Shown piece by piece: positions 1 to 55,453 of a stretch of DNA of 55,453 bases. The notes beneath the pieces were generated by a model. That model was given only the letters and a program-made list of their open reading frames with translations, was not told where the DNA came from and did not search any database. The stretch comes from a virus. The stretch covers positions 1-55,453 of the IMG/VR virus record IMGVR_UViG_3300047483_000550; one strand, given 5' to 3'. The position numbers and the translations under genes were made by a program. Every line of letters starts with the position of its first letter. The stretch's first letter is position 1.

Positions 1-413
1 TCCCTGAAATCCCTACCCAATTAAAAGAGGTCTATAAAACTGTTTGGGAAATGTCACAAAAAAGAATTTTACAAATGGCGGCAAATAGAAGTATTTTTAT
101 TGATCAATCACAGTCGTTGAATTTATTCATAGCTGACGCAACTAAGGCAAAATTATTAGCCGCACATTTATTTGGTTGGAAGTTAGGTTTAAAAACGGGT
201 ATGTATTATTTAAGAACGAGAGCAGCTGTTGACGCGTTGAAAGGGTTAGGTGTTGACACATCATCAACTAAACCTATCGAAATTACATCTTCAGTTAATA
301 ATGTAGAAGTACCTACAAATAATACTTTAATAAGTGAACAAACTCCAGAATTGGTGATGACATCTGATAGACCGACAGATTCACCATTCGAATGTGAGGG
401 TTGTGGTTCATAA
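1..413 (+). CDS. nrdA: Ribonucleoside-diphosphate reductase class I large subunit, C-terminal part
   Basis: The 5' end lies outside the window; the reading frame is open from base 3. Class I ribonucleotide reductase alpha subunits reduce ribonucleotides to deoxyribonucleotides. The visible part has family hallmarks: an FIDQSQSLN segment, [19 protein letters not shown] near the end of the barrel, then a flexible tail ending in ECEGCGS. The terminal CxxC is the expected redox-active pair that re-reduces the active-site disulfide. An internal ATG at base 51 is not the true start, because the homology continues upstream ([19 protein letters not shown]). Thioredoxin and glutaredoxin genes at 42597 and 42902 could supply electrons. 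It is followed by a hairpin and a Rho-independent terminator, so it closes its transcription unit. Confidence 0.93.
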
Positions 414-420
414 AAATAAT

Positions 421-470
421 GGAAGATCTCCTAAAAGTACATCCCTATGATAGTGGTACTTTTAGATTCC
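421..470 (+). other. Long hairpin downstream of nrdA
   Basis: A perfect 10-bp inverted repeat, CTAAAAGTAC at 431-440 and GTACTTTTAG at 456-465, encloses a 15-nt loop. GGAA at 421-424 and TTCC at 467-470 could extend the stem across a few mismatches. It lies between the nrdA stop codon and the terminator at 512, so it would form in the 3' untranslated part of the nrdA message. The role is unknown; RNA stabilisation, processing or a small RNA are all possible. Confidence 0.5.
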
Positions 471-511
471 AGGTCTCGAGAATAAAGGAGGTGAATATCA
501 AGACACTAATT

Positions 512-538
512 AATCCTGACTTTGGTCGGGATTTTTTA
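512..538 (+). terminator. Rho-independent terminator after nrdA
   Basis: AATCCTGAC at 512-520 pairs with GTCGGGATT at 525-533 (one G-T wobble) around a TTTG loop and runs into a T-rich tail. It separates nrdA from the late structural block. Confidence 0.8.
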
Positions 539-563
539 TTTATTACCATTTTATAATAGTTTA

Positions 564-571
564 TATTTATA
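564..571 (+). promoter_or_regulatory. TATTTATA motif, putative late promoter, before gp25-like gene
   Basis: Exact TATTTATA, 4 nt upstream of the ATG at 576 and just downstream of the nrdA terminator. The context ATATTTATAGAGT closely matches the site at 54464. Assignment as a promoter is inferred from its recurrence. Confidence 0.6.
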
Positions 572-575
572 GAGT

Positions 576-1025
576 ATGACAACATATGGTATAGATTTTC
601 CATTTAGAGATAGTTTAAAAGGTGACTACCTTAGTTTAACTGAAACACCTGAAAGAGAAGTTAGGGCTAATTTGATACATCTTTTATTAACAAAAAAAGG
701 AAGTAGATATTTTTTACCCGATTTCGGTACCAGAATATATGAGTATATTTTTGACCAAAACGATATGGTGACCTTTAGTTTAATTGAGGACGAGATAAGA
801 GAAGGTGTGAAAAAATACATACCAAATTTAGAAATTAATTCTATAGATATTGTCTCAGCAGAAGAGGACCCGAATCAAGATGTAACAATAAGTCAAATGG
901 AAGATGAGAGATTATTTAGGGTCTCCGACTACTCAACTAAACCATATACTGCTAAAGTAAGAATAAATTATACGGTAAATAACGGAGCCTTTTCATCATC
1001 CGATTTTGTAATTATAAACATATAA
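576..1025 (+). CDS. 25: Baseplate wedge protein, GPW/gp25 family
   Basis: This 149-residue protein belongs to the gp25-like family, which forms part of the baseplate wedge next to the sheath initiation site in contractile-tailed phages. The length is close to T4 gp25 (132 aa). The family core is visible around residues 35-60: a helix with LIHLLLTKKGSRYFLPDFG, then TRIYEYIFD, followed by the I-x-D-E-I-x-x-x-V helix and a beta-rich C-terminus. It is the first gene after the nrdA terminator and sits one base from the gp6-like gene, a pairing common in T4-like baseplate clusters. There is no Shine-Dalgarno sequence; a TATTTATA motif lies 4 nt from the start. Confidence 0.88.
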   Translation: MTTYGIDFPFRDSLKGDYLSLTETPEREVRANLIHLLLTKKGSRYFLPDFGTRIYEYIFDQNDMVTFSLIEDEIREGVKKYIPNLEINSIDIVSAEEDPNQDVTISQMEDERLFRVSDYSTKPYTAKVRINYTVNNGAFSSSDFVIINI

Positions 1026-1026
1026 T

Positions 1027-2859
1027 ATGAGTAAGAAAATATCATACGCAACCAGAGATTTTGCGGGATTAAGAAACGAATTAGTTAACTTAACTAAGGA
1101 TTATTATCCTGATTTGGTTAAAAATTTTAACGACGCATCAATCTATTCAGTCTTATTAGATATTAATGCTGCGGTTGCTGATAACTTACACTTTCATATC
1201 GATAGAGTTTGGCAAGAGACTATGTTGGATTTTGCACAACAAAGACAATCATTATTTCATATTGCAAAAACTTACGGTATTAGATTACCAGGAGTTAGAC
1301 CGTCAGTAGCACTATGTGACTTCTCAATAAATGTACCTGTTAGTGGTGATAAAGAGGATTTACGTTATTTAGGTATATTAAAAGCAGGTGCACAAGTTTC
1401 TGGCGGAGGTCAAGTATTTGAAACGATTGAAGATATTGATTTCTCATTACCGTACAATAGTAAAGGTGAGACGAATAGGTTAAAAATACCGAATTTTGAT
1501 AGTAACAATAGATTGTTATCCTATACCATAACTAAAAGAGAGGCGGTGGTTAACGGAACAACTAAAATTTTCAGAAGAGTAATAAATCAAGTGGATCAAA
1601 AACCATTTTTAAAACTTTACCTACCCGAACAAAACGTTTTAGGTGTGACAAGTATAATACATAAAGATGGTACAACGTTTGCCGGTAACCCAACAAGTAA
1701 CGAATTTGCGTCGTCAACTAATAAGTGGTACGAAGTTAAATCTTTAATTGAAGATAAAGTGTTTATACCCGACCCAACAGGTGAACAAGATAGACCTAAT
1801 TTTAAATCGGGAACCTATTTAAATGTTAATAATAAATTTGTTACAGAATATACACCTGAGAGTTATTTTTCAATCACATTCGGTTCGGGAACGGTTAATC
1901 CTTTGGATAATTTAGATAACTATATGAGTGGTGATATGAAAGTAAACCTTGCTAGTTATTTAAATAATATGTCATTGGGTGCGATACCAAAAACAAATAC
2001 CACATTATTTGTCAAATATCGTGTTGGTGGTGGTAAAGATTCGAATTTAGGTGTAAACGTCATTCAAACAGTCGATGATGTGGAATTTAATGTAACAGGA
2101 CCCAATTCAACCACAAATACACAAGTAGTGAACTCATTAAGAGTCACTAATATTACACCGGCAGTTGGCGGGGCAGACCAACCAACAATAGAAGAAATAC
2201 GTAATATGGTTTCTTATAATTTTTCGGCACAAAATAGAGCAGTTACGTTAAATGACTATAAAACGTTGATTGAAACTATGCCATCAACGTATGGTGCACC
2301 TGCGAAAGTTAACGTGATGGAAGAAGATAATAAGATTCGTATTAAATTATTGTCATATGATGAAAGTGGTAATTTAACCGACGTCGTGTCTAACACATTG
2401 AAAAATAACATATTAAATTATCTTTCAGAATATAGAATGATTAATGATTATATCGACGTCGTTACTGGTGAGGTTATTGATTTAGGATTGGAAATTGATT
2501 TGACAATCAATAAAAATGAAAGTCAAACAGATATCATCAAGACGGTGATTGAAGATGTGGTTAACTTCTTTGCAATTGAGAAGAGAAAAATGGGTGACCC
2601 GTTATTTGTGGGTGCGTTAAATAAAATAATTGGCACTGTTTCTGGTGTCGAGAATGTTATTGATATTAGAGTTTTCAATAAAACAGGTAGTGGTTATTCA
2701 TCTGCTGAAGTCTCACAAACTTATATCGATAATACCACGAAACAAATAAGACAGTCTGAAAGTGTAGTATTTATGAAATCCAATCAAATATTTCAAATTA
2801 GATACCCAAATAAAGACATTAAAATAAGAGTTAAAACTTTAGGCGGTAGTACTTTTTAA
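1027..2859 (+). CDS. 6: Baseplate wedge protein, gp6-like (baseplate J family)
   Basis: This 610-residue protein is recognisable as a gp6/baseplate J-type protein, the ring-forming component of the baseplate inner wedge. T4 gp6 is 660 aa. The N-terminus (residues 5-90) has the typical RDFAGLRNELVNLTK and NDASIYSVLLDINAAVADN helices. The middle carries the beta-rich J region, and around residue 395 is the conserved stretch IRNMVSYNFSAQNRAVTLND followed by YKTLIETMPSTYGAPAKV, typical of J proteins. It starts one base after the gp25-like stop, so the two are probably co-translated. A weak hairpin and T-run follow the stop. Confidence 0.88.
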   Translation: MSKKISYATRDFAGLRNELVNLTKDYYPDLVKNFNDASIYSVLLDINAAVADNLHFHIDRVWQETMLDFAQQRQSLFHIAKTYGIRLPGVRPSVALCDFSINVPVSGDKEDLRYLGILKAGAQVSGGGQVFETIEDIDFSLPYNSKGETNRLKIPNFDSNNRLLSYTITKREAVVNGTTKIFRRVINQVDQKPFLKLYLPEQNVLGVTSIIHKDGTTFAGNPTSNEFASSTNKWYEVKSLIEDKVFIPDPTGEQDRPNFKSGTYLNVNNKFVTEYTPESYFSITFGSGTVNPLDNLDNYMSGDMKVNLASYLNNMSLGAIPKTNTTLFVKYRVGGGKDSNLGVNVIQTVDDVEFNVTGPNSTTNTQVVNSLRVTNITPAVGGADQPTIEEIRNMVSYNFSAQNRAVTLNDYKTLIETMPSTYGAPAKVNVMEEDNKIRIKLLSYDESGNLTDVVSNTLKNNILNYLSEYRMINDYIDVVTGEVIDLGLEIDLTINKNESQTDIIKTVIEDVVNFFAIEKRKMGDPLFVGALNKIIGTVSGVENVIDIRVFNKTGSGYSSAEVSQTYIDNTTKQIRQSESVVFMKSNQIFQIRYPNKDIKIRVKTLGGSTF

Positions 2860-2863
2860 CCCT

Positions 2864-2882
2864 ACATTTTAAAATGTTTTTT
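2864..2882 (+). terminator. Weak AT-rich terminator candidate
   Basis: ACATT-TTAA-AATGT followed by six T residues directly after the gp6-like stop codon. The stem is only five base pairs and AT-rich, so termination would be leaky. Confidence 0.3.
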
Positions 2883-2912
2883 AGTTATAATAATAGAAAA
2901 TCGCTTAGTTTC

Positions 2913-2920
2913 TATTTATT
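2913..2920 (+). promoter_or_regulatory. TATTTATT motif, putative late promoter
   Basis: One mismatch to TATTTATA, 6 nt upstream of the ATG at 2927, in the 67-nt gap after the gp6-like gene. Confidence 0.45.
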
Positions 2921-2926
2921 ATAAGA

Positions 2927-5900
2927 ATGATTCAAAAACACAGAATTTCAACAAATATTGGTAAAGACCAAAAGATTACGGTAGAATTGAAACAAGATTT
3001 CGATGTATTGGAAATTTTGTCTTTAAAGTTTTCACAACAAGACATATATACGTCGATGTGTTCTGATTATGGAGTTGTTTGTGGTAGAATTACTGCTAAC
3101 GACGGTTTCGGTATCCCAAACGTAAGAGTTTCGATATTCGTTAAACAAAAAGATAGTGACGTAGATGACCCGGTTATTTCTAAATTGTATCCATATACGG
3201 ACACAACTATGAGAAATGATGATAACATTCGTTATAATTTATTACCAAAAAGACAACAACACGGTGGACATACCCCCGTTGGTACTTTTCCTGACCAATC
3301 TGACATTTTAACAAGAGAAGAAGTATTAGAGGTCTATGAGAGTTATTATAGATTTACGGTTAAAACAAATGAGTCTGGTGACTTTATGATTTGGGGAGTA
3401 CCTACTGGTGAACAAACATTACACGTAGATATTGATTTATCAGATATAGGTTGTTTTTCATTAAGACCATACGACTTTATTAAAAAAGGTAGGGGTGCTG
3501 ATGATTTTGATAGATATTATAAATTTAAATCAAGTACGGATATTGATGGTTTACCACAAATAATATCATACGATAAGACCATTCAAGTTTACCCATTTTG
3601 GGGTAATGAGGAAATGTGTGAAATTGGAATTACAAGAAGTGATTTTGATATGTCGGAAACAGGTATCAAAATTGAACCGATATCTTTAATATTAGCCTCA
3701 TCAATTACTGACGATGACGAAGACGCGATAAAAAGAACGGGTGTTATTAGAAGAAAAAGTGGTTATAAATGTAATTTACAAACAACTACTGGTAAAATTG
3801 AATGTGTTAGACAAACAGGTAGAAAAGTATATGGTTCGGACGGTGTAACTCTTTATCCTGAATTACAATACTACAATATTACAGAAACAATTGACGAGAA
3901 CGGTACCTCAATGATTGTACTACCGATGAATTTGGAATATGTTTACACTAATCAATTTGGTGAACAAGAATTAACAAACGACCACAATAAAGGTATACCA
4001 ACAACGGCAATTGCCAGATTTAGATTTAGTTTAGATGCTGATAATGTAAAAACAGGAACAGCGAAATACTTAGTCCCACAAATCAGAGAATTTAATGATG
4101 ATTTAATTAATGGAGGTAATTATTATGGTGAATATGAGGAATCATTTTTAACCACCTACCAATTTTCAAATGTGTTTGAAGACTATTTAAAAATTGCACC
4201 TCAAAGTGGGATGACATTCCAAGCAATGGGTAATAGCGGTACAAATCAAAATACACCAACTGCGATTGCTTGGAGAAAACACAAATTAGATTTAATGTTG
4301 GGTACTAACAATAATGGTATACCTGAAGATGTTTTCTATAAATTTATTTTTGGTAAAGTTTATACCCCCTCATCATTTCAAGGTTCACACTATGAAGTAT
4401 CTGCGGTCGAAAGTTTTTTAGGGTTATCAAGAAGAGACGCGTTCTTGGGTATAAAAGAAATTAGACCAAATGCCGAAGATGACTGTACTGGTAATGCTAA
4501 TTATATACCAACAAATTTCGCATTTAGAAATAGAATTAAATTTGGGTTAATCTTATCTGAAATTATCACATTTATTCAATATATATTTGCGGTCGTTTCT
4601 TTATTTGTTTATGAATCGGTTGGATCGGCATTGTGGTTTGCGGGTAGGTCACTAAGACAAATTGATTTACCATTTGTTGGACACGCATTAGCCGATTTTG
4701 GTAGAGATTCGTTATCGAGACCCGGATTACGTATGATGGAAGCGGGCCAAATGATTTTACCATTAACAACATATCCCGATTGTGAAGAATGTACAACAGA
4801 TCCCGATACTGGTACACCCGTTGTTAGTAATTCGTTTAACGTCGAACAGGGGTGTGCAAAATATGACAAATTTTATGATGAACCGAATAACACACATACC
4901 TACATTTGGATAAGTGGAGGTACGGGGTACGGTTCACCACTAACACCATCAAATTATGCTGGTGGTCAAGATTTAGACATACTTAAAGATTGGGGTGCAA
5001 ATTATCGACCTAATTTTAAAAAGGGTAAACCATACTATACAGGTTCACCATATACAGAATCACTTACATCTCCAGGTCCACAATGGACATTAGCGTCTTC
5101 AGTTGGTGGTGATTTAGATACACTAAGATTACCTGAAAGATGTAGAATTGATGGTGGTGATTTGTTAACCTTTAACAAAAAAACAAAATCAGGTTTATCA
5201 GAAATAAGAGATGGTGTTGTTATTATTGTTCCTGTTATTGATGGGAAAAATCGTAATTGGACAATTTTAAAAGAATGGTATAGAAGAAAAAGGGTAGGAA
5301 TTAATTTTTGTGGAGGAGTAACAAATTATTCGTTTATCGACAATTGGTTACACGGAATGCTTTATTTCTTTAAGTTTGATAAAAAAATAAAATGGGATAA
5401 CAGAACAATTCGTGATTTAAGTCAAAGAGGTTCTAAATTCCCAAGAGAATTAGTTTTCTTTAATGTATTGGATGAAACGTTTTATTATAGAACGACACCA
5501 TATAATCCTGATGCGGGTTTTTTAGGACAAGTATATAGGAATAACGACAATACAGTAAAGTATAAAGAAATTTTACACCCTACTACGTTTTATGATGTTG
5601 GAGTAAGAGATGAGTTTTTATATGAAATTTGTCAAGACCCAAGAATCGACCCAACTTGTTCGGTGATACGAGATATTACGGCAACGTCATATCAAGATCC
5701 GGCAAATATTGTTGAACACGCAATTAATTATAGAATGGATACCGCTAACGGTAATTTCGATGTGGGCGATTTCTTCACTGGAGAAGGTTTAGGTGATAAT
5801 ATCGGAATTATCGATGGGGACATAACACAATTAATGTCAATAAATTGTGAGGTAGGTATAGAGGCATTTGATTTAGATAGTCCACAATATTTTCTTTATA

Positions 5901-6682
5901 ATGGTGAATTAATGGATCCAGAAGACCCATATTTTGCAACATATTTTAAGGACATCAATGGAAATTATGGTGCAACACCTATTGATTTAAAATTAGATAT
6001 TAATGGTGCATTTATAAGACAATGTTTGAATTTCAGGTTGGGTGATTATTCACAAAAAGTTCCATTCTTTTTATGGGACAAAGGTGGAGAAGGTTTTGGT
6101 CCATATAATTCAAATGATGATAATCAACGTTGGGATAGAAAAGAAATTGCATCGATGAAATTACAAAGATTATTTTCTATTGGTGATAAGTCAAGTACCA
6201 CAACCAACTACGTTATGAAAGATGGTGAAGAAGAGTATTTGTTAAAACCAATTACAATTAATCATAATACATTTTCATTTACGGGTAACACGACAAATGC
6301 GTTAGAAAGATTTGAAGTTGTTAGTTTAAGTGCTCCGACCAACACAATTGAAGGTTTATTCGATTCTAATGTGGCTACGGGTTATGTTGAGGGTGATTTA
6401 TGGTTACACGTACAATCAGGAACAACTAAAGACCCACTAAGTGGGACAACATATGTGGTTTTGTGGAACGGAACAAAACAAGTATGGACCGCACAAAGTG
6501 ATAGTTACGTAAAAGATTACCGAGAATCTTTCATATTCCAAACAAAATTAAATTATATGGGGAATAAACAAGTTTTATCAACACCATTTTTATTTTACTT
6601 CGGATTAAGACCTCAAAATTCCGCGGTAGACTTATTAATAAAATATTACGGACCAAAAGGGGCGTTTAAATCATCTGAATAA
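2927..6682 (+). CDS. Very large baseplate/tail structural protein with regulatory-like beta-sandwich and hydrophobic segment
   Basis: I do not recognise this 1251-residue protein by family. Its place after gp25 and gp6 corresponds to T4 gene 7, a large wedge protein, but no sequence similarity to gp7 is claimed. Residues about 45-175 resemble a carboxypeptidase-regulatory-like (Ig-type) fold: VCGRITANDGFGIPNVRVSIF, then YRFTVKTNESGDFMIWGVP and a hydrophobic strand. Residues about 537-575 form an unusually long hydrophobic stretch (ILSEIITFIQYIFAVVSLFV) that would score as a membrane helix, followed by a Cys pair in YPDCEECTTD. The C-terminal half is rich in aromatic and Asp/Asn residues. The next gene overlaps its stop by TAATG. 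Confidence 0.65.
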   Translation: MIQKHRISTNIGKDQKITVELKQDFDVLEILSLKFSQQDIYTSMCSDYGVVCGRITANDGFGIPNVRVSIFVKQKDSDVDDPVISKLYPYTDTTMRNDDNIRYNLLPKRQQHGGHTPVGTFPDQSDILTREEVLEVYESYYRFTVKTNESGDFMIWGVPTGEQTLHVDIDLSDIGCFSLRPYDFIKKGRGADDFDRYYKFKSSTDIDGLPQIISYDKTIQVYPFWGNEEMCEIGITRSDFDMSETGIKIEPISLILASSITDDDEDAIKRTGVIRRKSGYKCNLQTTTGKIECVRQTGRKVYGSDGVTLYPELQYYNITETIDENGTSMIVLPMNLEYVYTNQFGEQELTNDHNKGIPTTAIARFRFSLDADNVKTGTAKYLVPQIREFNDDLINGGNYYGEYEESFLTTYQFSNVFEDYLKIAPQSGMTFQAMGNSGTNQNTPTAIAWRKHKLDLMLGTNNNGIPEDVFYKFIFGKVYTPSSFQGSHYEVSAVESFLGLSRRDAFLGIKEIRPNAEDDCTGNANYIPTNFAFRNRIKFGLILSEIITFIQYIFAVVSLFVYESVGSALWFAGRSLRQIDLPFVGHALADFGRDSLSRPGLRMMEAGQMILPLTTYPDCEECTTDPDTGTPVVSNSFNVEQGCAKYDKFYDEPNNTHTYIWISGGTGYGSPLTPSNYAGGQDLDILKDWGANYRPNFKKGKPYYTGSPYTESLTSPGPQWTLASSVGGDLDTLRLPERCRIDGGDLLTFNKKTKSGLSEIRDGVVIIVPVIDGKNRNWTILKEWYRRKRVGINFCGGVTNYSFIDNWLHGMLYFFKFDKKIKWDNRTIRDLSQRGSKFPRELVFFNVLDETFYYRTTPYNPDAGFLGQVYRNNDNTVKYKEILHPTTFYDVGVRDEFLYEICQDPRIDPTCSVIRDITATSYQDPANIVEHAINYRMDTANGNFDVGDFFTGEGLGDNIGIIDGDITQLMSINCEVGIEAFDLDSPQYFLYNGELMDPEDPYFATYFKDINGNYGATPIDLKLDINGAFIRQCLNFRLGDYSQKVPFFLWDKGGEGFGPYNSNDDNQRWDRKEIASMKLQRLFSIGDKSSTTTNYVMKDGEEEYLLKPITINHNTFSFTGNTTNALERFEVVSLSAPTNTIEGLFDSNVATGYVEGDLWLHVQSGTTKDPLSGTTYVVLWNGTKQVWTAQSDSYVKDYRESFIFQTKLNYMGNKQVLSTPFLFYFGLRPQNSAVDLLIKYYGPKGAFKSSE

Positions 6683-8454
6683 TGGAAAAAAAAGAAATAC
6701 TATTACCAAGTAAAAGGTACTTTAAGGCGAGAGAAGAAGATTTAACACTTAATGTAAAATTAGAGGGTGATAGTGTGTTAATGAGACAAGGTGAGAGAGA
6801 CATCCTTTTGGATTTACCAACTTTATTCGATGATGAAAGAAATGAAAGTAAACGTTATAAAATATTTGGTAAAATAAAAATGATTTTTAGAAATATGTAT
6901 TCGGGTACAACTGAGTATACACCACTATTAAAGAATTTTTATTTAACTGACGATGGCAATAGTACCAATAAAAAAGGTTTTGTTCCTTATAATGAATTTG
7001 CATTACTTAGAAATGACGTATTAAGAGAAGAAAACATTACAGTAACAGGTACCACATTAGGTACGTTCGTTCCACAAGTCCAACTTACAGGAGGACGTTA
7101 TACGGGTCACACATCTATCACACCAATCCAAGCACCATATAAAAATTGGAATCTTTATTTAACATATGTTAATGACCAAGATTCTACTTTTCCAATGAAA
7201 TATACGTTTTCAGGTGGAACAACATATTCATTTACGGCCGGTGACGGTATACCATTTAGGGTAGAAGATAATGGTAATTATTATACATTAACATCACCAA
7301 TTGAACACGGTATGAAATCTGGTGAATATATCATTTTATCGGGTGGTACATTAACAAATTCAGTTGCGGTTAGTGGTAGAACATTTTATATTGATAACGT
7401 AGGTAATGAAATATATAATTCAAAAAATTATGTTATAAACATTTTAAAAAGTGAATTTGAAACAAATTATAATCTAAGTGGTACAATATTTGCACTAGGT
7501 AAAAGGTGTTTAGATTTAAATAATATAACGGGTAGCACCTCATCTTATTATGTACATAAACATAAGACATTAACAACTGAAGAAGATTATATATTAGATA
7601 AAGTTGGTTTTGAATCACCAATTTGGGAAAATGAAAGAAAAATTTTATTTGAAAGTGCATTAAAAGAAAACGACGTGTTAGTTGAAAGAAATAGACCTGA
7701 ATCGGTTTTATTTGATTTTAAAAAGACATTTGTTTTATCGGGTATCACTAATAATTTAAAATACACACCCACTGAAGTTTATGCTACGATGATTTTGAGA
7801 AATGGGAATGGGTATTTTACATATCCACCAAAAGTCGGTTATAAATTTAATTTTCACAATGATTGGCTCGATAATCAATTTAGTGGTACCACCGCCATTG
7901 AAACATCTATTAGTACAACTACATTTAATTCAAATACATCATCGTATTCGGGAATAACATTTACTGGTGGAACAACATTACCATTAGGTACTGTATTAAC
8001 TGGTGCATTTGTTGAGTACAACGAAAAGGAATTAAAAGAAAGAATTGTTAGTGAGGCATTTCATAGATTTTCACATAGGGAAACTTTAGATGGTACAATA
8101 CCATTTTTTGACCACGGACAAGATATGAGTAATCCGGTTGGTTATTATTATCAACCACATCACAGAATTAAATTAAGGCAATTATCACCTTATTTAGAAA
8201 CGTCAAAATTAAAAAGAGAAGAATTAATAAATCTGCCTGAGAACACAATATTTGATAGTGAAAATAAGGTTTGGAAATGGAGAGATGTGTACGACCACGG
8301 TTTTGTTGATCAAGAAGGTAATGGAACTAAATTTCCATATATAAATGATATGCATTATGTGGCAACAGATATAAATTTTTATTTAAGAAACGAACAAGGA
8401 TATAACAATAAAACTGACGGATTAACCGGATTTAATAATCAAATTATTTGTTAA
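6682..8454 (+). CDS. Structural protein of the tail/baseplate block, unknown family
   Basis: A 590-residue protein of unknown family. Its ATG overlaps the preceding stop (TAATG) and its own stop overlaps the next ATG the same way, so it is translationally coupled within the baseplate operon. The N-terminus is charged ([18 protein letters not shown]), the middle is a Thr/Gly/Ser-rich beta region with repeated SGGTTYSF- and SGTT-like turns typical of phage appendage proteins, and the C-terminal third is again polar with several His and Trp residues. No catalytic motif is visible. Position suggests a virion component. Confidence 0.6.
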
Positions 8455-10163
8455 TGAAAATATTAACTAACACAAACGATTTAAATATCGTACTCAATAC
8501 TGAACAAGATTTTAAAACTGACTTAGGTTGGCAAGAAAATCTTGCACAATTTGAAGATGAGATATTAAAGGATATAATTAATCCGGCACAGAATTATGAA
8601 ACGGTTAGATATATTCATAAACCATATACGTCAGCATTAGGTATTGAACAAACGGATATATGGTATCAATTTTATTTCTCAAGTGGTTCAACATATGTTC
8701 AAGAATATGAGGCGGTCGGTATAACCACAACGGAAAATGAATTTATGTTGAGACAATCAACAGAAAGTTTTTTTAGGTTAGAATTTTATAAAACACCGTC
8801 TATTATTTCGGGAACAACATTAATTTGTGAACCACCAACAAGACAAAATAGGAGAATGGTTTTTTCAAAAAATCTTTCATTACCATTAGGTGAAAAATAT
8901 TTTTACAAAGGCAATACATTTGGTTATTATATACATTTACCTGTCTTTATGGGTTCAAATTATAGGAATAAGGAGAATATGTATTTGTTTTGGTTTGACG
9001 ACGAAACCGCATTAGAGGAGACCGATTTGTGGGGAGTACCAACTTTAGATAGGTACACGTTCAATAACACAGGAACGACCCAAACACAATTTTTATTTTT
9101 AGATACACAAAAAAATACCAATAATGTTGTTTTACCAACTGGTACCACAATATTGTACGGTATGACGGGTCAAACTTTTGATATACCAAAAGTCAATATA
9201 ACCTATGAAAGAAATGTGGTTGAAGGGATGAATACGTTCTTTATGACTGCTAGATTCTTTAATGCTAAAGACGGATCAATATTAAATTTTAATAATAACA
9301 TTTTTAGTACATCACATAAAGTTGTTGAACAAGATGATATGTATTTCCAAGTCGATTTCAATAATTTTAAAAGAGAGTATCAAATTTACACATATAGTGG
9401 TGGTACTAAAGGAAATAGAATTGGTGATGGAATAAGTGATACTATAAAATTTTACGAATTTGGTGGGGGAACATTAATTGAAACACCACCGACACCAACA
9501 CCTACACCTACACCTACATTAGGGGGACCAACTGCAACACCTACACCAATACCACCAACAAGAACACCCACCCCAACACCTACAGGTTTACCTGAATCGA
9601 CATCGACACCCACACCAAGCCCAACACCCACATCAACACCAACGGTAACACCAACAGGTGGACCAACATTTACACCAACCCCAACACCAACTGCGACGGT
9701 TGGTGGAACATCCATTACACCTACACCTACTGCGACAAGTACTCCAACACCAACACCCACGGCAACTGCTGGCGGTACTTCTTTAACACCCACACCCACA
9801 CCGACGGCAACACCAACGGTTACACCAACTACAGCGCCACCAGCATTATATGCGTATTATAGAAGTTCAGGATTATCGTCTACGAGTGATTTCTGTACAA
9901 ATCAAGTAGGTTATGTAACAAGTGGGGAATGGTGGAGTCAGGGAAATACATTTGCAAATGCTATTATTGGAACGAGGATTTATGCGGATGCTAGTTATGG
10001 AACATTTTATGGTAATAATCAATACTATGCGGTAACACAAGACTCACAATTTAATACATTAACAGGTGGACAATTCTCGGTAATTCAAGTTGATAACGAT
10101 GGATATATAATATCGAATTTATCATATAATTGTGATGGTGGAGGAACTGGCGGTATAAATTAA
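8454..10163 (+). CDS. Tail/baseplate protein with Thr-Pro stalk and Cys-containing C-terminal domain
   Basis: The ATG at 8454 is preferred over an upstream TTG at 8448, because it gives the TAATG coupling seen between its neighbours; the product is 569 aa. Residues 1-340 are a beta-rich domain sharing the style of the previous protein. Residues about 342-463 are a Thr-Pro stalk (TPTPTPT units broken by GG, IPP and TGLPEST). Residues 464-569 form a small domain rich in Tyr/Ser/Gly with Cys near each end (DFCTNQVG and YNCDGGG). I infer a surface-exposed decoration or receptor-contact protein. No enzymatic motif is visible. Confidence 0.65.
9481..9840 (+). repeat. Thr-Pro stalk-coding repeat
   Basis: Degenerate ACACCAAC-type repeats encode about 120 residues of Thr-Pro dipeptides interrupted by Gly-Gly, Ala and Val. 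This low-complexity strand also creates long open frames on the opposite strand that are artefacts. Confidence 0.9.
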
Positions 10164-10174
10164 TAAAAAATAAA

Positions 10175-11125
10175 ATGAAAAAAATAGAACATACATTATT
10201 AAGACAGACGGGAGTTAGTATTAATTTACCAATATTTTTAGAAAGTACGGTAGATGAAATGGGTGTATTGGTATCATTTGATGGTGGAGTGGAGCAAGTT
10301 GAACAATTATGTAATTTTTCATATACACAAACAGGATCAACTATTACGGTTTTTAACACAGTTAATCCTGATAAACTTAGGAAAATTGTTGAACAGACAT
10401 ATACAATAAATTGGGGTGACGGAAACACATCAGGTTTAACGGTTAATAGTGGTATTGTTGGACAAGGAATGCCATCGAAAACACATACATATACGGGAAA
10501 TACGGAATATATAATTACTTTAACGTTAGACTCACCTTGGACTAAAGAAAAAATATCTAAAAAAATAACCGTACCACAAAACATAACTGTAGCAGATTCA
10601 TTAGGAACTTACACTTATACTGGTACAAGTCTACCGTATTTGAATAATACTACGTATTATTTACAATCGGGTAGGACACAGAATTATCTTAATAATTTAG
10701 ATTACACAAATAATACGGGTCATACTGTTAGTGGTTTTACCTATATGGCATTAGGTAAAAGTAGAATAAATGAATTAAAACAATATGGTTCATCCACAAT
10801 ACCCGGAATGTCAACAGGTACTACCGACGGTTCAATTTGGTCGGGTTATACAATAGATGGTTTATATTATAGAGACTTTCCTGACAATTATACAATGATT
10901 ACGGGAACAACAACTGGTTTTACACAAGAAGAAGTCTTCAATAATATGATAACCCGAAATGAACATTTCTTAGGTTTTATTGATGACCCAACGATTTATT
11001 CGGACATTTTTGTTGAAAGAGGTAGACAAGGTGTAATGGAAAATAACCTAAGACTTGGTGAAATTGATAATATGAGTGAATTAGATGTCTATGGAAATGG
11101 ATATTTTAATGTTAAAAAACAATAA
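10175..11125 (+). CDS. Structural protein with PKD-like domain
   Basis: This 316-residue protein is unassigned by family. Residues about 75-130 look like a PKD-type Ig fold: INWGDGNTS, then THTYTGNTEYIITLTL, the paired WGDG and HTY signatures of PKD domains, which are usually surface-exposed adhesion modules. The C-terminal half carries repeated GTTTG- and YSG-type turns. It begins 11 nt after the previous stop, and an A-rich leader (AATAAAAAATAAA) replaces a ribosome binding site. Gene order suggests a baseplate or tail appendage component. Confidence 0.6.
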   Translation: MKKIEHTLLRQTGVSINLPIFLESTVDEMGVLVSFDGGVEQVEQLCNFSYTQTGSTITVFNTVNPDKLRKIVEQTYTINWGDGNTSGLTVNSGIVGQGMPSKTHTYTGNTEYIITLTLDSPWTKEKISKKITVPQNITVADSLGTYTYTGTSLPYLNNTTYYLQSGRTQNYLNNLDYTNNTGHTVSGFTYMALGKSRINELKQYGSSTIPGMSTGTTDGSIWSGYTIDGLYYRDFPDNYTMITGTTTGFTQEEVFNNMITRNEHFLGFIDDPTIYSDIFVERGRQGVMENNLRLGEIDNMSELDVYGNGYFNVKKQ

Positions 11126-11131
11126 AAATTA

Positions 11132-11139
11132 TATTTATA
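11132..11139 (+). promoter_or_regulatory. TATTTATA motif, putative late promoter
   Basis: Exact motif, 11 nt upstream of the ATG at 11151, in the 25-nt intergenic gap. Confidence 0.55.
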
Positions 11140-11150
11140 ATTAAAAGATT

Positions 11151-12071
11151 ATGGCAGTAGGATCATATGGAGTAGTTAGACCCGCAGATGTGTCACCGGA
11201 TGACGTTGAGATACTATATCATTACGTACCAAATAGGTTATCAACCTCAACAGTTACATTAAAAAAATTAACTGCGAATCAAGTTTTAACACCTATTTAC
11301 CAAACTTCAGGAACAACAACCGACACCTTAGCACAAAATGTTGAGGTTTTGGGTGGTTTATATAATTTAAAATTAAATGCGGATGATTTTACTGATTTAG
11401 GGATTTATACACTTCATTTGAGACCAAAACAAATTAGAACTTCAATTATGGATTGTGGTGTTTTGGCGTCACTACCATCGGTTAGAGGTTTAATTATTGA
11501 TATTAGTAATGTGACATCTGCCGACAAAAATAAATTTACACCACAAGGATTGGTGGGTTATAGAATTGAATACATTAATTCGTCAGATAATAAGAAAGTA
11601 ACCAACTTCTATAAAGTGGTGACCTCTTCGTTTTATTGTACACCTGTTACCGCCAATTTAAATAGCTCAACACAAAAATCGGTTAGATATCAATATAGTG
11701 AAGGTGCAACTAATTTTTTATTTTTAACTATAACACCATCATCCGCACCATCAAATAAACCAAATACCGTCCCATTCATTGGTTTACCTGGACAAAAAAT
11801 TATCTTAACGAATACATATTTTAATCCAACAACTATTGAGATTGATATGGTCGAACACGATGCCTCTACTTTAGCAAACGCACTTTACGGTAATCAAACT
11901 AAGGCGGTTAGTGAAGGTATCTACACAATCTACGATAAAGAAAACAATATCTATAGACAATACAATCTTTATGAAATTAAAGATGATATTCAAGAAACTC
12001 TATACGAAGTTAGAGAGAATCGCACAGATATTGATGAAACATTAAATTTCGATACAATTACTAATATCTAA
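11151..12071 (+). CDS. Structural protein, unknown family
   Basis: A 306-residue protein I cannot place in a family. It reads as a soluble, mixed alpha/beta protein with no signal peptide or membrane segment. The N-terminus ([20 protein letters not shown]) and mid region ([20 protein letters not shown]) look well conserved in style, and the C-terminus is a charged helical tail ([20 protein letters not shown]) that could mediate assembly. It is preceded by its own TATTTATA motif and its stop overlaps the next ATG (TAATG), so it is probably made together with the giant protein that follows. A tail or baseplate role is inferred from position only. Confidence 0.6.
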
Positions 12072-15000
12072 TGGTAAAATATAAAGTTCCAAGTCAAGCG
12101 GGCAGTGGTGCCGATACATTCAGTGATAATTTAGTTGGTGGTCAAATCACCAAGGGCACTAGTCAATTGACCAACACTAACTTCGCACTTGACAGTGGAA
12201 TTGTCCAAAGAGATACTAAGAATTTTAAAACAAATCCTTTTTCTGATTTTTTAACATTAGATGATTTAAAAGAAGAAAACGTAAGCGGTACAACCATTAA
12301 TGGTAAATCCGTTAAGTCAACAAAAAAAGAAATTAAATTTAATGGGTCGAAAAATGACTCAGGTAAATCGTTATTTGGTTCATTAAAAAACAGACTATCG
12401 GTTACATTAATTAATATCATTAAAAAATTTCCAGCGGGAGTTTTAGTTGATAAAAACAGTTACGTTAGTGTAAGTGGGTTTACTGCGTTTAATTCGAGTT
12501 ATAACACAAAAACAAAAACTACCACGTTTAATATTGAGGTTGGTATGTTATATAATCCTTTTGATGTTATTTTTAAAAGACCAAAAAGTAATACAACGGT
12601 ATCAAGTGTTAATCCCGTAAGAGATTTCTATTCATCATATAAAAAATATGTCATTGAACTTAGTGGGGTTACGTATAATATTTTAACGTATACTGAACCA
12701 AATTCATCTAACATTATCACTCTAAAAGTCAGTGGTAACCCGTTTAATGGTAACGCAACTTATAGTGAAAATATTTTAATTAGACCAAACGATGGTGTGA
12801 GTGAAGAATTTTTTTTAAGTTTAGATGACTTAGAAGGAAGTTTATTAAATAGAGAAACATCACCAAAGTATACCGCAAGTTTCAAAGTACCGAGAGATAG
12901 TTTCGACGAAACAAAAACAGAATTAACCACAGTTAATTATTCTTGGCCCGTTTCAACGAAAGATAATTGGAATTTATTAATTGTTGGTATCGAATATGAT
13001 AACTATCTTAGAAATCTAAGTGATATTGCTGATGAGATTGATGATTATAAATCTAATTTACTTTTAAGATTTTTAAGTTCACCACAACTATTTGAATTCG
13101 ATACCGATGGAAAAAAGGCAGAAGCGGTTTTTCAATTATATGGTCAAAGTTTTGATAAGGTAAAAAAATACATCGATAATATTGCGTTTATGAGAAACGT
13201 AAGTTATGACGGTGTTAATAATTTACCTGATATATTATTGAAAAACCTATCAAATACTTTAGGTTTAGACACGGTTAATTTAATAAATGAAAATAGTTTT
13301 GATGATTTACTTTACACTAAAACAGTACAATATCCCGGCAAACCAAGTGGTATTTCATTAGTTGAGGCCGAATACGAATTTTACAGAAGATTATTGGTCA
13401 ATCTTGCACACATATATAAATCAAAAGGTACAAGAAAATCTATTGAATTCTTTTTAAGATTCTTAGGTGCTCCCGAACCAATGATTAAAATTGAACAGTA
13501 TGTTTATAAGGTTGAATCATTTCCAATATCATATGATTTGGAAGATGAAATTTATGATGTTATTAGTGGTAATAAGAAACATATAAGTGTCGGTTTTTTA
13601 CCTACTGGTGGGACAATTAACGATGTAACATATTCTGGTTACACGTATTACCCATTAATAACAACCGGTACAACGTCGTTAAATAGAGATGGATATCCCG
13701 TTCAGGAATTATCATTTTATCCACAATCAATTAGTGGAGTTACAGGGGATATATTTTTTCAAAAAGGATCAGGTTGGTACGATAATACCATAGATCACAA
13801 ATCATTATTAATATTGGATGATGAAAAATCGATATTGACCGGTAGAACTAAAACTATAGTAACAAAGAATAGTCCATTCACGTATGGTGAAGATTATTTT
13901 GATATGTATAGAACATTACCTGGTTTAGATACAGGTTATGGTTTAATTAGTGTTGTTGATAACGTTAAAGGTGAAATATTAAATGACGACTCAAACCTGA
14001 TTCTTAATAGAAAAAATTTAAATGTTTACATTTCATCATCTCAGGCAATCGATTATGACATATATCGTAAATCGAGAGATTTAAATTTAACATTTGGTAC
14101 AAATAGTTTAGAGCCACAAAATAGCGTATCGTTCGCTGAATATGTTGACAATTTATTAAACCAACAAATTAAAAATTCTAATTTAATAAAATATAAAAAG
14201 AATTACACTCAATTAGAAGATATATTCAGAGATTACATTACACACACGGGATTCACACCTTACAACTTTATAGATGTAAACGAATTTGTAAATAAAATGA
14301 GTCCAAATTGGACGAAAGTCTTGGAACAAATTATACCTGCCACAACATTATGGACAGGAGGTAATTTAATTGAAAATACTATTTTTGGTAGATCAAAATA
14401 CAAATATCAATATGGATGTCAACCAGTGACAATTGTCGATTACGTTTATCCGGAAATTACAGGACAAACATCAACACGATTTTTTGAAGATGAAATTAAA
14501 TGGATGGATAGTGAACTTGGATTATCAATCGAAATTGACGAAATTGGCGAATTTGAACACGACGGATATATTAAATTTTACCCAACATTTGAAATTGATG
14601 GGGTTGTTTATTCTGGAGCGTCTATTGATTCATATGTTTTAGTTTCGGGAGACACTACAGTACATAATGTAAGTGCAAGACTTTATACTTACACTTCTGA
14701 TACGGAATATACAGGGCAAACAATCAATAATACTTTAAATCCAGATTATGACGAAATAATGTCATTATGGAAAAGAGCCATATTAGGGTCTATTAACTAT
14801 ATTAATACATATTCGGGTTACACCAGAGATAAAGTTGGTGATAATAATTTATATGGAACTTCCATTGGTTATTCGGGAATCACGGGTACAACTGAAATTG
14901 CACCATTAATCTCATATGATATATATGTTGACGAAAAAGGAGATGAAAGAATTAAATTTAAATCTTTTAAATACGGTCCAAATAATTGCACGGTAAAAAA

Positions 15001-16501
15001 TTATTTAAATTTTGGATTAACGGCAATTGGTAATAATGATATAAAAGATTGTAGATTTGGTAGTGGTAATGAAGGTGCGTCTTATGTCGAAATACCACCG
15101 ACCCCAACCCCAACTCCAACAATAACACCTACCCCAACAGTTACACCTACAGGGACGCCAACCGCTACGCCAACAGTTACACCTACATCGACCCCAACAG
15201 TTACACCTACATCTACACCTGAACCAACGTTCACACCAACACCTACACCAACCGTGACAGGTACACCAACACCTACACCAACAATAACAGTTACTCCAAC
15301 ACCTACCGCAACTCCCGATTGTAACTTTGATGTGGAGGTTAGTTTTGTGACTGGTACACCAACACCGACTCCTACCGCAACTCCAACTTGTGATTTTGAT
15401 GTAAACATTGAGGTAATAACAAGTACACCTACCCCAACACCGACAGCGACTGTTACACCTACCCCAACTCCCGATTGTAACTTTGACGTGAATACAATTG
15501 TAGTGACTAGTACACCAACCCCAACACCGACTGCCACACCTACACCTACCGCAACACCTTTTATAGATTGTAATTTTGATGTTGAGGTTATCATAGTATC
15601 TAGCACTCCAACACCTACTCCAACACCAACTAGTACACCAGTACCACCAACTCCAACACCTACACCAACTGCAACACCAGTACCGACAGATACGCCGACC
15701 CCAACACCAACTAGTACACCGATACCACCAACCGAAACACCAACACCAACACCAACCGCAACACCGGTACCAACAGATACCCCAACACCAACACCAACAC
15801 CACAACCTGCGTTTAATGTTAAATTAAATAACTTACAACCTTCAGGTTACGGTGAATGTAATAATGGTACAACAATAACCGTATATGGTAATAATTCTAA
15901 TTTCTGTTCTGTAACTACATTTACATCTAGTTACTTTACATTGTTAGGGACAACCACATATTGGTTATCTTATGAAGGTAACTATGTACAAATATTCCAT
16001 ATGAGTGGTGATGTTGCAACTCGTTCACAATCTTGTCAAGCTTGTAATGATAATCCACCAACCCCAACTCCAACACCAACAATTACTCCAACACCTTGCC
16101 CATCCGAAGGAACATTGTTAAATACATATTGTGATACTTTTGATTTATATGGTACATATGCCGATGGTAATTGTGGTACGTACAACGCATTTATTGAAAG
16201 TAATTCGGTAAGTTGTGGATATACACCACCAGCGGCTACCCCAACTCCTACACCGACAGCAACACCAAATCCTGAACCAACATTATATACGGTATTCACA
16301 AGTTGTACAACCGGTAAGAAATACTACTACAGTTATGGAACGTTGTTACCTGTCCTCGGATATTTAACATTACCTGAATATGGTAATGACTGTGTTTACG
16401 CTGACGGTAATTTCTCAAATCCACAAGACGCTAGTATCGGTGAATTTGTTGAAGCGTTTGTGTCATACAATAACGAGGGAAGTTGTCCAAATTGTATATA
16501 A
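12071..16501 (+). CDS. Giant tail protein: gpI-like core plus Thr-Pro/Cys modular C-terminal stalk
   Basis: This 1476-residue protein has two parts. Residues 1 to about 1005 are a structural core. Residues about 310-480 resemble phage tail protein I-type baseplate proteins: an early helical part, then [20 protein letters not shown] followed by [19 protein letters not shown], the KGT...LG pattern of that group (inference). Residues about 1008-1248 are Thr-Pro stalk containing four short insertions of the form C-[ND]-F-D-V with hydrophobic residues after them. The remainder is a set of small Cys-containing modules joined by short TPTP linkers; one (FCSVTTFTS...[16 protein letters not shown]) is shared with the protein at 17155. 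I infer a tail fibre or spike attached directly to the baseplate. Confidence 0.65.
15098..15812 (+). repeat. Thr-Pro stalk-coding repeat with four C[ND]FDV insertions
   Basis: Degenerate ACACCAACC-type repeats. Four related inserts encoding DCNFDV-, CDFDV-, DCNFDV- and DCNFDV-type motifs start near 15317, 15387, 15472 and 15567, each flanked by TPTPT runs. The inserts differ in synonymous codons. Confidence 0.9.
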
Positions 16502-16518
16502 AAATAAAAATAATTAGA

Positions 16519-16526
16519 TATTTATA
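16519..16526 (+). promoter_or_regulatory. TATTTATA motif, putative late promoter
   Basis: Exact motif in the 42-nt gap, 17 nt upstream of the ATG at 16544. Confidence 0.55.
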
Positions 16527-16543
16527 AAAAGAATTAAAAAAAT

Positions 16544-17071
16544 ATGAATGTAACATTTACGTTAACAGGAGGTTCGGCATCAACAGCGGCAGGGCCATTT
16601 AATATTTCGGGAACAACAAGTGGAGATGTAACTTCACAACTTGCGACAGGAATCACTAAAAGTCAATTACTAACTGGTTATACGATTAATAGTGTTAATG
16701 ACGCCATTACGGGAGGTACAATTGCGAGTACGGGGACTTGTAGTACGACAACAAATTGGTCAGTTACACCAACATCATCGTTAGGGGTTTTAGTAGACAA
16801 TTCTTTTATTCTTGGTTTGACCGAATCATCTACGTGTCCAGGGACTAACGTATATAATGCTGTTTATATGTCACAATTTGATTATGATAATCGTTATACG
16901 GCAAGTGCAGTTAAACTTATAACATTATATCAAGATGAACAATTATCGATATTATACACTGGTTATAATTTCGTTTATGTTGAAGGATATTTGGGAGGTT
17001 TATCAGAAGTTTATTCGATAAGTCCATCAACCGCGGTTATTGGTAATCCGGCAGGGTCACAACCTTGTTAA
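16544..17071 (+). CDS. Small virion-associated protein, unknown family
   Basis: A 175-residue Thr/Ser/Gly-rich protein of unknown family, with its own upstream TATTTATA motif and a strong terminator after it, so it may be a monocistronic late transcript. The N-terminus lacks a signal peptide (MNVTFTLTGGSAS). Cys residues occur as GTCSTTT, STCPGT and a C-terminal PC. The second half is Tyr-rich (YNAVYMSQFDYDNRY, YTGYNFVYVEGY). The composition matches the small Cys-containing modules at the C-terminus of the preceding giant protein, so it may be a free-standing version of such a module or a fibre tip. Confidence 0.6.
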   Translation: MNVTFTLTGGSASTAAGPFNISGTTSGDVTSQLATGITKSQLLTGYTINSVNDAITGGTIASTGTCSTTTNWSVTPTSSLGVLVDNSFILGLTESSTCPGTNVYNAVYMSQFDYDNRYTASAVKLITLYQDEQLSILYTGYNFVYVEGYLGGLSEVYSISPSTAVIGNPAGSQPC

Positions 17072-17094
17072 GATTACAACACATAAAGATTTTT

Positions 17095-17126
17095 AAAACC
17101 CCTTTATTTTAAGGGGTTTTTTATTT
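17095..17126 (+). terminator. Strong Rho-independent terminator
   Basis: AAAACCCCTT at 17095-17104 and AAGGGGTTTT at 17111-17120 form a perfect 10-bp stem around TATTTT, followed by TTATTT. It lies between two genes that each have their own TATTTATA motif. Confidence 0.88.
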
Positions 17127-17142
17127 AATTTATAGATAATAC

Positions 17143-17150
17143 TATTTATA
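17143..17150 (+). promoter_or_regulatory. TATTTATA motif, putative late promoter
   Basis: Exact motif, 4 nt from the ATG at 17155 and downstream of a strong terminator, so a new transcript is needed here. The start would be nearly leaderless if this is a -10-type element. Confidence 0.62.
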
Positions 17151-17154
17151 GGAT

Positions 17155-18399
17155 ATGTCATTCACAATACAATTAACAGGTTTTACAAATTTAGGTGCAT
17201 CAATTTTAAATGTTGATTTATATGGATGTACTGGAAGTATTTTACAATGTACTGGACAAACAATAAACGATTTAACTGATTACTTTTTAATTACGGGTCA
17301 AACAAACATACCAAGAGCACAAATAAATGGTAGATATATTGTTGTTCCTGATGGAATTAAAACAATTAAAGTTGTTCCCACAAATTTAAATGATGGAGGT
17401 TGTGTATTGGGAACAGATTTTAATTACATAAAAATCAATACACCGGTAACCCCAACACCTACACCGACTATAACTCCAACTCCTACGGTGACGAGTACAC
17501 CAACTCCAACACCTACACCAACTGCGACACCAGTACCGACAGATACGCCGACCCCAACCCCAACTATTACGCCTGAACCAACGTTTACACTAACCCCAAC
17601 TCCTACAGTAACACCGACCGCAACACCATCTCAAATAATGGTTTGGAATTTATATTACCCTTGTGGTACAACCAATGCTGCAACTCAGGTTATCGAATAT
17701 AGTTCGAATTATGTTGGTGGTGAAATTATAAAAGGATCAAATGGTTTGTGTTATACAATTGCAGTAACTGGTTATTCTATGAGTACACCAATTACCGTAT
17801 CATCGGAACATTCAACTTGTGAGGATTGTGAATCTATAACAGGACCAACACCAATTACCTTTAGTGCGGTTCCAAGTTGTGTGGGATACGCACCAACAGG
17901 TGTGACAATTACGATTAGCGGTGCGTCTGGAGGTTCAGGTACGGGGTATTATGTTGTGATGACTTCACCTTCGGGAAATAATACTCCACATAATTTACCA
18001 TATTCATATGATAGTTTAGATAACTATGTTGGTAATACATACGCATTTACAGTTTATGATAGTAACGACACACCTAGTGACAATGTAGTATTAACTCAAG
18101 ATTTTAGTTGTGCTTCGGCACCTAATAATACCGCAGCAGCTAAGTTAATCATACAATCAACACAACCAACGTCTGGACAAGTGGATTCGGGAACGTTATT
18201 ATATACTTTTGATTTAGGTAGCCCGTCGGCAACATTCTGTACCGCCACTACATTTACAGCATTAGGATTAACCGGACTTGCAACTGGAAATAATTATTGG
18301 TTATGTTACGAAGGTCAGACAAGACAAGTTTTTCATCCGTCTAATGCTGATTATTTTCAATCGGCAGGTGGTTGTCAAACAATAATAACAGGATTTTAA
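17155..18399 (+). CDS. Appendage protein with Thr-Pro stalk and shared Cys/YWLxYEG module
   Basis: This 414-residue protein has an N-terminal beta domain (residues 1-95), a Thr-Pro stalk (about 95-158), and three small C-terminal domains. One (about 160-225) has spaced Cys residues (YPCGTT, GLCYTI, STCEDC). One (about 230-325) resembles an Ig/PKD-type fold ([19 protein letters not shown]). The last (about 330-414) has the pattern [12 protein letters not shown]...[16 protein letters not shown], matching a module of the protein at 12071. The stalk DNA also resembles that of the 12071 gene. It has its own putative promoter after a strong terminator. I infer a fibre or spike involved in host contact; the family is not recognised. 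Confidence 0.62.
17445..17630 (+). repeat. Thr-Pro stalk-coding repeat
   Basis: About 62 residues of TPTP dipeptides. The segment encoding [15 protein letters not shown] is nearly the same in DNA as the one near 15670 in the 12071 gene, pointing to module exchange between the two. Confidence 0.88.
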
Positions 18400-18408
18400 T
18401 CAAATGGA

Positions 18409-18416
18409 TATTTATA
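18409..18416 (+). promoter_or_regulatory. TATTTATA motif, putative late promoter
   Basis: Exact motif, 4 nt from the ATG at 18421, within a 21-nt gap. Confidence 0.6.
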
Positions 18417-18420
18417 ACAT

Positions 18421-20547
18421 ATGAGTTTTTTAAATAGTAACAACGCAGAATTTTTATCGGCTAGAATAACCCAAAAAGGAAGAATGGCGATTGCTAAAGG
18501 AGACTTTAAAATTGAATATTTCCAAATTGGTGATTCTGAATTCGACTATTCAACATCATTAACTAATCAGAAAGTTTTTTCTTCATTAGATAAAGAAGGT
18601 GGTGTTAAATATCCATTTTTATATAAAAATGGGGATACTGATTTAACAACATATGGTACACCAATATCAAATTACTTAGCACCCATACCTTTAAGAAACG
18701 ATATGAGTCCTGCGGGATTCGTATCAAGTTCAAGTAATAAAACAATAGAATGTTTAACACAAAAAATACCATTTACACATATTAGTGGGTCAACTAGTTT
18801 AGTGGTATTAACAGGAAATACATATCAAACAACTGAATATATTACCGTAGCATTTAAACCATTTTCAGGTTTGACAAATACAATCACAGGAAATACAAAC
18901 AGTTTAGTTTATAAAGTTTTAAGTATTAGTGGTAATACACTGACTTTAGACAGAGCATTACCGAACTTATCAAGTTTGTTAGGAAATGTTGAAGTTGTTT
19001 GTAATAAATGCCAACCCGAATTGATTGATGACACACAATTAAATCCTTGGACAATGAATATTGTTTGGGATAGAAATGTAATTGGTACAACTTCAGACGA
19101 TGAGTCTTTAACTGGTTACACAAGTAATGTGTATCAGTCAACCAAACAATTTTTAGGATACACAAAATCAAATGGACAAACATTTGTAAGTGCACAAGGA
19201 CTATCATCAACAGGATTTACAATCACGGGTACGTCATTTGCTAACTCAATGTCAACAGGTTCAACGGATGGCGATGATATCATAATGGTAACACCTGAAG
19301 AACAAAGAACAATTGCAATAATTCATTATTCCGAATTAGGTGATATTGACGTAGACCCAGAAAGATTTTTTAAATATGACGACTATATTAGTTCATCAAC
19401 ATCAACAGGTTCAACGGTAACACCGGACGATAGTAGTGATTTAAACTATTTTGAGGTTTTTATTCCATTTATATTATACCATAGAAAACCGAATACAATC
19501 GGAGCTAAATTTAAAATGGATTCTACACCATATTATATTAAATCGAATATAACGACAACTAAACAAGCATTAGAATATCGTTATCTATTAGATGAAAATA
19601 ATTATAGAGTTGGTAAAGTATTTGTAAACAACAAAATAATTGTGATTGATGATCAAGAACTGGTTGCGGTTTTAGATTACAGAAGTAACCGAAAATATAC
19701 ATTACCTTCACCAAGAGTTTACGCAACACCAACAAATAGCACCGCAGCAAATTCTATGCTGACAGGTACAACAGGTCAAACCGTTTGGGTTACATATATG
19801 TTTGAATATACGGGGGATACTAAATTAAACTCATTACCTTGTAATTATTTTAATAAAGTAAGATTAGGTAGTGCAACCGATGGTTGTACATCATCAACAC
19901 CATCAAACATTTCGTTTAAATTTGGCGATGGTGTAGTTTCAGAATTAAATTTTTTAAAGACTAATACGTCGTCATTAAATGAAGGATTTGTTGCTAATAA
20001 ATTCACCGCTTTAGTTCAAATTGTAAATAGTGCAACTGGAACACCAATATCAAGCGAATGGAGAAAAATTGATTTAACATCAGAAGTTGGTGGAGATGGT
20101 TCATCTTTAATTAATGTTACCAATTTTAGTGGTAAAACATTTACAATAACTAAAACGCAGTATGACGCATCATCTTCAAACAAGTTTGATTTAGAAAATC
20201 ATTTCTCAGGATTAACAACAAATTATTTAGGAGATACAAATAGTACTACCGAACCACAATTTGGTGACGAACAACCGTTTCCTGGCAGCATTAAATTAGT
20301 TAGGGCTACGGATATTGAACAAATGAATTTTCTGATTAACTTACCTGAGGGGACTTTTGGGGATATCCCTAATAGTGATAATGGGTTTTCACAAAATCCA
20401 ACACATCCAATAACGGGTACAACCTCAACGTATATAACTGAAGTGGCGTTACTCAATTCTAATAAAGAATCATTAGTAGTTGCAAAAACTTCCACACCAA
20501 TTAAAAGAAACGGTGCTCAGGTATTGGCAATTAAATTAGATTTCTAA
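18421..20547 (+). CDS. Tail/virion structural protein with KGR...GDSE N-terminal signature
   Basis: A 708-residue structural protein. The N-terminus contains ITQKGRMAIAKGDFKIEYF followed by QIGDSEFDY, a signature I associate with tail or fibre-type proteins of T4-like and marine myoviruses; I cannot give a specific gene. The rest is Thr/Ser/Gly-rich with repeated TGTT and TGST turns, a C-terminal segment ITEVALLNSNKESLVVAKTS as seen at fibre or tail-pin protein ends, and a basic hydrophobic finish (VLAIKLDF). No stalk repeats or catalytic motif are present. It is the last gene of the first structural block and begins 4 nt after a TATTTATA motif. Confidence 0.65.
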   Translation: MSFLNSNNAEFLSARITQKGRMAIAKGDFKIEYFQIGDSEFDYSTSLTNQKVFSSLDKEGGVKYPFLYKNGDTDLTTYGTPISNYLAPIPLRNDMSPAGFVSSSSNKTIECLTQKIPFTHISGSTSLVVLTGNTYQTTEYITVAFKPFSGLTNTITGNTNSLVYKVLSISGNTLTLDRALPNLSSLLGNVEVVCNKCQPELIDDTQLNPWTMNIVWDRNVIGTTSDDESLTGYTSNVYQSTKQFLGYTKSNGQTFVSAQGLSSTGFTITGTSFANSMSTGSTDGDDIIMVTPEEQRTIAIIHYSELGDIDVDPERFFKYDDYISSSTSTGSTVTPDDSSDLNYFEVFIPFILYHRKPNTIGAKFKMDSTPYYIKSNITTTKQALEYRYLLDENNYRVGKVFVNNKIIVIDDQELVAVLDYRSNRKYTLPSPRVYATPTNSTAANSMLTGTTGQTVWVTYMFEYTGDTKLNSLPCNYFNKVRLGSATDGCTSSTPSNISFKFGDGVVSELNFLKTNTSSLNEGFVANKFTALVQIVNSATGTPISSEWRKIDLTSEVGGDGSSLINVTNFSGKTFTITKTQYDASSSNKFDLENHFSGLTTNYLGDTNSTTEPQFGDEQPFPGSIKLVRATDIEQMNFLINLPEGTFGDIPNSDNGFSQNPTHPITGTTSTYITEVALLNSNKESLVVAKTSTPIKRNGAQVLAIKLDF

Positions 20548-20586
20548 GCTTTACATTTTCACATTTATTGTCTATATATTGTTAAT

Positions 20587-21192
20587 ATGAGTATAGATGT
20601 AAAATTTAAGAACAAGCCAAAAATTTTGGGATTAGATATTTCAACCAAAACTATTGGATGGGCGTTATTTGACATATCAGGTTCTAAGTTATTAGAATTA
20701 AGTCATTTTTCCCCAAAAATTAAACCTCAACCCGAAGATAAGATTGAGGAGTTAATAAAAAAAGCGGACGCATTTAAGAAGCACTTAGAAGGTTATAAGG
20801 ATATAGGAATTACTCGTGTCATTATTGAAGAACCTTTATTACAATCAAACAACATTTATACGATTGGGACTTTATTACGATATAATACTTTAATTTTAAA
20901 GAATTGTTACGATGTTTTGGGAGTGTTACCGACATTCATATCAACATATAACTCAAGAAAATTTGCGTTTCCTGATTTAGTTGGCCCAAATGATAAGGGT
21001 CGTAATGTATTATTTGGTGGTTACCCTAAAGATATTGATAAGAAACACGTAATTTGGGAACACGTTAATAGTGTGTGTCCCGATATCGAATGGTTATACG
21101 GAAAAACGGGAAATTTAAAAAAAGAAAATTATGATATGGCAGATGCCGCTTGTTGTGTTATCGGTTATGTCAATATGAATAAACAACGCTAA
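20587..21192 (+). CDS. ruvC: RuvC-like Holliday junction resolvase
   Basis: This 201-residue protein has the RuvC/RNase H-like acidic core: GLDISTKTIGWALFD with Asp17, VIIEEPLL with Glu81/Glu82, and YDMADAACC near the C-terminus with Asp183 and Asp186. Such phage enzymes resolve branched recombination and replication DNA before packaging, the job done by endonuclease VII in T4, which is an unrelated fold. It begins a block of DNA metabolism genes (primase, PD-(D/E)XK nuclease, gp47/gp46). The upstream gap contains TATATATTG (about 20571-20580) without a TATTTATA motif, consistent with a different, earlier promoter class. Confidence 0.85.
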   Translation: MSIDVKFKNKPKILGLDISTKTIGWALFDISGSKLLELSHFSPKIKPQPEDKIEELIKKADAFKKHLEGYKDIGITRVIIEEPLLQSNNIYTIGTLLRYNTLILKNCYDVLGVLPTFISTYNSRKFAFPDLVGPNDKGRNVLFGGYPKDIDKKHVIWEHVNSVCPDIEWLYGKTGNLKKENYDMADAACCVIGYVNMNKQR

Positions 21193-21235
21193 AAAATATT
21201 TGATTAATATTTTACTTTGTTAAATGTTTATGTTA

Positions 21236-21243
21236 TATTTATT
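21236..21243 (+). promoter_or_regulatory. TATTTATT motif upstream of small RNA
   Basis: One mismatch to TATTTATA in the context TATATTTATT. A -10-type element here would start a transcript near 21249-21251, immediately before the hairpin and terminator that follow. Confidence 0.5.
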
Positions 21244-21248
21244 AAAAG

Positions 21249-21318
21249 GACGGGACTTGTAGAAATACAAGTTTAGTTGGTAGGGGAACTCGGTGGTGTG
21301 GGTTCCCCATTTTTTTGC
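21249..21318 (+). ncRNA. Candidate small structured RNA
   Basis: Between the resolvase and primase genes lies a compact unit with no open frame. ACTTGTA (21255-21261) and TACAAGT (21266-21272) form a perfect 7-bp stem capped by a GAAA tetraloop. A 10-nt linker (TTAGTTGGTA) follows. GGGGAAC (21283-21289) and GTTCCCC (21302-21308) form a second perfect 7-bp stem, followed by a T-rich tract. The GC content is clearly above the surroundings. A promoter-like TATATTTATT sits just upstream. The simplest reading is an independent RNA of about 70 nt with its own terminator; an attenuator leader for the primase gene is the alternative. No known RNA family is recognised. Confidence 0.6.
21283..21317 (+). 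terminator. Rho-independent terminator of the small RNA
   Basis: GGGGAAC/GTTCCCC stem with a 12-nt loop followed by ATTTTTTTT. It lies before the primase start at 21363. Confidence 0.75.
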
Positions 21319-21362
21319 TCGTTATTTTTTTTTATCGTTTTTTTTATTTATCATTCTACTAT

Positions 21363-22304
21363 ATGAGCAATCAAGAAGTAGATTATACACCAATCTTTGA
21401 AATCCTTGAAGATATATTTGGTGATTACAAAAACCACAATGACTATAGATGTCAGGTGAGTTTTGATTGCCCCGTGTGCTCACACGAAATAAAAGGTTTA
21501 GAACACGGAGATGGTAAGGGTAACTTAGAAGTTAATTACAAGTATAATGTTTATAAATGTTGGGTATGTGCTGAGACTCACGGAACCCACGGATCAATTT
21601 ATAAATTAATTAAAAGATTTGGTAATAAAAAACATTTAAAAAATTACGAGTTACTTCGTCCCGAACAAACCGAAGATGGTAGTAATCGTGTTTTTAAACC
21701 CGTTAAATTACCCGATGAATTTATTTCATTCAAAGATGCTAGTATGGGTTTAAAGATGACACCATATTATAAACAAGCCTATAATTATATCAAGAAACGT
21801 AATGTAACAGATTTAATGTTACAAATTTATAATATTGGATTTTGTTATAAAGGAATCTACGAAAATAGAATCATAATTCCTTCATACGATGAGGATAGTA
21901 GAATTAATTATTTTATTGCTCGTTCGTATTTGAATAATACGAAGATGAAATATAAAAATCCAGAAGCACAAAAAGAAATTATAATATTCAATGAAAAACT
22001 TATCGATTGGAATGAAACGATTTATATTGTTGAAGGGGCTTTCGATAGTATATTCATACCAAATGCAATACCTATGTTGGGTAAGTTTATGAGTGATTAC
22101 TTGTTTAAGAAACTATACGAAAATGCAAAAAAAATTGTCATAGTGTTAGACCCTGATGCTTGGGAAGATGCTGAACGGTTATATCATAGAATTAATTGTG
22201 GTAAGTTAATGGGTAAAGTTTGGATTGTGAAATTAGAAGGTGACAAAGATATTGCCGATTTAAAGGGTGATTTAAGTGGGTATAAAATAAAACAAATAGA
22301 TTAA
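21363..22304 (+). CDS. 61: DNA primase (DnaG-type, gp61-like)
   Basis: The ATG at 21363 is chosen over a TTG at 21315, which would place translation inside the terminator tract; the product is 313 aa. Residues 36-69 carry a zinc-binding pair, CPVC and CWVC. A TOPRIM domain follows: TIYIVEGAFDSIF (about 222-234) with the conserved Glu, and IVIVLDPDAWEDAERLY (about 259-275) with the DxD metal-binding pair. It would make RNA primers for the phage replisome. The length is near T4 gp61 (342 aa). The next gene begins one base after its stop, suggesting joint expression with the nuclease genes. The helicase partner lies outside the window. Confidence 0.87.
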   Translation: MSNQEVDYTPIFEILEDIFGDYKNHNDYRCQVSFDCPVCSHEIKGLEHGDGKGNLEVNYKYNVYKCWVCAETHGTHGSIYKLIKRFGNKKHLKNYELLRPEQTEDGSNRVFKPVKLPDEFISFKDASMGLKMTPYYKQAYNYIKKRNVTDLMLQIYNIGFCYKGIYENRIIIPSYDEDSRINYFIARSYLNNTKMKYKNPEAQKEIIIFNEKLIDWNETIYIVEGAFDSIFIPNAIPMLGKFMSDYLFKKLYENAKKIVIVLDPDAWEDAERLYHRINCGKLMGKVWIVKLEGDKDIADLKGDLSGYKIKQID

Positions 22305-22305
22305 T

Positions 22306-23166
22306 ATGAATTTAACTGACATCTCATTAGAGATAAAAGATTTATTAGAGGAGAGAAGGAGACAATTAGAATTGACTTTCATTGAGGAGGAACACATATA
22401 CTATATGAAAGATTTAGATGGTCAAATTAAAAGAAATTTTCCATCGGTTTCTAAAATTATAAAAAAGTTCCACAAACCATTTGATGCTGAAGGGATGGCG
22501 TTGAAGATGTCCAAAGGTGACCCTGAAGGGCAGGCTCAGTTACTTGCCGAATGGAAAATGGCCGGTGACTTGTCAACTAATATGGGTAGTCGTGTTCATT
22601 TTGAATTGGAATCTGATTTGATTGGTAGATTTGATAACTATAAAGAAGTTAGACAACCTATATTTGAAATTAATGAAGAACAACAACGTAAGAGTGATAA
22701 TATGATTAAGGCAGGAAAAGAATTTCTTGATTTAATGTTAGAAAGAGGTGGGGTCTTATTAGATACTGAAATAGTATTGGGGGACCCCGAAGAGCAATAT
22801 ACTGGACAACCCGATAAGGTATGGTTAATGGAAAATAAGGCTAAAGATGATTTTGGTTTTGTTATTACAGATTGGAAAACTAACCAACCAAAAAACTTTG
22901 AAGTACAACATTACACAGGCAAATTATACCCACCATTCAATAATTTTCACGACAATGCTTTGGGTCATTATTACTTACAACTTCCATTATATGGTCGATT
23001 ATTACGTAAGATGTTGAAAGGTACAAAGTACAATGATACAAAACTATTGGGAAATGTTGTCGTGTTATTAAAAGAAGATGGGACATTCGTTGAATATAAA
23101 GTTCCTCCACAAATCAATACAGCAATTTTATCAATGGACTTAACAAAATACATTAAAAGATGGTAA
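22306..23166 (+). CDS. PD-(D/E)XK superfamily nuclease (RecB/Cas4-like exonuclease)
   Basis: This 286-residue protein shows the PD-(D/E)XK core in order: a conserved Glu/His helix (MGSRVHFELES), GQPDKVWLM (about 166-174) with the metal-binding Asp, FVITDWKTNQ (about 185-194) with the D-x-K pair, and the QxxxY-type helix YYLQLPLYGRLLRKML. This arrangement is typical of RecB-like and phage lambda exonuclease-type enzymes acting on DNA ends. It sits between primase and the gp47-like subunit, whose ATG lies inside its 3' end (7-nt overlap), so a role in DNA recombination or end processing is likely. Its exact substrate cannot be read from the sequence. Confidence 0.82.
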   Translation: MNLTDISLEIKDLLEERRRQLELTFIEEEHIYYMKDLDGQIKRNFPSVSKIIKKFHKPFDAEGMALKMSKGDPEGQAQLLAEWKMAGDLSTNMGSRVHFELESDLIGRFDNYKEVRQPIFEINEEQQRKSDNMIKAGKEFLDLMLERGGVLLDTEIVLGDPEEQYTGQPDKVWLMENKAKDDFGFVITDWKTNQPKNFEVQHYTGKLYPPFNNFHDNALGHYYLQLPLYGRLLRKMLKGTKYNDTKLLGNVVVLLKEDGTFVEYKVPPQINTAILSMDLTKYIKRW

Positions 23167-23984
23167 AAAGAATTATACACATCGCTGATTTACATATCAG
23201 AACGATACAAATGCACGAATTGTACAAAAAACAATTTGAACTCTTATTAGAAGAAATTAATATTAAAATTTTAGAATGGTCAAATGAAAATATATCGCAT
23301 AACGAAATTAGAATTGTTATTGCGGGTGACATCGCACATCAAAAAATTAATATATCAAATGAACAATTACTTTTAACAAGTTGGTTTTTAAGAGAATTAA
23401 CAAATTATGGTAAAGTTGTTATTATTCCAGGTAATCACGATTTCTTAGAAAATAACGTACAAAGATTAGATAGTATAACACCAGTTGTTGAATTGTTGGA
23501 TAACGATAATATCACATATCTAAAAGATAGTGGTGATTATGTTGATGTAGACGGTAACATTCAATGGATTGTTTATTCGTTATATCAACACAATGTTAGG
23601 CCTGATTTTACTAAACAAGAGGGTTTACTAACTGTCGGTTTATTTCACGGACCAATTCAAGGACTATCAACTGACTTGGGGTTTGAATTTGAAGATGCCT
23701 ACGATAGATTAAACTTTGTTGGTTTAGATTTATTACTGTGTGGTGATATACACAAAAGACAACAATGGGAGTTACCAAGTGGAGGGAAGGCGGTGATGGT
23801 TGGTAGCCTTATTCAACAAAACTTTGGTGAAACGGTGAAACATCACGGTTATGGTATATATAATGTTGAAACTGACGAATATACATTTCACGACTTACCA
23901 AACGAACAGCCGTTTCTTCATTTCACAATAAAAGACATTAAAGATATTGAGGATGGAAAAGAAGTACACGTTAACCTTGGATAG
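23160..23984 (+). CDS. 47: Recombination nuclease subunit, gp47/SbcD/Mre11-like
   Basis: This 274-residue calcineurin-type phosphoesterase has all the Mre11-family motifs: IADLHIR (Asp10, His12), AGDIAH (Asp57), GNHDF (Asn92-Asp94), FHGPI (His162) and CGDIHKRQ (Asp195, His197). With the gp46-like ATPase it should form the SbcCD/Mre11-Rad50 complex that processes DNA ends for recombination-dependent replication. It is somewhat shorter than T4 gp47 (339 aa). Two intervening small genes and one repeat protein separate it from the gp46-like gene, unlike the close pairing usual in T4-like phages. Its 3' end overlaps the next gene by about 30 nt. Confidence 0.92.
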   Translation: MVKRIIHIADLHIRTIQMHELYKKQFELLLEEINIKILEWSNENISHNEIRIVIAGDIAHQKINISNEQLLLTSWFLRELTNYGKVVIIPGNHDFLENNVQRLDSITPVVELLDNDNITYLKDSGDYVDVDGNIQWIVYSLYQHNVRPDFTKQEGLLTVGLFHGPIQGLSTDLGFEFEDAYDRLNFVGLDLLLCGDIHKRQQWELPSGGKAVMVGSLIQQNFGETVKHHGYGIYNVETDEYTFHDLPNEQPFLHFTIKDIKDIEDGKEVHVNLG

Positions 23985-24552
23985 GGAATTCATACAGTAT
24001 TGTGAGTTAAATAAGATTGAAAATGTCGACAAGTTAGCAAAGGAAACCTTCACACGAGGGTTTTCTTTGTTAAAATATGGTGAAACACCTTTTGGTAAAC
24101 GAGTAACAGAAACAGTCGAAGTACCGGTGGAGATTGAAGTCATTAGAGAAGTAATTGTGGATAGGGTGATTGAGAAAATTGTCGAAGTTCCGGTTGAAGT
24201 TATTAAGGAAATTATTAAAGAAGTACCATTTGAGGTGGTTAGGGAAGTTATAAAAGAAGTACCTTTTGAAGTGATTAAAGAGGTACCGATTGAAGGTAAA
24301 GTTAAAACAAAAACTAAAACAGTAGTCAAAGAAGTGCCCGTTGAAGTCATTAAGGAAATTATTAAAGAAGTACCGATTGAAAAAATCGTTGAAGTGACGA
24401 AGGAAGTTTTTAATAACGAAGAGATTGAAAAATTAAAAGAAGAAAATGAAAAACTAAAATCTGACCTTGAAAAAATCACATCATCACTTGACAACATAGG
24501 TAAAGGTCGTTTTATGAAAAATAGCAATCTCAATTCATTATACGATGAATAA
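23953..24552 (+). CDS. Repeat protein with EVPVEVIKE units and coiled coil
   Basis: The ATG at 23953 is preferred to a TTG at 23947, giving 199 aa. Residues 1-50 form a small helical domain (YTLTLDREFIQYCELN). Residues about 55-155 are a run of alternating hydrophobic/acidic beta-like repeats of the type EVPVEVIKEIIKEVPFEV, about ten units, with a basic break KVKTKTKTVVKEV. Residues about 160-185 are a coiled coil (EEIEKLKEENEKLKSDLEKI). No family function is recognised. It overlaps the gp47-like gene, so it is co-expressed with the recombination genes and could be a scaffold or cell-surface-like spacer protein. A second VEVEVEVPVEVE run occurs in the protein at 29266. Confidence 0.7.
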   Translation: MEKKYTLTLDREFIQYCELNKIENVDKLAKETFTRGFSLLKYGETPFGKRVTETVEVPVEIEVIREVIVDRVIEKIVEVPVEVIKEIIKEVPFEVVREVIKEVPFEVIKEVPIEGKVKTKTKTVVKEVPVEVIKEIIKEVPIEKIVEVTKEVFNNEEIEKLKEENEKLKSDLEKITSSLDNIGKGRFMKNSNLNSLYDE

Positions 24553-24597
24553 TTTCGTTTTATCAATTAAATTAAGTATATTATAAAAAACATCATT

Positions 24598-24912
24598 ATG
24601 GAAATTTTATTTATTTGGATACTCGCAGCATACGGTATGACATCAATTTTAGTGTGGGGTTCTATTTTTGAAAGTACAAGAACATTTATTAAGAAGTATT
24701 CTAAATTCTTCGGGGATTTAATTAGTTGCACATTATGTACAGCAACTTGGGTTGGATTTTTTATGTCAATAGCGTTAGGTGGTTTGACAAATAAATTCTT
24801 AGTTGGACAATATTGGTTTACCTATCTGTTTTTTGATGGTATGGTAACCGCAGGAGCCGTTTGGGCAATAAATGCAATTATCGAATTTTTCGAGGAAAGC
24901 AGAATTAAATAA
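24598..24912 (+). CDS. Small integral membrane protein with CTLC motif
   Basis: A 104-residue membrane protein with three hydrophobic segments: residues about 3-24 (ILFIWILAAYGMTSILVWG), about 40-62 (DLISCTLCTATWVGFFMSIA) and about 75-95 (YLFFDGMVTAGAVWAINAII). The Cys pair in SCTLCTATWVG at a membrane boundary is reminiscent of the DUF1360-type small membrane proteins (inference, moderate). An AT-rich gap precedes it with a possible promoter TATATTAT. Its stop is followed 6 nt later by the next ATG. The function is unknown; a role at the host inner membrane is all that can be said. Confidence 0.65.
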   Translation: MEILFIWILAAYGMTSILVWGSIFESTRTFIKKYSKFFGDLISCTLCTATWVGFFMSIALGGLTNKFLVGQYWFTYLFFDGMVTAGAVWAINAIIEFFEESRIK

Positions 24913-24918
24913 AATTAA

Positions 24919-25497
24919 ATGGCCAAATTAAGAGGTGCCAGTTTCGATGATTCATTAGTACGAAACGCAGTGATTGAATTTTTTAGAAAAAGATTTAATA
25001 TAGAATTAAAATCAAATGAAGTTGAAAAAAAGATTGACTTGTTAGGTGTTGACGATAATTTATTAGGCGTTGAGGTTGAACACGGTAAATGGAATGGTGA
25101 CTTTTGGAATGTTGATTCATATTCGTTAAATTTGACGGGATTAAATTATCGAACAATTAATATACCAGGAAGAAAAGAAAAATATTGGAAAGATGTTAAT
25201 TCATATTATGGTAAACAAGTTGACAATCCGAGTAGTAAAAAAAATATATTTGTAAGGACCAATAAAGATTTTACACAGTTTATTGTTATTAGACCTGAAA
25301 CAATCAGGGATTCTAAGAAATTAATTAGAACAAGCTTTCAACCTAACAATAGTGACGAAGTCGAAGATTGGTTATCATTTAGAAATGAAAACGTGGAAAC
25401 CTATGATTTTTTATATGGTGAATACGTTTTACAACAAACACAAAAATTAAGTTTCAAAGAAAAACTATGGCAAACGATAATCCATTTATTAAAGTAA
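24919..25497 (+). CDS. Unknown protein, possible restriction-endonuclease-like fold
   Basis: A 192-residue soluble protein of unknown family. Residues about 38-60 read KKIDLLGVDDNLLGVEVEHG, which has the Asp...Glu-x-Glu spacing on two strands that is seen in PD-(D/E)XK-type nucleases, though the usual Lys is replaced by Glu or lies elsewhere, so this is only a suggestion. The middle is Asn/Tyr/Lys-rich, and the C-terminus (LSFKEKLWQTIIHLLK) is amphipathic. The last 31 nt overlap the start of the gp46-like gene, so it is translationally coupled with it and may act in the same DNA processing pathway. Confidence 0.55.
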   Translation: MAKLRGASFDDSLVRNAVIEFFRKRFNIELKSNEVEKKIDLLGVDDNLLGVEVEHGKWNGDFWNVDSYSLNLTGLNYRTINIPGRKEKYWKDVNSYYGKQVDNPSSKKNIFVRTNKDFTQFIVIRPETIRDSKKLIRTSFQPNNSDEVEDWLSFRNENVETYDFLYGEYVLQQTQKLSFKEKLWQTIIHLLK

Positions 25498-27809
25498 CTT
25501 GGGAAGATGTTCCTGAAAATTTTACACCTGAGAAAATTAGAAGAGTAAAATCGTATTTTGAAAAAAAATACGGTTCTAAGTCCATTCAGGTCATTACAAA
25601 AAATCTAACAAATGTCACCCAAACAAGATTAGAATCGTTAGAGGCGTCGGACAATATCTTAGATCAAGAGTATCAGAAAAGATTAATGAAAGATTTTATT
25701 AATGATAATAAAATTAATGTTAAGTGGGAATTGGTTGAGAGATTAGACAACAAAGTCAACGCACAGATTGATAAGTTAAATGAAAATAAAGTTAGATATA
25801 ATAAATGGTTTATAAAGAAGGTTGAATTTTCTAACTTTCTTTCGTTTGGTGACAACAATGTTATTGATTTTACTAATCTTGACGGAATCACTGTGATTGA
25901 ATCAAACCCTAAGAACTTTGGTGGTAAATCTACGTCGTCAGTTGATTTGTTAATGTTTTTATTTTTTAACACTACAACAAAAACTAAAACTAATGGTGAA
26001 ATTTTTAACAGATTCACTGATAAAAATGAAGTTAGTGTTCGTGGTGAGATTACTATTGATGGTGAAGATTATGTCATAGAACGTAAAACATTACGTAAGA
26101 TGAGTAAGTCAGGTGATTATACTGTCAAGAATGAATTAGAATTCTTTAAAAAGGCAGAAGATGGTACGATAGTGAATCTATCTGGAGAACAGAGAAGAGA
26201 AACTGAAGCATTTATAGCGTCAGCTATCGGAACACAAGAAGACTTCTTATCGACAATTCTAACTACCGGTTATAACTTAGAAGAGTTAATCGAATCCAAA
26301 CCAACGGCTCGAGGACAAATTCTAACCAAGTTTATGGGTTTAGAAAGTTTAAAAACTAAGGAAGAGATTGCAAAGGAGATGTATAACGAGTGGTCAAAAA
26401 AACTAATCTCAAACACATTTAACATTGTTCAATTAGAAAGTGATAACGAGTCATATAATGGGAGCATCAACGAATCCAAAGACCAAATACTTAAATTACA
26501 AAACGATTTGGAAGGTTTTCAAAACGAATTAGTAAGGTTAGAAAGTAGACGTGACGAAGTTTTAACACTTAGAAATAACGATGTTGACCGAGAGTTAATC
26601 AACACTAACCCAATCCTACTTGAAAGGGAAATTAATGACTTAAAAACACAAAAAAATATAAGTTTTTTAAATGCAAGTAATGTTGAAGTGGTCGAACCTA
26701 AAAAATATTATGACGAGGAAGAACATAGACAATTGAGAGAAAAAATAAATCAGTTGGATGTTGAAAATCGTATAGGTGAACGAGAAAAAAGTGAGAAAGA
26801 AAGACATATTAAATTATTGGAAGAGGGAAAAATTTGCCCTAAGTGTAACCGCCCATTAGATGAGGTTGACCATACAGATGAAATTGAGGAAACAAAAAAG
26901 AAAATAAGTGAGATTGATAAAGACAGAGAGACTAACGATAAAGAAATTGAAAAATTAAAATCTGAATCGGATACGTTTAATAATTTAAAAACTGAATTTG
27001 AAACGTACGAAAAAAATAAATTACGTAAGGCTCGTTATGAATTAGAAGTTGAACAAAAACAACTTGAAATTGATTCTAAACAACTACGATTAGATAGATA
27101 CGAAGATAACAAAAAGAAACTTGAGGAAAATCAAAAAATTGATTCCGAGGTGATTTCTTTAAGGACTAAAATAGAAACCGCTAATGGTGACATTCGTGTT
27201 ACCGGTACGAATATTGAAAAACATAAAAACAACGTTACCAACTTAATAGAAAAGATTGGAATCAATAATGATTTAATCACTAAAATTAAATCTGAAGAAG
27301 AGTTGTTAGGGGTGTTCAAAATATATTTAACCGTGTACGGTAAGAATGGAATTTCAAAAGTCATCTTAAAGAATATGGTTCCATTAATTAACGTAGAGTT
27401 ATATCGTTTGTTAGTTGACAGTTGTCACTTTATTTTGGAAATGAACATTAACGATAAAAATGAAGTTGAGTTTGTTATGATTGATTCCGAGACTCGTGTT
27501 GTTAAACCTCTTAATGCGGGTTCGGGGTATGAAAGAACAATTTCATCATTAGCACTTCGTAGTGTATTAACTAAAATATCCTCATTACCAAAACCCAATA
27601 TTGTTGTTATGGATGAGGTGTTTGGTAAAGTGGCCGATGAGAATTTGGAAATGGTCGGTGAGTTCTTTAAAAAGATTAAGAATTATTTTGAACATATTTT
27701 TGTCATATCACATAATTCTTTAATACGTAATTGGTCGGATAATCTAATTATGATTAAAAAAGAAGAGAACGTATCATCAATAGATTTTATCACAACAAAA
27801 ATTTCTTAA
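25467..27809 (+). CDS. 46: Recombination ATPase, gp46/SbcC/Rad50-like
   Basis: This 780-residue protein is an SMC-type ABC ATPase. The N-terminal head has FSNFLSFGDNNVIDF and a Walker A region NPKNFGGKSTS (about 147-157). Two long coiled-coil arms flank a zinc hook CPKCNRPL (about 457-464), and the C-terminal head has an ABC signature region GSGYERTISSLALRS and Walker B IVVMDEVFGKV, followed by a switch His in VISHNS. T4 gp46 is 560 aa, so the arms here are longer. With the gp47-like protein it would form the DNA-end processing complex. The ATG at 25467 lies inside the previous gene and supports the assignment of this start. Confidence 0.92.
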   Translation: MANDNPFIKVTWEDVPENFTPEKIRRVKSYFEKKYGSKSIQVITKNLTNVTQTRLESLEASDNILDQEYQKRLMKDFINDNKINVKWELVERLDNKVNAQIDKLNENKVRYNKWFIKKVEFSNFLSFGDNNVIDFTNLDGITVIESNPKNFGGKSTSSVDLLMFLFFNTTTKTKTNGEIFNRFTDKNEVSVRGEITIDGEDYVIERKTLRKMSKSGDYTVKNELEFFKKAEDGTIVNLSGEQRRETEAFIASAIGTQEDFLSTILTTGYNLEELIESKPTARGQILTKFMGLESLKTKEEIAKEMYNEWSKKLISNTFNIVQLESDNESYNGSINESKDQILKLQNDLEGFQNELVRLESRRDEVLTLRNNDVDRELINTNPILLEREINDLKTQKNISFLNASNVEVVEPKKYYDEEEHRQLREKINQLDVENRIGEREKSEKERHIKLLEEGKICPKCNRPLDEVDHTDEIEETKKKISEIDKDRETNDKEIEKLKSESDTFNNLKTEFETYEKNKLRKARYELEVEQKQLEIDSKQLRLDRYEDNKKKLEENQKIDSEVISLRTKIETANGDIRVTGTNIEKHKNNVTNLIEKIGINNDLITKIKSEEELLGVFKIYLTVYGKNGISKVILKNMVPLINVELYRLLVDSCHFILEMNINDKNEVEFVMIDSETRVVKPLNAGSGYERTISSLALRSVLTKISSLPKPNIVVMDEVFGKVADENLEMVGEFFKKIKNYFEHIFVISHNSLIRNWSDNLIMIKKEENVSSIDFITTKIS

Positions 27810-27825
27810 TTAAAAATAAAAAACC

Positions 27826-27833
27826 TATATTTG
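27826..27833 (+). promoter_or_regulatory. Bacteroidota-type -7 promoter element before clpP
   Basis: TATATTTG matches the known Bacteroidota -7 consensus TAnnTTTG and is followed by a 21-nt leader before the ATG at 27855. A TTTC at 27802 is a possible -33 partner. It differs from the TATTTATA class and would be read by host sigma. Confidence 0.6.
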
Positions 27834-27854
27834 TCCTATAACAAAAACTAACTT

Positions 27855-28529
27855 ATGACACCAAAAGAATTAAAAGATTTTGGTCTTTATAGTAAAGACC
27901 ACGGTATCAGTTCATTAGACTTACACAGATACAATCAGAGAATTGAAAGTAGTTTAACCCCATATATTTTGGAGGAAAGACAAATGAATGTGACCGTTAT
28001 GGACGTATTTTCACGTCTAATGATGGAACGTATTATTTGGGTGGCTGGTGAGGTTAACGACCATATGTCCGTAGTGACACAGGCACAACTAATGTTCTTA
28101 GATAGTTTAGACACAAACGATATCACAATGCACATTGATAGTCCGGGTGGTTCAGTTAAGTCTGGTTTATCAATGGTTGATGTGATGGATTATATTCGTT
28201 CGGATATCCGTACAATTAATACGGGAATGGCAGCATCTATGGGTTCAGTTCTATTAGGTGCAGGAACTAAAGGTAAACGAGGGTCCTTAAGATTCTCACG
28301 TACAATGTTACACCAATCATCAGGAGGTGCAGGGGGTAATATTCAAGATGCACGTATCACATTCCAAGAATGGGAAAAGATTAATGATACCCTTTTTGAA
28401 TTATTAGGTGGATATTGTGGAAAATCGGCGGAACAAGTTAAGGGTGACGCATCTCGAGATTTATGGTTAGGTGCTGAAGAGGCACTATCCTACGGAATTA
28501 TTGATGAGATAGTTAAAAAGAAGAATTAG
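27855..28529 (+). CDS. clpP: ATP-dependent Clp protease proteolytic subunit
   Basis: This 224-residue protein has a complete ClpP serine protease triad: Ser128 in GMAASMGSVLL, His153 in TMLHQSS and Asp202 in ASRDLWLGAEEALSYGIID. The conserved HIDSPGGSVKSGL loop (about 93-105) that forms the oxyanion region is also present. ClpP forms a barrel that degrades unfolded proteins delivered by a ClpX/ClpA ATPase; no such ATPase gene is in the window, so a host one may be used. It is flanked by a host-like promoter and a strong terminator, so it is a single-gene unit. In phages such proteins may act as prohead protease or alter host proteolysis; the location away from head genes favours the second, but this is open. 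Confidence 0.9.
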   Translation: MTPKELKDFGLYSKDHGISSLDLHRYNQRIESSLTPYILEERQMNVTVMDVFSRLMMERIIWVAGEVNDHMSVVTQAQLMFLDSLDTNDITMHIDSPGGSVKSGLSMVDVMDYIRSDIRTINTGMAASMGSVLLGAGTKGKRGSLRFSRTMLHQSSGGAGGNIQDARITFQEWEKINDTLFELLGGYCGKSAEQVKGDASRDLWLGAEEALSYGIIDEIVKKKN

Positions 28530-28533
28530 TACA

Positions 28534-28557
28534 AAAGAGGACGAAAGTCCTCTTTCT
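28534..28557 (+). terminator. Rho-independent terminator after clpP
   Basis: AAAGAGGAC (28534-28542), GAAA loop, GTCCTCTTT (28547-28555): a perfect 9-bp stem with a tetraloop and a short T-rich tail. Confidence 0.85.
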
Positions 28558-28560
28558 TCG

Positions 28561-28568
28561 TATTTATA
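28561..28568 (+). promoter_or_regulatory. TATTTATA motif, putative late promoter of the lysis-like trio
   Basis: Exact motif immediately after the clpP terminator and 13 nt before the ATG at 28582. Confidence 0.6.
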
Positions 28569-28581
28569 TATAAAAGTAATT

Positions 28582-28965
28582 ATGAAGATAAATAAAACTC
28601 TAATTCTCGTATTAATTGTTGGTGCAATTGCTTTATACAGTTTGTTCCAATCTAACTCAATTAAGACAGATGTAGAAGGGTACTATCGTAAAATAGACTC
28701 ACTACAAAACGAGATTGATTCGGTTGAAAACGCAAACAAACTTATTGACAATCACATTGCTACGGTAGATAATGAAATTACTAAAATTGAAGGTGACATT
28801 ACTAACGTAAATAAAAACATAACAATTATCAAAAATCAAACAAATGAAAAAGTTACAGCTGTTAACGATTATACTATTCACGACCTTATCAAGTTTTTCT
28901 CAGACCGTTACGAAAACGGACTCGATAGTACCCTTAAAGGTACCGATAGCAAAGTTAGTAATTAA
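28582..28965 (+). CDS. Inner-membrane-anchored coiled-coil protein, possible i-spanin
   Basis: A 127-residue protein with an N-terminal membrane anchor (residues 5-23, TLILVLIVGAIALYSLF), then a periplasmic coiled coil (DSLQNEIDSVENANKLIDNH onward) and a short C-terminal tail. This is the architecture of Rz-type inner membrane spanins, which disrupt the outer membrane at lysis. The last 122 nt overlap the start of the next gene in another frame, which is also the arrangement of Rz/Rz1 pairs. It has its own TATTTATA motif after a terminator, fitting late expression. No sequence-level family match is claimed; a general membrane-tethered structural protein is the alternative. Confidence 0.6.
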   Translation: MKINKTLILVLIVGAIALYSLFQSNSIKTDVEGYYRKIDSLQNEIDSVENANKLIDNHIATVDNEITKIEGDITNVNKNITIIKNQTNEKVTAVNDYTIHDLIKFFSDRYENGLDSTLKGTDSKVSN

Positions 28966-29266
28966 GGATTTATTACAAGGGGATGGTGCCAAGCAAGAAT
29001 TATTAGAGGCCAATAAAGTTATCGATTTACAAAAAGGTCAAATAACTTTATATAGTCAAAAAGATTCACTTAAAGATCAAAAAATTCTTAATCTTAATAC
29101 TATAATCGATAAAACAACTCAACAAAGAGATTTGGCGATTGATATGTCTAAGAGTTTGGAAAAGGAACTCAAAGTACAACAGTTGAAGACTAAATTTTAT
29201 AAGGCGGGGTCATTTGTTGGCATTGCGGTTGCAATAATAACTACGACGTTATATCTTGTTAAGTAA
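28844..29266 (+). CDS. Secreted or membrane protein, possible spanin partner, out-of-frame overlap
   Basis: A 140-residue protein with a typical signal peptide (MKKLQLLTIILFTTLSSFSQ, cut likely after FSQ, as common in Bacteroidota), a coiled coil in the middle (LEANKVIDLQKGQITLYSQK) and a hydrophobic C-terminal segment (AGSFVGIAVAIITTTLYLV). There is no lipobox Cys, so it is not a classical Rz1 lipoprotein; a C-terminal membrane anchor would hold it instead. Its first 122 nt are embedded in the previous gene in a different frame and encode the signal peptide there, so both frames appear to be under selection. Its stop overlaps the next ATG. Confidence 0.6.
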   Translation: MKKLQLLTIILFTTLSSFSQTVTKTDSIVPLKVPIAKLVIKDLLQGDGAKQELLEANKVIDLQKGQITLYSQKDSLKDQKILNLNTIIDKTTQQRDLAIDMSKSLEKELKVQQLKTKFYKAGSFVGIAVAIITTTLYLVK

Positions 29267-29898
29267 TGAAGAAACTTTTAGATGTCAGACATCTTATTAT
29301 TGTTATTCTGATTTTAATTGCAATCGTGGAATTGATGAATCCTAAAGGATTTATGCCACATAGAACAATTTTAAAGATTGACTCAATCCCATATGCTGTA
29401 CACGACACAATACCTGTTGATAGTTTAGTTGAGGTGGAAGTTGAGGTGGAAGTACCTGTTGAAGTTGAGAGGAAAGTAGAGGTACCTATTGTCCAACCTG
29501 TCGACACTAACGAAATACTAAAAATATACTTCACAAAAGTACCACATAAAGAAGTATTAGTATTACCCAATAATCAAGGTACAGTAACAATTATTGATAC
29601 GTTATCTAAAAATTCAGTGGTTAATCGTAAATTTATTAGTGATATAAAGAGAATGATAGTTAAGGATACCATCTACACTAAAGAACCTAAAAAGAGTCAA
29701 GTATTTTTTGGATTCAATGGTGGGTTTAGTAGTCCTGACTTAGTTTCACATATAAGTACGGGGGTGTTGTTTAAAACAAAAGAGGATAAAATATTTCACG
29801 TGGATTTAGGTGTGGCAAATAGAACTACAGACGGTGTTAACGGAACATTTACACCTTATATTGGTGGAGGTGTTTATTGGAAAATAAAATTAAAATAA
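29266..29898 (+). CDS. Membrane-anchored protein with VEVEVPVEVE spacer and beta-rich C-terminus
   Basis: A 210-residue protein with an N-terminal hydrophobic anchor (residues 10-25, LIIVILILIAIVELM), then a periplasmic-type spacer with DSLVEVEVEVEVPVEVERK (about 53-71). The C-terminal part (about 145-210) alternates polar and hydrophobic residues with Gly and aromatics (FFGFNGGFSSPDL, YIGGGVYWKIKLK), which looks like a few outer-membrane-type beta strands. It is coupled by a TAATG-type overlap to the previous gene, so the three genes form one cassette. Linking inner and outer membranes is the inferred job. A role in superinfection exclusion cannot be excluded. Confidence 0.55.
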   Translation: MKKLLDVRHLIIVILILIAIVELMNPKGFMPHRTILKIDSIPYAVHDTIPVDSLVEVEVEVEVPVEVERKVEVPIVQPVDTNEILKIYFTKVPHKEVLVLPNNQGTVTIIDTLSKNSVVNRKFISDIKRMIVKDTIYTKEPKKSQVFFGFNGGFSSPDLVSHISTGVLFKTKEDKIFHVDLGVANRTTDGVNGTFTPYIGGGVYWKIKLK

Positions 29899-29917
29899 CA
29901 ATATACTAAATCTTAGT

Positions 29918-30370
29918 ATGAGAACATATTTATTATTCCTATTTGGGGTATTTGAAGATCACGGAGACGTTGAATTTTTTTGTTTAGATGTTTTGGGACA
30001 AGCACAATCAATAAATTCGGTTCGTTATGTTATTGAAAACAATCAAAACGTGATAGTAATTTTTGATTCAAACGTAGACCACGGTAAGTTATCCGAAGAA
30101 ATTCACGAATTAACAAAAAATGACAGTGTTAAATTTTATTTCCTATTTGAAAAGAATTCATTAGTTAGTGTGTTCCTACCTGACACCGTCAATGATTTCA
30201 TTTTTAAACCATCATCAATGGACCCATTAATGATGAAAATTCAATATACAAAATATAGTGAGGAACCACAAATATTTGATTTGGACTCCATTTTAGAAAA
30301 AATCGAGGAATATGGTGTTGAAAGTTTAACACCTTCAGAAAAAAAATTTCTCGATAATTTTGCAAAGTAA
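29918..30370 (+). CDS. Unknown protein with SLTPSEKKFLDN C-terminal motif
   Basis: A 150-residue protein of unknown family. The first 90 residues look like an alpha/beta domain (YLLFLFGVFEDHGDVEFFCL; NVIVIFDSNVDHGKLSEEIH). The C-terminal 28 residues, DSILEKIEEYGVESLTPSEK and KFLDNFAK, match a short helical hairpin motif that is often found at C-termini of Bacteroidota proteins, including rhomboid-type proteases, and supports a Bacteroidota host or gene exchange with one. No catalytic residues are visible. Confidence 0.6.
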   Translation: MRTYLLFLFGVFEDHGDVEFFCLDVLGQAQSINSVRYVIENNQNVIVIFDSNVDHGKLSEEIHELTKNDSVKFYFLFEKNSLVSVFLPDTVNDFIFKPSSMDPLMMKIQYTKYSEEPQIFDLDSILEKIEEYGVESLTPSEKKFLDNFAK

Positions 30371-30411
30371 TTCTTTTTTTGTATTTTTAATTATTAAACC
30401 ACACCACAACT

Positions 30412-31221
30412 ATGGCCAAATCTACTATTACCAACACCGACGAAATCCAACAATACATTAAGGATATTCGTAAAATTCCGGTTATTTCACATCTTAGACA
30501 AGAAGAAATTTTTGAGGCGTTAAACGATAAAAAAACGGATAAGACAACTAGAAAGTTATTAAATGATGAATTGGTAAAAGGTAATTTACGATTTGTCATT
30601 TCGGTTGCAAAAATGTATCAAAACCAAGGTATGGATATTATGGATTTAATATCTGAAGGTAATATTGGTTTGATGAAGGCGGCGGATAGATTTGACCCAA
30701 CGAGCGGTTTGAAATTTATTTCATATGCTGTTTGGTGGGTTAGACAATCAATTATGGCATCACTAAATGAGAATGCAAGAACTATTCGACTACCGTCTAA
30801 TTTAGTACAAGAGGCTCAGAAGGCGAAAAAAGAAGAAACAAACGAGGAAGATAAATTCCACATTAATAATAGTGACGAACCCACCTCAAGTAATTTACCG
30901 TATTGTGTGGGGTTATATAAAGAAATTAATGAAGAAGGTGACCAATTAATTGATGTGATTCCTAATGTTGACGCAGAAAGACCCGACGCAATGGTAAATT
31001 CTCCTGAAGAGATTAAGAAAAAAGTGGCAGCAATGTTGAGTGTATTAGATGAAAGAGAGAAAACGATTATTGAAAGATACTATGGATTAACCGGTGTAGA
31101 GTCTAATTTAGAAGATTTAGGTGAAGAGTTTGGTTGTACAAAAGAACGTATTAGACAATTACGTGATAAGGCAATTAAGAAACTAAGAAATGAGAGTTTC
31201 GGTCTCTTAAACTATTTATAA
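30412..31221 (+). CDS. RNA polymerase sigma-70 family factor (RpoD-like)
   Basis: This 269-residue sigma factor shows region 1.2 (TDEIQQYIKDIRKIPVISHL), region 2 (GNLRFVISVAKMYQNQGMDI, then DLISEGNIGLMKAADRFD and KFISYAVWWVRQSIMASL), a shortened region 3 (ARTIRLPSNLVQEAQKAK) and region 4 (EREKTIIERYYGLTG, then LGEEFGCTKERIRQLRDKAI). It ends in FGLLNYL, like the LLKAYL tail of Bacteroidota primary sigma factors, so it appears derived from a host-type RpoD rather than from T4 gp55. It would redirect host RNA polymerase; the recurring TATTTATA motif in the window is the obvious candidate target (inference). The gene's last codons contain such a motif (31213-31220). Confidence 0.9.
   Translation: MAKSTITNTDEIQQYIKDIRKIPVISHLRQEEIFEALNDKKTDKTTRKLLNDELVKGNLRFVISVAKMYQNQGMDIMDLISEGNIGLMKAADRFDPTSGLKFISYAVWWVRQSIMASLNENARTIRLPSNLVQEAQKAKKEETNEEDKFHINNSDEPTSSNLPYCVGLYKEINEEGDQLIDVIPNVDAERPDAMVNSPEEIKKKVAAMLSVLDEREKTIIERYYGLTGVESNLEDLGEEFGCTKERIRQLRDKAIKKLRNESFGLLNYL
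31213..31220 (+). promoter_or_regulatory. TATTTATA motif inside the end of the sigma gene
   Basis: Exact motif formed by the last codons (Tyr-Leu-stop) of the sigma gene, 4 nt from the ATG at 31225; the same spacing as three other sites. Confidence 0.45.
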
Positions 31222-31224
31222 TGT

Positions 31225-32880
31225 ATGAATAATAATTGGTTAAAAACTTTAGTGGCCCTTGCTGCGATTTTAATTGCTGGTAGTGCCGCTTATTTCTCTG
31301 TGACGGGTTTAGGTGTACTATTTAGTGGTGCAGCGATTGCGGTTATGGTAATGGCGAGTTCATTGGAATTTGCTAAGTTAGTAACGGCCACCTATCTTAA
31401 ACAAGAGTGGGACCAAATTAGAGGTTTGAATAAATGGTATTTAACATCTGCCGTGGTTATTTTAATGTTAATAACTTCCGCAGGCATTTTTGGTTATCTA
31501 TCAAATGCGTTTCAACAACAAAATTTAAAGTTAGAACAAGTACAACGTGAAATTGACGTTTGGAATAATAAAATTAAATTAACTAATGACCAAATTGTCA
31601 CATTACAAGGTCAACAAAAGGATTTGTCAAACACTCAAAACACTTTAATTACGAAAGGTAATGTTAATAGTCGTTTAATACGATCCGCAGATAATAGAGA
31701 TAGACAATCAACAAAAATTTCTAATAAAATAAATGTACTTCAGGATTCTATCGTTGTATATAATGGCAAGATAAATGAAATTAAAAATAATAACATTGAA
31801 ATTGAGAGGGAAGTTGGTGGTTTCAGGTTTGTTGCCGACGCATTTGGTGTTGAATTAAATTCAGTTGTTAAATTTTTTATCATACTAATTGTTGTTGTGT
31901 TTGACCCATTGGCGGTTGCGCTTATTATTTCGTTCAACCAATTATCAATTGGTGGTAAACGAAAAGAAGACGAGATTAAACCGATTTCAGAACTATTATC
32001 AAACCCTGAAGATTTAAAAGAATTCGTTGATGAGACCGCAAGAATTAAATTATCACAAGAGGACTTGAATAAACTTGAATCTATCCTACTAAATCCATCA
32101 GTACCCAACGAAAAATTAAAAGAGGCGGCACAAAGATATAGTGACGAAGTTAGAGAAAAACACACTCATATTGAGAACTTTATAAGTGACGAGGAAATTC
32201 TAAAAAGAGCACAAGAAATTCAAATGAAAAAAACATTTGAAAGAATGGAACAGATTGAGAAATATAGGGAATCGTTACACGGACCTATTTTACCTGAAGA
32301 TGAACCAATAGGAGCTTTAGCCAATAGTGGAATTAGAGAAAAATTAGAACGTGAAGAATTTGAAAGAGATGAGGAACCTTATGCGGGACCAATTGTTAGT
32401 GATGATTTTACGGTAGAACCTAATAATGCATTTGAAATGACGGAACAAATTCAAAATAATTTCAATGAGGAAGATTCTATTTGGGACGTCACATTAATGG
32501 ATGGGTTGGAAGATGAAGAATCGTTTTTAACTGATGAAGAATTACAAAATATTTTCCACGAAGAATTAACAGTTGAGGAAGAAAATCAAAATTTTTCCAC
32601 AATGGAACCAATTTTGGAAAATAATTTCCAAGGTAATGACGAATCCATCACCTCAATAGATGAATCAATCAATGATGAACCCGAATTAACATTCAATGAC
32701 GATTTTATATCTGAGGCAATTGATGAATTTAATAGTGAATCTTTAATAGATGAACCGACCTATCAATCGGAAACAAAAGAAATTGACCAAATGTTGGATA
32801 TTGTCAATAATGTCATTGATAAAGATGTCGAGGAAGAACCCCAAACGTCACCTGAAGAGGATGACGAAAAAAAAAACTAG
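31225..32880 (+). CDS. Membrane protein with coiled coil and acidic C-terminal tail
   Basis: A 551-residue protein. Hydrophobic segments at residues about 7-26, 30-48 and 71-92 are followed by a coiled-coil loop (QNLKLEQVQREIDVWNNKIK onward) and a further membrane segment at about 213-235 (FFIILIVVVFDPLAVALIIS). The rest is a long, strongly acidic cytoplasmic tail rich in Glu/Asp/Asn. This arrangement occurs in phage membrane proteins, but I know no defined function. The 0-frame ends at a stop codon directly following the slippery sequence A AAA AAC (32871-32877); a -1 shift would add about 91 residues. It begins 3 nt after the sigma gene. Confidence 0.75.
   Translation: MNNNWLKTLVALAAILIAGSAAYFSVTGLGVLFSGAAIAVMVMASSLEFAKLVTATYLKQEWDQIRGLNKWYLTSAVVILMLITSAGIFGYLSNAFQQQNLKLEQVQREIDVWNNKIKLTNDQIVTLQGQQKDLSNTQNTLITKGNVNSRLIRSADNRDRQSTKISNKINVLQDSIVVYNGKINEIKNNNIEIEREVGGFRFVADAFGVELNSVVKFFIILIVVVFDPLAVALIISFNQLSIGGKRKEDEIKPISELLSNPEDLKEFVDETARIKLSQEDLNKLESILLNPSVPNEKLKEAAQRYSDEVREKHTHIENFISDEEILKRAQEIQMKKTFERMEQIEKYRESLHGPILPEDEPIGALANSGIREKLEREEFERDEEPYAGPIVSDDFTVEPNNAFEMTEQIQNNFNEEDSIWDVTLMDGLEDEESFLTDEELQNIFHEELTVEEENQNFSTMEPILENNFQGNDESITSIDESINDEPELTFNDDFISEAIDEFNSESLIDEPTYQSETKEIDQMLDIVNNVIDKDVEEEPQTSPEEDDEKKN
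32871..32877 (+). other. Slippery heptamer A AAA AAC, candidate -1 frameshift site
   Basis: The 0 frame reads GAA AAA AAA AAC TAG. The heptamer A_AAA_AAC is one of the strongest known -1 slippery sequences, and it is followed immediately by a stop. The -1 frame stays open to 33152. A 10-A run also makes an assembly indel possible. Confidence 0.55.
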
Positions 32881-33152
32881 AGTCCCAAACGGAAACATTG
32901 GAATTGGAAATTTTACCGATATCAATAGGAGATATAATAACCCCAACGTTAGAATTTCAAGACTCTAAAGAGGAGAGTGAAAATCTTTATTGGGAAGTAT
33001 CCGATGACGTTAACCCAAATCAAGTCATTTATGACATTGAGAATAACGAAGTCATTATACCAACATCGGAGGATGAAATAACGGTTACACCTGAGCCGGT
33101 AAAAAAAGTAATATCAAGAAATGTTAGTTCACGACGTAGAAGTTTTAGATAG
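32877..33152 (+). CDS. -1 frame extension of the membrane protein
   Basis: This open frame has no ATG near its beginning; its first usable start is TTG at 32898. In the -1 frame, codons after the slip read LESQTETLELEILPISIGD, then acidic, Asn/Glu-rich sequence (SKEESENLYWEVSDDV) in the same style as the tail of the 551-residue protein, ending in a basic patch SSRRRSFR. The continuity of composition argues that it belongs to the same polypeptide, either through programmed frameshifting or because of an indel in the A10 run. The next gene's ATG at 33121 lies inside its 3' end, which supports the frame being translated. Confidence 0.5.
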   Translation, partial: LESQTETLELEILPISIGDIITPTLEFQDSKEESENLYWEVSDDVNPNQVIYDIENNEVIIPTSEDEITVTPEPVKKVISRNVSSRRRSFR

Positions 33153-33741
33153 CGATAAATTAAACATAATTCGTAAGAAATCTAAGAAAACTCAAATTTT
33201 CCTATACGATACACAAAGAAGATCTGACGATTTTATCAATATGATAAAGTACAGAAAGAATGGGTTGTACGAAGACGTACCCCATTTTGTTGTTTCTAAG
33301 CTAGGTATGGTTTATCAATTATTTGACACTGATTATAGTTCCGTTACATTTGGGGAACCTAATGATGATAAGAAGATAATTAAAATTGCAATTGAGAACT
33401 TAGGTTGGTTAAATAAAAACACTATCACAGGAGTTCTTAATAATTGGATTGGTGACCCGTATAGGTCTGAACCATATATCCGTAATTGGAGAGGTCATTA
33501 TTTTTGGGATAAATATGGAGAAACCCAACTTTCATCTATTTCTGAGTTATGTGAATTTTTATGTGATAAACATAATATCTTTAAACAAGTGGTCCCATCT
33601 CAGGGATATTTAGAAAACGTATCTAATTTCAAAGGAATTGTATGTAAATCTAATTTTTCAACTATTTATACAGATATAAACCCATCATTTAATTTTAGAA
33701 TATTTTTTAACAATGCAAAAGAAACAACCATCGACGTATGA
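33121..33741 (+). CDS. Amidase_2/PGRP-like protein, possible endolysin
   Basis: A 206-residue protein whose central part resembles N-acetylmuramoyl-L-alanine amidase type 2 folds: IFLYDTQRRSDDFINMIKYR, then VPHFVVSKLGMVYQLFDTDY (the HFVV...G.VYQL motif with the first zinc-type His), a strand-helix KIIKIAIENLGWL and WRGHYFWDKYGETQLSSISE with a further His and the Q..S...L helix. The C-terminal part is less typical. Not all zinc ligands can be matched with certainty, so it may be an inactive or diverged amidase. It could be the lysis enzyme working with the membrane trio at 28582, or a virion-associated wall hydrolase. Confidence 0.6.
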   Translation: MLVHDVEVLDSDKLNIIRKKSKKTQIFLYDTQRRSDDFINMIKYRKNGLYEDVPHFVVSKLGMVYQLFDTDYSSVTFGEPNDDKKIIKIAIENLGWLNKNTITGVLNNWIGDPYRSEPYIRNWRGHYFWDKYGETQLSSISELCEFLCDKHNIFKQVVPSQGYLENVSNFKGIVCKSNFSTIYTDINPSFNFRIFFNNAKETTIDV

Positions 33742-34243
33742 TCAAACAAAGAAAATGTTGAATACATTAAGAAATCTTAATGAATCAAAATTTTCATATC
33801 GTACTTTATCAGAACAAGTGAATACACAAGAACCGATAGATTCGGAAAATAACGAACCAAAACAACAGGAAAGAGGGTTTGTTGTAATTAACGACGTTGA
33901 GGTGAAAATGTTATCATCTGATGAGGCAGATATGGAATTAACAGATGAACAAAAAGAATCAATTTCTGGGTTAATTGATAATTTCAAACAACAAGTGTCA
34001 CAAATTGTCGATTTTCAACCTGGTATGACCATTAATTCAAATCAAATTAGATTAGACGGTAAGTTAACTGACGAAGACATTAGTTTTGTTTTAATTGCTG
34101 GTGAGGATAGTGGTACATTCATTAATGCGGAAATGTTAAAATTAGAAAATAACGTTGGGTTAATGTTAGAAAAATTGGTAAAATTTGAAGAGACTTTTAA
34201 AACTTCATTAGAACCATTAATTCAAAATAGAAATAATAACTAA
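33713..34243 (+). CDS. Unknown acidic protein
   Basis: A 176-residue acidic protein with no recognised family. Its ATG lies inside the 3' end of the preceding gene (29-nt overlap) and its stop overlaps the next ATG (TAATG), so it is part of a coupled run of genes. The N-terminus is a polar helix (YDQTKKMLNTLRNLNESKFS), the middle holds a short beta region (GFVVINDVEVKMLSSDEA) and the rest is helical with Glu/Leu repeats (LENNVGLMLEKLVKFEETFK). Head-assembly proteins can look like this, but there is no direct evidence. Confidence 0.6.
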   Translation: MQKKQPSTYDQTKKMLNTLRNLNESKFSYRTLSEQVNTQEPIDSENNEPKQQERGFVVINDVEVKMLSSDEADMELTDEQKESISGLIDNFKQQVSQIVDFQPGMTINSNQIRLDGKLTDEDISFVLIAGEDSGTFINAEMLKLENNVGLMLEKLVKFEETFKTSLEPLIQNRNNN

Positions 34244-34482
34244 TGGCACTTACTGACGTAGATAAAAAAGAAATAGAAAGAATCACTAGAAAGGAAATCA
34301 AGGATTTTATGGATTCGACTCAGGCTCATAAGATTGTTATTAAACAAGTACAACAAGAGTTGGGAACAAAAAAGATTGATGATAAAATAGTTGATTTATC
34401 GACCAAAGTCGTCGTTGAATTATTTAAAACACTTTGGCAAAGAAAATCATTTTGGGAAAGTGCATTAAAATCAGTTAAATAA
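34243..34482 (+). CDS. Small helical protein, unknown
   Basis: A 79-residue, mostly helical, Lys/Glu-rich protein (KKEIERITRKEIKDFMDST; IVDLSTKVVVELFKTLWQRK). It overlaps both neighbours through TAATG junctions and is therefore probably a real coupled gene. No family is recognised. Confidence 0.6.
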   Translation: MALTDVDKKEIERITRKEIKDFMDSTQAHKIVIKQVQQELGTKKIDDKIVDLSTKVVVELFKTLWQRKSFWESALKSVK

Positions 34483-35318
34483 TGAAATATACGAAACCTA
34501 ATTTTAATGAAGAGTGGTCTGAGGCCTTACGTTATCGTGAATTTGAAAAAATGGGTAAAAAAGGGTGGTTAGAAGTTGCACAAAATAATTTTGAAATTAG
34601 TAATTACGACAACATCAAAGGTGTTTTAAGTAATATTGATTTAGATTTTGAAAATTTAGAAGACGATAAGAAAAAAAGATTTGAAGAGGCATTTGAAAAA
34701 GGTGAAGTTGAAATACCGATAGTAGTTAAATTTAGTGACACTGATTATGATTTATTAGGGGGTAATACGAGGTTGTCAGGTTTGTTACTAAAAGGGATAA
34801 ATCCGAAATTGTGGGTTGTTGATTTAACTGAGAAAAACAAACCTATGGAAGTTGATGAGACCGACAGTGGGTCATCGGGGTCTTTCGAAGGACCGTTAAT
34901 GGGAGGTGGGAATCAACAAATTATTAGGAAGAAAATAACATCAATCCCAAATATGGATTTGGATGAAGTAACCGACGCGAGTTCTTCGGGTTCGTATGAT
35001 GTTCCAGCATTTGGAACAACGTCAAAAGGTCGTAAAAATCCATTAAAAATCGATGGTCCTGATAGTATATATAAAGGTAGGGCGGTAAAAGATAAGAATT
35101 TTCCTAAATGGGGAGGTCCTGACAGTGTTTTTGTGAAGGTTAAAGAAAAGTGTAAAAAATATCCTTATTGTAATCAGGGGAATACCGGTGCAATTGAATT
35201 CGTGAGTGAAAATAAAGAAATAAAGGATACAATTAATGAGATATCAAAGAAATACGGAATTTCATATAAAGAAATTGAAAAAATTGTATTAAATGATATT
35301 AACAAGATATTTATTTAG
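34482..35318 (+). CDS. ParB/sulfiredoxin-like domain protein
   Basis: A 278-residue protein. Residues about 68-110 contain EIPIVVKFSDTDYDLLGGNT then RLSGLLLKGINPKLWVVDL, the core of the ParB-like nuclease/NTPase fold, in which the GNTR box binds nucleotide. The upstream helix (EEWSEALRYREFEKMG) fits this fold. The C-terminal half is a flexible Gly/Ser-rich region with repeated GPD-x-[IV][YF] boxes (GPDSIYKG and GPDSVFVK) and a Cys pair (KCKKYPYCNQG). The ParB-like domain in phages occurs in DNA-modifying, transcriptional or core proteins; its role here is not determined. Confidence 0.65.
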   Translation: MKYTKPNFNEEWSEALRYREFEKMGKKGWLEVAQNNFEISNYDNIKGVLSNIDLDFENLEDDKKKRFEEAFEKGEVEIPIVVKFSDTDYDLLGGNTRLSGLLLKGINPKLWVVDLTEKNKPMEVDETDSGSSGSFEGPLMGGGNQQIIRKKITSIPNMDLDEVTDASSSGSYDVPAFGTTSKGRKNPLKIDGPDSIYKGRAVKDKNFPKWGGPDSVFVKVKEKCKKYPYCNQGNTGAIEFVSENKEIKDTINEISKKYGISYKEIEKIVLNDINKIFI

Positions 35319-35320
35319 AT

Positions 35321-36580
35321 ATGAAAGTAAGTGAATTAAGACAAATTATAGAAAACATCGTTTCAGATGAGGTTAAGAAAACCATAATCAGTGAGTCGGA
35401 AAACACACAGAAAGAGGTTTATCACATAAAATGTGAAGGTGTGCCATTAGGTACTTATGAAACTCAGGAAGATGCTGAAAATGATATGGATAAATTTAAA
35501 GAAATGCATCCAGGTAAAGAATTAATCATTGAGAAGGGTGTTTACGAATCTCACGAAGATATGTTAGATAAACTTGACGAAATGAATGACCAATTAGAAG
35601 AAACAGACAATATGGAAAATACACAACCAATGGAAGGTAATGAGTTCTCAGGAGCCCTTAAGGCGGCTAAAGATGCTGGCGAAAAAACGTTTTCGGTAGG
35701 AGGTAAAGAATATGATGTGGAAGAATGTTGGACTAAACAAATGGACGAGGAGTTAATTGGTGGACAAAAGAAGTTAGACAAAAACCATAACGGTAAAATA
35801 GACGGACAAGATTTTAAAATTTTGAAAGGTCAAAAAGAAGAACCAAAAGAAGAGGAAGAGTGTAATGAGTGTGGGAATAGTGAAATGAAAGAAGAAACTT
35901 GTGAAAAATGTGGTAAAGACGTTTGTGAATGTAATAGTACAATGAACGAAAGTAAAAAGAAAACGTTACGTTTAAAAGAATCTGAATTAATTGCACTAAT
36001 CGGTAGAATGGTTAATGAATCGATACCCGGTTTAGATGCCGCAAAAAAATCACACGTCGAAAGTGGTAAAGAAAATAAAGAAAATTTATCCGCAGTTGAG
36101 AAAAAAATCTCAACGTCAATGAGTTTTGACGGTAATGATAATCCTGAATTCCCGAAGGCAATAGGTAAAGGCGAAAAAGTTGCAAGACAAAATACTAAAG
36201 AGCAGGACGATGAAGTGGCAAAGAATTTTGCCGGTTTACAAAATTTAGATTACGATATTGAACCATCTGATCAATTTAAGAAAAGGTTAAAAATGGCATT
36301 AGAGGGAGATACTATTATGGGTAACGCCTCAACAACTGAGAAACCATCAATTGAACCTACAAATGGTGCCGATAAAGGTAAAGAGTCAGAAGAAAAATCG
36401 GGTAATACTATTAAAACCGACACTGCTAAAAAATTAGAAAAACAAGCAATAGATAGAAAAGAAGATAAGGATAATAGAGAGTTATATCCAAAACAATCCG
36501 TTCCTGTTAAAACAAAAAATATCAACGAAGAAGTTGAGAAAATGAAAAGAATGTTTAACTATAACGAAAAAACTCAATAA
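35321..36580 (+). CDS. Acidic modular protein with Zn-ribbon-like and EF-hand-like motifs
   Basis: A 419-residue, highly charged protein. The N-terminus (KVSELRQIIENIVSDEVKK) is echoed at about residue 213 by RLKESELIALIGRMVNES; such short amphipathic segments recur in phage proteins and may target them to a common partner. Residues about 150-165 form a Ca-loop-like sequence (DKNHNGKIDGQD) of the dockerin/EF-hand type. Residues about 182-207 have Cys pairs CNECG, CEKCG and CEC that could bind zinc. The C-terminal half is Lys/Glu-rich and probably disordered, ending with EEVEKMKRMFNYNEKTQ. A head-core or scaffold role is possible but unproven. Confidence 0.6.
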   Translation: MKVSELRQIIENIVSDEVKKTIISESENTQKEVYHIKCEGVPLGTYETQEDAENDMDKFKEMHPGKELIIEKGVYESHEDMLDKLDEMNDQLEETDNMENTQPMEGNEFSGALKAAKDAGEKTFSVGGKEYDVEECWTKQMDEELIGGQKKLDKNHNGKIDGQDFKILKGQKEEPKEEEECNECGNSEMKEETCEKCGKDVCECNSTMNESKKKTLRLKESELIALIGRMVNESIPGLDAAKKSHVESGKENKENLSAVEKKISTSMSFDGNDNPEFPKAIGKGEKVARQNTKEQDDEVAKNFAGLQNLDYDIEPSDQFKKRLKMALEGDTIMGNASTTEKPSIEPTNGADKGKESEEKSGNTIKTDTAKKLEKQAIDRKEDKDNRELYPKQSVPVKTKNINEEVEKMKRMFNYNEKTQ

Positions 36581-36627
36581 TATCTTTTTTTTATTTTCAT
36601 TTCTACTTATATTACATTATAAAGAAT

Positions 36628-37083
36628 ATGGAAGAGAGAGAGAGTTATTTAGAGTTGTCAATATCTGAAAGTTACAAACAACAAATCGATATTTGGTACC
36701 GAGCATATAATATAAGTCGTGAGAAGATTAATCTCTTCTACGACTTTCTTATTTCATTATATGAGTTAATTGATACCACATATTTAGGTTCGGATGTGTT
36801 GATAAGTTACGAAGATCAAAAAAATCATTTTACTTGGTGTTGGGATAAGACAATTGAAAATTTCAGTAAAGAAAAAATTCACTTTAAAGAACACGATAGT
36901 GCTTACCAATACTTCCTCAATTTTTTTATTGAGGCGTTTTATTACAATCAAATGGACAATAACGTAATACGAATTAGTGATTATTTCTATGTGTTATTCA
37001 GTTTTAAACATCGTAAATCTAGGTCGGAACTAGATATGTTAAGTGAAATCTATAAATTACTCGAACAAAACTTGAAAAAGTAA
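36628..37083 (+). CDS. Unknown Tyr/Phe-rich helical protein
   Basis: A 151-residue protein of unknown family, rich in Tyr and Phe (FYDFLISLYELIDTTYLG; YQYFLNFFIEAFYYNQ) and mostly helical. It has a standalone leader after a 47-nt AT-rich gap with TATATTAC upstream (about 36608-36615), compatible with an early promoter. No motif suggests a function. Confidence 0.55.
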   Translation: MEERESYLELSISESYKQQIDIWYRAYNISREKINLFYDFLISLYELIDTTYLGSDVLISYEDQKNHFTWCWDKTIENFSKEKIHFKEHDSAYQYFLNFFIEAFYYNQMDNNVIRISDYFYVLFSFKHRKSRSELDMLSEIYKLLEQNLKK

Positions 37084-37123
37084 AATTTTTTCCATATATT
37101 CATATTAAAAACCGAATAAAAAT

Positions 37124-37312
37124 ATGGAAACCTTAAAACAAATCAAGGAATTAGTAGAAAAGATGTCGGTCGATACTCAAAAAGTTTATGATAGGGGTAA
37201 TCGTAGCGCATCAATCCGAGCAAGAAAATATGCTCAGGAAATTAAATTACTAATTGCGGTGTATCGTAAGGATATATTGGAAGAAATGAAAAGACACGAT
37301 GGAACAGATTAA
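37124..37312 (+). CDS. Histone H1-like (Hc1-type) DNA-binding protein
   Basis: A 62-residue basic helical protein. It has the pattern of the Bacteroidota histone H1-like proteins: a helix LKQIKELVEKMSVDTQKVYD, then GNRSASIRARKYAQEIKLL, where those proteins typically have GNKAAG-x-RARKA, and a last helix YRKDILEEMKR. The long Lys/Ala-rich C-terminal tail of chlamydial Hc1 is absent, as in the short Bacteroidota forms. It would bind DNA non-specifically and compact phage or host DNA. The following small gene overlaps its 3' end by 14 nt. Confidence 0.68.
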   Translation: METLKQIKELVEKMSVDTQKVYDRGNRSASIRARKYAQEIKLLIAVYRKDILEEMKRHDGTD

Positions 37313-37475
37313 ATTATTTTTTTTCGTATTAAGTATAGTATACTCATTACGAATTATTGTTGAGTTCAGTATGAAACTTACACAAGAAAATCCAGAACCA
37401 ATGAAATTAACAAAGTTAGAACAGACTTTACAAATAATTTCACTATCATACATAATAACATATATTTTAATTTAA
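37299..37475 (+). CDS. Small two-helix membrane protein
   Basis: A 58-residue protein starting at the ATG inside the 3' end of the histone-like gene. It has two hydrophobic segments, near residues 4-20 (IKLFFFVLSIVYSLRIIVEF) and 44-58 (IISLSYIITYILI), with a polar linker (TQENPEPMKLTKLEQ). Membrane-like composition and tight coupling support a real gene. The function is unknown; small membrane proteins of this kind can be holins, but nothing specific points to this. Confidence 0.5.
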   Translation: MEQIKLFFFVLSIVYSLRIIVEFSMKLTQENPEPMKLTKLEQTLQIISLSYIITYILI

Positions 37476-37479
37476 CAAC

Positions 37480-37935
37480 GTGTTTGAAAGTATAAAATCA
37501 TTGAGACCTCATTTTCATTCTTTAAGAGAGATTGAAAATAATGTAAGTTTAGATATAAAATTACCATTGAGTTGGAGATACGAAGATATCGTTAAACCTT
37601 ATAGGTCCATTAAAATTAAGGTTCAAGATAAGAACGAAAAATTCACTTTGTTATCTTTAGTATCAACCGCAATTCAAGATGGATATGATGTTGTTTTTGC
37701 CTGTGCTTTAGAGATATTACAAATTAATAAAGATGAAGAGGAGAAACAAAAATTATTCCAACAAAAAGTAAAAGAACTACAGGAATTATTTAAAAAAGAA
37801 TCGTTAGATAAGTTAAAAGATATAAACCTATTAGAGGATTATGGACAAGAGATTACAACAGGCGACGGAGTTTCTGAAGAAAGAGATGGAGAAGGATCAG
37901 ATGGAGATTCTGAACCACAAGAAACAGATGATTGA
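37480..37935 (+). CDS. Unknown protein, GTG start
   Basis: A 151-residue protein that begins with GTG 4 nt after the preceding stop; no ATG in frame gives a sensible alternative. The body contains LPLSWRYEDIVKPYRSIKI and a helical segment with charged residues (KDEEEKQKLFQQKVKELQEL). The last 30 residues are acidic (EERDGEGSDGDSEPQETDD) where the next gene overlaps in another frame. Family unknown. Confidence 0.55.
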   Translation: MFESIKSLRPHFHSLREIENNVSLDIKLPLSWRYEDIVKPYRSIKIKVQDKNEKFTLLSLVSTAIQDGYDVVFACALEILQINKDEEEKQKLFQQKVKELQELFKKESLDKLKDINLLEDYGQEITTGDGVSEERDGEGSDGDSEPQETDD

Positions 37936-38044
37936 AGATATAAAAAAGTTGGACAGAAAAAAAATGTTCGAAGAAAAACCAAAAAATAAAATATCTATAA
38001 TTGATAAGATATTAAAGATATTAGGATATGGAAAAAAAAGGTGA
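37841..38044 (+). CDS. Small helical protein nested over the previous gene's 3' end
   Basis: A 67-residue, Lys-rich helical protein (QQATEFLKKEMEKDQMEIL; KKLDRKKMFEEKPKNK) with an amphipathic hydrophobic finish (ISIIDKILKILGYGKKR). Its first 95 nt overlap the acidic tail of the previous gene. Codons in the overlap are GC-richer than usual, as expected if two frames are constrained. Its 3' end overlaps the next ATG. Function unknown. Confidence 0.5.
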   Translation: MDKRLQQATEFLKKEMEKDQMEILNHKKQMIEDIKKLDRKKMFEEKPKNKISIIDKILKILGYGKKR

Positions 38045-38261
38045 TTTATTAAATCAATTGGCAATTATCAGTGATTTATTGGAAAAAATAAATACAAAAA
38101 CTGAATCTGTCACAATAGTTTTAGAAATGTCTGATGATGATTTTGAAAAATCATTTGATACTATTCAGAAAAAATACGGTAGAAAAATGGAAAAACCAGA
38201 AGACACGTTTACTATTAATATTGGAATGGTTGATATAGTATTTAATAAGAATAATGTCTAA
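38028..38261 (+). CDS. Small unknown protein
   Basis: A 77-residue protein with helix LLNQLAIISDLLEKINTKT and a beta-type end (TFTINIGMVDIVFNKNN). It overlaps the previous gene by 17 nt and converges with the minus-strand gene, with which it shares 20 nt at the 3' ends. No family is recognised. Confidence 0.5.
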   Translation: MEKKGDLLNQLAIISDLLEKINTKTESVTIVLEMSDDDFEKSFDTIQKKYGRKMEKPEDTFTINIGMVDIVFNKNNV

Positions 38262-38880
38262 ATAATTCTCTTCTATTGAAACCCTTACTCTCAAGTAAGT
38301 TATACAATAAAGTTCGTTGATGGGTAGTTACATCTTTCACAAAAAAGAGATTACCCATTTTTCTTTTCACCAAATCCTCTTTAACTATTTCAAATAAACG
38401 ATTCGAATCTTCAAGATTCTTATTACCAAACATTTTTACGTCGTTTTCAATCTGTATAAATAGATTTTTATTTAAGATGAATATTTGGGCGATTTCTTTT
38501 ATTGGTACAATTTGATTGATTAATTCGTGATAACGAATTCTCTTTTTAGTTTGAAAATCATAAATCAATTCTTCTTGCCAATAAGGTATTATCTCCTTTA
38601 TTCGAAATTTATTTCCTTCGATTAGTGCCGGTTCGTTTCTACCTAAACTATCCCTTACCCAAGTTGTGGTGGCCCAACGATTATTTGGAAAAACTAACGC
38701 CAATTCAAAAACCAGCTCCTGATTTCTTTTACCACCTTGTTGTTTCACAAATGGCGGCTTTTTTTCTGTCTTATACTCTCTCCAATAGTCATAGACGGAT
38801 GTACGTTTCATACACTTATAGAATATTTTAATTCTTTTCTTGTTACAGAATAGAACTATGAAATACTTTCCATTTTTCAT
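38242..38880 (-). CDS. Unknown minus-strand protein
   Basis: A 212-residue protein on the minus strand. The start at 38880 is chosen because its ATG overlaps the TGA of the upstream small membrane gene (ATGA), a classic coupling; the frame could extend upstream to 38931 but that would overlap that gene more. The protein has basic and aromatic character (YFIVLFCNKKRIKIFYKCM; TSVYDYWREYKTEKKPPF), a middle WRxELIYDFQTKKRIRYH-type region and a C-terminal segment with TTHQRTLLYNLLESKGFNRR. I do not recognise it; DNA binding is possible from composition only. Confidence 0.6.
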   Translation of the reverse strand: MKNGKYFIVLFCNKKRIKIFYKCMKRTSVYDYWREYKTEKKPPFVKQQGGKRNQELVFELALVFPNNRWATTTWVRDSLGRNEPALIEGNKFRIKEIIPYWQEELIYDFQTKKRIRYHELINQIVPIKEIAQIFILNKNLFIQIENDVKMFGNKNLEDSNRLFEIVKEDLVKRKMGNLFFVKDVTTHQRTLLYNLLESKGFNRRELFRHYSY

Positions 38881-39032
38881 ATAAACTTTGTTATTAATGA
38901 ATATAACCCATACATTGCTAACAATGTCCAAAGAATAGTAAATAACACAATTCCTTTAGGAAACCCATTAGTTTTTTCATATACGTCTTTATATGATTCA
39001 TTACTATTCTTCTTACAATTCTTACAACCCAT
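38877..39032 (-). CDS. Small CxxC membrane protein
   Basis: A 51-residue minus-strand protein: the N-terminus MGCKNCKKNSNESYKDVYEK has a CxxC pair, and residues about 28-49 are a membrane helix (IVLFTILWTLLAMYGLYSLI). Its TGA overlaps the ATG of the next minus-strand gene. Both genes would be expressed from a promoter in the AT-rich divergent gap 39033-39109. Function unknown. Confidence 0.55.
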   Translation of the reverse strand: MGCKNCKKNSNESYKDVYEKTNGFPKGIVLFTILWTLLAMYGLYSLITKFI

Positions 39033-39076
39033 AATAAAATATATACTATTAATTTCTTTTTTTAAAATTTTTTGAC

Positions 39077-39084
39077 TATATTTT
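39077..39084 (+). promoter_or_regulatory. Possible early promoter before dam-like gene
   Basis: TATATTTT, close to the Bacteroidota -7 consensus TAnnTTTG, lies 25 nt upstream of the ATG at 39110, in the divergent gap with the minus-strand cassette. Weak evidence. Confidence 0.35.
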
Positions 39085-39109
39085 TAATAGAACATTAAAT
39101 AACAAATAA

Positions 39110-39952
39110 ATGATTAGTTACATCGGAGGTAAGGCTCGTATCGGTAAATGGATTGTCCCACAAATTCCAACAGACATTGAGACATATGTTGAAGGTTTCT
39201 CAGGTATGTTTTGGGTATTTTTTAATATGGACTTAACCAAATTTCCAAATTTAAAAACGGTAGTTTATAATGATTACAATCGTTTAAATGCTCATCTTAT
39301 GAAGTGGTCTAAACAATATGATGTGTTATGGGATGAATTATCTAAATACCCTTGCCAACAATTGGGGGTCGTTGATACACCACCAGAATATGCTGAAATG
39401 TTTAATCAATATCAAAAAGAAGTATTTGACCCTGAATTGGTTATCACCGACGAAAATAGTTTAGAAATTGTGGGTAAATATGTATACGTGTTATGTCAAA
39501 TATTTTCAGGTTCAAAACCCGAAACTGCAGCATATACGGATTATAAAGGAAAATATCGTTGCAAAGTTCTTATTTTTATGGATAAGTTAAAAAACCCTAA
39601 ATTCCGTCAACACTTTGATAAAATAACTTTTGTAGAAAATTTGGATTTCCAAAAAGTGGTAGAGAAATACGATTCGCCAACAACATATTTCTATATGGAC
39701 CCACCATATTGGAAGACTGAAAATTATTATTCGAATCACGATTTTGATGTTAATGACCACACACGTTTAGCTGAATGTATTAAAAATATTAAAGGTAAAT
39801 TCAGTTTATCGTATTATGATTTTCCAAAGTTATCTGAATGGTTTCCTAAAGATCAATATAAATGGGAACAAAAAGATTTTGCAAAGGCTGCGGCTGCGAA
39901 GAAGGACGGTAAACAAAATATGGGTACCGAACTATTAATTAAAAATTATTAA
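39110..39952 (+). CDS. dam: Adenine-specific DNA methyltransferase, D12/Dam class
   Basis: A 280-residue N6-adenine methyltransferase. The N-terminus ISYIGGKARIGKWIVPQI is the binding motif for S-adenosyl methionine together with YVEGFSGMFWVFFNM (motif I-like), and YFYMDPPYW (about 194-202) is the catalytic DPPY box. The target sequence cannot be read directly. Such an enzyme could protect phage DNA from host restriction. It heads a + strand block after the divergent gap and is followed 8 nt later by NusG. There is no cognate restriction gene in the window. Confidence 0.88.
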   Translation: MISYIGGKARIGKWIVPQIPTDIETYVEGFSGMFWVFFNMDLTKFPNLKTVVYNDYNRLNAHLMKWSKQYDVLWDELSKYPCQQLGVVDTPPEYAEMFNQYQKEVFDPELVITDENSLEIVGKYVYVLCQIFSGSKPETAAYTDYKGKYRCKVLIFMDKLKNPKFRQHFDKITFVENLDFQKVVEKYDSPTTYFYMDPPYWKTENYYSNHDFDVNDHTRLAECIKNIKGKFSLSYYDFPKLSEWFPKDQYKWEQKDFAKAAAAKKDGKQNMGTELLIKNY

Positions 39953-39959
39953 AATTTAT

Positions 39960-40484
39960 ATGGAAACAAATTGGTACTTGGTTAAAGTATTACCTGGAAA
40001 AGAAAGGTCCTTGGCGGAAGAATTTAATAAAAATATCTCTCAGGGTAAAATAAAGAGTGTTACGAGATTTGTTTGCCCAACGGAGAAACAGGTGGTTGTG
40101 GTACGTAATAAAAAAGCAATTAGAGAAAAGGTCTTGTATAGTGGTTATCTTTATTTTGAATCACCTAAACCATTAAATGAGGATGAATTAAAAACTATTT
40201 CATTATTTCCTAATATAATGGGAATGGGTGGTAATAGAATTCCTATTGAATTACGTGAGAGTGATGTGAAAAGAATTTTAAAGGATGATGTTTTGGAAAT
40301 TCACGAAGATTCAAAACGTTTAAAATATGTTATTGGTGAACAAGTTACCGTTATTGAGGGACCATTCAACACATTTGAAGGTATAATTTCAGAAATGAAA
40401 GGAGATAAAGTTGAACTCGAAATTAAAATTTTTGGAAGAAATACTGCTGTTGAGTTAACACTTAACCAAATTGCAAAAATATAA
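39960..40484 (+). CDS. nusG: Transcription elongation/antitermination factor NusG-like
   Basis: A 174-residue NusG homologue. The NGN domain starts with NWYLVKVLPGKERSLAEEF, the typical W-Y-[AV]-[VL]...G-E/K pattern, and continues with a VLYSGYLYFESPKP strand. A C-terminal KOW domain is visible as GEQVTVIEGPFNTFEGIISE (about 122-141). NusG binds RNA polymerase and affects pausing, termination and coupling. A phage copy could modify host polymerase for long late transcripts. The gene's stop overlaps the next ATG (TAATG). Confidence 0.85.
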   Translation: METNWYLVKVLPGKERSLAEEFNKNISQGKIKSVTRFVCPTEKQVVVVRNKKAIREKVLYSGYLYFESPKPLNEDELKTISLFPNIMGMGGNRIPIELRESDVKRILKDDVLEIHEDSKRLKYVIGEQVTVIEGPFNTFEGIISEMKGDKVELEIKIFGRNTAVELTLNQIAKI

Positions 40485-40801
40485 TGGAAGAATTTTCACC
40501 TGAAGTTTTAATTTATTTACAAACAGTAAAAAATTATCTCAAGACAAATATTGAAGCAAAAGAATATTTTTTAGGTGATTCAGATGAAGAGTTGTTCTAT
40601 AAACACTTATGTGAAATCTCACAAAAAAATTACAAAAAAAACGGTGAAGTGATGTTAGATAAAGAACAATTTGAGTTATTAAGAACAACCGTTAAGGCGG
40701 TGATAATTGCAAAAAAAGACATCTCTGAACAACCAAAAAAAGATATCGAAAAAAATGTATTTTTTGATTTAGGTGATTTTGGTAAAATATGTCTTAACTA
40801 A
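40484..40801 (+). CDS. Unknown small helical protein
   Basis: A 105-residue protein, mostly helical and Lys/Glu-rich (LIYLQTVKNYLKTNIEAKEY; DEELFYKHLCEISQKNYKK), ending with FFDLGDFGKICLN. Coupled by TAATG to NusG and 20 nt before the AAA ATPase. No family is recognised. Confidence 0.6.
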   Translation: MEEFSPEVLIYLQTVKNYLKTNIEAKEYFLGDSDEELFYKHLCEISQKNYKKNGEVMLDKEQFELLRTTVKAVIIAKKDISEQPKKDIEKNVFFDLGDFGKICLN

Positions 40802-40821
40802 AAAATAAATTAAAATATAAT

Positions 40822-41892
40822 ATGTCAACAAAACTACCAAAGGATTATCCTTTATATGATACGGTTTACGGTACCGAAATCCCTATTGAACAATATTTTG
40901 TTATTTGTTATGATAAATTACCCTCAAAGTTCGTTAATAGTTTATCTTATGATCCAAAAATTATAGATTATCTTGTAGATAAATTAGGGTTTAAACAAGA
41001 TATTAATATATTTTCATCAAATAGGCGTTACGACTTATCGTCACAATCATTATATGTTAATGACGAAAAACAAATGATGATTAGACTTACGGGAAATGTT
41101 ATTAAAGATAAGGATCCATTAGTTCAACTTGATATTGCTTATGATTTTAAAAAAGGTAATTTGGAAAAACAATTACCAATGGACGAAATTAAAACTTTTG
41201 AAAGAAAAAGAAAAAAATCAAACATTCAATTGGTCAAAAGTGAAATGGGTCATATGGATACTGAGGAATATGACTTAGCTGTACCACAAATGGATTTAGA
41301 ATTAAATTATGGCACCGAATTTAGTAAGGTACATAAAGTAATTGTTGATAAGTTAAATGAAAATAACGGTAAGGGAATTATTTTATTACACGGTGACCCT
41401 GGTACTGGTAAAACATCGTACATCAAACACTTGACTTCATTAATCACAGATAAAGACATATTGTTCATCCCACCATCGATGGCTGAGATGTTATCCGAAC
41501 CTTCAATCATACCATTTTTGATGGACCACAAAAATTCAATCCTCATCATTGAGGATGCTGAACGAGTTATTTCGGATAGAGAGGGTAATGGTTCACCGGC
41601 GGGAGTGTCTAATATTCTTAATTTAACTGACGGTATTTTGGGTGATTGTCTAAGTATTCAAATTGTTGCAACCTTCAATATGAAACGAGAGAAGATAGAC
41701 CAAGCATTACTTAGAAAGGGTCGTTTAATTGCTGAACATAAATTCAGTAAATTAAATGTGGAAGAAACGAATAAATTATTAAAACATATCGAAAAAGATC
41801 ACGAAGTGACGGAAGGAATGACTTTGGCTGATATTTATAACATAGACGTAGAATTAATAAAAACGTCAAATAAAAGTAAAATAGGATTTTAG
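40822..41892 (+). CDS. AAA-family ATPase
   Basis: A 356-residue protein. Residues 1-165 are a less conserved N-terminal domain. Walker A is LLHGDPGTGKTSYIKHL (about 188-204), Walker B is SILIIEDAERVI (about 238-249), a sensor-1-type strand is IQIVATFNMKREKIDQALL, followed by the arginine-finger-like RKGRLIAEHKF. This matches the classical AAA clade (BCS1/FtsH/proteasome-type) rather than clamp loaders. The substrate is unknown; remodelling of a phage or host protein complex is the likely general role. The homing endonuclease gene lies directly behind it. Confidence 0.82.
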   Translation: MSTKLPKDYPLYDTVYGTEIPIEQYFVICYDKLPSKFVNSLSYDPKIIDYLVDKLGFKQDINIFSSNRRYDLSSQSLYVNDEKQMMIRLTGNVIKDKDPLVQLDIAYDFKKGNLEKQLPMDEIKTFERKRKKSNIQLVKSEMGHMDTEEYDLAVPQMDLELNYGTEFSKVHKVIVDKLNENNGKGIILLHGDPGTGKTSYIKHLTSLITDKDILFIPPSMAEMLSEPSIIPFLMDHKNSILIIEDAERVISDREGNGSPAGVSNILNLTDGILGDCLSIQIVATFNMKREKIDQALLRKGRLIAEHKFSKLNVEETNKLLKHIEKDHEVTEGMTLADIYNIDVELIKTSNKSKIGF

Positions 41893-41895
41893 TCA

Positions 41896-41927
41896 ATATG
41901 GTGGTATTTATTTATAAAACACCATAT
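41896..41927 (+). promoter_or_regulatory. Hairpin over the homing endonuclease start with TATTTATA in the loop
   Basis: ATATGGTG (41896-41903) and CACCATAT (41920-41927) form a perfect 8-bp inverted repeat. The right arm includes the first two bases of the ATG at 41926-41928. The 16-nt loop holds overlapping TATTTATT and TATTTATA motifs (41905-41916). Read-through transcripts would hide the start codon, whereas a transcript begun from the motif would lack the left arm. Confidence 0.62.
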
Positions 41928-42585
41928 GGACAAAGGAAAAATTTACAAAATAACGAATAAAATAAATAAAAAAATTTATATTGGTTGCACAGTAAAAACT
42001 TTAGAAACTCGTTATTATGAACACCTTTATAGGTGTTTTAAAAATGATTATAAAAGTAAACTTTACAATTCTATAAAAAAATACGGTGAAGAAAATTTTA
42101 CTATTGAATTAATAGAAGAATGTGATGTCAGTATTATATATGAAATTGAAAAAAAATATATTGAAAAATATGATTCTTTCAAAAACGGACTAAATAATAC
42201 GTTGGGTGGTGAAGGTTGTTTGGGTTATGTACATTCGGATGAAGTAAGGGCTAAAATTTCTAATAAGATAAAAGAAGGAAAATCACACAGAGGGAAAACT
42301 TATATAGAAATATATGGTAAAAATTGTGAAAATCAAAAAGAAAAAAGAAAAGATTCAGTTAAAAAACATTGGGATAAATTAACAAACGAAGAAAGAAGTA
42401 AAAGAATAGAAAAAATAAAAGAATCAAAAAGAAATAAATCTATTTATTCATTGGACCTAATAAAAGAAATAAAAGATAAATTAAAATTAGGAGTAAAAAT
42501 AAAAGAACTAACCCAATTATACCCAAATATTCGAAAAGGTTTTTTTTACGAATTAAAAAACGGTAGAAGGTGGTTAGATATTTAA
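41926..42585 (+). CDS. GIY-YIG homing endonuclease
   Basis: A 219-residue protein with an N-terminal GIY-YIG nuclease domain: KIYKITNKINKKIYIGCT (residues 5-22), the conserved Arg in LETRYYEHL (Arg29) and a helix with Glu in EIEKKYIEKYDSF. Downstream are basic DNA-binding segments typical of NUMOD-type modules (ISNKIKEGKSHRGKTYIEIY; KRIEKIKESKRNKSIYSL). The very Lys/Asn/AAA-rich codon use differs from its neighbours and marks it as a mobile element. It stands alone between the AAA ATPase and thioredoxin genes without disrupting either, as free-standing phage homing endonucleases do. Expression is probably controlled by the hairpin-promoter structure upstream. Confidence 0.85.
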   Translation: MDKGKIYKITNKINKKIYIGCTVKTLETRYYEHLYRCFKNDYKSKLYNSIKKYGEENFTIELIEECDVSIIYEIEKKYIEKYDSFKNGLNNTLGGEGCLGYVHSDEVRAKISNKIKEGKSHRGKTYIEIYGKNCENQKEKRKDSVKKHWDKLTNEERSKRIEKIKESKRNKSIYSLDLIKEIKDKLKLGVKIKELTQLYPNIRKGFFYELKNGRRWLDI

Positions 42586-42596
42586 ATTAAAAAATT

Positions 42597-42902
42597 ATGA
42601 GAGAAATTACTATTGATGAACTAAAACAATTACAATTAGAAGGTAAAAAAATATTGGCTGACTTCAAAGCTAAATGGTGTGTACCCTGTGGTCATTTATT
42701 AACTAGATTGGATAAAATGTCGTCGAATTACAATGATATTGAATTTGTTGCAATCGATGTTGATGATAATAAAGAAGGTTGTGTAGAATTAGGAATTCGT
42801 TCAGTACCTACTGTTATGATTTACAACGGTGAAGAATTAGTTAATCGTTCAACAGGTGCAAACGTTGATTCAGTTTATATAAAGATTTTAGATAGTTTAT
42901 AA
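42597..42902 (+). CDS. trxA: Thioredoxin
   Basis: A 101-residue thioredoxin with the redox motif WCVPC (Cys28, Cys31) in ADFKAKWCVPCGHLL, the beta strand IEFVAIDVDDN, and the cis-proline loop RSVPTVMIYNG. The second motif residue is Val instead of the usual Gly, giving C-V-P-C. It is probably an electron donor for the class I ribonucleotide reductase whose C-terminus is at the window start. Its stop overlaps the glutaredoxin ATG (TAATG). Confidence 0.92.
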   Translation: MREITIDELKQLQLEGKKILADFKAKWCVPCGHLLTRLDKMSSNYNDIEFVAIDVDDNKEGCVELGIRSVPTVMIYNGEELVNRSTGANVDSVYIKILDSL

Positions 42903-43174
42903 TGAAACATACAATTGTTGTATTCACGTTAAATGGATGCAAGTATTGTTACGATTTAAAAAATAAATTAACAGAACTTGAAATACCATTCAATGATATT
43001 GAAATTTCAATAAATAAAGAGATATGGGATTCGGTCGTAAAACAAACAGGACATAACGTTTTACCAACTGTCTATATTAATAAAAATAATTCAAACGAAG
43101 GACCAATTTATATACCTGGAGTTGATTTTAAGAATGAAAATGAAATAGTTGAAATCATAAAAACATTCATATAG
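42902..43174 (+). CDS. nrdC: Glutaredoxin
   Basis: A 90-residue glutaredoxin. The active-site motif is CKYC (Cys13, Cys16) in TLNGCKYCYDLKNKL, a variant of the usual CPYC, followed by the conserved cis-proline in VLPTVYINK. T4 encodes a similar protein (NrdC) for ribonucleotide reductase. It is coupled to thioredoxin and followed by a strong terminator that ends the metabolic block. Confidence 0.85.
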   Translation: MKHTIVVFTLNGCKYCYDLKNKLTELEIPFNDIEISINKEIWDSVVKQTGHNVLPTVYINKNNSNEGPIYIPGVDFKNENEIVEIIKTFI

Positions 43175-43175
43175 A

Positions 43176-43204
43176 AAAAAAAAGGGGGTTTACCCCTTTT
43201 TTTT
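43176..43204 (+). terminator. Rho-independent terminator after glutaredoxin
   Basis: Eight A plus GGGG (43176-43187), a GTTTA loop, and CCCC plus eight T (43193-43204): a strong stem with a perfect T tail that could also act on the opposite strand. Confidence 0.88.
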
Positions 43205-43220
43205 ATGCGTAATAACATAA

Positions 43221-43252
43221 TAAAAGTATTTATGTAAAAGACTTTACTTTTA
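43221..43252 (+). promoter_or_regulatory. Inverted repeat around TATTTATG before the first fibre gene
   Basis: TAAAAGTA (43221-43228) and TACTTTTA (43245-43252) form an 8-bp inverted repeat that ends one base before the ATG at 43254. TATTTATG (43227-43234; one mismatch to TATTTATA) lies across the left arm and loop. The layout resembles the hairpin at 41896. Confidence 0.45.
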
Positions 43253-43253
43253 A

Positions 43254-45395
43254 ATGGCATTACAACGAATAAATTGGGAACAGGTCAATACCGAAAACGT
43301 AACAATAGGTTCAGTTATTGACCTCGGGTCTGAATCTACCCCGTTAAATGCGGTATACGCAAATAACATTTACATATCTGGCACAAGTATAAACAGCTTA
43401 GGTGGTGGTAACGGGTCTGACGGTACATCAGGTACATCAGGTTCGGACGGAACATCAGGTTCTTCGGGTTCTGCCGGTACATCAGGTACATCGGGTGCTC
43501 GTGGTGCTTCAGGTACGTCAGGTTCATCAGGAACTTCAGGACACGGTACTAGTGGAACATCGGGTACTAGTGGTGTTGACGGTAATAATGGTACGTCAGG
43601 TTCATCAGGAACTTCAGGTGTTTCAGGTTCATCAGGTACATCGGGTAACGGTACATCGGGTACATCGGGTACATCGGGTGCTCGTGGTGCTTCTGGTGCT
43701 TCGGGTTCTTCAGGTACGAGTGGTACAAATGGTCTTGATGGTTCTTCGGGAACATCAGGTTCTTCGGGTTCTGCCGGTACATCAGGTACATCGGGTGTGA
43801 ATGGTTCACACGGAACATCAGGTACTGCTGGTACTTCAGGTTCGTCAGGAACATCGGGTCGCAATGGTCTTGATGGTGTGAACGGTATAAATGGTACTAA
43901 CGGGTCAAGTGGTACTTCGGGTACTTCAGGTATTTCTGGTAATCACGGTACGTCAGGTTCATCAGGAACATCGGGTGCGAGAGGTTCGTCAGGTTCGTCA
44001 GGAACATCAGGTAATGTCTATCAAACATCGTCTACTACTTTAATTGGTGACGTAGACGAATTGGTTGGTACCACACAAACATTTATTGTTGATACGAACT
44101 TATCATATAGTATCGGTCAATTGGTAATTGCAGCTTACGACGTTCAAGATTACTTAATTGGTAGAGTTTCACTTTATAATAAAAATACAGGTCGATTAGA
44201 CTTATTAATAACAGATTTTGGTGGAGGTAGTTCTCACGACTCTTGGTCAATCAACTTATATAGTGCGATTGGTAGTGGTAGTGGAAGTCCATCTACTCTC
44301 AGAGTAACAGATGGTTTAACAACGGTTAACGGTGTTGACCAGATTACATTTGACGGGGCAACTGTAATTAACAATGGTAATGGTGATGTAACGGTTACCG
44401 TTGTTGGTGGTGGAGGTGTAGGAACTGATGGAACATCAGGTACTTCAGGTATTTCAGGTTCAGATGGATCTTCAGGTACTTCAGGTATTTCAGGTTCAGA
44501 TGGATCTTCAGGTACTTCAGGTACTTCAGGTACTTCAGGTATTTCAGGTTCAGATGGATCTTCAGGTACTTCAGGTATTGACGGTTCTTCAGGTACAAGT
44601 GGTATTGATGGAACTAATGGTTCTTCAGGTACAAGTGGTATTGATGGAACTAATGGTTCTTCAGGAACATCGGGTTCAGATGGATCGTCGGGAACTTCAG
44701 GTATTGATGGTACTTCAGGTACTTCAGGTATGGACGGTTCACACGGAACATCGGGTACTGCAGGTACTTCAGGTTCTTCAGGTACGTCACCCGCAGGTTT
44801 TTCGTCAGGAACATCAGGAACATCGGGTTCTAGTGGTTTTGATGGTAGTTCTGGAACGTCGGGTTCATCGGGAACTTCAGGTATTGATGGTACTTCAGGT
44901 ACTTCGGGTGTAGACGGAACATCGGGTACATCGGGGATTGATGGTTCAGATGGTACATCAGGAACAAGTGGTTCTTCAGGTAATTCAGGGGGTGCCGTTA
45001 AAGTTTATCAAATTGTATTATCATATAGTTCAAATGTTATGGACACGTTCCCTAATGGTTTGGTAAGTGTTACAGGTCCAAATGGTGAAAACGTAAGTAC
45101 ATTACAAAGTGCGGGATGGGTCTTTAGTCGAGTTGATGGAACAACACTAAGTATAAGTAGACCTATCGGTTTACAATCACAACCATTAGTTAATGTCACA
45201 ACACACGGTATTAATGGTAGTGTGGTGTGGACTAAATCACCGACTGCAGTTGCAAGTACGGGTTATGCTGCGGAACAAACATATAGTGGAGGTTTATTTA
45301 CAACATTAAAAATATACGGTTTGAACTCAACTAATACAGGTTTAGTTAGCTCTGGTGCTACGAATTTAATAATAACATTTGGTTTGATATCGTAA
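43254..45395 (+). CDS. Tail fibre protein with collagen-like Gly-Thr-Ser triplets
   Basis: A 713-residue fibre protein. Residues 1-50 are a short N-terminal domain (MALQRINWEQVNTENVTIGS; NAVYANNIYISGTSIN) of a type found at the attachment end of phage fibres. Residues about 52-252 and 390-579 consist of G-T-S, G-S-S, G-A-S, G-V-D type triplets with glycine every third position, which suggests a triple-helix-like shaft. Between them lies a globular insert (253-388) containing TTLIGDVDELVGTTQTF and LRVTDGLTTVNGVDQITFDG. The C-terminal domain (580-713) starts GGAVKVYQIVLSYSSNVMD and is probably the tip. Unlike true collagen it has almost no proline. Confidence 0.78.
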   Translation: MALQRINWEQVNTENVTIGSVIDLGSESTPLNAVYANNIYISGTSINSLGGGNGSDGTSGTSGSDGTSGSSGSAGTSGTSGARGASGTSGSSGTSGHGTSGTSGTSGVDGNNGTSGSSGTSGVSGSSGTSGNGTSGTSGTSGARGASGASGSSGTSGTNGLDGSSGTSGSSGSAGTSGTSGVNGSHGTSGTAGTSGSSGTSGRNGLDGVNGINGTNGSSGTSGTSGISGNHGTSGSSGTSGARGSSGSSGTSGNVYQTSSTTLIGDVDELVGTTQTFIVDTNLSYSIGQLVIAAYDVQDYLIGRVSLYNKNTGRLDLLITDFGGGSSHDSWSINLYSAIGSGSGSPSTLRVTDGLTTVNGVDQITFDGATVINNGNGDVTVTVVGGGGVGTDGTSGTSGISGSDGSSGTSGISGSDGSSGTSGTSGTSGISGSDGSSGTSGIDGSSGTSGIDGTNGSSGTSGIDGTNGSSGTSGSDGSSGTSGIDGTSGTSGMDGSHGTSGTAGTSGSSGTSPAGFSSGTSGTSGSSGFDGSSGTSGSSGTSGIDGTSGTSGVDGTSGTSGIDGSDGTSGTSGSSGNSGGAVKVYQIVLSYSSNVMDTFPNGLVSVTGPNGENVSTLQSAGWVFSRVDGTTLSISRPIGLQSQPLVNVTTHGINGSVVWTKSPTAVASTGYAAEQTYSGGLFTTLKIYGLNSTNTGLVSSGATNLIITFGLIS
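43408..44990 (+). repeat. Two collagen-like triplet arrays in the first fibre gene
   Basis: Triplet arrays at about 43408-44010 and 44424-44990 encode G-[TSV]-[SDA] units. Serine is coded by TCA, TCG, TCT and AGT in mixture, so long exact DNA repeats are partly avoided. The second array contains more regular units (GGTATTTCAGGTTCAGATGG-type). Confidence 0.9.
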
Positions 45396-45399
45396 AAGT

Positions 45400-45407
45400 A
45401 ATTTATA
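45400..45407 (+). promoter_or_regulatory. AATTTATA motif, weak late promoter candidate
   Basis: One mismatch to TATTTATA, 3 nt from the ATG at 45411, in a 15-nt gap after the first fibre gene; context GTAAAAGTAATTTATAGAA. Confidence 0.4.
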
Positions 45408-45410
45408 GAA

Positions 45411-48400
45411 ATGGGAATACACGTACCTGAGAAAATATTGGTTGGTAAAATAAAATTTGGAACAACATTTGTTTCGGGATTCTATAGTGATAACACTAGT
45501 CCGTATGATGGGGCTCCATTATCGTATACCGCAACATTTGAAGTTCCATCATATAGTGCCGGTTATCCAGGATACTACAACAATCCTAATTTATACAATG
45601 TTAATGATGTCCAAGTAGGTTGGCAATTTCTCTTACCAAATGGTAAATGGTATGACATCACAAATGTGGTATCAACAAATGGAGATAATGAAATTGTTTT
45701 ACAAATTACTGACACCGATTTACGAGTTTTAACGACCGATTCAAACAACGACCCACCAAATAATGGCCCGACTGAGGGTAATTATGGTATTTTATTTCCG
45801 TTAGTTAATGGAGTACCACAAATTGCAAATTTATCTAATTTCACCTCGGCGTTTCCTATTGATAGTTATTGGATTGATGATTTACACGGTGTTGCCACAT
45901 CATATTTGGCCGCAAATGGTGGATCGGGTTCTGCGGGTACCGCCGGTACGTCAGGCACTTCAGGTGTTGATGGTGTTAGTGGTACGAGTGGTACATCGGG
46001 TTCTTCGGGTACGAGTGGTGTTGACGGCACATCAGGAACAAGTGGGTCTTCTGGAATATCGGGTGTAGATGGTACATCGGGTTCTTCGGGAACAAGTGGT
46101 TCTAGTGGAACATCGGGAGATAGTTTATTTGCACTTACAGGTTCTGTTTGGGCAACAACAAACGACATTGAAATTACGGGTAGTTTAAGTATCACATCAC
46201 AATTAGGAGTGGTTGATGCTAATATAGTGATGACTGATAGTTCATCATTATATATGACGAGTGGGTCGAATATCTATGTCGACGGAGGAATTATTAGTGG
46301 TGCATATATCTACGGTGATGGTTCTAATTTAATTAATATTCCGGCAAGTGGTGTTACAGGATTACAACTTAATCAAATTACAAATGGAGACGCTACTGCA
46401 TCTATTACACCTGATGGATTACAAATAAATGTACCCACGTCAATTACCGGAGCATTGTATGTTGACGGAATAATTACCGCAAAGGAATTACATATTGATT
46501 ATGTAACATCTTCTATTTTATATCAATCAGGTTCGACTAAATTTGGGGATACGACAGATGACATTCACGAATTTACTGGTTCATTGTTTATAAGTGGTTC
46601 CATTAATATTAACGAAGGTGATTTATTAATTAATGGTGTCCCATTCTCGGCAATGACATCGGGTACATCAGGAACAAGTGGTTCTAGTGGAACATCGGGA
46701 GTTGACGGAGTTTCGGGTACTAGTGGTACTTCAGGTTCAGATGGAACTAGTGGTTCATCAGGTACCAGTGGTGTTGATGGTGTTAGTGGAACATCAGGAA
46801 CAAGTGGTACATCTGGTTCTTCGGGTATCTCAGGTGTGGATGGAACAAATGGTTCTTCTGGTACTTCAGGTACTAGTGGTATTGATGGAACGTCAGGATC
46901 TAGTGGTACTTCAGGTTCAGATGGGTCTTCAGGTTCAAGTGGTACTTCAGGTACATCTGGAGTTGACGGAGTTTCAGGTACTAGTGGTACTTCAGGTACT
47001 TCGGGTTCGGATGGGACAAGTGGTTCTTCAGGTACTAGTGGTGTTGATGGTGTTAGTGGAACGAGTGGTACGTCAGGAACAAGTGGTTCTAGTGGAACAT
47101 CGGGAGATAGTTTATTTGCACTTACAGGTTCTGTTTGGGCAACAACAAACGACATTGAAATTACGGGATCATTATCGATAACCTCACAGTTAGGGGTAAC
47201 AGATTCAAATATAATAATGACAGATAGTTCTTCACTTTATTTAACAAGTGGAAGTAATATATATGTCGACGGAGGAATTATTAGTGGGGCCTACATTTAT
47301 GGTGACGGTTCTAATTTAATTAATATTCCAGCAAGTGGGGTTACGGGATTAGAATTAAATAAAATAGTTAGCGGAAATGCGAGTGCATCAATAGAAGAAA
47401 CAGGACTTTATGTTAATAGGGATGTTTATATCGATGGTATATTAACTGCAAAGGAATTACATATTGATTATGTAACATCTTCAGTCCTTTATCAAAGCGG
47501 TAGTACTAAATTCGGTGATACTTTAGACGATACTCACCAAATTACGGGGTCAGTTGATATCACGGGTTCATTATATTTAAATGGACAACCCGTAGGTGTT
47601 GGGAAATTGGATGAATCTTGGTTTAATAATTATGTATCAAGCTCAACATCACAATTTGCGGGTACGTCGTCATATGCTATATGGGCTGAGAATGCTGTAA
47701 TAGTATCAGGAGCAAATAAACAGCTACACGTTTCCTCACCATCAAATACTTGGTCATTTACACATAATTTACACGAAAGATATCCGGTAATAAATGTATT
47801 TGACAGTAACGGTTACATCGTTGTACCCGAAAGTATTAGAAGTATCAATCAAGATACGATTGAAGTTTATTTTAACACACCCGAAACGGGCCACGTTGTT
47901 GCTTCTGTCGGAGGTGCAGGTACATCAGGAACATCAGGCTCGTCAGGATCGAGCGGTGCATCAACAAGTTACTTCTTTTATAAAGTAAAAACGACAACAT
48001 TTGGTGGTAACCCTGGTGGATTCCATTTAAATTATACAGATTCCACACAAATCAATTCCAATCAAATTAATGTTAGTCACATTACAGATGATCAAACAGA
48101 TATTGATATATTTTTAAAATTAATATCTGAAAATCAGTTTATAACAATCCAAGATAGAAACGAGTCTAATAATTATCAAATATGGCAAGTTAATGGTACA
48201 CTAACACAGATTATTGATGTACCAAATTATTGGACAATCCCCGTTACACTTGTTGAATCGGGTGGTACGGGTACGACTAACTTTAGTAATGATCACGAAG
48301 TATTTCTTACTATATCACAGGTTAGTGGAACTTCAGGTACGTCCGGAACTAGCGGTTCTTCAGGTACTAGTGGTGTTGATGGTGTTAGTGGAACGTCAGG

Positions 48401-49253
48401 AACAAGTGGTTCTAGTGGAACGTCGGGTTCTTCAGGTATTTCAGGTGTAGACGGTACAAATGGTTCATCAGGTTCTTCAGGGACAAGTGGAACATCCGGA
48501 ACTAGTGGTACTTCAGGGGATAGTTTATTTGCATTAACAGGATCACATTGGAACACAACGAACAATGTTCAAATTACCGGTTCATTAGATATTACATCTC
48601 AATTAGGTATTATCGATTCGAATGTAATTGTAACCGATAGTTCATCACTTTATTTAACAAGTGGTTCCAATTTATATATACTCAATGGACAAGCCGATTT
48701 AACGAATACCGATTTAACAATTAATACGGGTAATTTAACTGTTAATAACGGAACAATCAGTGGGTCATTTGTTGGTGATGGTGCTGGTTTATATAACATT
48801 CCATACACTGGTATTACCGGACTACAATTAGATAGAATTGTTAGTAATGACGTAAGTGCATCGTTAGAAAACGGAACACTTGATATCAATACTAATGTCA
48901 ACATTGATGGTATATTAACCGCAAAGGAATTACATATTGATTATGTAACATCTTCTATTTTATATCAATCAGGTTCAACTAAATTCGGCGATACTTTAGA
49001 TGATACTCACCAAATTACAGGTTCGTTATATACGACTGGTTCGGTTACGATTGATGGAGATTTAATTGTTAATGGTACAACAATATTAAGAACTACAGAT
49101 CCACTAAGAGATTCGTTGATTATATCGGGAGCTTTAGCTATGGTTTATGCTCAAATTCAATCACAAATTGTGTCAGCATCCATATCAATGGGTAGTCAGA
49201 CGGTTTTATTACAGGATCAAAATAACATTGTTATGGATTTAGGAGGATTTTAA
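45411..49253 (+). CDS. Large modular tail fibre protein (collagen-like arrays and repeated globular cassettes)
   Basis: A 1280-residue fibre. Residues 1-165 are a unique N-terminal domain (MGIHVPEKILVGKIKFGTTF). Collagen-like arrays lie at about 166-235, 416-564 and 971-1036. Between them are three copies of a cassette beginning GDSLFALTGSVWATTNDIEI or a variant, with VDGIITAKELHIDYVTSSIL, then YQSGSTKFGDT-x-DD-x-H, starting near bases 46111, 47103 and 48516. A further module HNLHERYPVINVFDSNGYIV (from about base 47763) is a receptor-contact-like beta domain common in phage fibres. The C-terminal end (SIMGSQ-like, MDLGGF) is Gln/Ser-rich. Domain repetition by internal duplication is obvious. 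Confidence 0.78.
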   Translation: MGIHVPEKILVGKIKFGTTFVSGFYSDNTSPYDGAPLSYTATFEVPSYSAGYPGYYNNPNLYNVNDVQVGWQFLLPNGKWYDITNVVSTNGDNEIVLQITDTDLRVLTTDSNNDPPNNGPTEGNYGILFPLVNGVPQIANLSNFTSAFPIDSYWIDDLHGVATSYLAANGGSGSAGTAGTSGTSGVDGVSGTSGTSGSSGTSGVDGTSGTSGSSGISGVDGTSGSSGTSGSSGTSGDSLFALTGSVWATTNDIEITGSLSITSQLGVVDANIVMTDSSSLYMTSGSNIYVDGGIISGAYIYGDGSNLINIPASGVTGLQLNQITNGDATASITPDGLQINVPTSITGALYVDGIITAKELHIDYVTSSILYQSGSTKFGDTTDDIHEFTGSLFISGSININEGDLLINGVPFSAMTSGTSGTSGSSGTSGVDGVSGTSGTSGSDGTSGSSGTSGVDGVSGTSGTSGTSGSSGISGVDGTNGSSGTSGTSGIDGTSGSSGTSGSDGSSGSSGTSGTSGVDGVSGTSGTSGTSGSDGTSGSSGTSGVDGVSGTSGTSGTSGSSGTSGDSLFALTGSVWATTNDIEITGSLSITSQLGVTDSNIIMTDSSSLYLTSGSNIYVDGGIISGAYIYGDGSNLINIPASGVTGLELNKIVSGNASASIEETGLYVNRDVYIDGILTAKELHIDYVTSSVLYQSGSTKFGDTLDDTHQITGSVDITGSLYLNGQPVGVGKLDESWFNNYVSSSTSQFAGTSSYAIWAENAVIVSGANKQLHVSSPSNTWSFTHNLHERYPVINVFDSNGYIVVPESIRSINQDTIEVYFNTPETGHVVASVGGAGTSGTSGSSGSSGASTSYFFYKVKTTTFGGNPGGFHLNYTDSTQINSNQINVSHITDDQTDIDIFLKLISENQFITIQDRNESNNYQIWQVNGTLTQIIDVPNYWTIPVTLVESGGTGTTNFSNDHEVFLTISQVSGTSGTSGTSGSSGTSGVDGVSGTSGTSGSSGTSGSSGISGVDGTNGSSGSSGTSGTSGTSGTSGDSLFALTGSHWNTTNNVQITGSLDITSQLGIIDSNVIVTDSSSLYLTSGSNLYILNGQADLTNTDLTINTGNLTVNNGTISGSFVGDGAGLYNIPYTGITGLQLDRIVSNDVSASLENGTLDINTNVNIDGILTAKELHIDYVTSSILYQSGSTKFGDTLDDTHQITGSLYTTGSVTIDGDLIVNGTTILRTTDPLRDSLIISGALAMVYAQIQSQIVSASISMGSQTVLLQDQNNIVMDLGGF
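46089..46180 (+). repeat. Exact 92-bp direct repeat, copy 1
   Basis: Identical to 47076-47167. It covers the end of a triplet array and the start of the GDSLFALTGS cassette. Confidence 0.9.
47076..47167 (+). repeat. Exact 92-bp direct repeat, copy 2
   Basis: Identical to 46089-46180, 987 bp downstream and in the same frame, so recombination between them would delete an in-frame 329-residue unit. Confidence 0.9.
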
Positions 49254-49296
49254 TAAAAAAAAAATAGAAATAACTCGAGGATGATTAAAAATAAAG

Positions 49297-49304
49297 TATT
49301 TATA
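49297..49304 (+). promoter_or_regulatory. TATTTATA motif, putative late promoter
   Basis: Exact motif, 20 nt upstream of the ATG at 49325, in a 71-nt gap. Confidence 0.55.
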
Positions 49305-49324
49305 AACTAAACAAACACACGTAG

Positions 49325-52300
49325 ATGGCACAAATCATTAAACACAGAAGGGGTTCGCTGGCAACCCTCAAAAACACAACGGCGAGAAACGGTGAATTAA
49401 TCATAGCCACCGGTTCGATTGGTAACTTACAAGGTCCTTTCATCTTTATCGGTTCACCGGTATTAAGTGACGAAGGAGTTGCGGGAGCATTCAACGCCGT
49501 ATCAAAAATTTATCAAGGAGCAAATGCGCCGACAATATCGGCGGGAACTTATGGTTCAGGTTTAGATGGTACTCCATTCTATGCTAGTTCTGAAAATAAA
49601 TTATACATATTAAACAACGATAACGTTGGTAACAGTGATTTAAATTTAGTTGGTAACATTGAAGGGCATACTATCAGTGGTGTAACAATTACAAATTTAA
49701 GTGGTACGACTGCAACGTTTAGCGACCAAGTTAATATCAGTGGTTCTATGAACATAACTGGTAGTTTTTGGTTAAACGGTTTTGAATATACCGCAAATAC
49801 CTCAGGAACAAGTGGTACTTCGGGAACTTCAGGTACTTCAGGTAGTTCAGGTTCTTCAGGAACTGCGGGTACTTCAGGTTCTAGTGGTTCATCGGGAACA
49901 TCAGGTACTTCAGGTTCTAGTGGTTCATCAGGAACGGCTGGAACTTCAGGTTCTAGTGGTTCAGATGGTTCATCAGGTACTTCAGGTTCATCAGGAACTG
50001 CAGGGACTAGTGGAACGTCGGGTTCATCTGGTAGTGATGGTTCTTCAGGTACTTCAGGTTCTTCAGGAACTGCGGGTACTTCGGGAACTTCAGGTTCTAG
50101 TGGTTCGGATGGTTCATCAGGTACTTCAGGTTCGTCGGGTTCTAGTGGAACTTCAGGTACTTCAGGTTCTAGTGGAACATCAGGTTCTAGTGGTTCTGAC
50201 GGAACTTCAGGTACTTCAGGTTCTAGTGGAACTTCAGGTACTTCAGGTTCTAGTGGTACATCAGGAACAGCAGGAACATCAGGTAGTTCAGGAACTAGTG
50301 GTACAAGTGGTACATCGGTAACAGTATCGGGTACAAATAACACAATTGGAAAATTCCTAACAGGTGAAGGGGACCCAACCTTAGTAGATTCAAATATTAC
50401 AGATGACGGTTCAGTGGTTAACATCACGAGTGACGTTACAATTCAGGGTACATTATCCGCAAGAGAATTAAATATTCTATTAGTTTCATCATCAGTACTT
50501 TACCAATCAGGTTCAACTAAATTTGGTGATACGCAAGATGACACTCATCAATTCACAGGATCGGTTTATATCACAGGATCAGCGTTGGAAATTGTTGGTG
50601 GTGATTTAATCATTAATGGTACATCATATAACGCAGCAACGTCAGGAACAAGTGGAACTTCAGGTTCTAGTGGTTCTGACGGTTCATCAGGAACATCAGG
50701 TTCTTCAGGAACGGCAGGGACAAGTGGTACTTCAGGTAGTTCAGGAACTGCTGGTACTTCAGGTACATCGGGTTCTTCGGGCACATCAGGTTCTAGTGGT
50801 AGTGACGGGTCGTCAGGTTCATCAGGAACATCAGGTACTTCAGGAACATCAGGTTCTAGTGGTTCGGATGGTTCATCTGGCACATCAGGTTCATCAGGAA
50901 CATCAGGTACTTCAGGAACTTCAGGTTCTAGCGGTTCGGACGGTTCTTCAGGAACTTCAGGTTCTAGCGGTTCATCAGGAACTTCAGGTTCTTCAGGAAC
51001 GGCAGGTACTTCAGGTACATCAGGTGCCGCAACCATCAATAATAACGTAGATAATTATTTATTAACAGCAACAGGAACTGACGGTTTAGTTGAAGGTGAG
51101 GCTAATTTAACATTTGACGGTAATACATTAACAGTAACAGGTGATTTAGTTGTAACTAATAACATATTCACAAATAACATTGAAGGAGAAGGTAGTGGAG
51201 CATTAGTTTTATCTTCAAGAGATTACGCTCAATTACAATATAATGACGGAGTTACTGCACATTATTTTTGGTTAGATGAAAATGGTATTCACGTTGAAGG
51301 TGAAACTTCAGTGACAGGAGCGTTTAATGTTAGTTCGGGTAATATTTCGGGTTCATTTGTTGGTGATGGTGCAGGTCTTTACAATATTCCAGCAAGTGGA
51401 GTTACGGGATTAGAACTAAATAAAATAGTAAGTGGTTCGGTAAGTGCTTCTATCCAATCTGACGGAACATTCAGAGTAAATGGTGACACATACATTGATG
51501 GTATATTGACGGCAAAGGAATTACATATCGATTATGTTACTTCTTCAGTACTTTACCAATCAGGATCAACTAATTTTGGTGATACTTTAGATGACGTTCA
51601 TTCGTTTACTGGTTCAGTTGATATATCGGGTTCATTATACCTAAATGGTGAAGTTGTTGGAACGGGTAAATTAAACACACTCGACTTTAACGAATATACT
51701 TCATCAATCTCCTCTACTTTCTCAGGTACCTCATCAAATGCGGTTTCTGCGTCGTATGCGGTGTATGCGGAAAATGCTGTTATAGTTTCAGGTCAAACTA
51801 AAACGTTAAATGTGACGTCAGCATCAACAACTTGGTCATTTGTACACAATTTAGGTTACAAATATCCAGCAATTAACGTTTTTGATGATAACGGATATGT
51901 AATTATTCCTTCGAATATTGTTGTTGAAGATAGTAATAATTTAAAAGTTTACTTTAACTCGGCACAATCGGGTACGGTTATTGCGACTGTCGGTGGTAAC
52001 GGTTCATCAGGAACTTCAGGTTCATCAGGAACTGCTGGCACCTCAGGTAGTTCAGGTAGTTCAGGTTCATCAGGAACATCAGGTTCAAGTGGTTCATCAG
52101 GTACTTCAGGTACTTCAGGAACTTCAGGGTCTAGTGGTTCGGATGGTTCTTCAGGAACTTCAGGTAGTTCAGGAACAGCAGGTACTTCAGGAACTTCAGG
52201 GTCTAGTGGTTCGGATGGTTCATCTGGCACATCAGGTTCTTCAGGAACAGCAGGTACTTCAGGTTCTAGTGGAACTTCAGGTTCGAGCGGTACTTCAGGT

Positions 52301-54394
52301 AGTTCAGGTTCATCAGGAACTGCAGGTACTTCAGGTACTTCAGGAACTTCAGGGTCTAGTGGTTCTGACGGTTCATCAGGTACTTCAGGTAGTTCAGGTT
52401 CATCAGGTTCTTCAGGAACTGCAGGTACGTCAGGAACAAGTGGTACATCTGGAACTTCGGGAGATAGTTTATTCGCTTTAACAGGGTCAGTTTGGGAAAC
52501 AACATATAATGTTAACTTCAATGGCCCAATGACCGCATCAGTAATCTCATCTTCATTTGTTGGTGATGGTGCAGGTCTTTACAATATTCCAGCAAGTGGA
52601 GTTACGGGATTAGAACTAAATAAAATAGTAAGTGGAAATGCAAGTGCATCGATTAGTGATTCAGGTTTATATGTTAATAGAGACCTTTACGTTGACGGTG
52701 TCATCACAGCTAAAGAATACAACGTAACATTAGTTTCGTCTTCAGTTCTATACGAATCAGGTTCAACTAAATTTGGTGATACACAAGATGATACACATCA
52801 ATTCACTGGTTCATTATTTATTACAGGTTCTGTATTAGAAATTGTCGGCGGAGACTTGATTATCAATGGTACATCATATAATGCTGCTACTTCAGGTACT
52901 TCAGGAACTTCAGGAACTTCTGGTTCTAGTGGTACAAGTGGTACTTCAGGTTCTAGTGGAACTTCAGGTTCTAGTGGTTCAAGTGGTACTTCAGGTTCTT
53001 CAGGAACTGCCGGTACTTCAGGTACATCAGGTTCTAGTGGTTCTGACGGTTCATCGGGTACTTCAGGTAGTTCAGGTTCATCGGGTACTTCAGGTTCTAG
53101 TGGAACTTCAGGTTCAAGTGGTACTTCAGGTTCATCAGGTTCTTCAGGAACCGCTGGTACTTCAGGAACAAGTGGAACTTCAGGTTCTAGTGGTTCGGAT
53201 GGTTCATCTGGCACATCAGGTTCTTCAGGAACTGCGGGTACTTCAGGTACATCAGGTTCTAGTGGTTCTGACGGTTCATCAGGTTCTTCAGGTAGTTCAG
53301 GTACATCAGGTTCTAGTGGTTCAAGTGGAACGAGCGGTACTTCAGGTAGTTCAGGTTCATCGGGAACTTCAGGAACTTCAGGTAGTTCGGGTTCTTCAGG
53401 AACTTCAGGAACTTCAGGTTCTAGCGGTTCGGATGGTTCATCAGGTACTTCTGGTAGTTCAGGTTCATCGGGTACTTCAGGTTCTAGTGGAACTTCAGGT
53501 TCAAGTGGTACTTCAGGTTCTAGTGGTTCAAGTGGTACTTCAGGTTCTAGTGGTTCAAGTGGTACTTCTGGTTCTTCAGGAACTGCGGGTACTTCAGGTA
53601 CATCGGGAGCGGCAACCATTAACTATAACACAGGAAGTTATATTTTAACAGCAACCGGAACCGACGGATTAATTCAAGGTGAAAGTGGGTTAACATATGA
53701 TGGAACATCATTAAACGTATCGGGTTCGACTATAGTTAGTTCAGACTTAACTGTCAGTGGAAACACAATGTTGGGTGGTGATTTGTATGTGTCAGGTAAC
53801 TTACAAGTTTTAGGTTCAGCAACGAATGTTACTATTCAAGCAAGTACAGTTGAAATTGGTGATAACATAATTTTAGTAAATGCTTACTCACCATTCCAAA
53901 GATACGCAGGTATCACAGGATATGACTCAGGGTCAATTGGATTATCGGGTTCAATGTTATGGGATTCACAAAATGATAATTGGTTAGCGGTTGACGGTTC
54001 TAATAACTCAAGTAAAGTAATTGGAACGACTGCAGGTACTTTAGGAAGTGAAACAAGTTTAACTTCGGGTACTTTCCCAATTGCATCTTCGGATAATACG
54101 ATTGGTGATAGTTTATTAACTTATAGTGGAACGACATTACAATTCAACACAGATAAGTTCACAGTTGAATCGGAATCAGGTAATACTGTGATTGCGGGTA
54201 CGTTAACTGTATCTACAAACGGAAGTGACTTGGTAAGTAGTACAAGGTCTAATGTAACATTCAAAAACGCCGACAACGTATTTGGAGAAGTTGCAACCAC
54301 AGATACCACTGATGTAGTCTCAACAGTATTAGGTTACAGACAAAGTGATGGTCAATTAGTCTTCTCCAACATCATCGATGGTGGAACATTCTAA
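49325..54394 (+). CDS. Giant modular tail fibre protein with four triplet arrays
   Basis: A 1689-residue fibre, the largest protein here. The N-terminus MAQIIKHRRGSLATLKNTTA followed by ARNGELIIATG is an attachment-type domain known from phage fibre proteins. Collagen-like arrays cover about residues 159-330, 439-567, 891-1045 and 1189-1428. Between them are cassettes with ARELNILLVSSSVLYQSGST, AKELHIDYVTSSVLYQSGST and AKEYNVTLVSSSVLYESGST, all followed by FGDT-x-DD. HNLGYKYPAINVFDDNGYVI is homologous to the 45411 protein. The C-terminal region (1429-1689) contains VSGNLQVLGSATNVTIQAST, then VEIGDNIILVN, a beta-helical repeat typical of fibre tips. A strong terminator follows. Confidence 0.8.
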   Translation: MAQIIKHRRGSLATLKNTTARNGELIIATGSIGNLQGPFIFIGSPVLSDEGVAGAFNAVSKIYQGANAPTISAGTYGSGLDGTPFYASSENKLYILNNDNVGNSDLNLVGNIEGHTISGVTITNLSGTTATFSDQVNISGSMNITGSFWLNGFEYTANTSGTSGTSGTSGTSGSSGSSGTAGTSGSSGSSGTSGTSGSSGSSGTAGTSGSSGSDGSSGTSGSSGTAGTSGTSGSSGSDGSSGTSGSSGTAGTSGTSGSSGSDGSSGTSGSSGSSGTSGTSGSSGTSGSSGSDGTSGTSGSSGTSGTSGSSGTSGTAGTSGSSGTSGTSGTSVTVSGTNNTIGKFLTGEGDPTLVDSNITDDGSVVNITSDVTIQGTLSARELNILLVSSSVLYQSGSTKFGDTQDDTHQFTGSVYITGSALEIVGGDLIINGTSYNAATSGTSGTSGSSGSDGSSGTSGSSGTAGTSGTSGSSGTAGTSGTSGSSGTSGSSGSDGSSGSSGTSGTSGTSGSSGSDGSSGTSGSSGTSGTSGTSGSSGSDGSSGTSGSSGSSGTSGSSGTAGTSGTSGAATINNNVDNYLLTATGTDGLVEGEANLTFDGNTLTVTGDLVVTNNIFTNNIEGEGSGALVLSSRDYAQLQYNDGVTAHYFWLDENGIHVEGETSVTGAFNVSSGNISGSFVGDGAGLYNIPASGVTGLELNKIVSGSVSASIQSDGTFRVNGDTYIDGILTAKELHIDYVTSSVLYQSGSTNFGDTLDDVHSFTGSVDISGSLYLNGEVVGTGKLNTLDFNEYTSSISSTFSGTSSNAVSASYAVYAENAVIVSGQTKTLNVTSASTTWSFVHNLGYKYPAINVFDDNGYVIIPSNIVVEDSNNLKVYFNSAQSGTVIATVGGNGSSGTSGSSGTAGTSGSSGSSGSSGTSGSSGSSGTSGTSGTSGSSGSDGSSGTSGSSGTAGTSGTSGSSGSDGSSGTSGSSGTAGTSGSSGTSGSSGTSGSSGSSGTAGTSGTSGTSGSSGSDGSSGTSGSSGSSGSSGTAGTSGTSGTSGTSGDSLFALTGSVWETTYNVNFNGPMTASVISSSFVGDGAGLYNIPASGVTGLELNKIVSGNASASISDSGLYVNRDLYVDGVITAKEYNVTLVSSSVLYESGSTKFGDTQDDTHQFTGSLFITGSVLEIVGGDLIINGTSYNAATSGTSGTSGTSGSSGTSGTSGSSGTSGSSGSSGTSGSSGTAGTSGTSGSSGSDGSSGTSGSSGSSGTSGSSGTSGSSGTSGSSGSSGTAGTSGTSGTSGSSGSDGSSGTSGSSGTAGTSGTSGSSGSDGSSGSSGSSGTSGSSGSSGTSGTSGSSGSSGTSGTSGSSGSSGTSGTSGSSGSDGSSGTSGSSGSSGTSGSSGTSGSSGTSGSSGSSGTSGSSGSSGTSGSSGTAGTSGTSGAATINYNTGSYILTATGTDGLIQGESGLTYDGTSLNVSGSTIVSSDLTVSGNTMLGGDLYVSGNLQVLGSATNVTIQASTVEIGDNIILVNAYSPFQRYAGITGYDSGSIGLSGSMLWDSQNDNWLAVDGSNNSSKVIGTTAGTLGSETSLTSGTFPIASSDNTIGDSLLTYSGTTLQFNTDKFTVESESGNTVIAGTLTVSTNGSDLVSSTRSNVTFKNADNVFGEVATTDTTDVVSTVLGYRQSDGQLVFSNIIDGGTF
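51352..51435 (+). repeat. Exact 84-bp direct repeat, copy 1
   Basis: Identical to 52552-52635, spaced by exactly 1200 bp (400 codons). It encodes SFVGDGAGLYNIPASGVTGL and neighbouring residues. Confidence 0.9.
52552..52635 (+). repeat. Exact 84-bp direct repeat, copy 2
   Basis: Identical to 51352-51435. The perfect DNA identity against diverged flanks suggests recent duplication or gene conversion. Confidence 0.9.
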
Positions 54395-54411
54395 ACGATA
54401 AATAAAAAGAT

Positions 54412-54443
54412 AAAAGGAGGACCTAAAAAATCCTCCTTTTTTA
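54412..54443 (+). terminator. Rho-independent terminator after the giant fibre gene
   Basis: AAAAGGAGGA (54412-54421) and TCCTCCTTTT (54431-54440) form a perfect 10-bp stem around CCTAAAAAA, followed by further T residues. Confidence 0.88.
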
Positions 54444-54463
54444 TTCTTATTGAGAAATCAAAC

Positions 54464-54471
54464 TATTTATA
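54464..54471 (+). promoter_or_regulatory. TATTTATA motif, putative late promoter
   Basis: Exact motif, 7 nt from the ATG at 54479, just after a terminator. Its context ACTATTTATAGAGT nearly equals the one at 564. Confidence 0.62.
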
Positions 54472-54478
54472 GAGTACG

Positions 54479-55453
54479 ATGGGTATACAATTTATAGGGG
54501 GACTAAGAATAGTCCCTAATGTACATAATGGATTAGGTAGTTATTATCTTTACGAACAATATTCACCCGCACAAATTCCGGGTTCAATTACGTTTCCCAA
54601 TCACAACAATAGTGTTGGGTCATTAAATCCAAATGAAATTGGTCAAACAACAGGTGAAACTTTAACACAAATATACATTAACGAGTTAGATTCAGAATCA
54701 ATCGACTACTCAACATATTTACAACAATTAGTTGGGAATCACACTAGATTAACATTAACCCAAGGTTCCAATTTTATTGTTTTAGATTGTAATGAGAACG
54801 CATTTACATATAATTCAGGTCAATTTGTTTCCGATTTTGTTGAAGGAGTCAGTATTGCTGGATCAATCACAATCGTAACATCCTCCACAGGTAGTTTCAA
54901 TACTGTAGAACCGATAACATTTAATATTGTTGTTTTACCACCATCTAACACACCAACTAGTACACCAACACCAACAGATACACCAACACCAACACCAACT
55001 AGTACACCAACACCAACTAGTACACCGGTACCATCAACTGCTACACCTACAAGTACTCCGATACCAAATCCATCTTGTGACTTGGGTTATAATGTTTTAA
55101 CCAATACACCTACACCTACACCTGTACCAACAGATACACCGACTCCAACAGTCACACCGATACCAAATCCATCTTGTGACTTGGGTTATATAATATTTGC
55201 CGATACACCTACACCTACACCAATACCAACAGATACCCCAACCCCTACTCCAACCGCAACATTAAATCCAAATCCATCTTGTGACTTGGGTTATATAATA
55301 TTTGCCGATACACCTACACCTACACCAATACCAACAGATACACCAACTCCAACACCAACTGCTACACCAATACCAACAGATACACCGACTCCAACACCAA
55401 CTGCTACACCAATACCAACAGATACACCGACCCCAACACCAACTGCTACACCA
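54479..55453 (+). CDS. Thr-Pro stalk appendage protein, 3' end outside window
   Basis: Open from the ATG at 54479 to the window end, 325 codons seen. Residues 1-155 form an N-terminal beta domain ([40 protein letters not shown]) with no signal peptide. From residue 156 the protein is Thr-Pro stalk ([17 protein letters not shown]) containing repeated inserts [11 protein letters not shown] and [13 protein letters not shown]. The layout parallels the proteins at 8454, 12071 and 17155, so this is a further member of the stalked appendage group. It has its own putative late promoter after a strong terminator. Confidence 0.7.
54946..55453 (+). repeat. Thr-Pro stalk-coding repeat with SCDLGY inserts
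   Basis: Degenerate ACACCAAC repeats. The CCAAATCCATCTTGTGACTT unit recurs at about 55064, 55163 and 55268 (spacing 99 and 105 bp), encoding the NPSCDLGY insert. Repeats continue to the window end. Confidence 0.9.

Follow-up and report, generated by a model that had tools for sequence, protein, structure and literature searches.

A homing endonuclease gene whose start codon lies within a predicted hairpin

The stretch of DNA analyzed here, referred to as the window, comprises 55,453 nt from a T4-like phage (positions 1 to 55,453 of IMG/VR record IMGVR_UViG_3300047483_000550). It carries a free-standing GIY-YIG homing endonuclease gene between genes for an AAA ATPase and a thioredoxin, and a hairpin that begins at the ATPase stop codon and ends in the second codon of the endonuclease. 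The relevant features are listed below.

40822..41892, + strand: AAA ATPase gene, 5′ of the endonuclease (stop codon TAG at 41890-41892)
41892..41894, + strand: outer 5′ arm of the hairpin, GTC, whose G is the final base of the ATPase stop codon
41896..41903, + strand: 5′ arm of the hairpin, ATATGGTG, present only in transcripts that read in from upstream
41904..41919, + strand: 16-nt loop, GTATTTATTTATAAAA, with the promoter-like motif GTATTTAT
41920..41927, + strand: 3′ arm of the hairpin, CACCATAT, ending in the A and T of the endonuclease start codon
41926..42585, + strand: GIY-YIG homing endonuclease gene (219 aa, I-TevI-type catalytic domain), from its ORF and Pfam, PHROG and PDB profiles
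41929..41931, + strand: outer 3′ arm of the hairpin, GAC, which is codon 2 of the endonuclease
42597..42902, + strand: thioredoxin gene, directly 3′ of the endonuclease and its neighbor in all eight distinct homologues
43226..43253, + strand: reference copy of the motif (GTATTTATGTAAAAG), conserved in relatives and preceding a collagen-like tail gene

The assignment of the endonuclease is based on matches of its ORF to the Pfam GIY-YIG profile (1.4e-5, exceeding the Pfam cut-off) and to a PHROG homing endonuclease (1.3e-26), and on a family profile that matches the I-TevI catalytic domain (PDB 1mk0/1ln0). A protein search returned a weak partial match in the uncultured phage cr1_1 and nothing else, and a DNA search of annotated phages gave no match. 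The nearest cultured terminase belongs to Flavobacterium phage immuto (29% identity), and a Bacteroidota host for the window phage is plausible. Further downstream, positions 43254-45395 and 45411-49253 hold very long tail-fibre genes, the first of which encodes collagen-like GTSGTSG repeats.

A preliminary description of this DNA reported a perfect 8-bp inverted repeat overlapping the endonuclease start codon, and the arms, the loop and the ATG (41926-41928) are exactly as it gave them. Beyond a single A/G mismatch, the outer GTC/GAC pairs extend the 8-bp stem, and the loop holds two overlapping TATTTAT copies (41905-41911 and 41909-41915). Folding of the 101-nt hairpin region predicts a stable structure over the start (-16.5 kcal/mol, compared to a shuffled mean of -7.85; z -3.84), and none of 200 shuffles was equally stable. 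The stem sequence is single-copy in the window and appears in none of the shuffles. Stems with at least 8 perfect pairs, including at least 3 GC pairs, over the ATG position were found in 2 of 4000 shuffles of the window leader and at 2 of the 807 genes of three related genomes, one of which encodes another GIY-YIG endonuclease. An Rfam search with the hairpin matched no known RNA family.

Occupied and empty sites

The endonuclease is absent from all 52 viral contigs that carry the neighboring ATPase gene. In 50 of these the ATPase stop codon is followed by the thioredoxin start, in L020 a glutaredoxin-like gene takes that place, and in L013 the thioredoxin start is visible before the contig ends. 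Compared to these 52 empty sites, the occupied window has a homing endonuclease gene inserted among co-oriented phage genes. Because the ATPase runs into the next gene in contigs that lack the endonuclease, the insert begins with the hairpin.

Eight distinct homologues, namely the window gene and those of L053, L056, L058, L122, L124, L128 and L129, were available for comparison. The seven further proteins are 51-66% identical to that of the window, and all of their genes directly precede a thioredoxin gene (that of L056 was read from the longer duplicate L057) while the upstream genes differ. Therefore, the cleavage site is probably in or near the conserved thioredoxin gene. In L056/L057, a second GIY-YIG-like ORF (VYLHRRLDNNEVFYVGRGT...) lies on the opposite strand near the endonuclease (2518-3333, - strand).

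The hairpin is kept in six of the eight homologues, with stems of 8 bp in the window, 7 in L129, 6 in L056 and L058, and 5 in L053, and with 4 bp plus outer GCT/AGC pairs in L124. [AG]TATTTAT or a one-base variant is present at the same place in all eight. The CACCA 3′ arm is lost in L122 and L128, where the motif remains and the 5′ arm is kept entirely or for the most part; L128 has no comparable hairpin. Thus, relatives that carry the endonuclease retain the motif and, in most cases, the repeat, as expected from the preliminary description.

The pairing itself was examined in the six stem-bearing homologues after anchoring on GGTG/CACC by eye and omitting the loop, a procedure by which the counts lean toward structure. 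Under these conditions 77.8% of cells are paired, a value reached by 1 of 500 shuffles; 5 of 12 pairs show changes on both sides, and sliding the partner strand reduces pairing. The mean z of this family is -2.16. Exchanging arms among members had no significant effect (3116 of 20,000 permutations), because arm sequence is mostly conserved in the window family.

A promoter-like motif before structural genes

TATTTAT sits 5-21 nt 5′ of about a dozen window genes, although over the whole window it is no more frequent than chance would give (32 copies against 40 expected). Among upstream words, [AG]TATTTAT ranks first or close to first by enrichment in three related phage genomes (G001, G003 and G004), where ATATTTAT, GTATTTAT and TATTTATA belong to the most enriched words at 10-19-fold. 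The T4 late promoter motif is TATAAATA. This word is not prominent upstream of genes, where the enriched word is TATTTAT in the coding orientation.

Genes for virion parts and lysis are among those that follow the motif. In relatives bearing the ATPase gene, GTATTTAT precedes three tail genes, two of them by 18-30 nt and the third by about 65 nt. In G004, motif-bearing genes include those for tail sheath, tail tube, portal, large terminase, head protease, baseplate wedge, head-tail adaptor and endolysin, where the first ten proteins scanned were picked because several looked structural and the next twenty mostly had no assigned function. Ten genes without the motif, taken from a random sample, gave no convincing structural match. 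In the 50 kb examined of Flavobacterium phage immuto, TATTTAT is again the top upstream word and precedes terminase, portal, sheath, tube and hub genes. Taken together, the upstream enrichment and the genes concerned make it very likely that the TATTTAT-type motif is a real phage promoter.

The preliminary description had also called the loop motif a putative late promoter. Its conservation and its enrichment before structural genes support the promoter part of this proposal. However, the late timing is presumed, and in 14 of 22 relatives the motif also stands before NusG in the upstream operon.

Three relatives lack a Shine-Dalgarno signal genome-wide: 8 of 807 genes have one, compared to 13 in a control interval. 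Genome-wide, in G001, G003 and G004 (L081-L121), the spacing between [AG]TATTTAT and ATG peaks at 4-5 nt and also at about 12-21 nt, a distribution suggesting that many mRNAs in these T4-like phages are leaderless.

A second endonuclease family with independent stems

The same layout recurs in a SegB-like family of GIY-YIG genes. Its G003 member is 30% identical to the window protein over 175 residues and 39-41% identical to T-even SegB-type proteins, and its leader folds at -23.1 kcal/mol (z -7.04). In nearly all of the homologues L212-L291, a strong hairpin carries TATTTAT at its apex or close to it, and the ATG falls within or at the 3′ arm; the stem sequences are wholly different between subgroups. 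When these genes are grouped into 30 sequence clusters, z is below -3 in 25, reaching about -8, and 23 of the 30 combine such a value with an ATG paired upstream with a probability above 0.5.

The mean z of the SegB-like family is -4.84 versus -0.23 for 148 other motif-bearing genes from three genomes, of which only 10 have z below -3, one being the G003 SegB-like endonuclease itself. The two endonuclease families together differ from the 148 genes with a Mann-Whitney p of 1e-16. Arms from the same leader also bind one another more strongly (-15.2 kcal/mol on average) than arms exchanged between members (-9.3 kcal/mol), and none of 20,000 permutations reached the observed total. If transcription is assumed to start about 6 nt past the motif, nearly all pairs disappear and the remaining RNA folds at 0 to -3.9 kcal/mol.

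Two other GIY-YIG matches were set aside, one that resembles UvrC by sequence and one 105-aa ORF. A search of 16 records with the HNH_3 profile gave no matches, and the HNH profile found one small ORF in G003 with the motif but no hairpin over its ATG. For a named Rhizobium phage homologue, the start position tried showed no clear hairpin.

Loop sequences and the motifs of individual phages

A loop that matches the phage's own motif is a prediction of the promoter reading, and three contigs, a small sample, permit this comparison. They come from the SegB-like family, in which 5 of 30 clusters lack both TATTTAT and its TACTTAT variant. In G028 (L283), TATTTAT is upstream of no called gene and the enriched words are TAAAATAA, AATATATA and GAATATAT; the endonuclease loop is GTGAATATATAAAATAAAG, which carries the enriched words of that phage (GAATATATAAAATAA). 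The loop in G029 (L250) contains AGTATTTATA, and GTATTTAT is enriched 15-fold in the contig. The case of G027 (L288) is less clear-cut, with TGATTATA as the top word, GAATATAT and AATATATA enriched, and a loop of ATGTATATAATATAAAA.

Proposed mechanism

We propose that the endonuclease insert brings a control element with it, located at its left end. Read-through RNA from the upstream operon would contain both arms and form a hairpin that hides the start codon, such that the endonuclease is off. The loop DNA would serve as a promoter of the phage's dominant structural-gene type, with the motif [AG]TATTTAT. RNA polymerase starting a few bases past this motif would yield a translatable mRNA with almost no leader and without the 5′ arm. 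The position of the motif, together with the assumed start about 6 nt downstream, fits a promoter placed in this way. Promoter activity, the start point, the translational block and late timing are the elements that we infer.

Given the predicted hairpin, the motif, their conservation, the coupling of SegB-like arms and the loop-motif match in the contigs examined, we consider it likely, with some confidence, that the element is a translational lock on read-through RNA that is bypassed by a promoter within the hairpin. On long transcripts, the stable hairpin is predicted to sequester the translation start. Because these phages have no Shine-Dalgarno signals, it is the start codon itself that would be sequestered.

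The earlier proposal of an I-TevI-like hairpin and promoter logic on a GIY-YIG gene agrees with the conserved anatomy and with a second family that has the same layout and different stems. Since hairpin and motif are conserved and repeated in that second family, the mechanism put forward in the preliminary description is well supported by sequence comparison. Of its further claim, that the gene is silent early and on late, the silencing of read-through RNA is supported by prediction, but the early/late timing is our presumption. The motif precedes the upstream NusG gene in 14 of 22 relatives, so the operon ahead of the endonuclease may share this type of promoter; “silent on read-through transcripts” is therefore the safe statement, and the switch may separate read-through RNA from own-promoter RNA rather than early from late.

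Other explanations for the inverted repeat

One alternative is that the inverted repeat acts at the DNA level, as an operator that overlaps the promoter and is recognized by the endonuclease itself or by some other dimeric repressor, with the RNA hairpin as a by-product. The 5′ arm and motif (TTGGTGATATTTAT) are conserved even in L128, where the 3′ arm is lost, and autorepression of a late promoter by I-TevI is documented (PMC2988022). However, the SegB-like stems diverge completely with pairing kept, which fits a structure and not a fixed binding sequence, and we regard an operator as unlikely. The hairpin region has no similarity to the thioredoxin gene above shuffled controls; the more specific idea of an autorepressor whose operator resembles its homing site was rejected, since an 18-mer comparison of the hairpin with that gene gave no match exceeding those of shuffles.

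Chance would account for the repeat if it were simply a product of AT-rich DNA beside an ordinary promoter, and both the missing 3′ arm in two of eight homologues and the predicted ATG pairing of some kind at 57 of the 148 other motif genes point in that direction. Yet the rarity of comparable stems in shuffles (2/4000) and at genes (2/807), the retention of the hairpin in six of eight homologues, the outcome of the arm-swap test and the recurrence of the layout in a second endonuclease family, at z values down to about -8, make coincidence very improbable. Slightly less probable still is that the hairpin terminates transcription of the ATPase gene or serves in RNA processing, with no connection to endonuclease translation. 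Its beginning at the final base of the ATPase stop codon would fit such a role, but stems of unrelated sequence have the start codon within or at the 3′ arm, and the hairpin belongs to the insert, with empty sites lacking it. A terminator was rejected in particular, because no T-run follows the stem and a terminator scan finds none there. An upstream in-frame start codon within the 5′ arm was likewise discarded; L053 has such a codon, but the one at 41898 in the window is not in frame with 41926.

Relationship to known switches

A hairpin/late-promoter switch has been described for I-TevI of T4 (PMC2988022, PMC3014915), with similar arrangements for I-TevII, I-TevIII, segB and Aeh1 mobE (PMC2988022), the last of which was tested (PMC3014915). 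According to that T4 review, sequestration of the ribosome-binding site was shown experimentally for mobE, an HNH enzyme (Gibb and Edgell, via PMC2988022). Our literature search, in which few subscription journals were covered, found no report of the switch outside T-even-like and Aeromonas phages.

The window gene shares with I-TevI of the T4 td intron a GIY-YIG, I-TevI-type catalytic domain, a hairpin (predicted here) over the translation start on long transcripts, and a promoter, putative in the window from motif position, so placed that the gene's own transcript lacks the 5′ arm. In contrast to I-TevI, it is free-standing rather than located in an intron, its hairpin covers the start codon with no Shine-Dalgarno sequence, and its motif is TATTTAT rather than TATAAATA. 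T4 segB, a GIY-YIG gene with a predicted late promoter and hairpin, is likewise free-standing, and the second family (L212-L291) is SegB-like, at about 39-41% identity to T-even-type proteins. The segB leader of phage PP01 folds at -21.4 kcal/mol with ACATAAATAC in its 5′ arm, whereas the motif here is TATTTAT or another phage-specific word, Shine-Dalgarno signals are absent, and the window protein shares only 30% identity with the SegB-like family. The free-standing mobE gene of Aeromonas phage Aeh1 resembles the window gene in that a hairpin sequesters its translation start (predicted for the window), but the window enzyme is GIY-YIG rather than HNH. The known T4-type switch sequesters a Shine-Dalgarno ribosome-binding site, unlike the window feature, which has the start codon in its stem.

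Judged from sequence, what distinguishes the present element from the I-TevI, segB and mobE switches is the predicted sequestration of a start codon without a Shine-Dalgarno sequence, the promoter motif, and the phage lineage. The likeness could reflect either inheritance from a common ancestor of SegB-like genes or convergence. Comparative sequence data indicate that a trick described for a few T-even phages and one Aeromonas phage is widespread in an unexplored phage group. Because the stems change fully with pairing kept and, in those contigs that were compared, the loop tracks the promoter-like motif of the phage itself, the way in which a mobile gene adjusts to the transcription program of each new host genome becomes accessible to study. 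Homing-endonuclease leaders may also reveal the promoter motif of uncultivated phages.

A broader proposal, to which we give even odds, is that GIY-YIG endonucleases across many uncultivated T4-like phages repeatedly rebuild this switch by forming a start-codon hairpin of arbitrary sequence around the resident phage's strong promoter. Such an element would be selected as a structure, would stay matched as the enzyme passes to phages that use other promoters, and would govern near-leaderless initiation in the absence of Shine-Dalgarno sequences.

Hairpins at other genes

Among distant GIY-YIG homologues of the window protein (32-53% identity), the layout is mostly missing. Some more remote GIY-YIG genes (L137, L145, L146, L170 and L175) have a strong hairpin just 5′ of the ATG and not over it (e.g., AGAAACCTATTATTATAAATAGTAGTAGGTTTCT), which perhaps serves as a terminator or for other control. 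In G001, a perfect stem of 11 bp, TTATCCATAAG/CTTATGGATAA, spans the ATG of a gene that is not recognized as an endonuclease (L102; MDNFFNYVTKQVSPEEVDLWF...).
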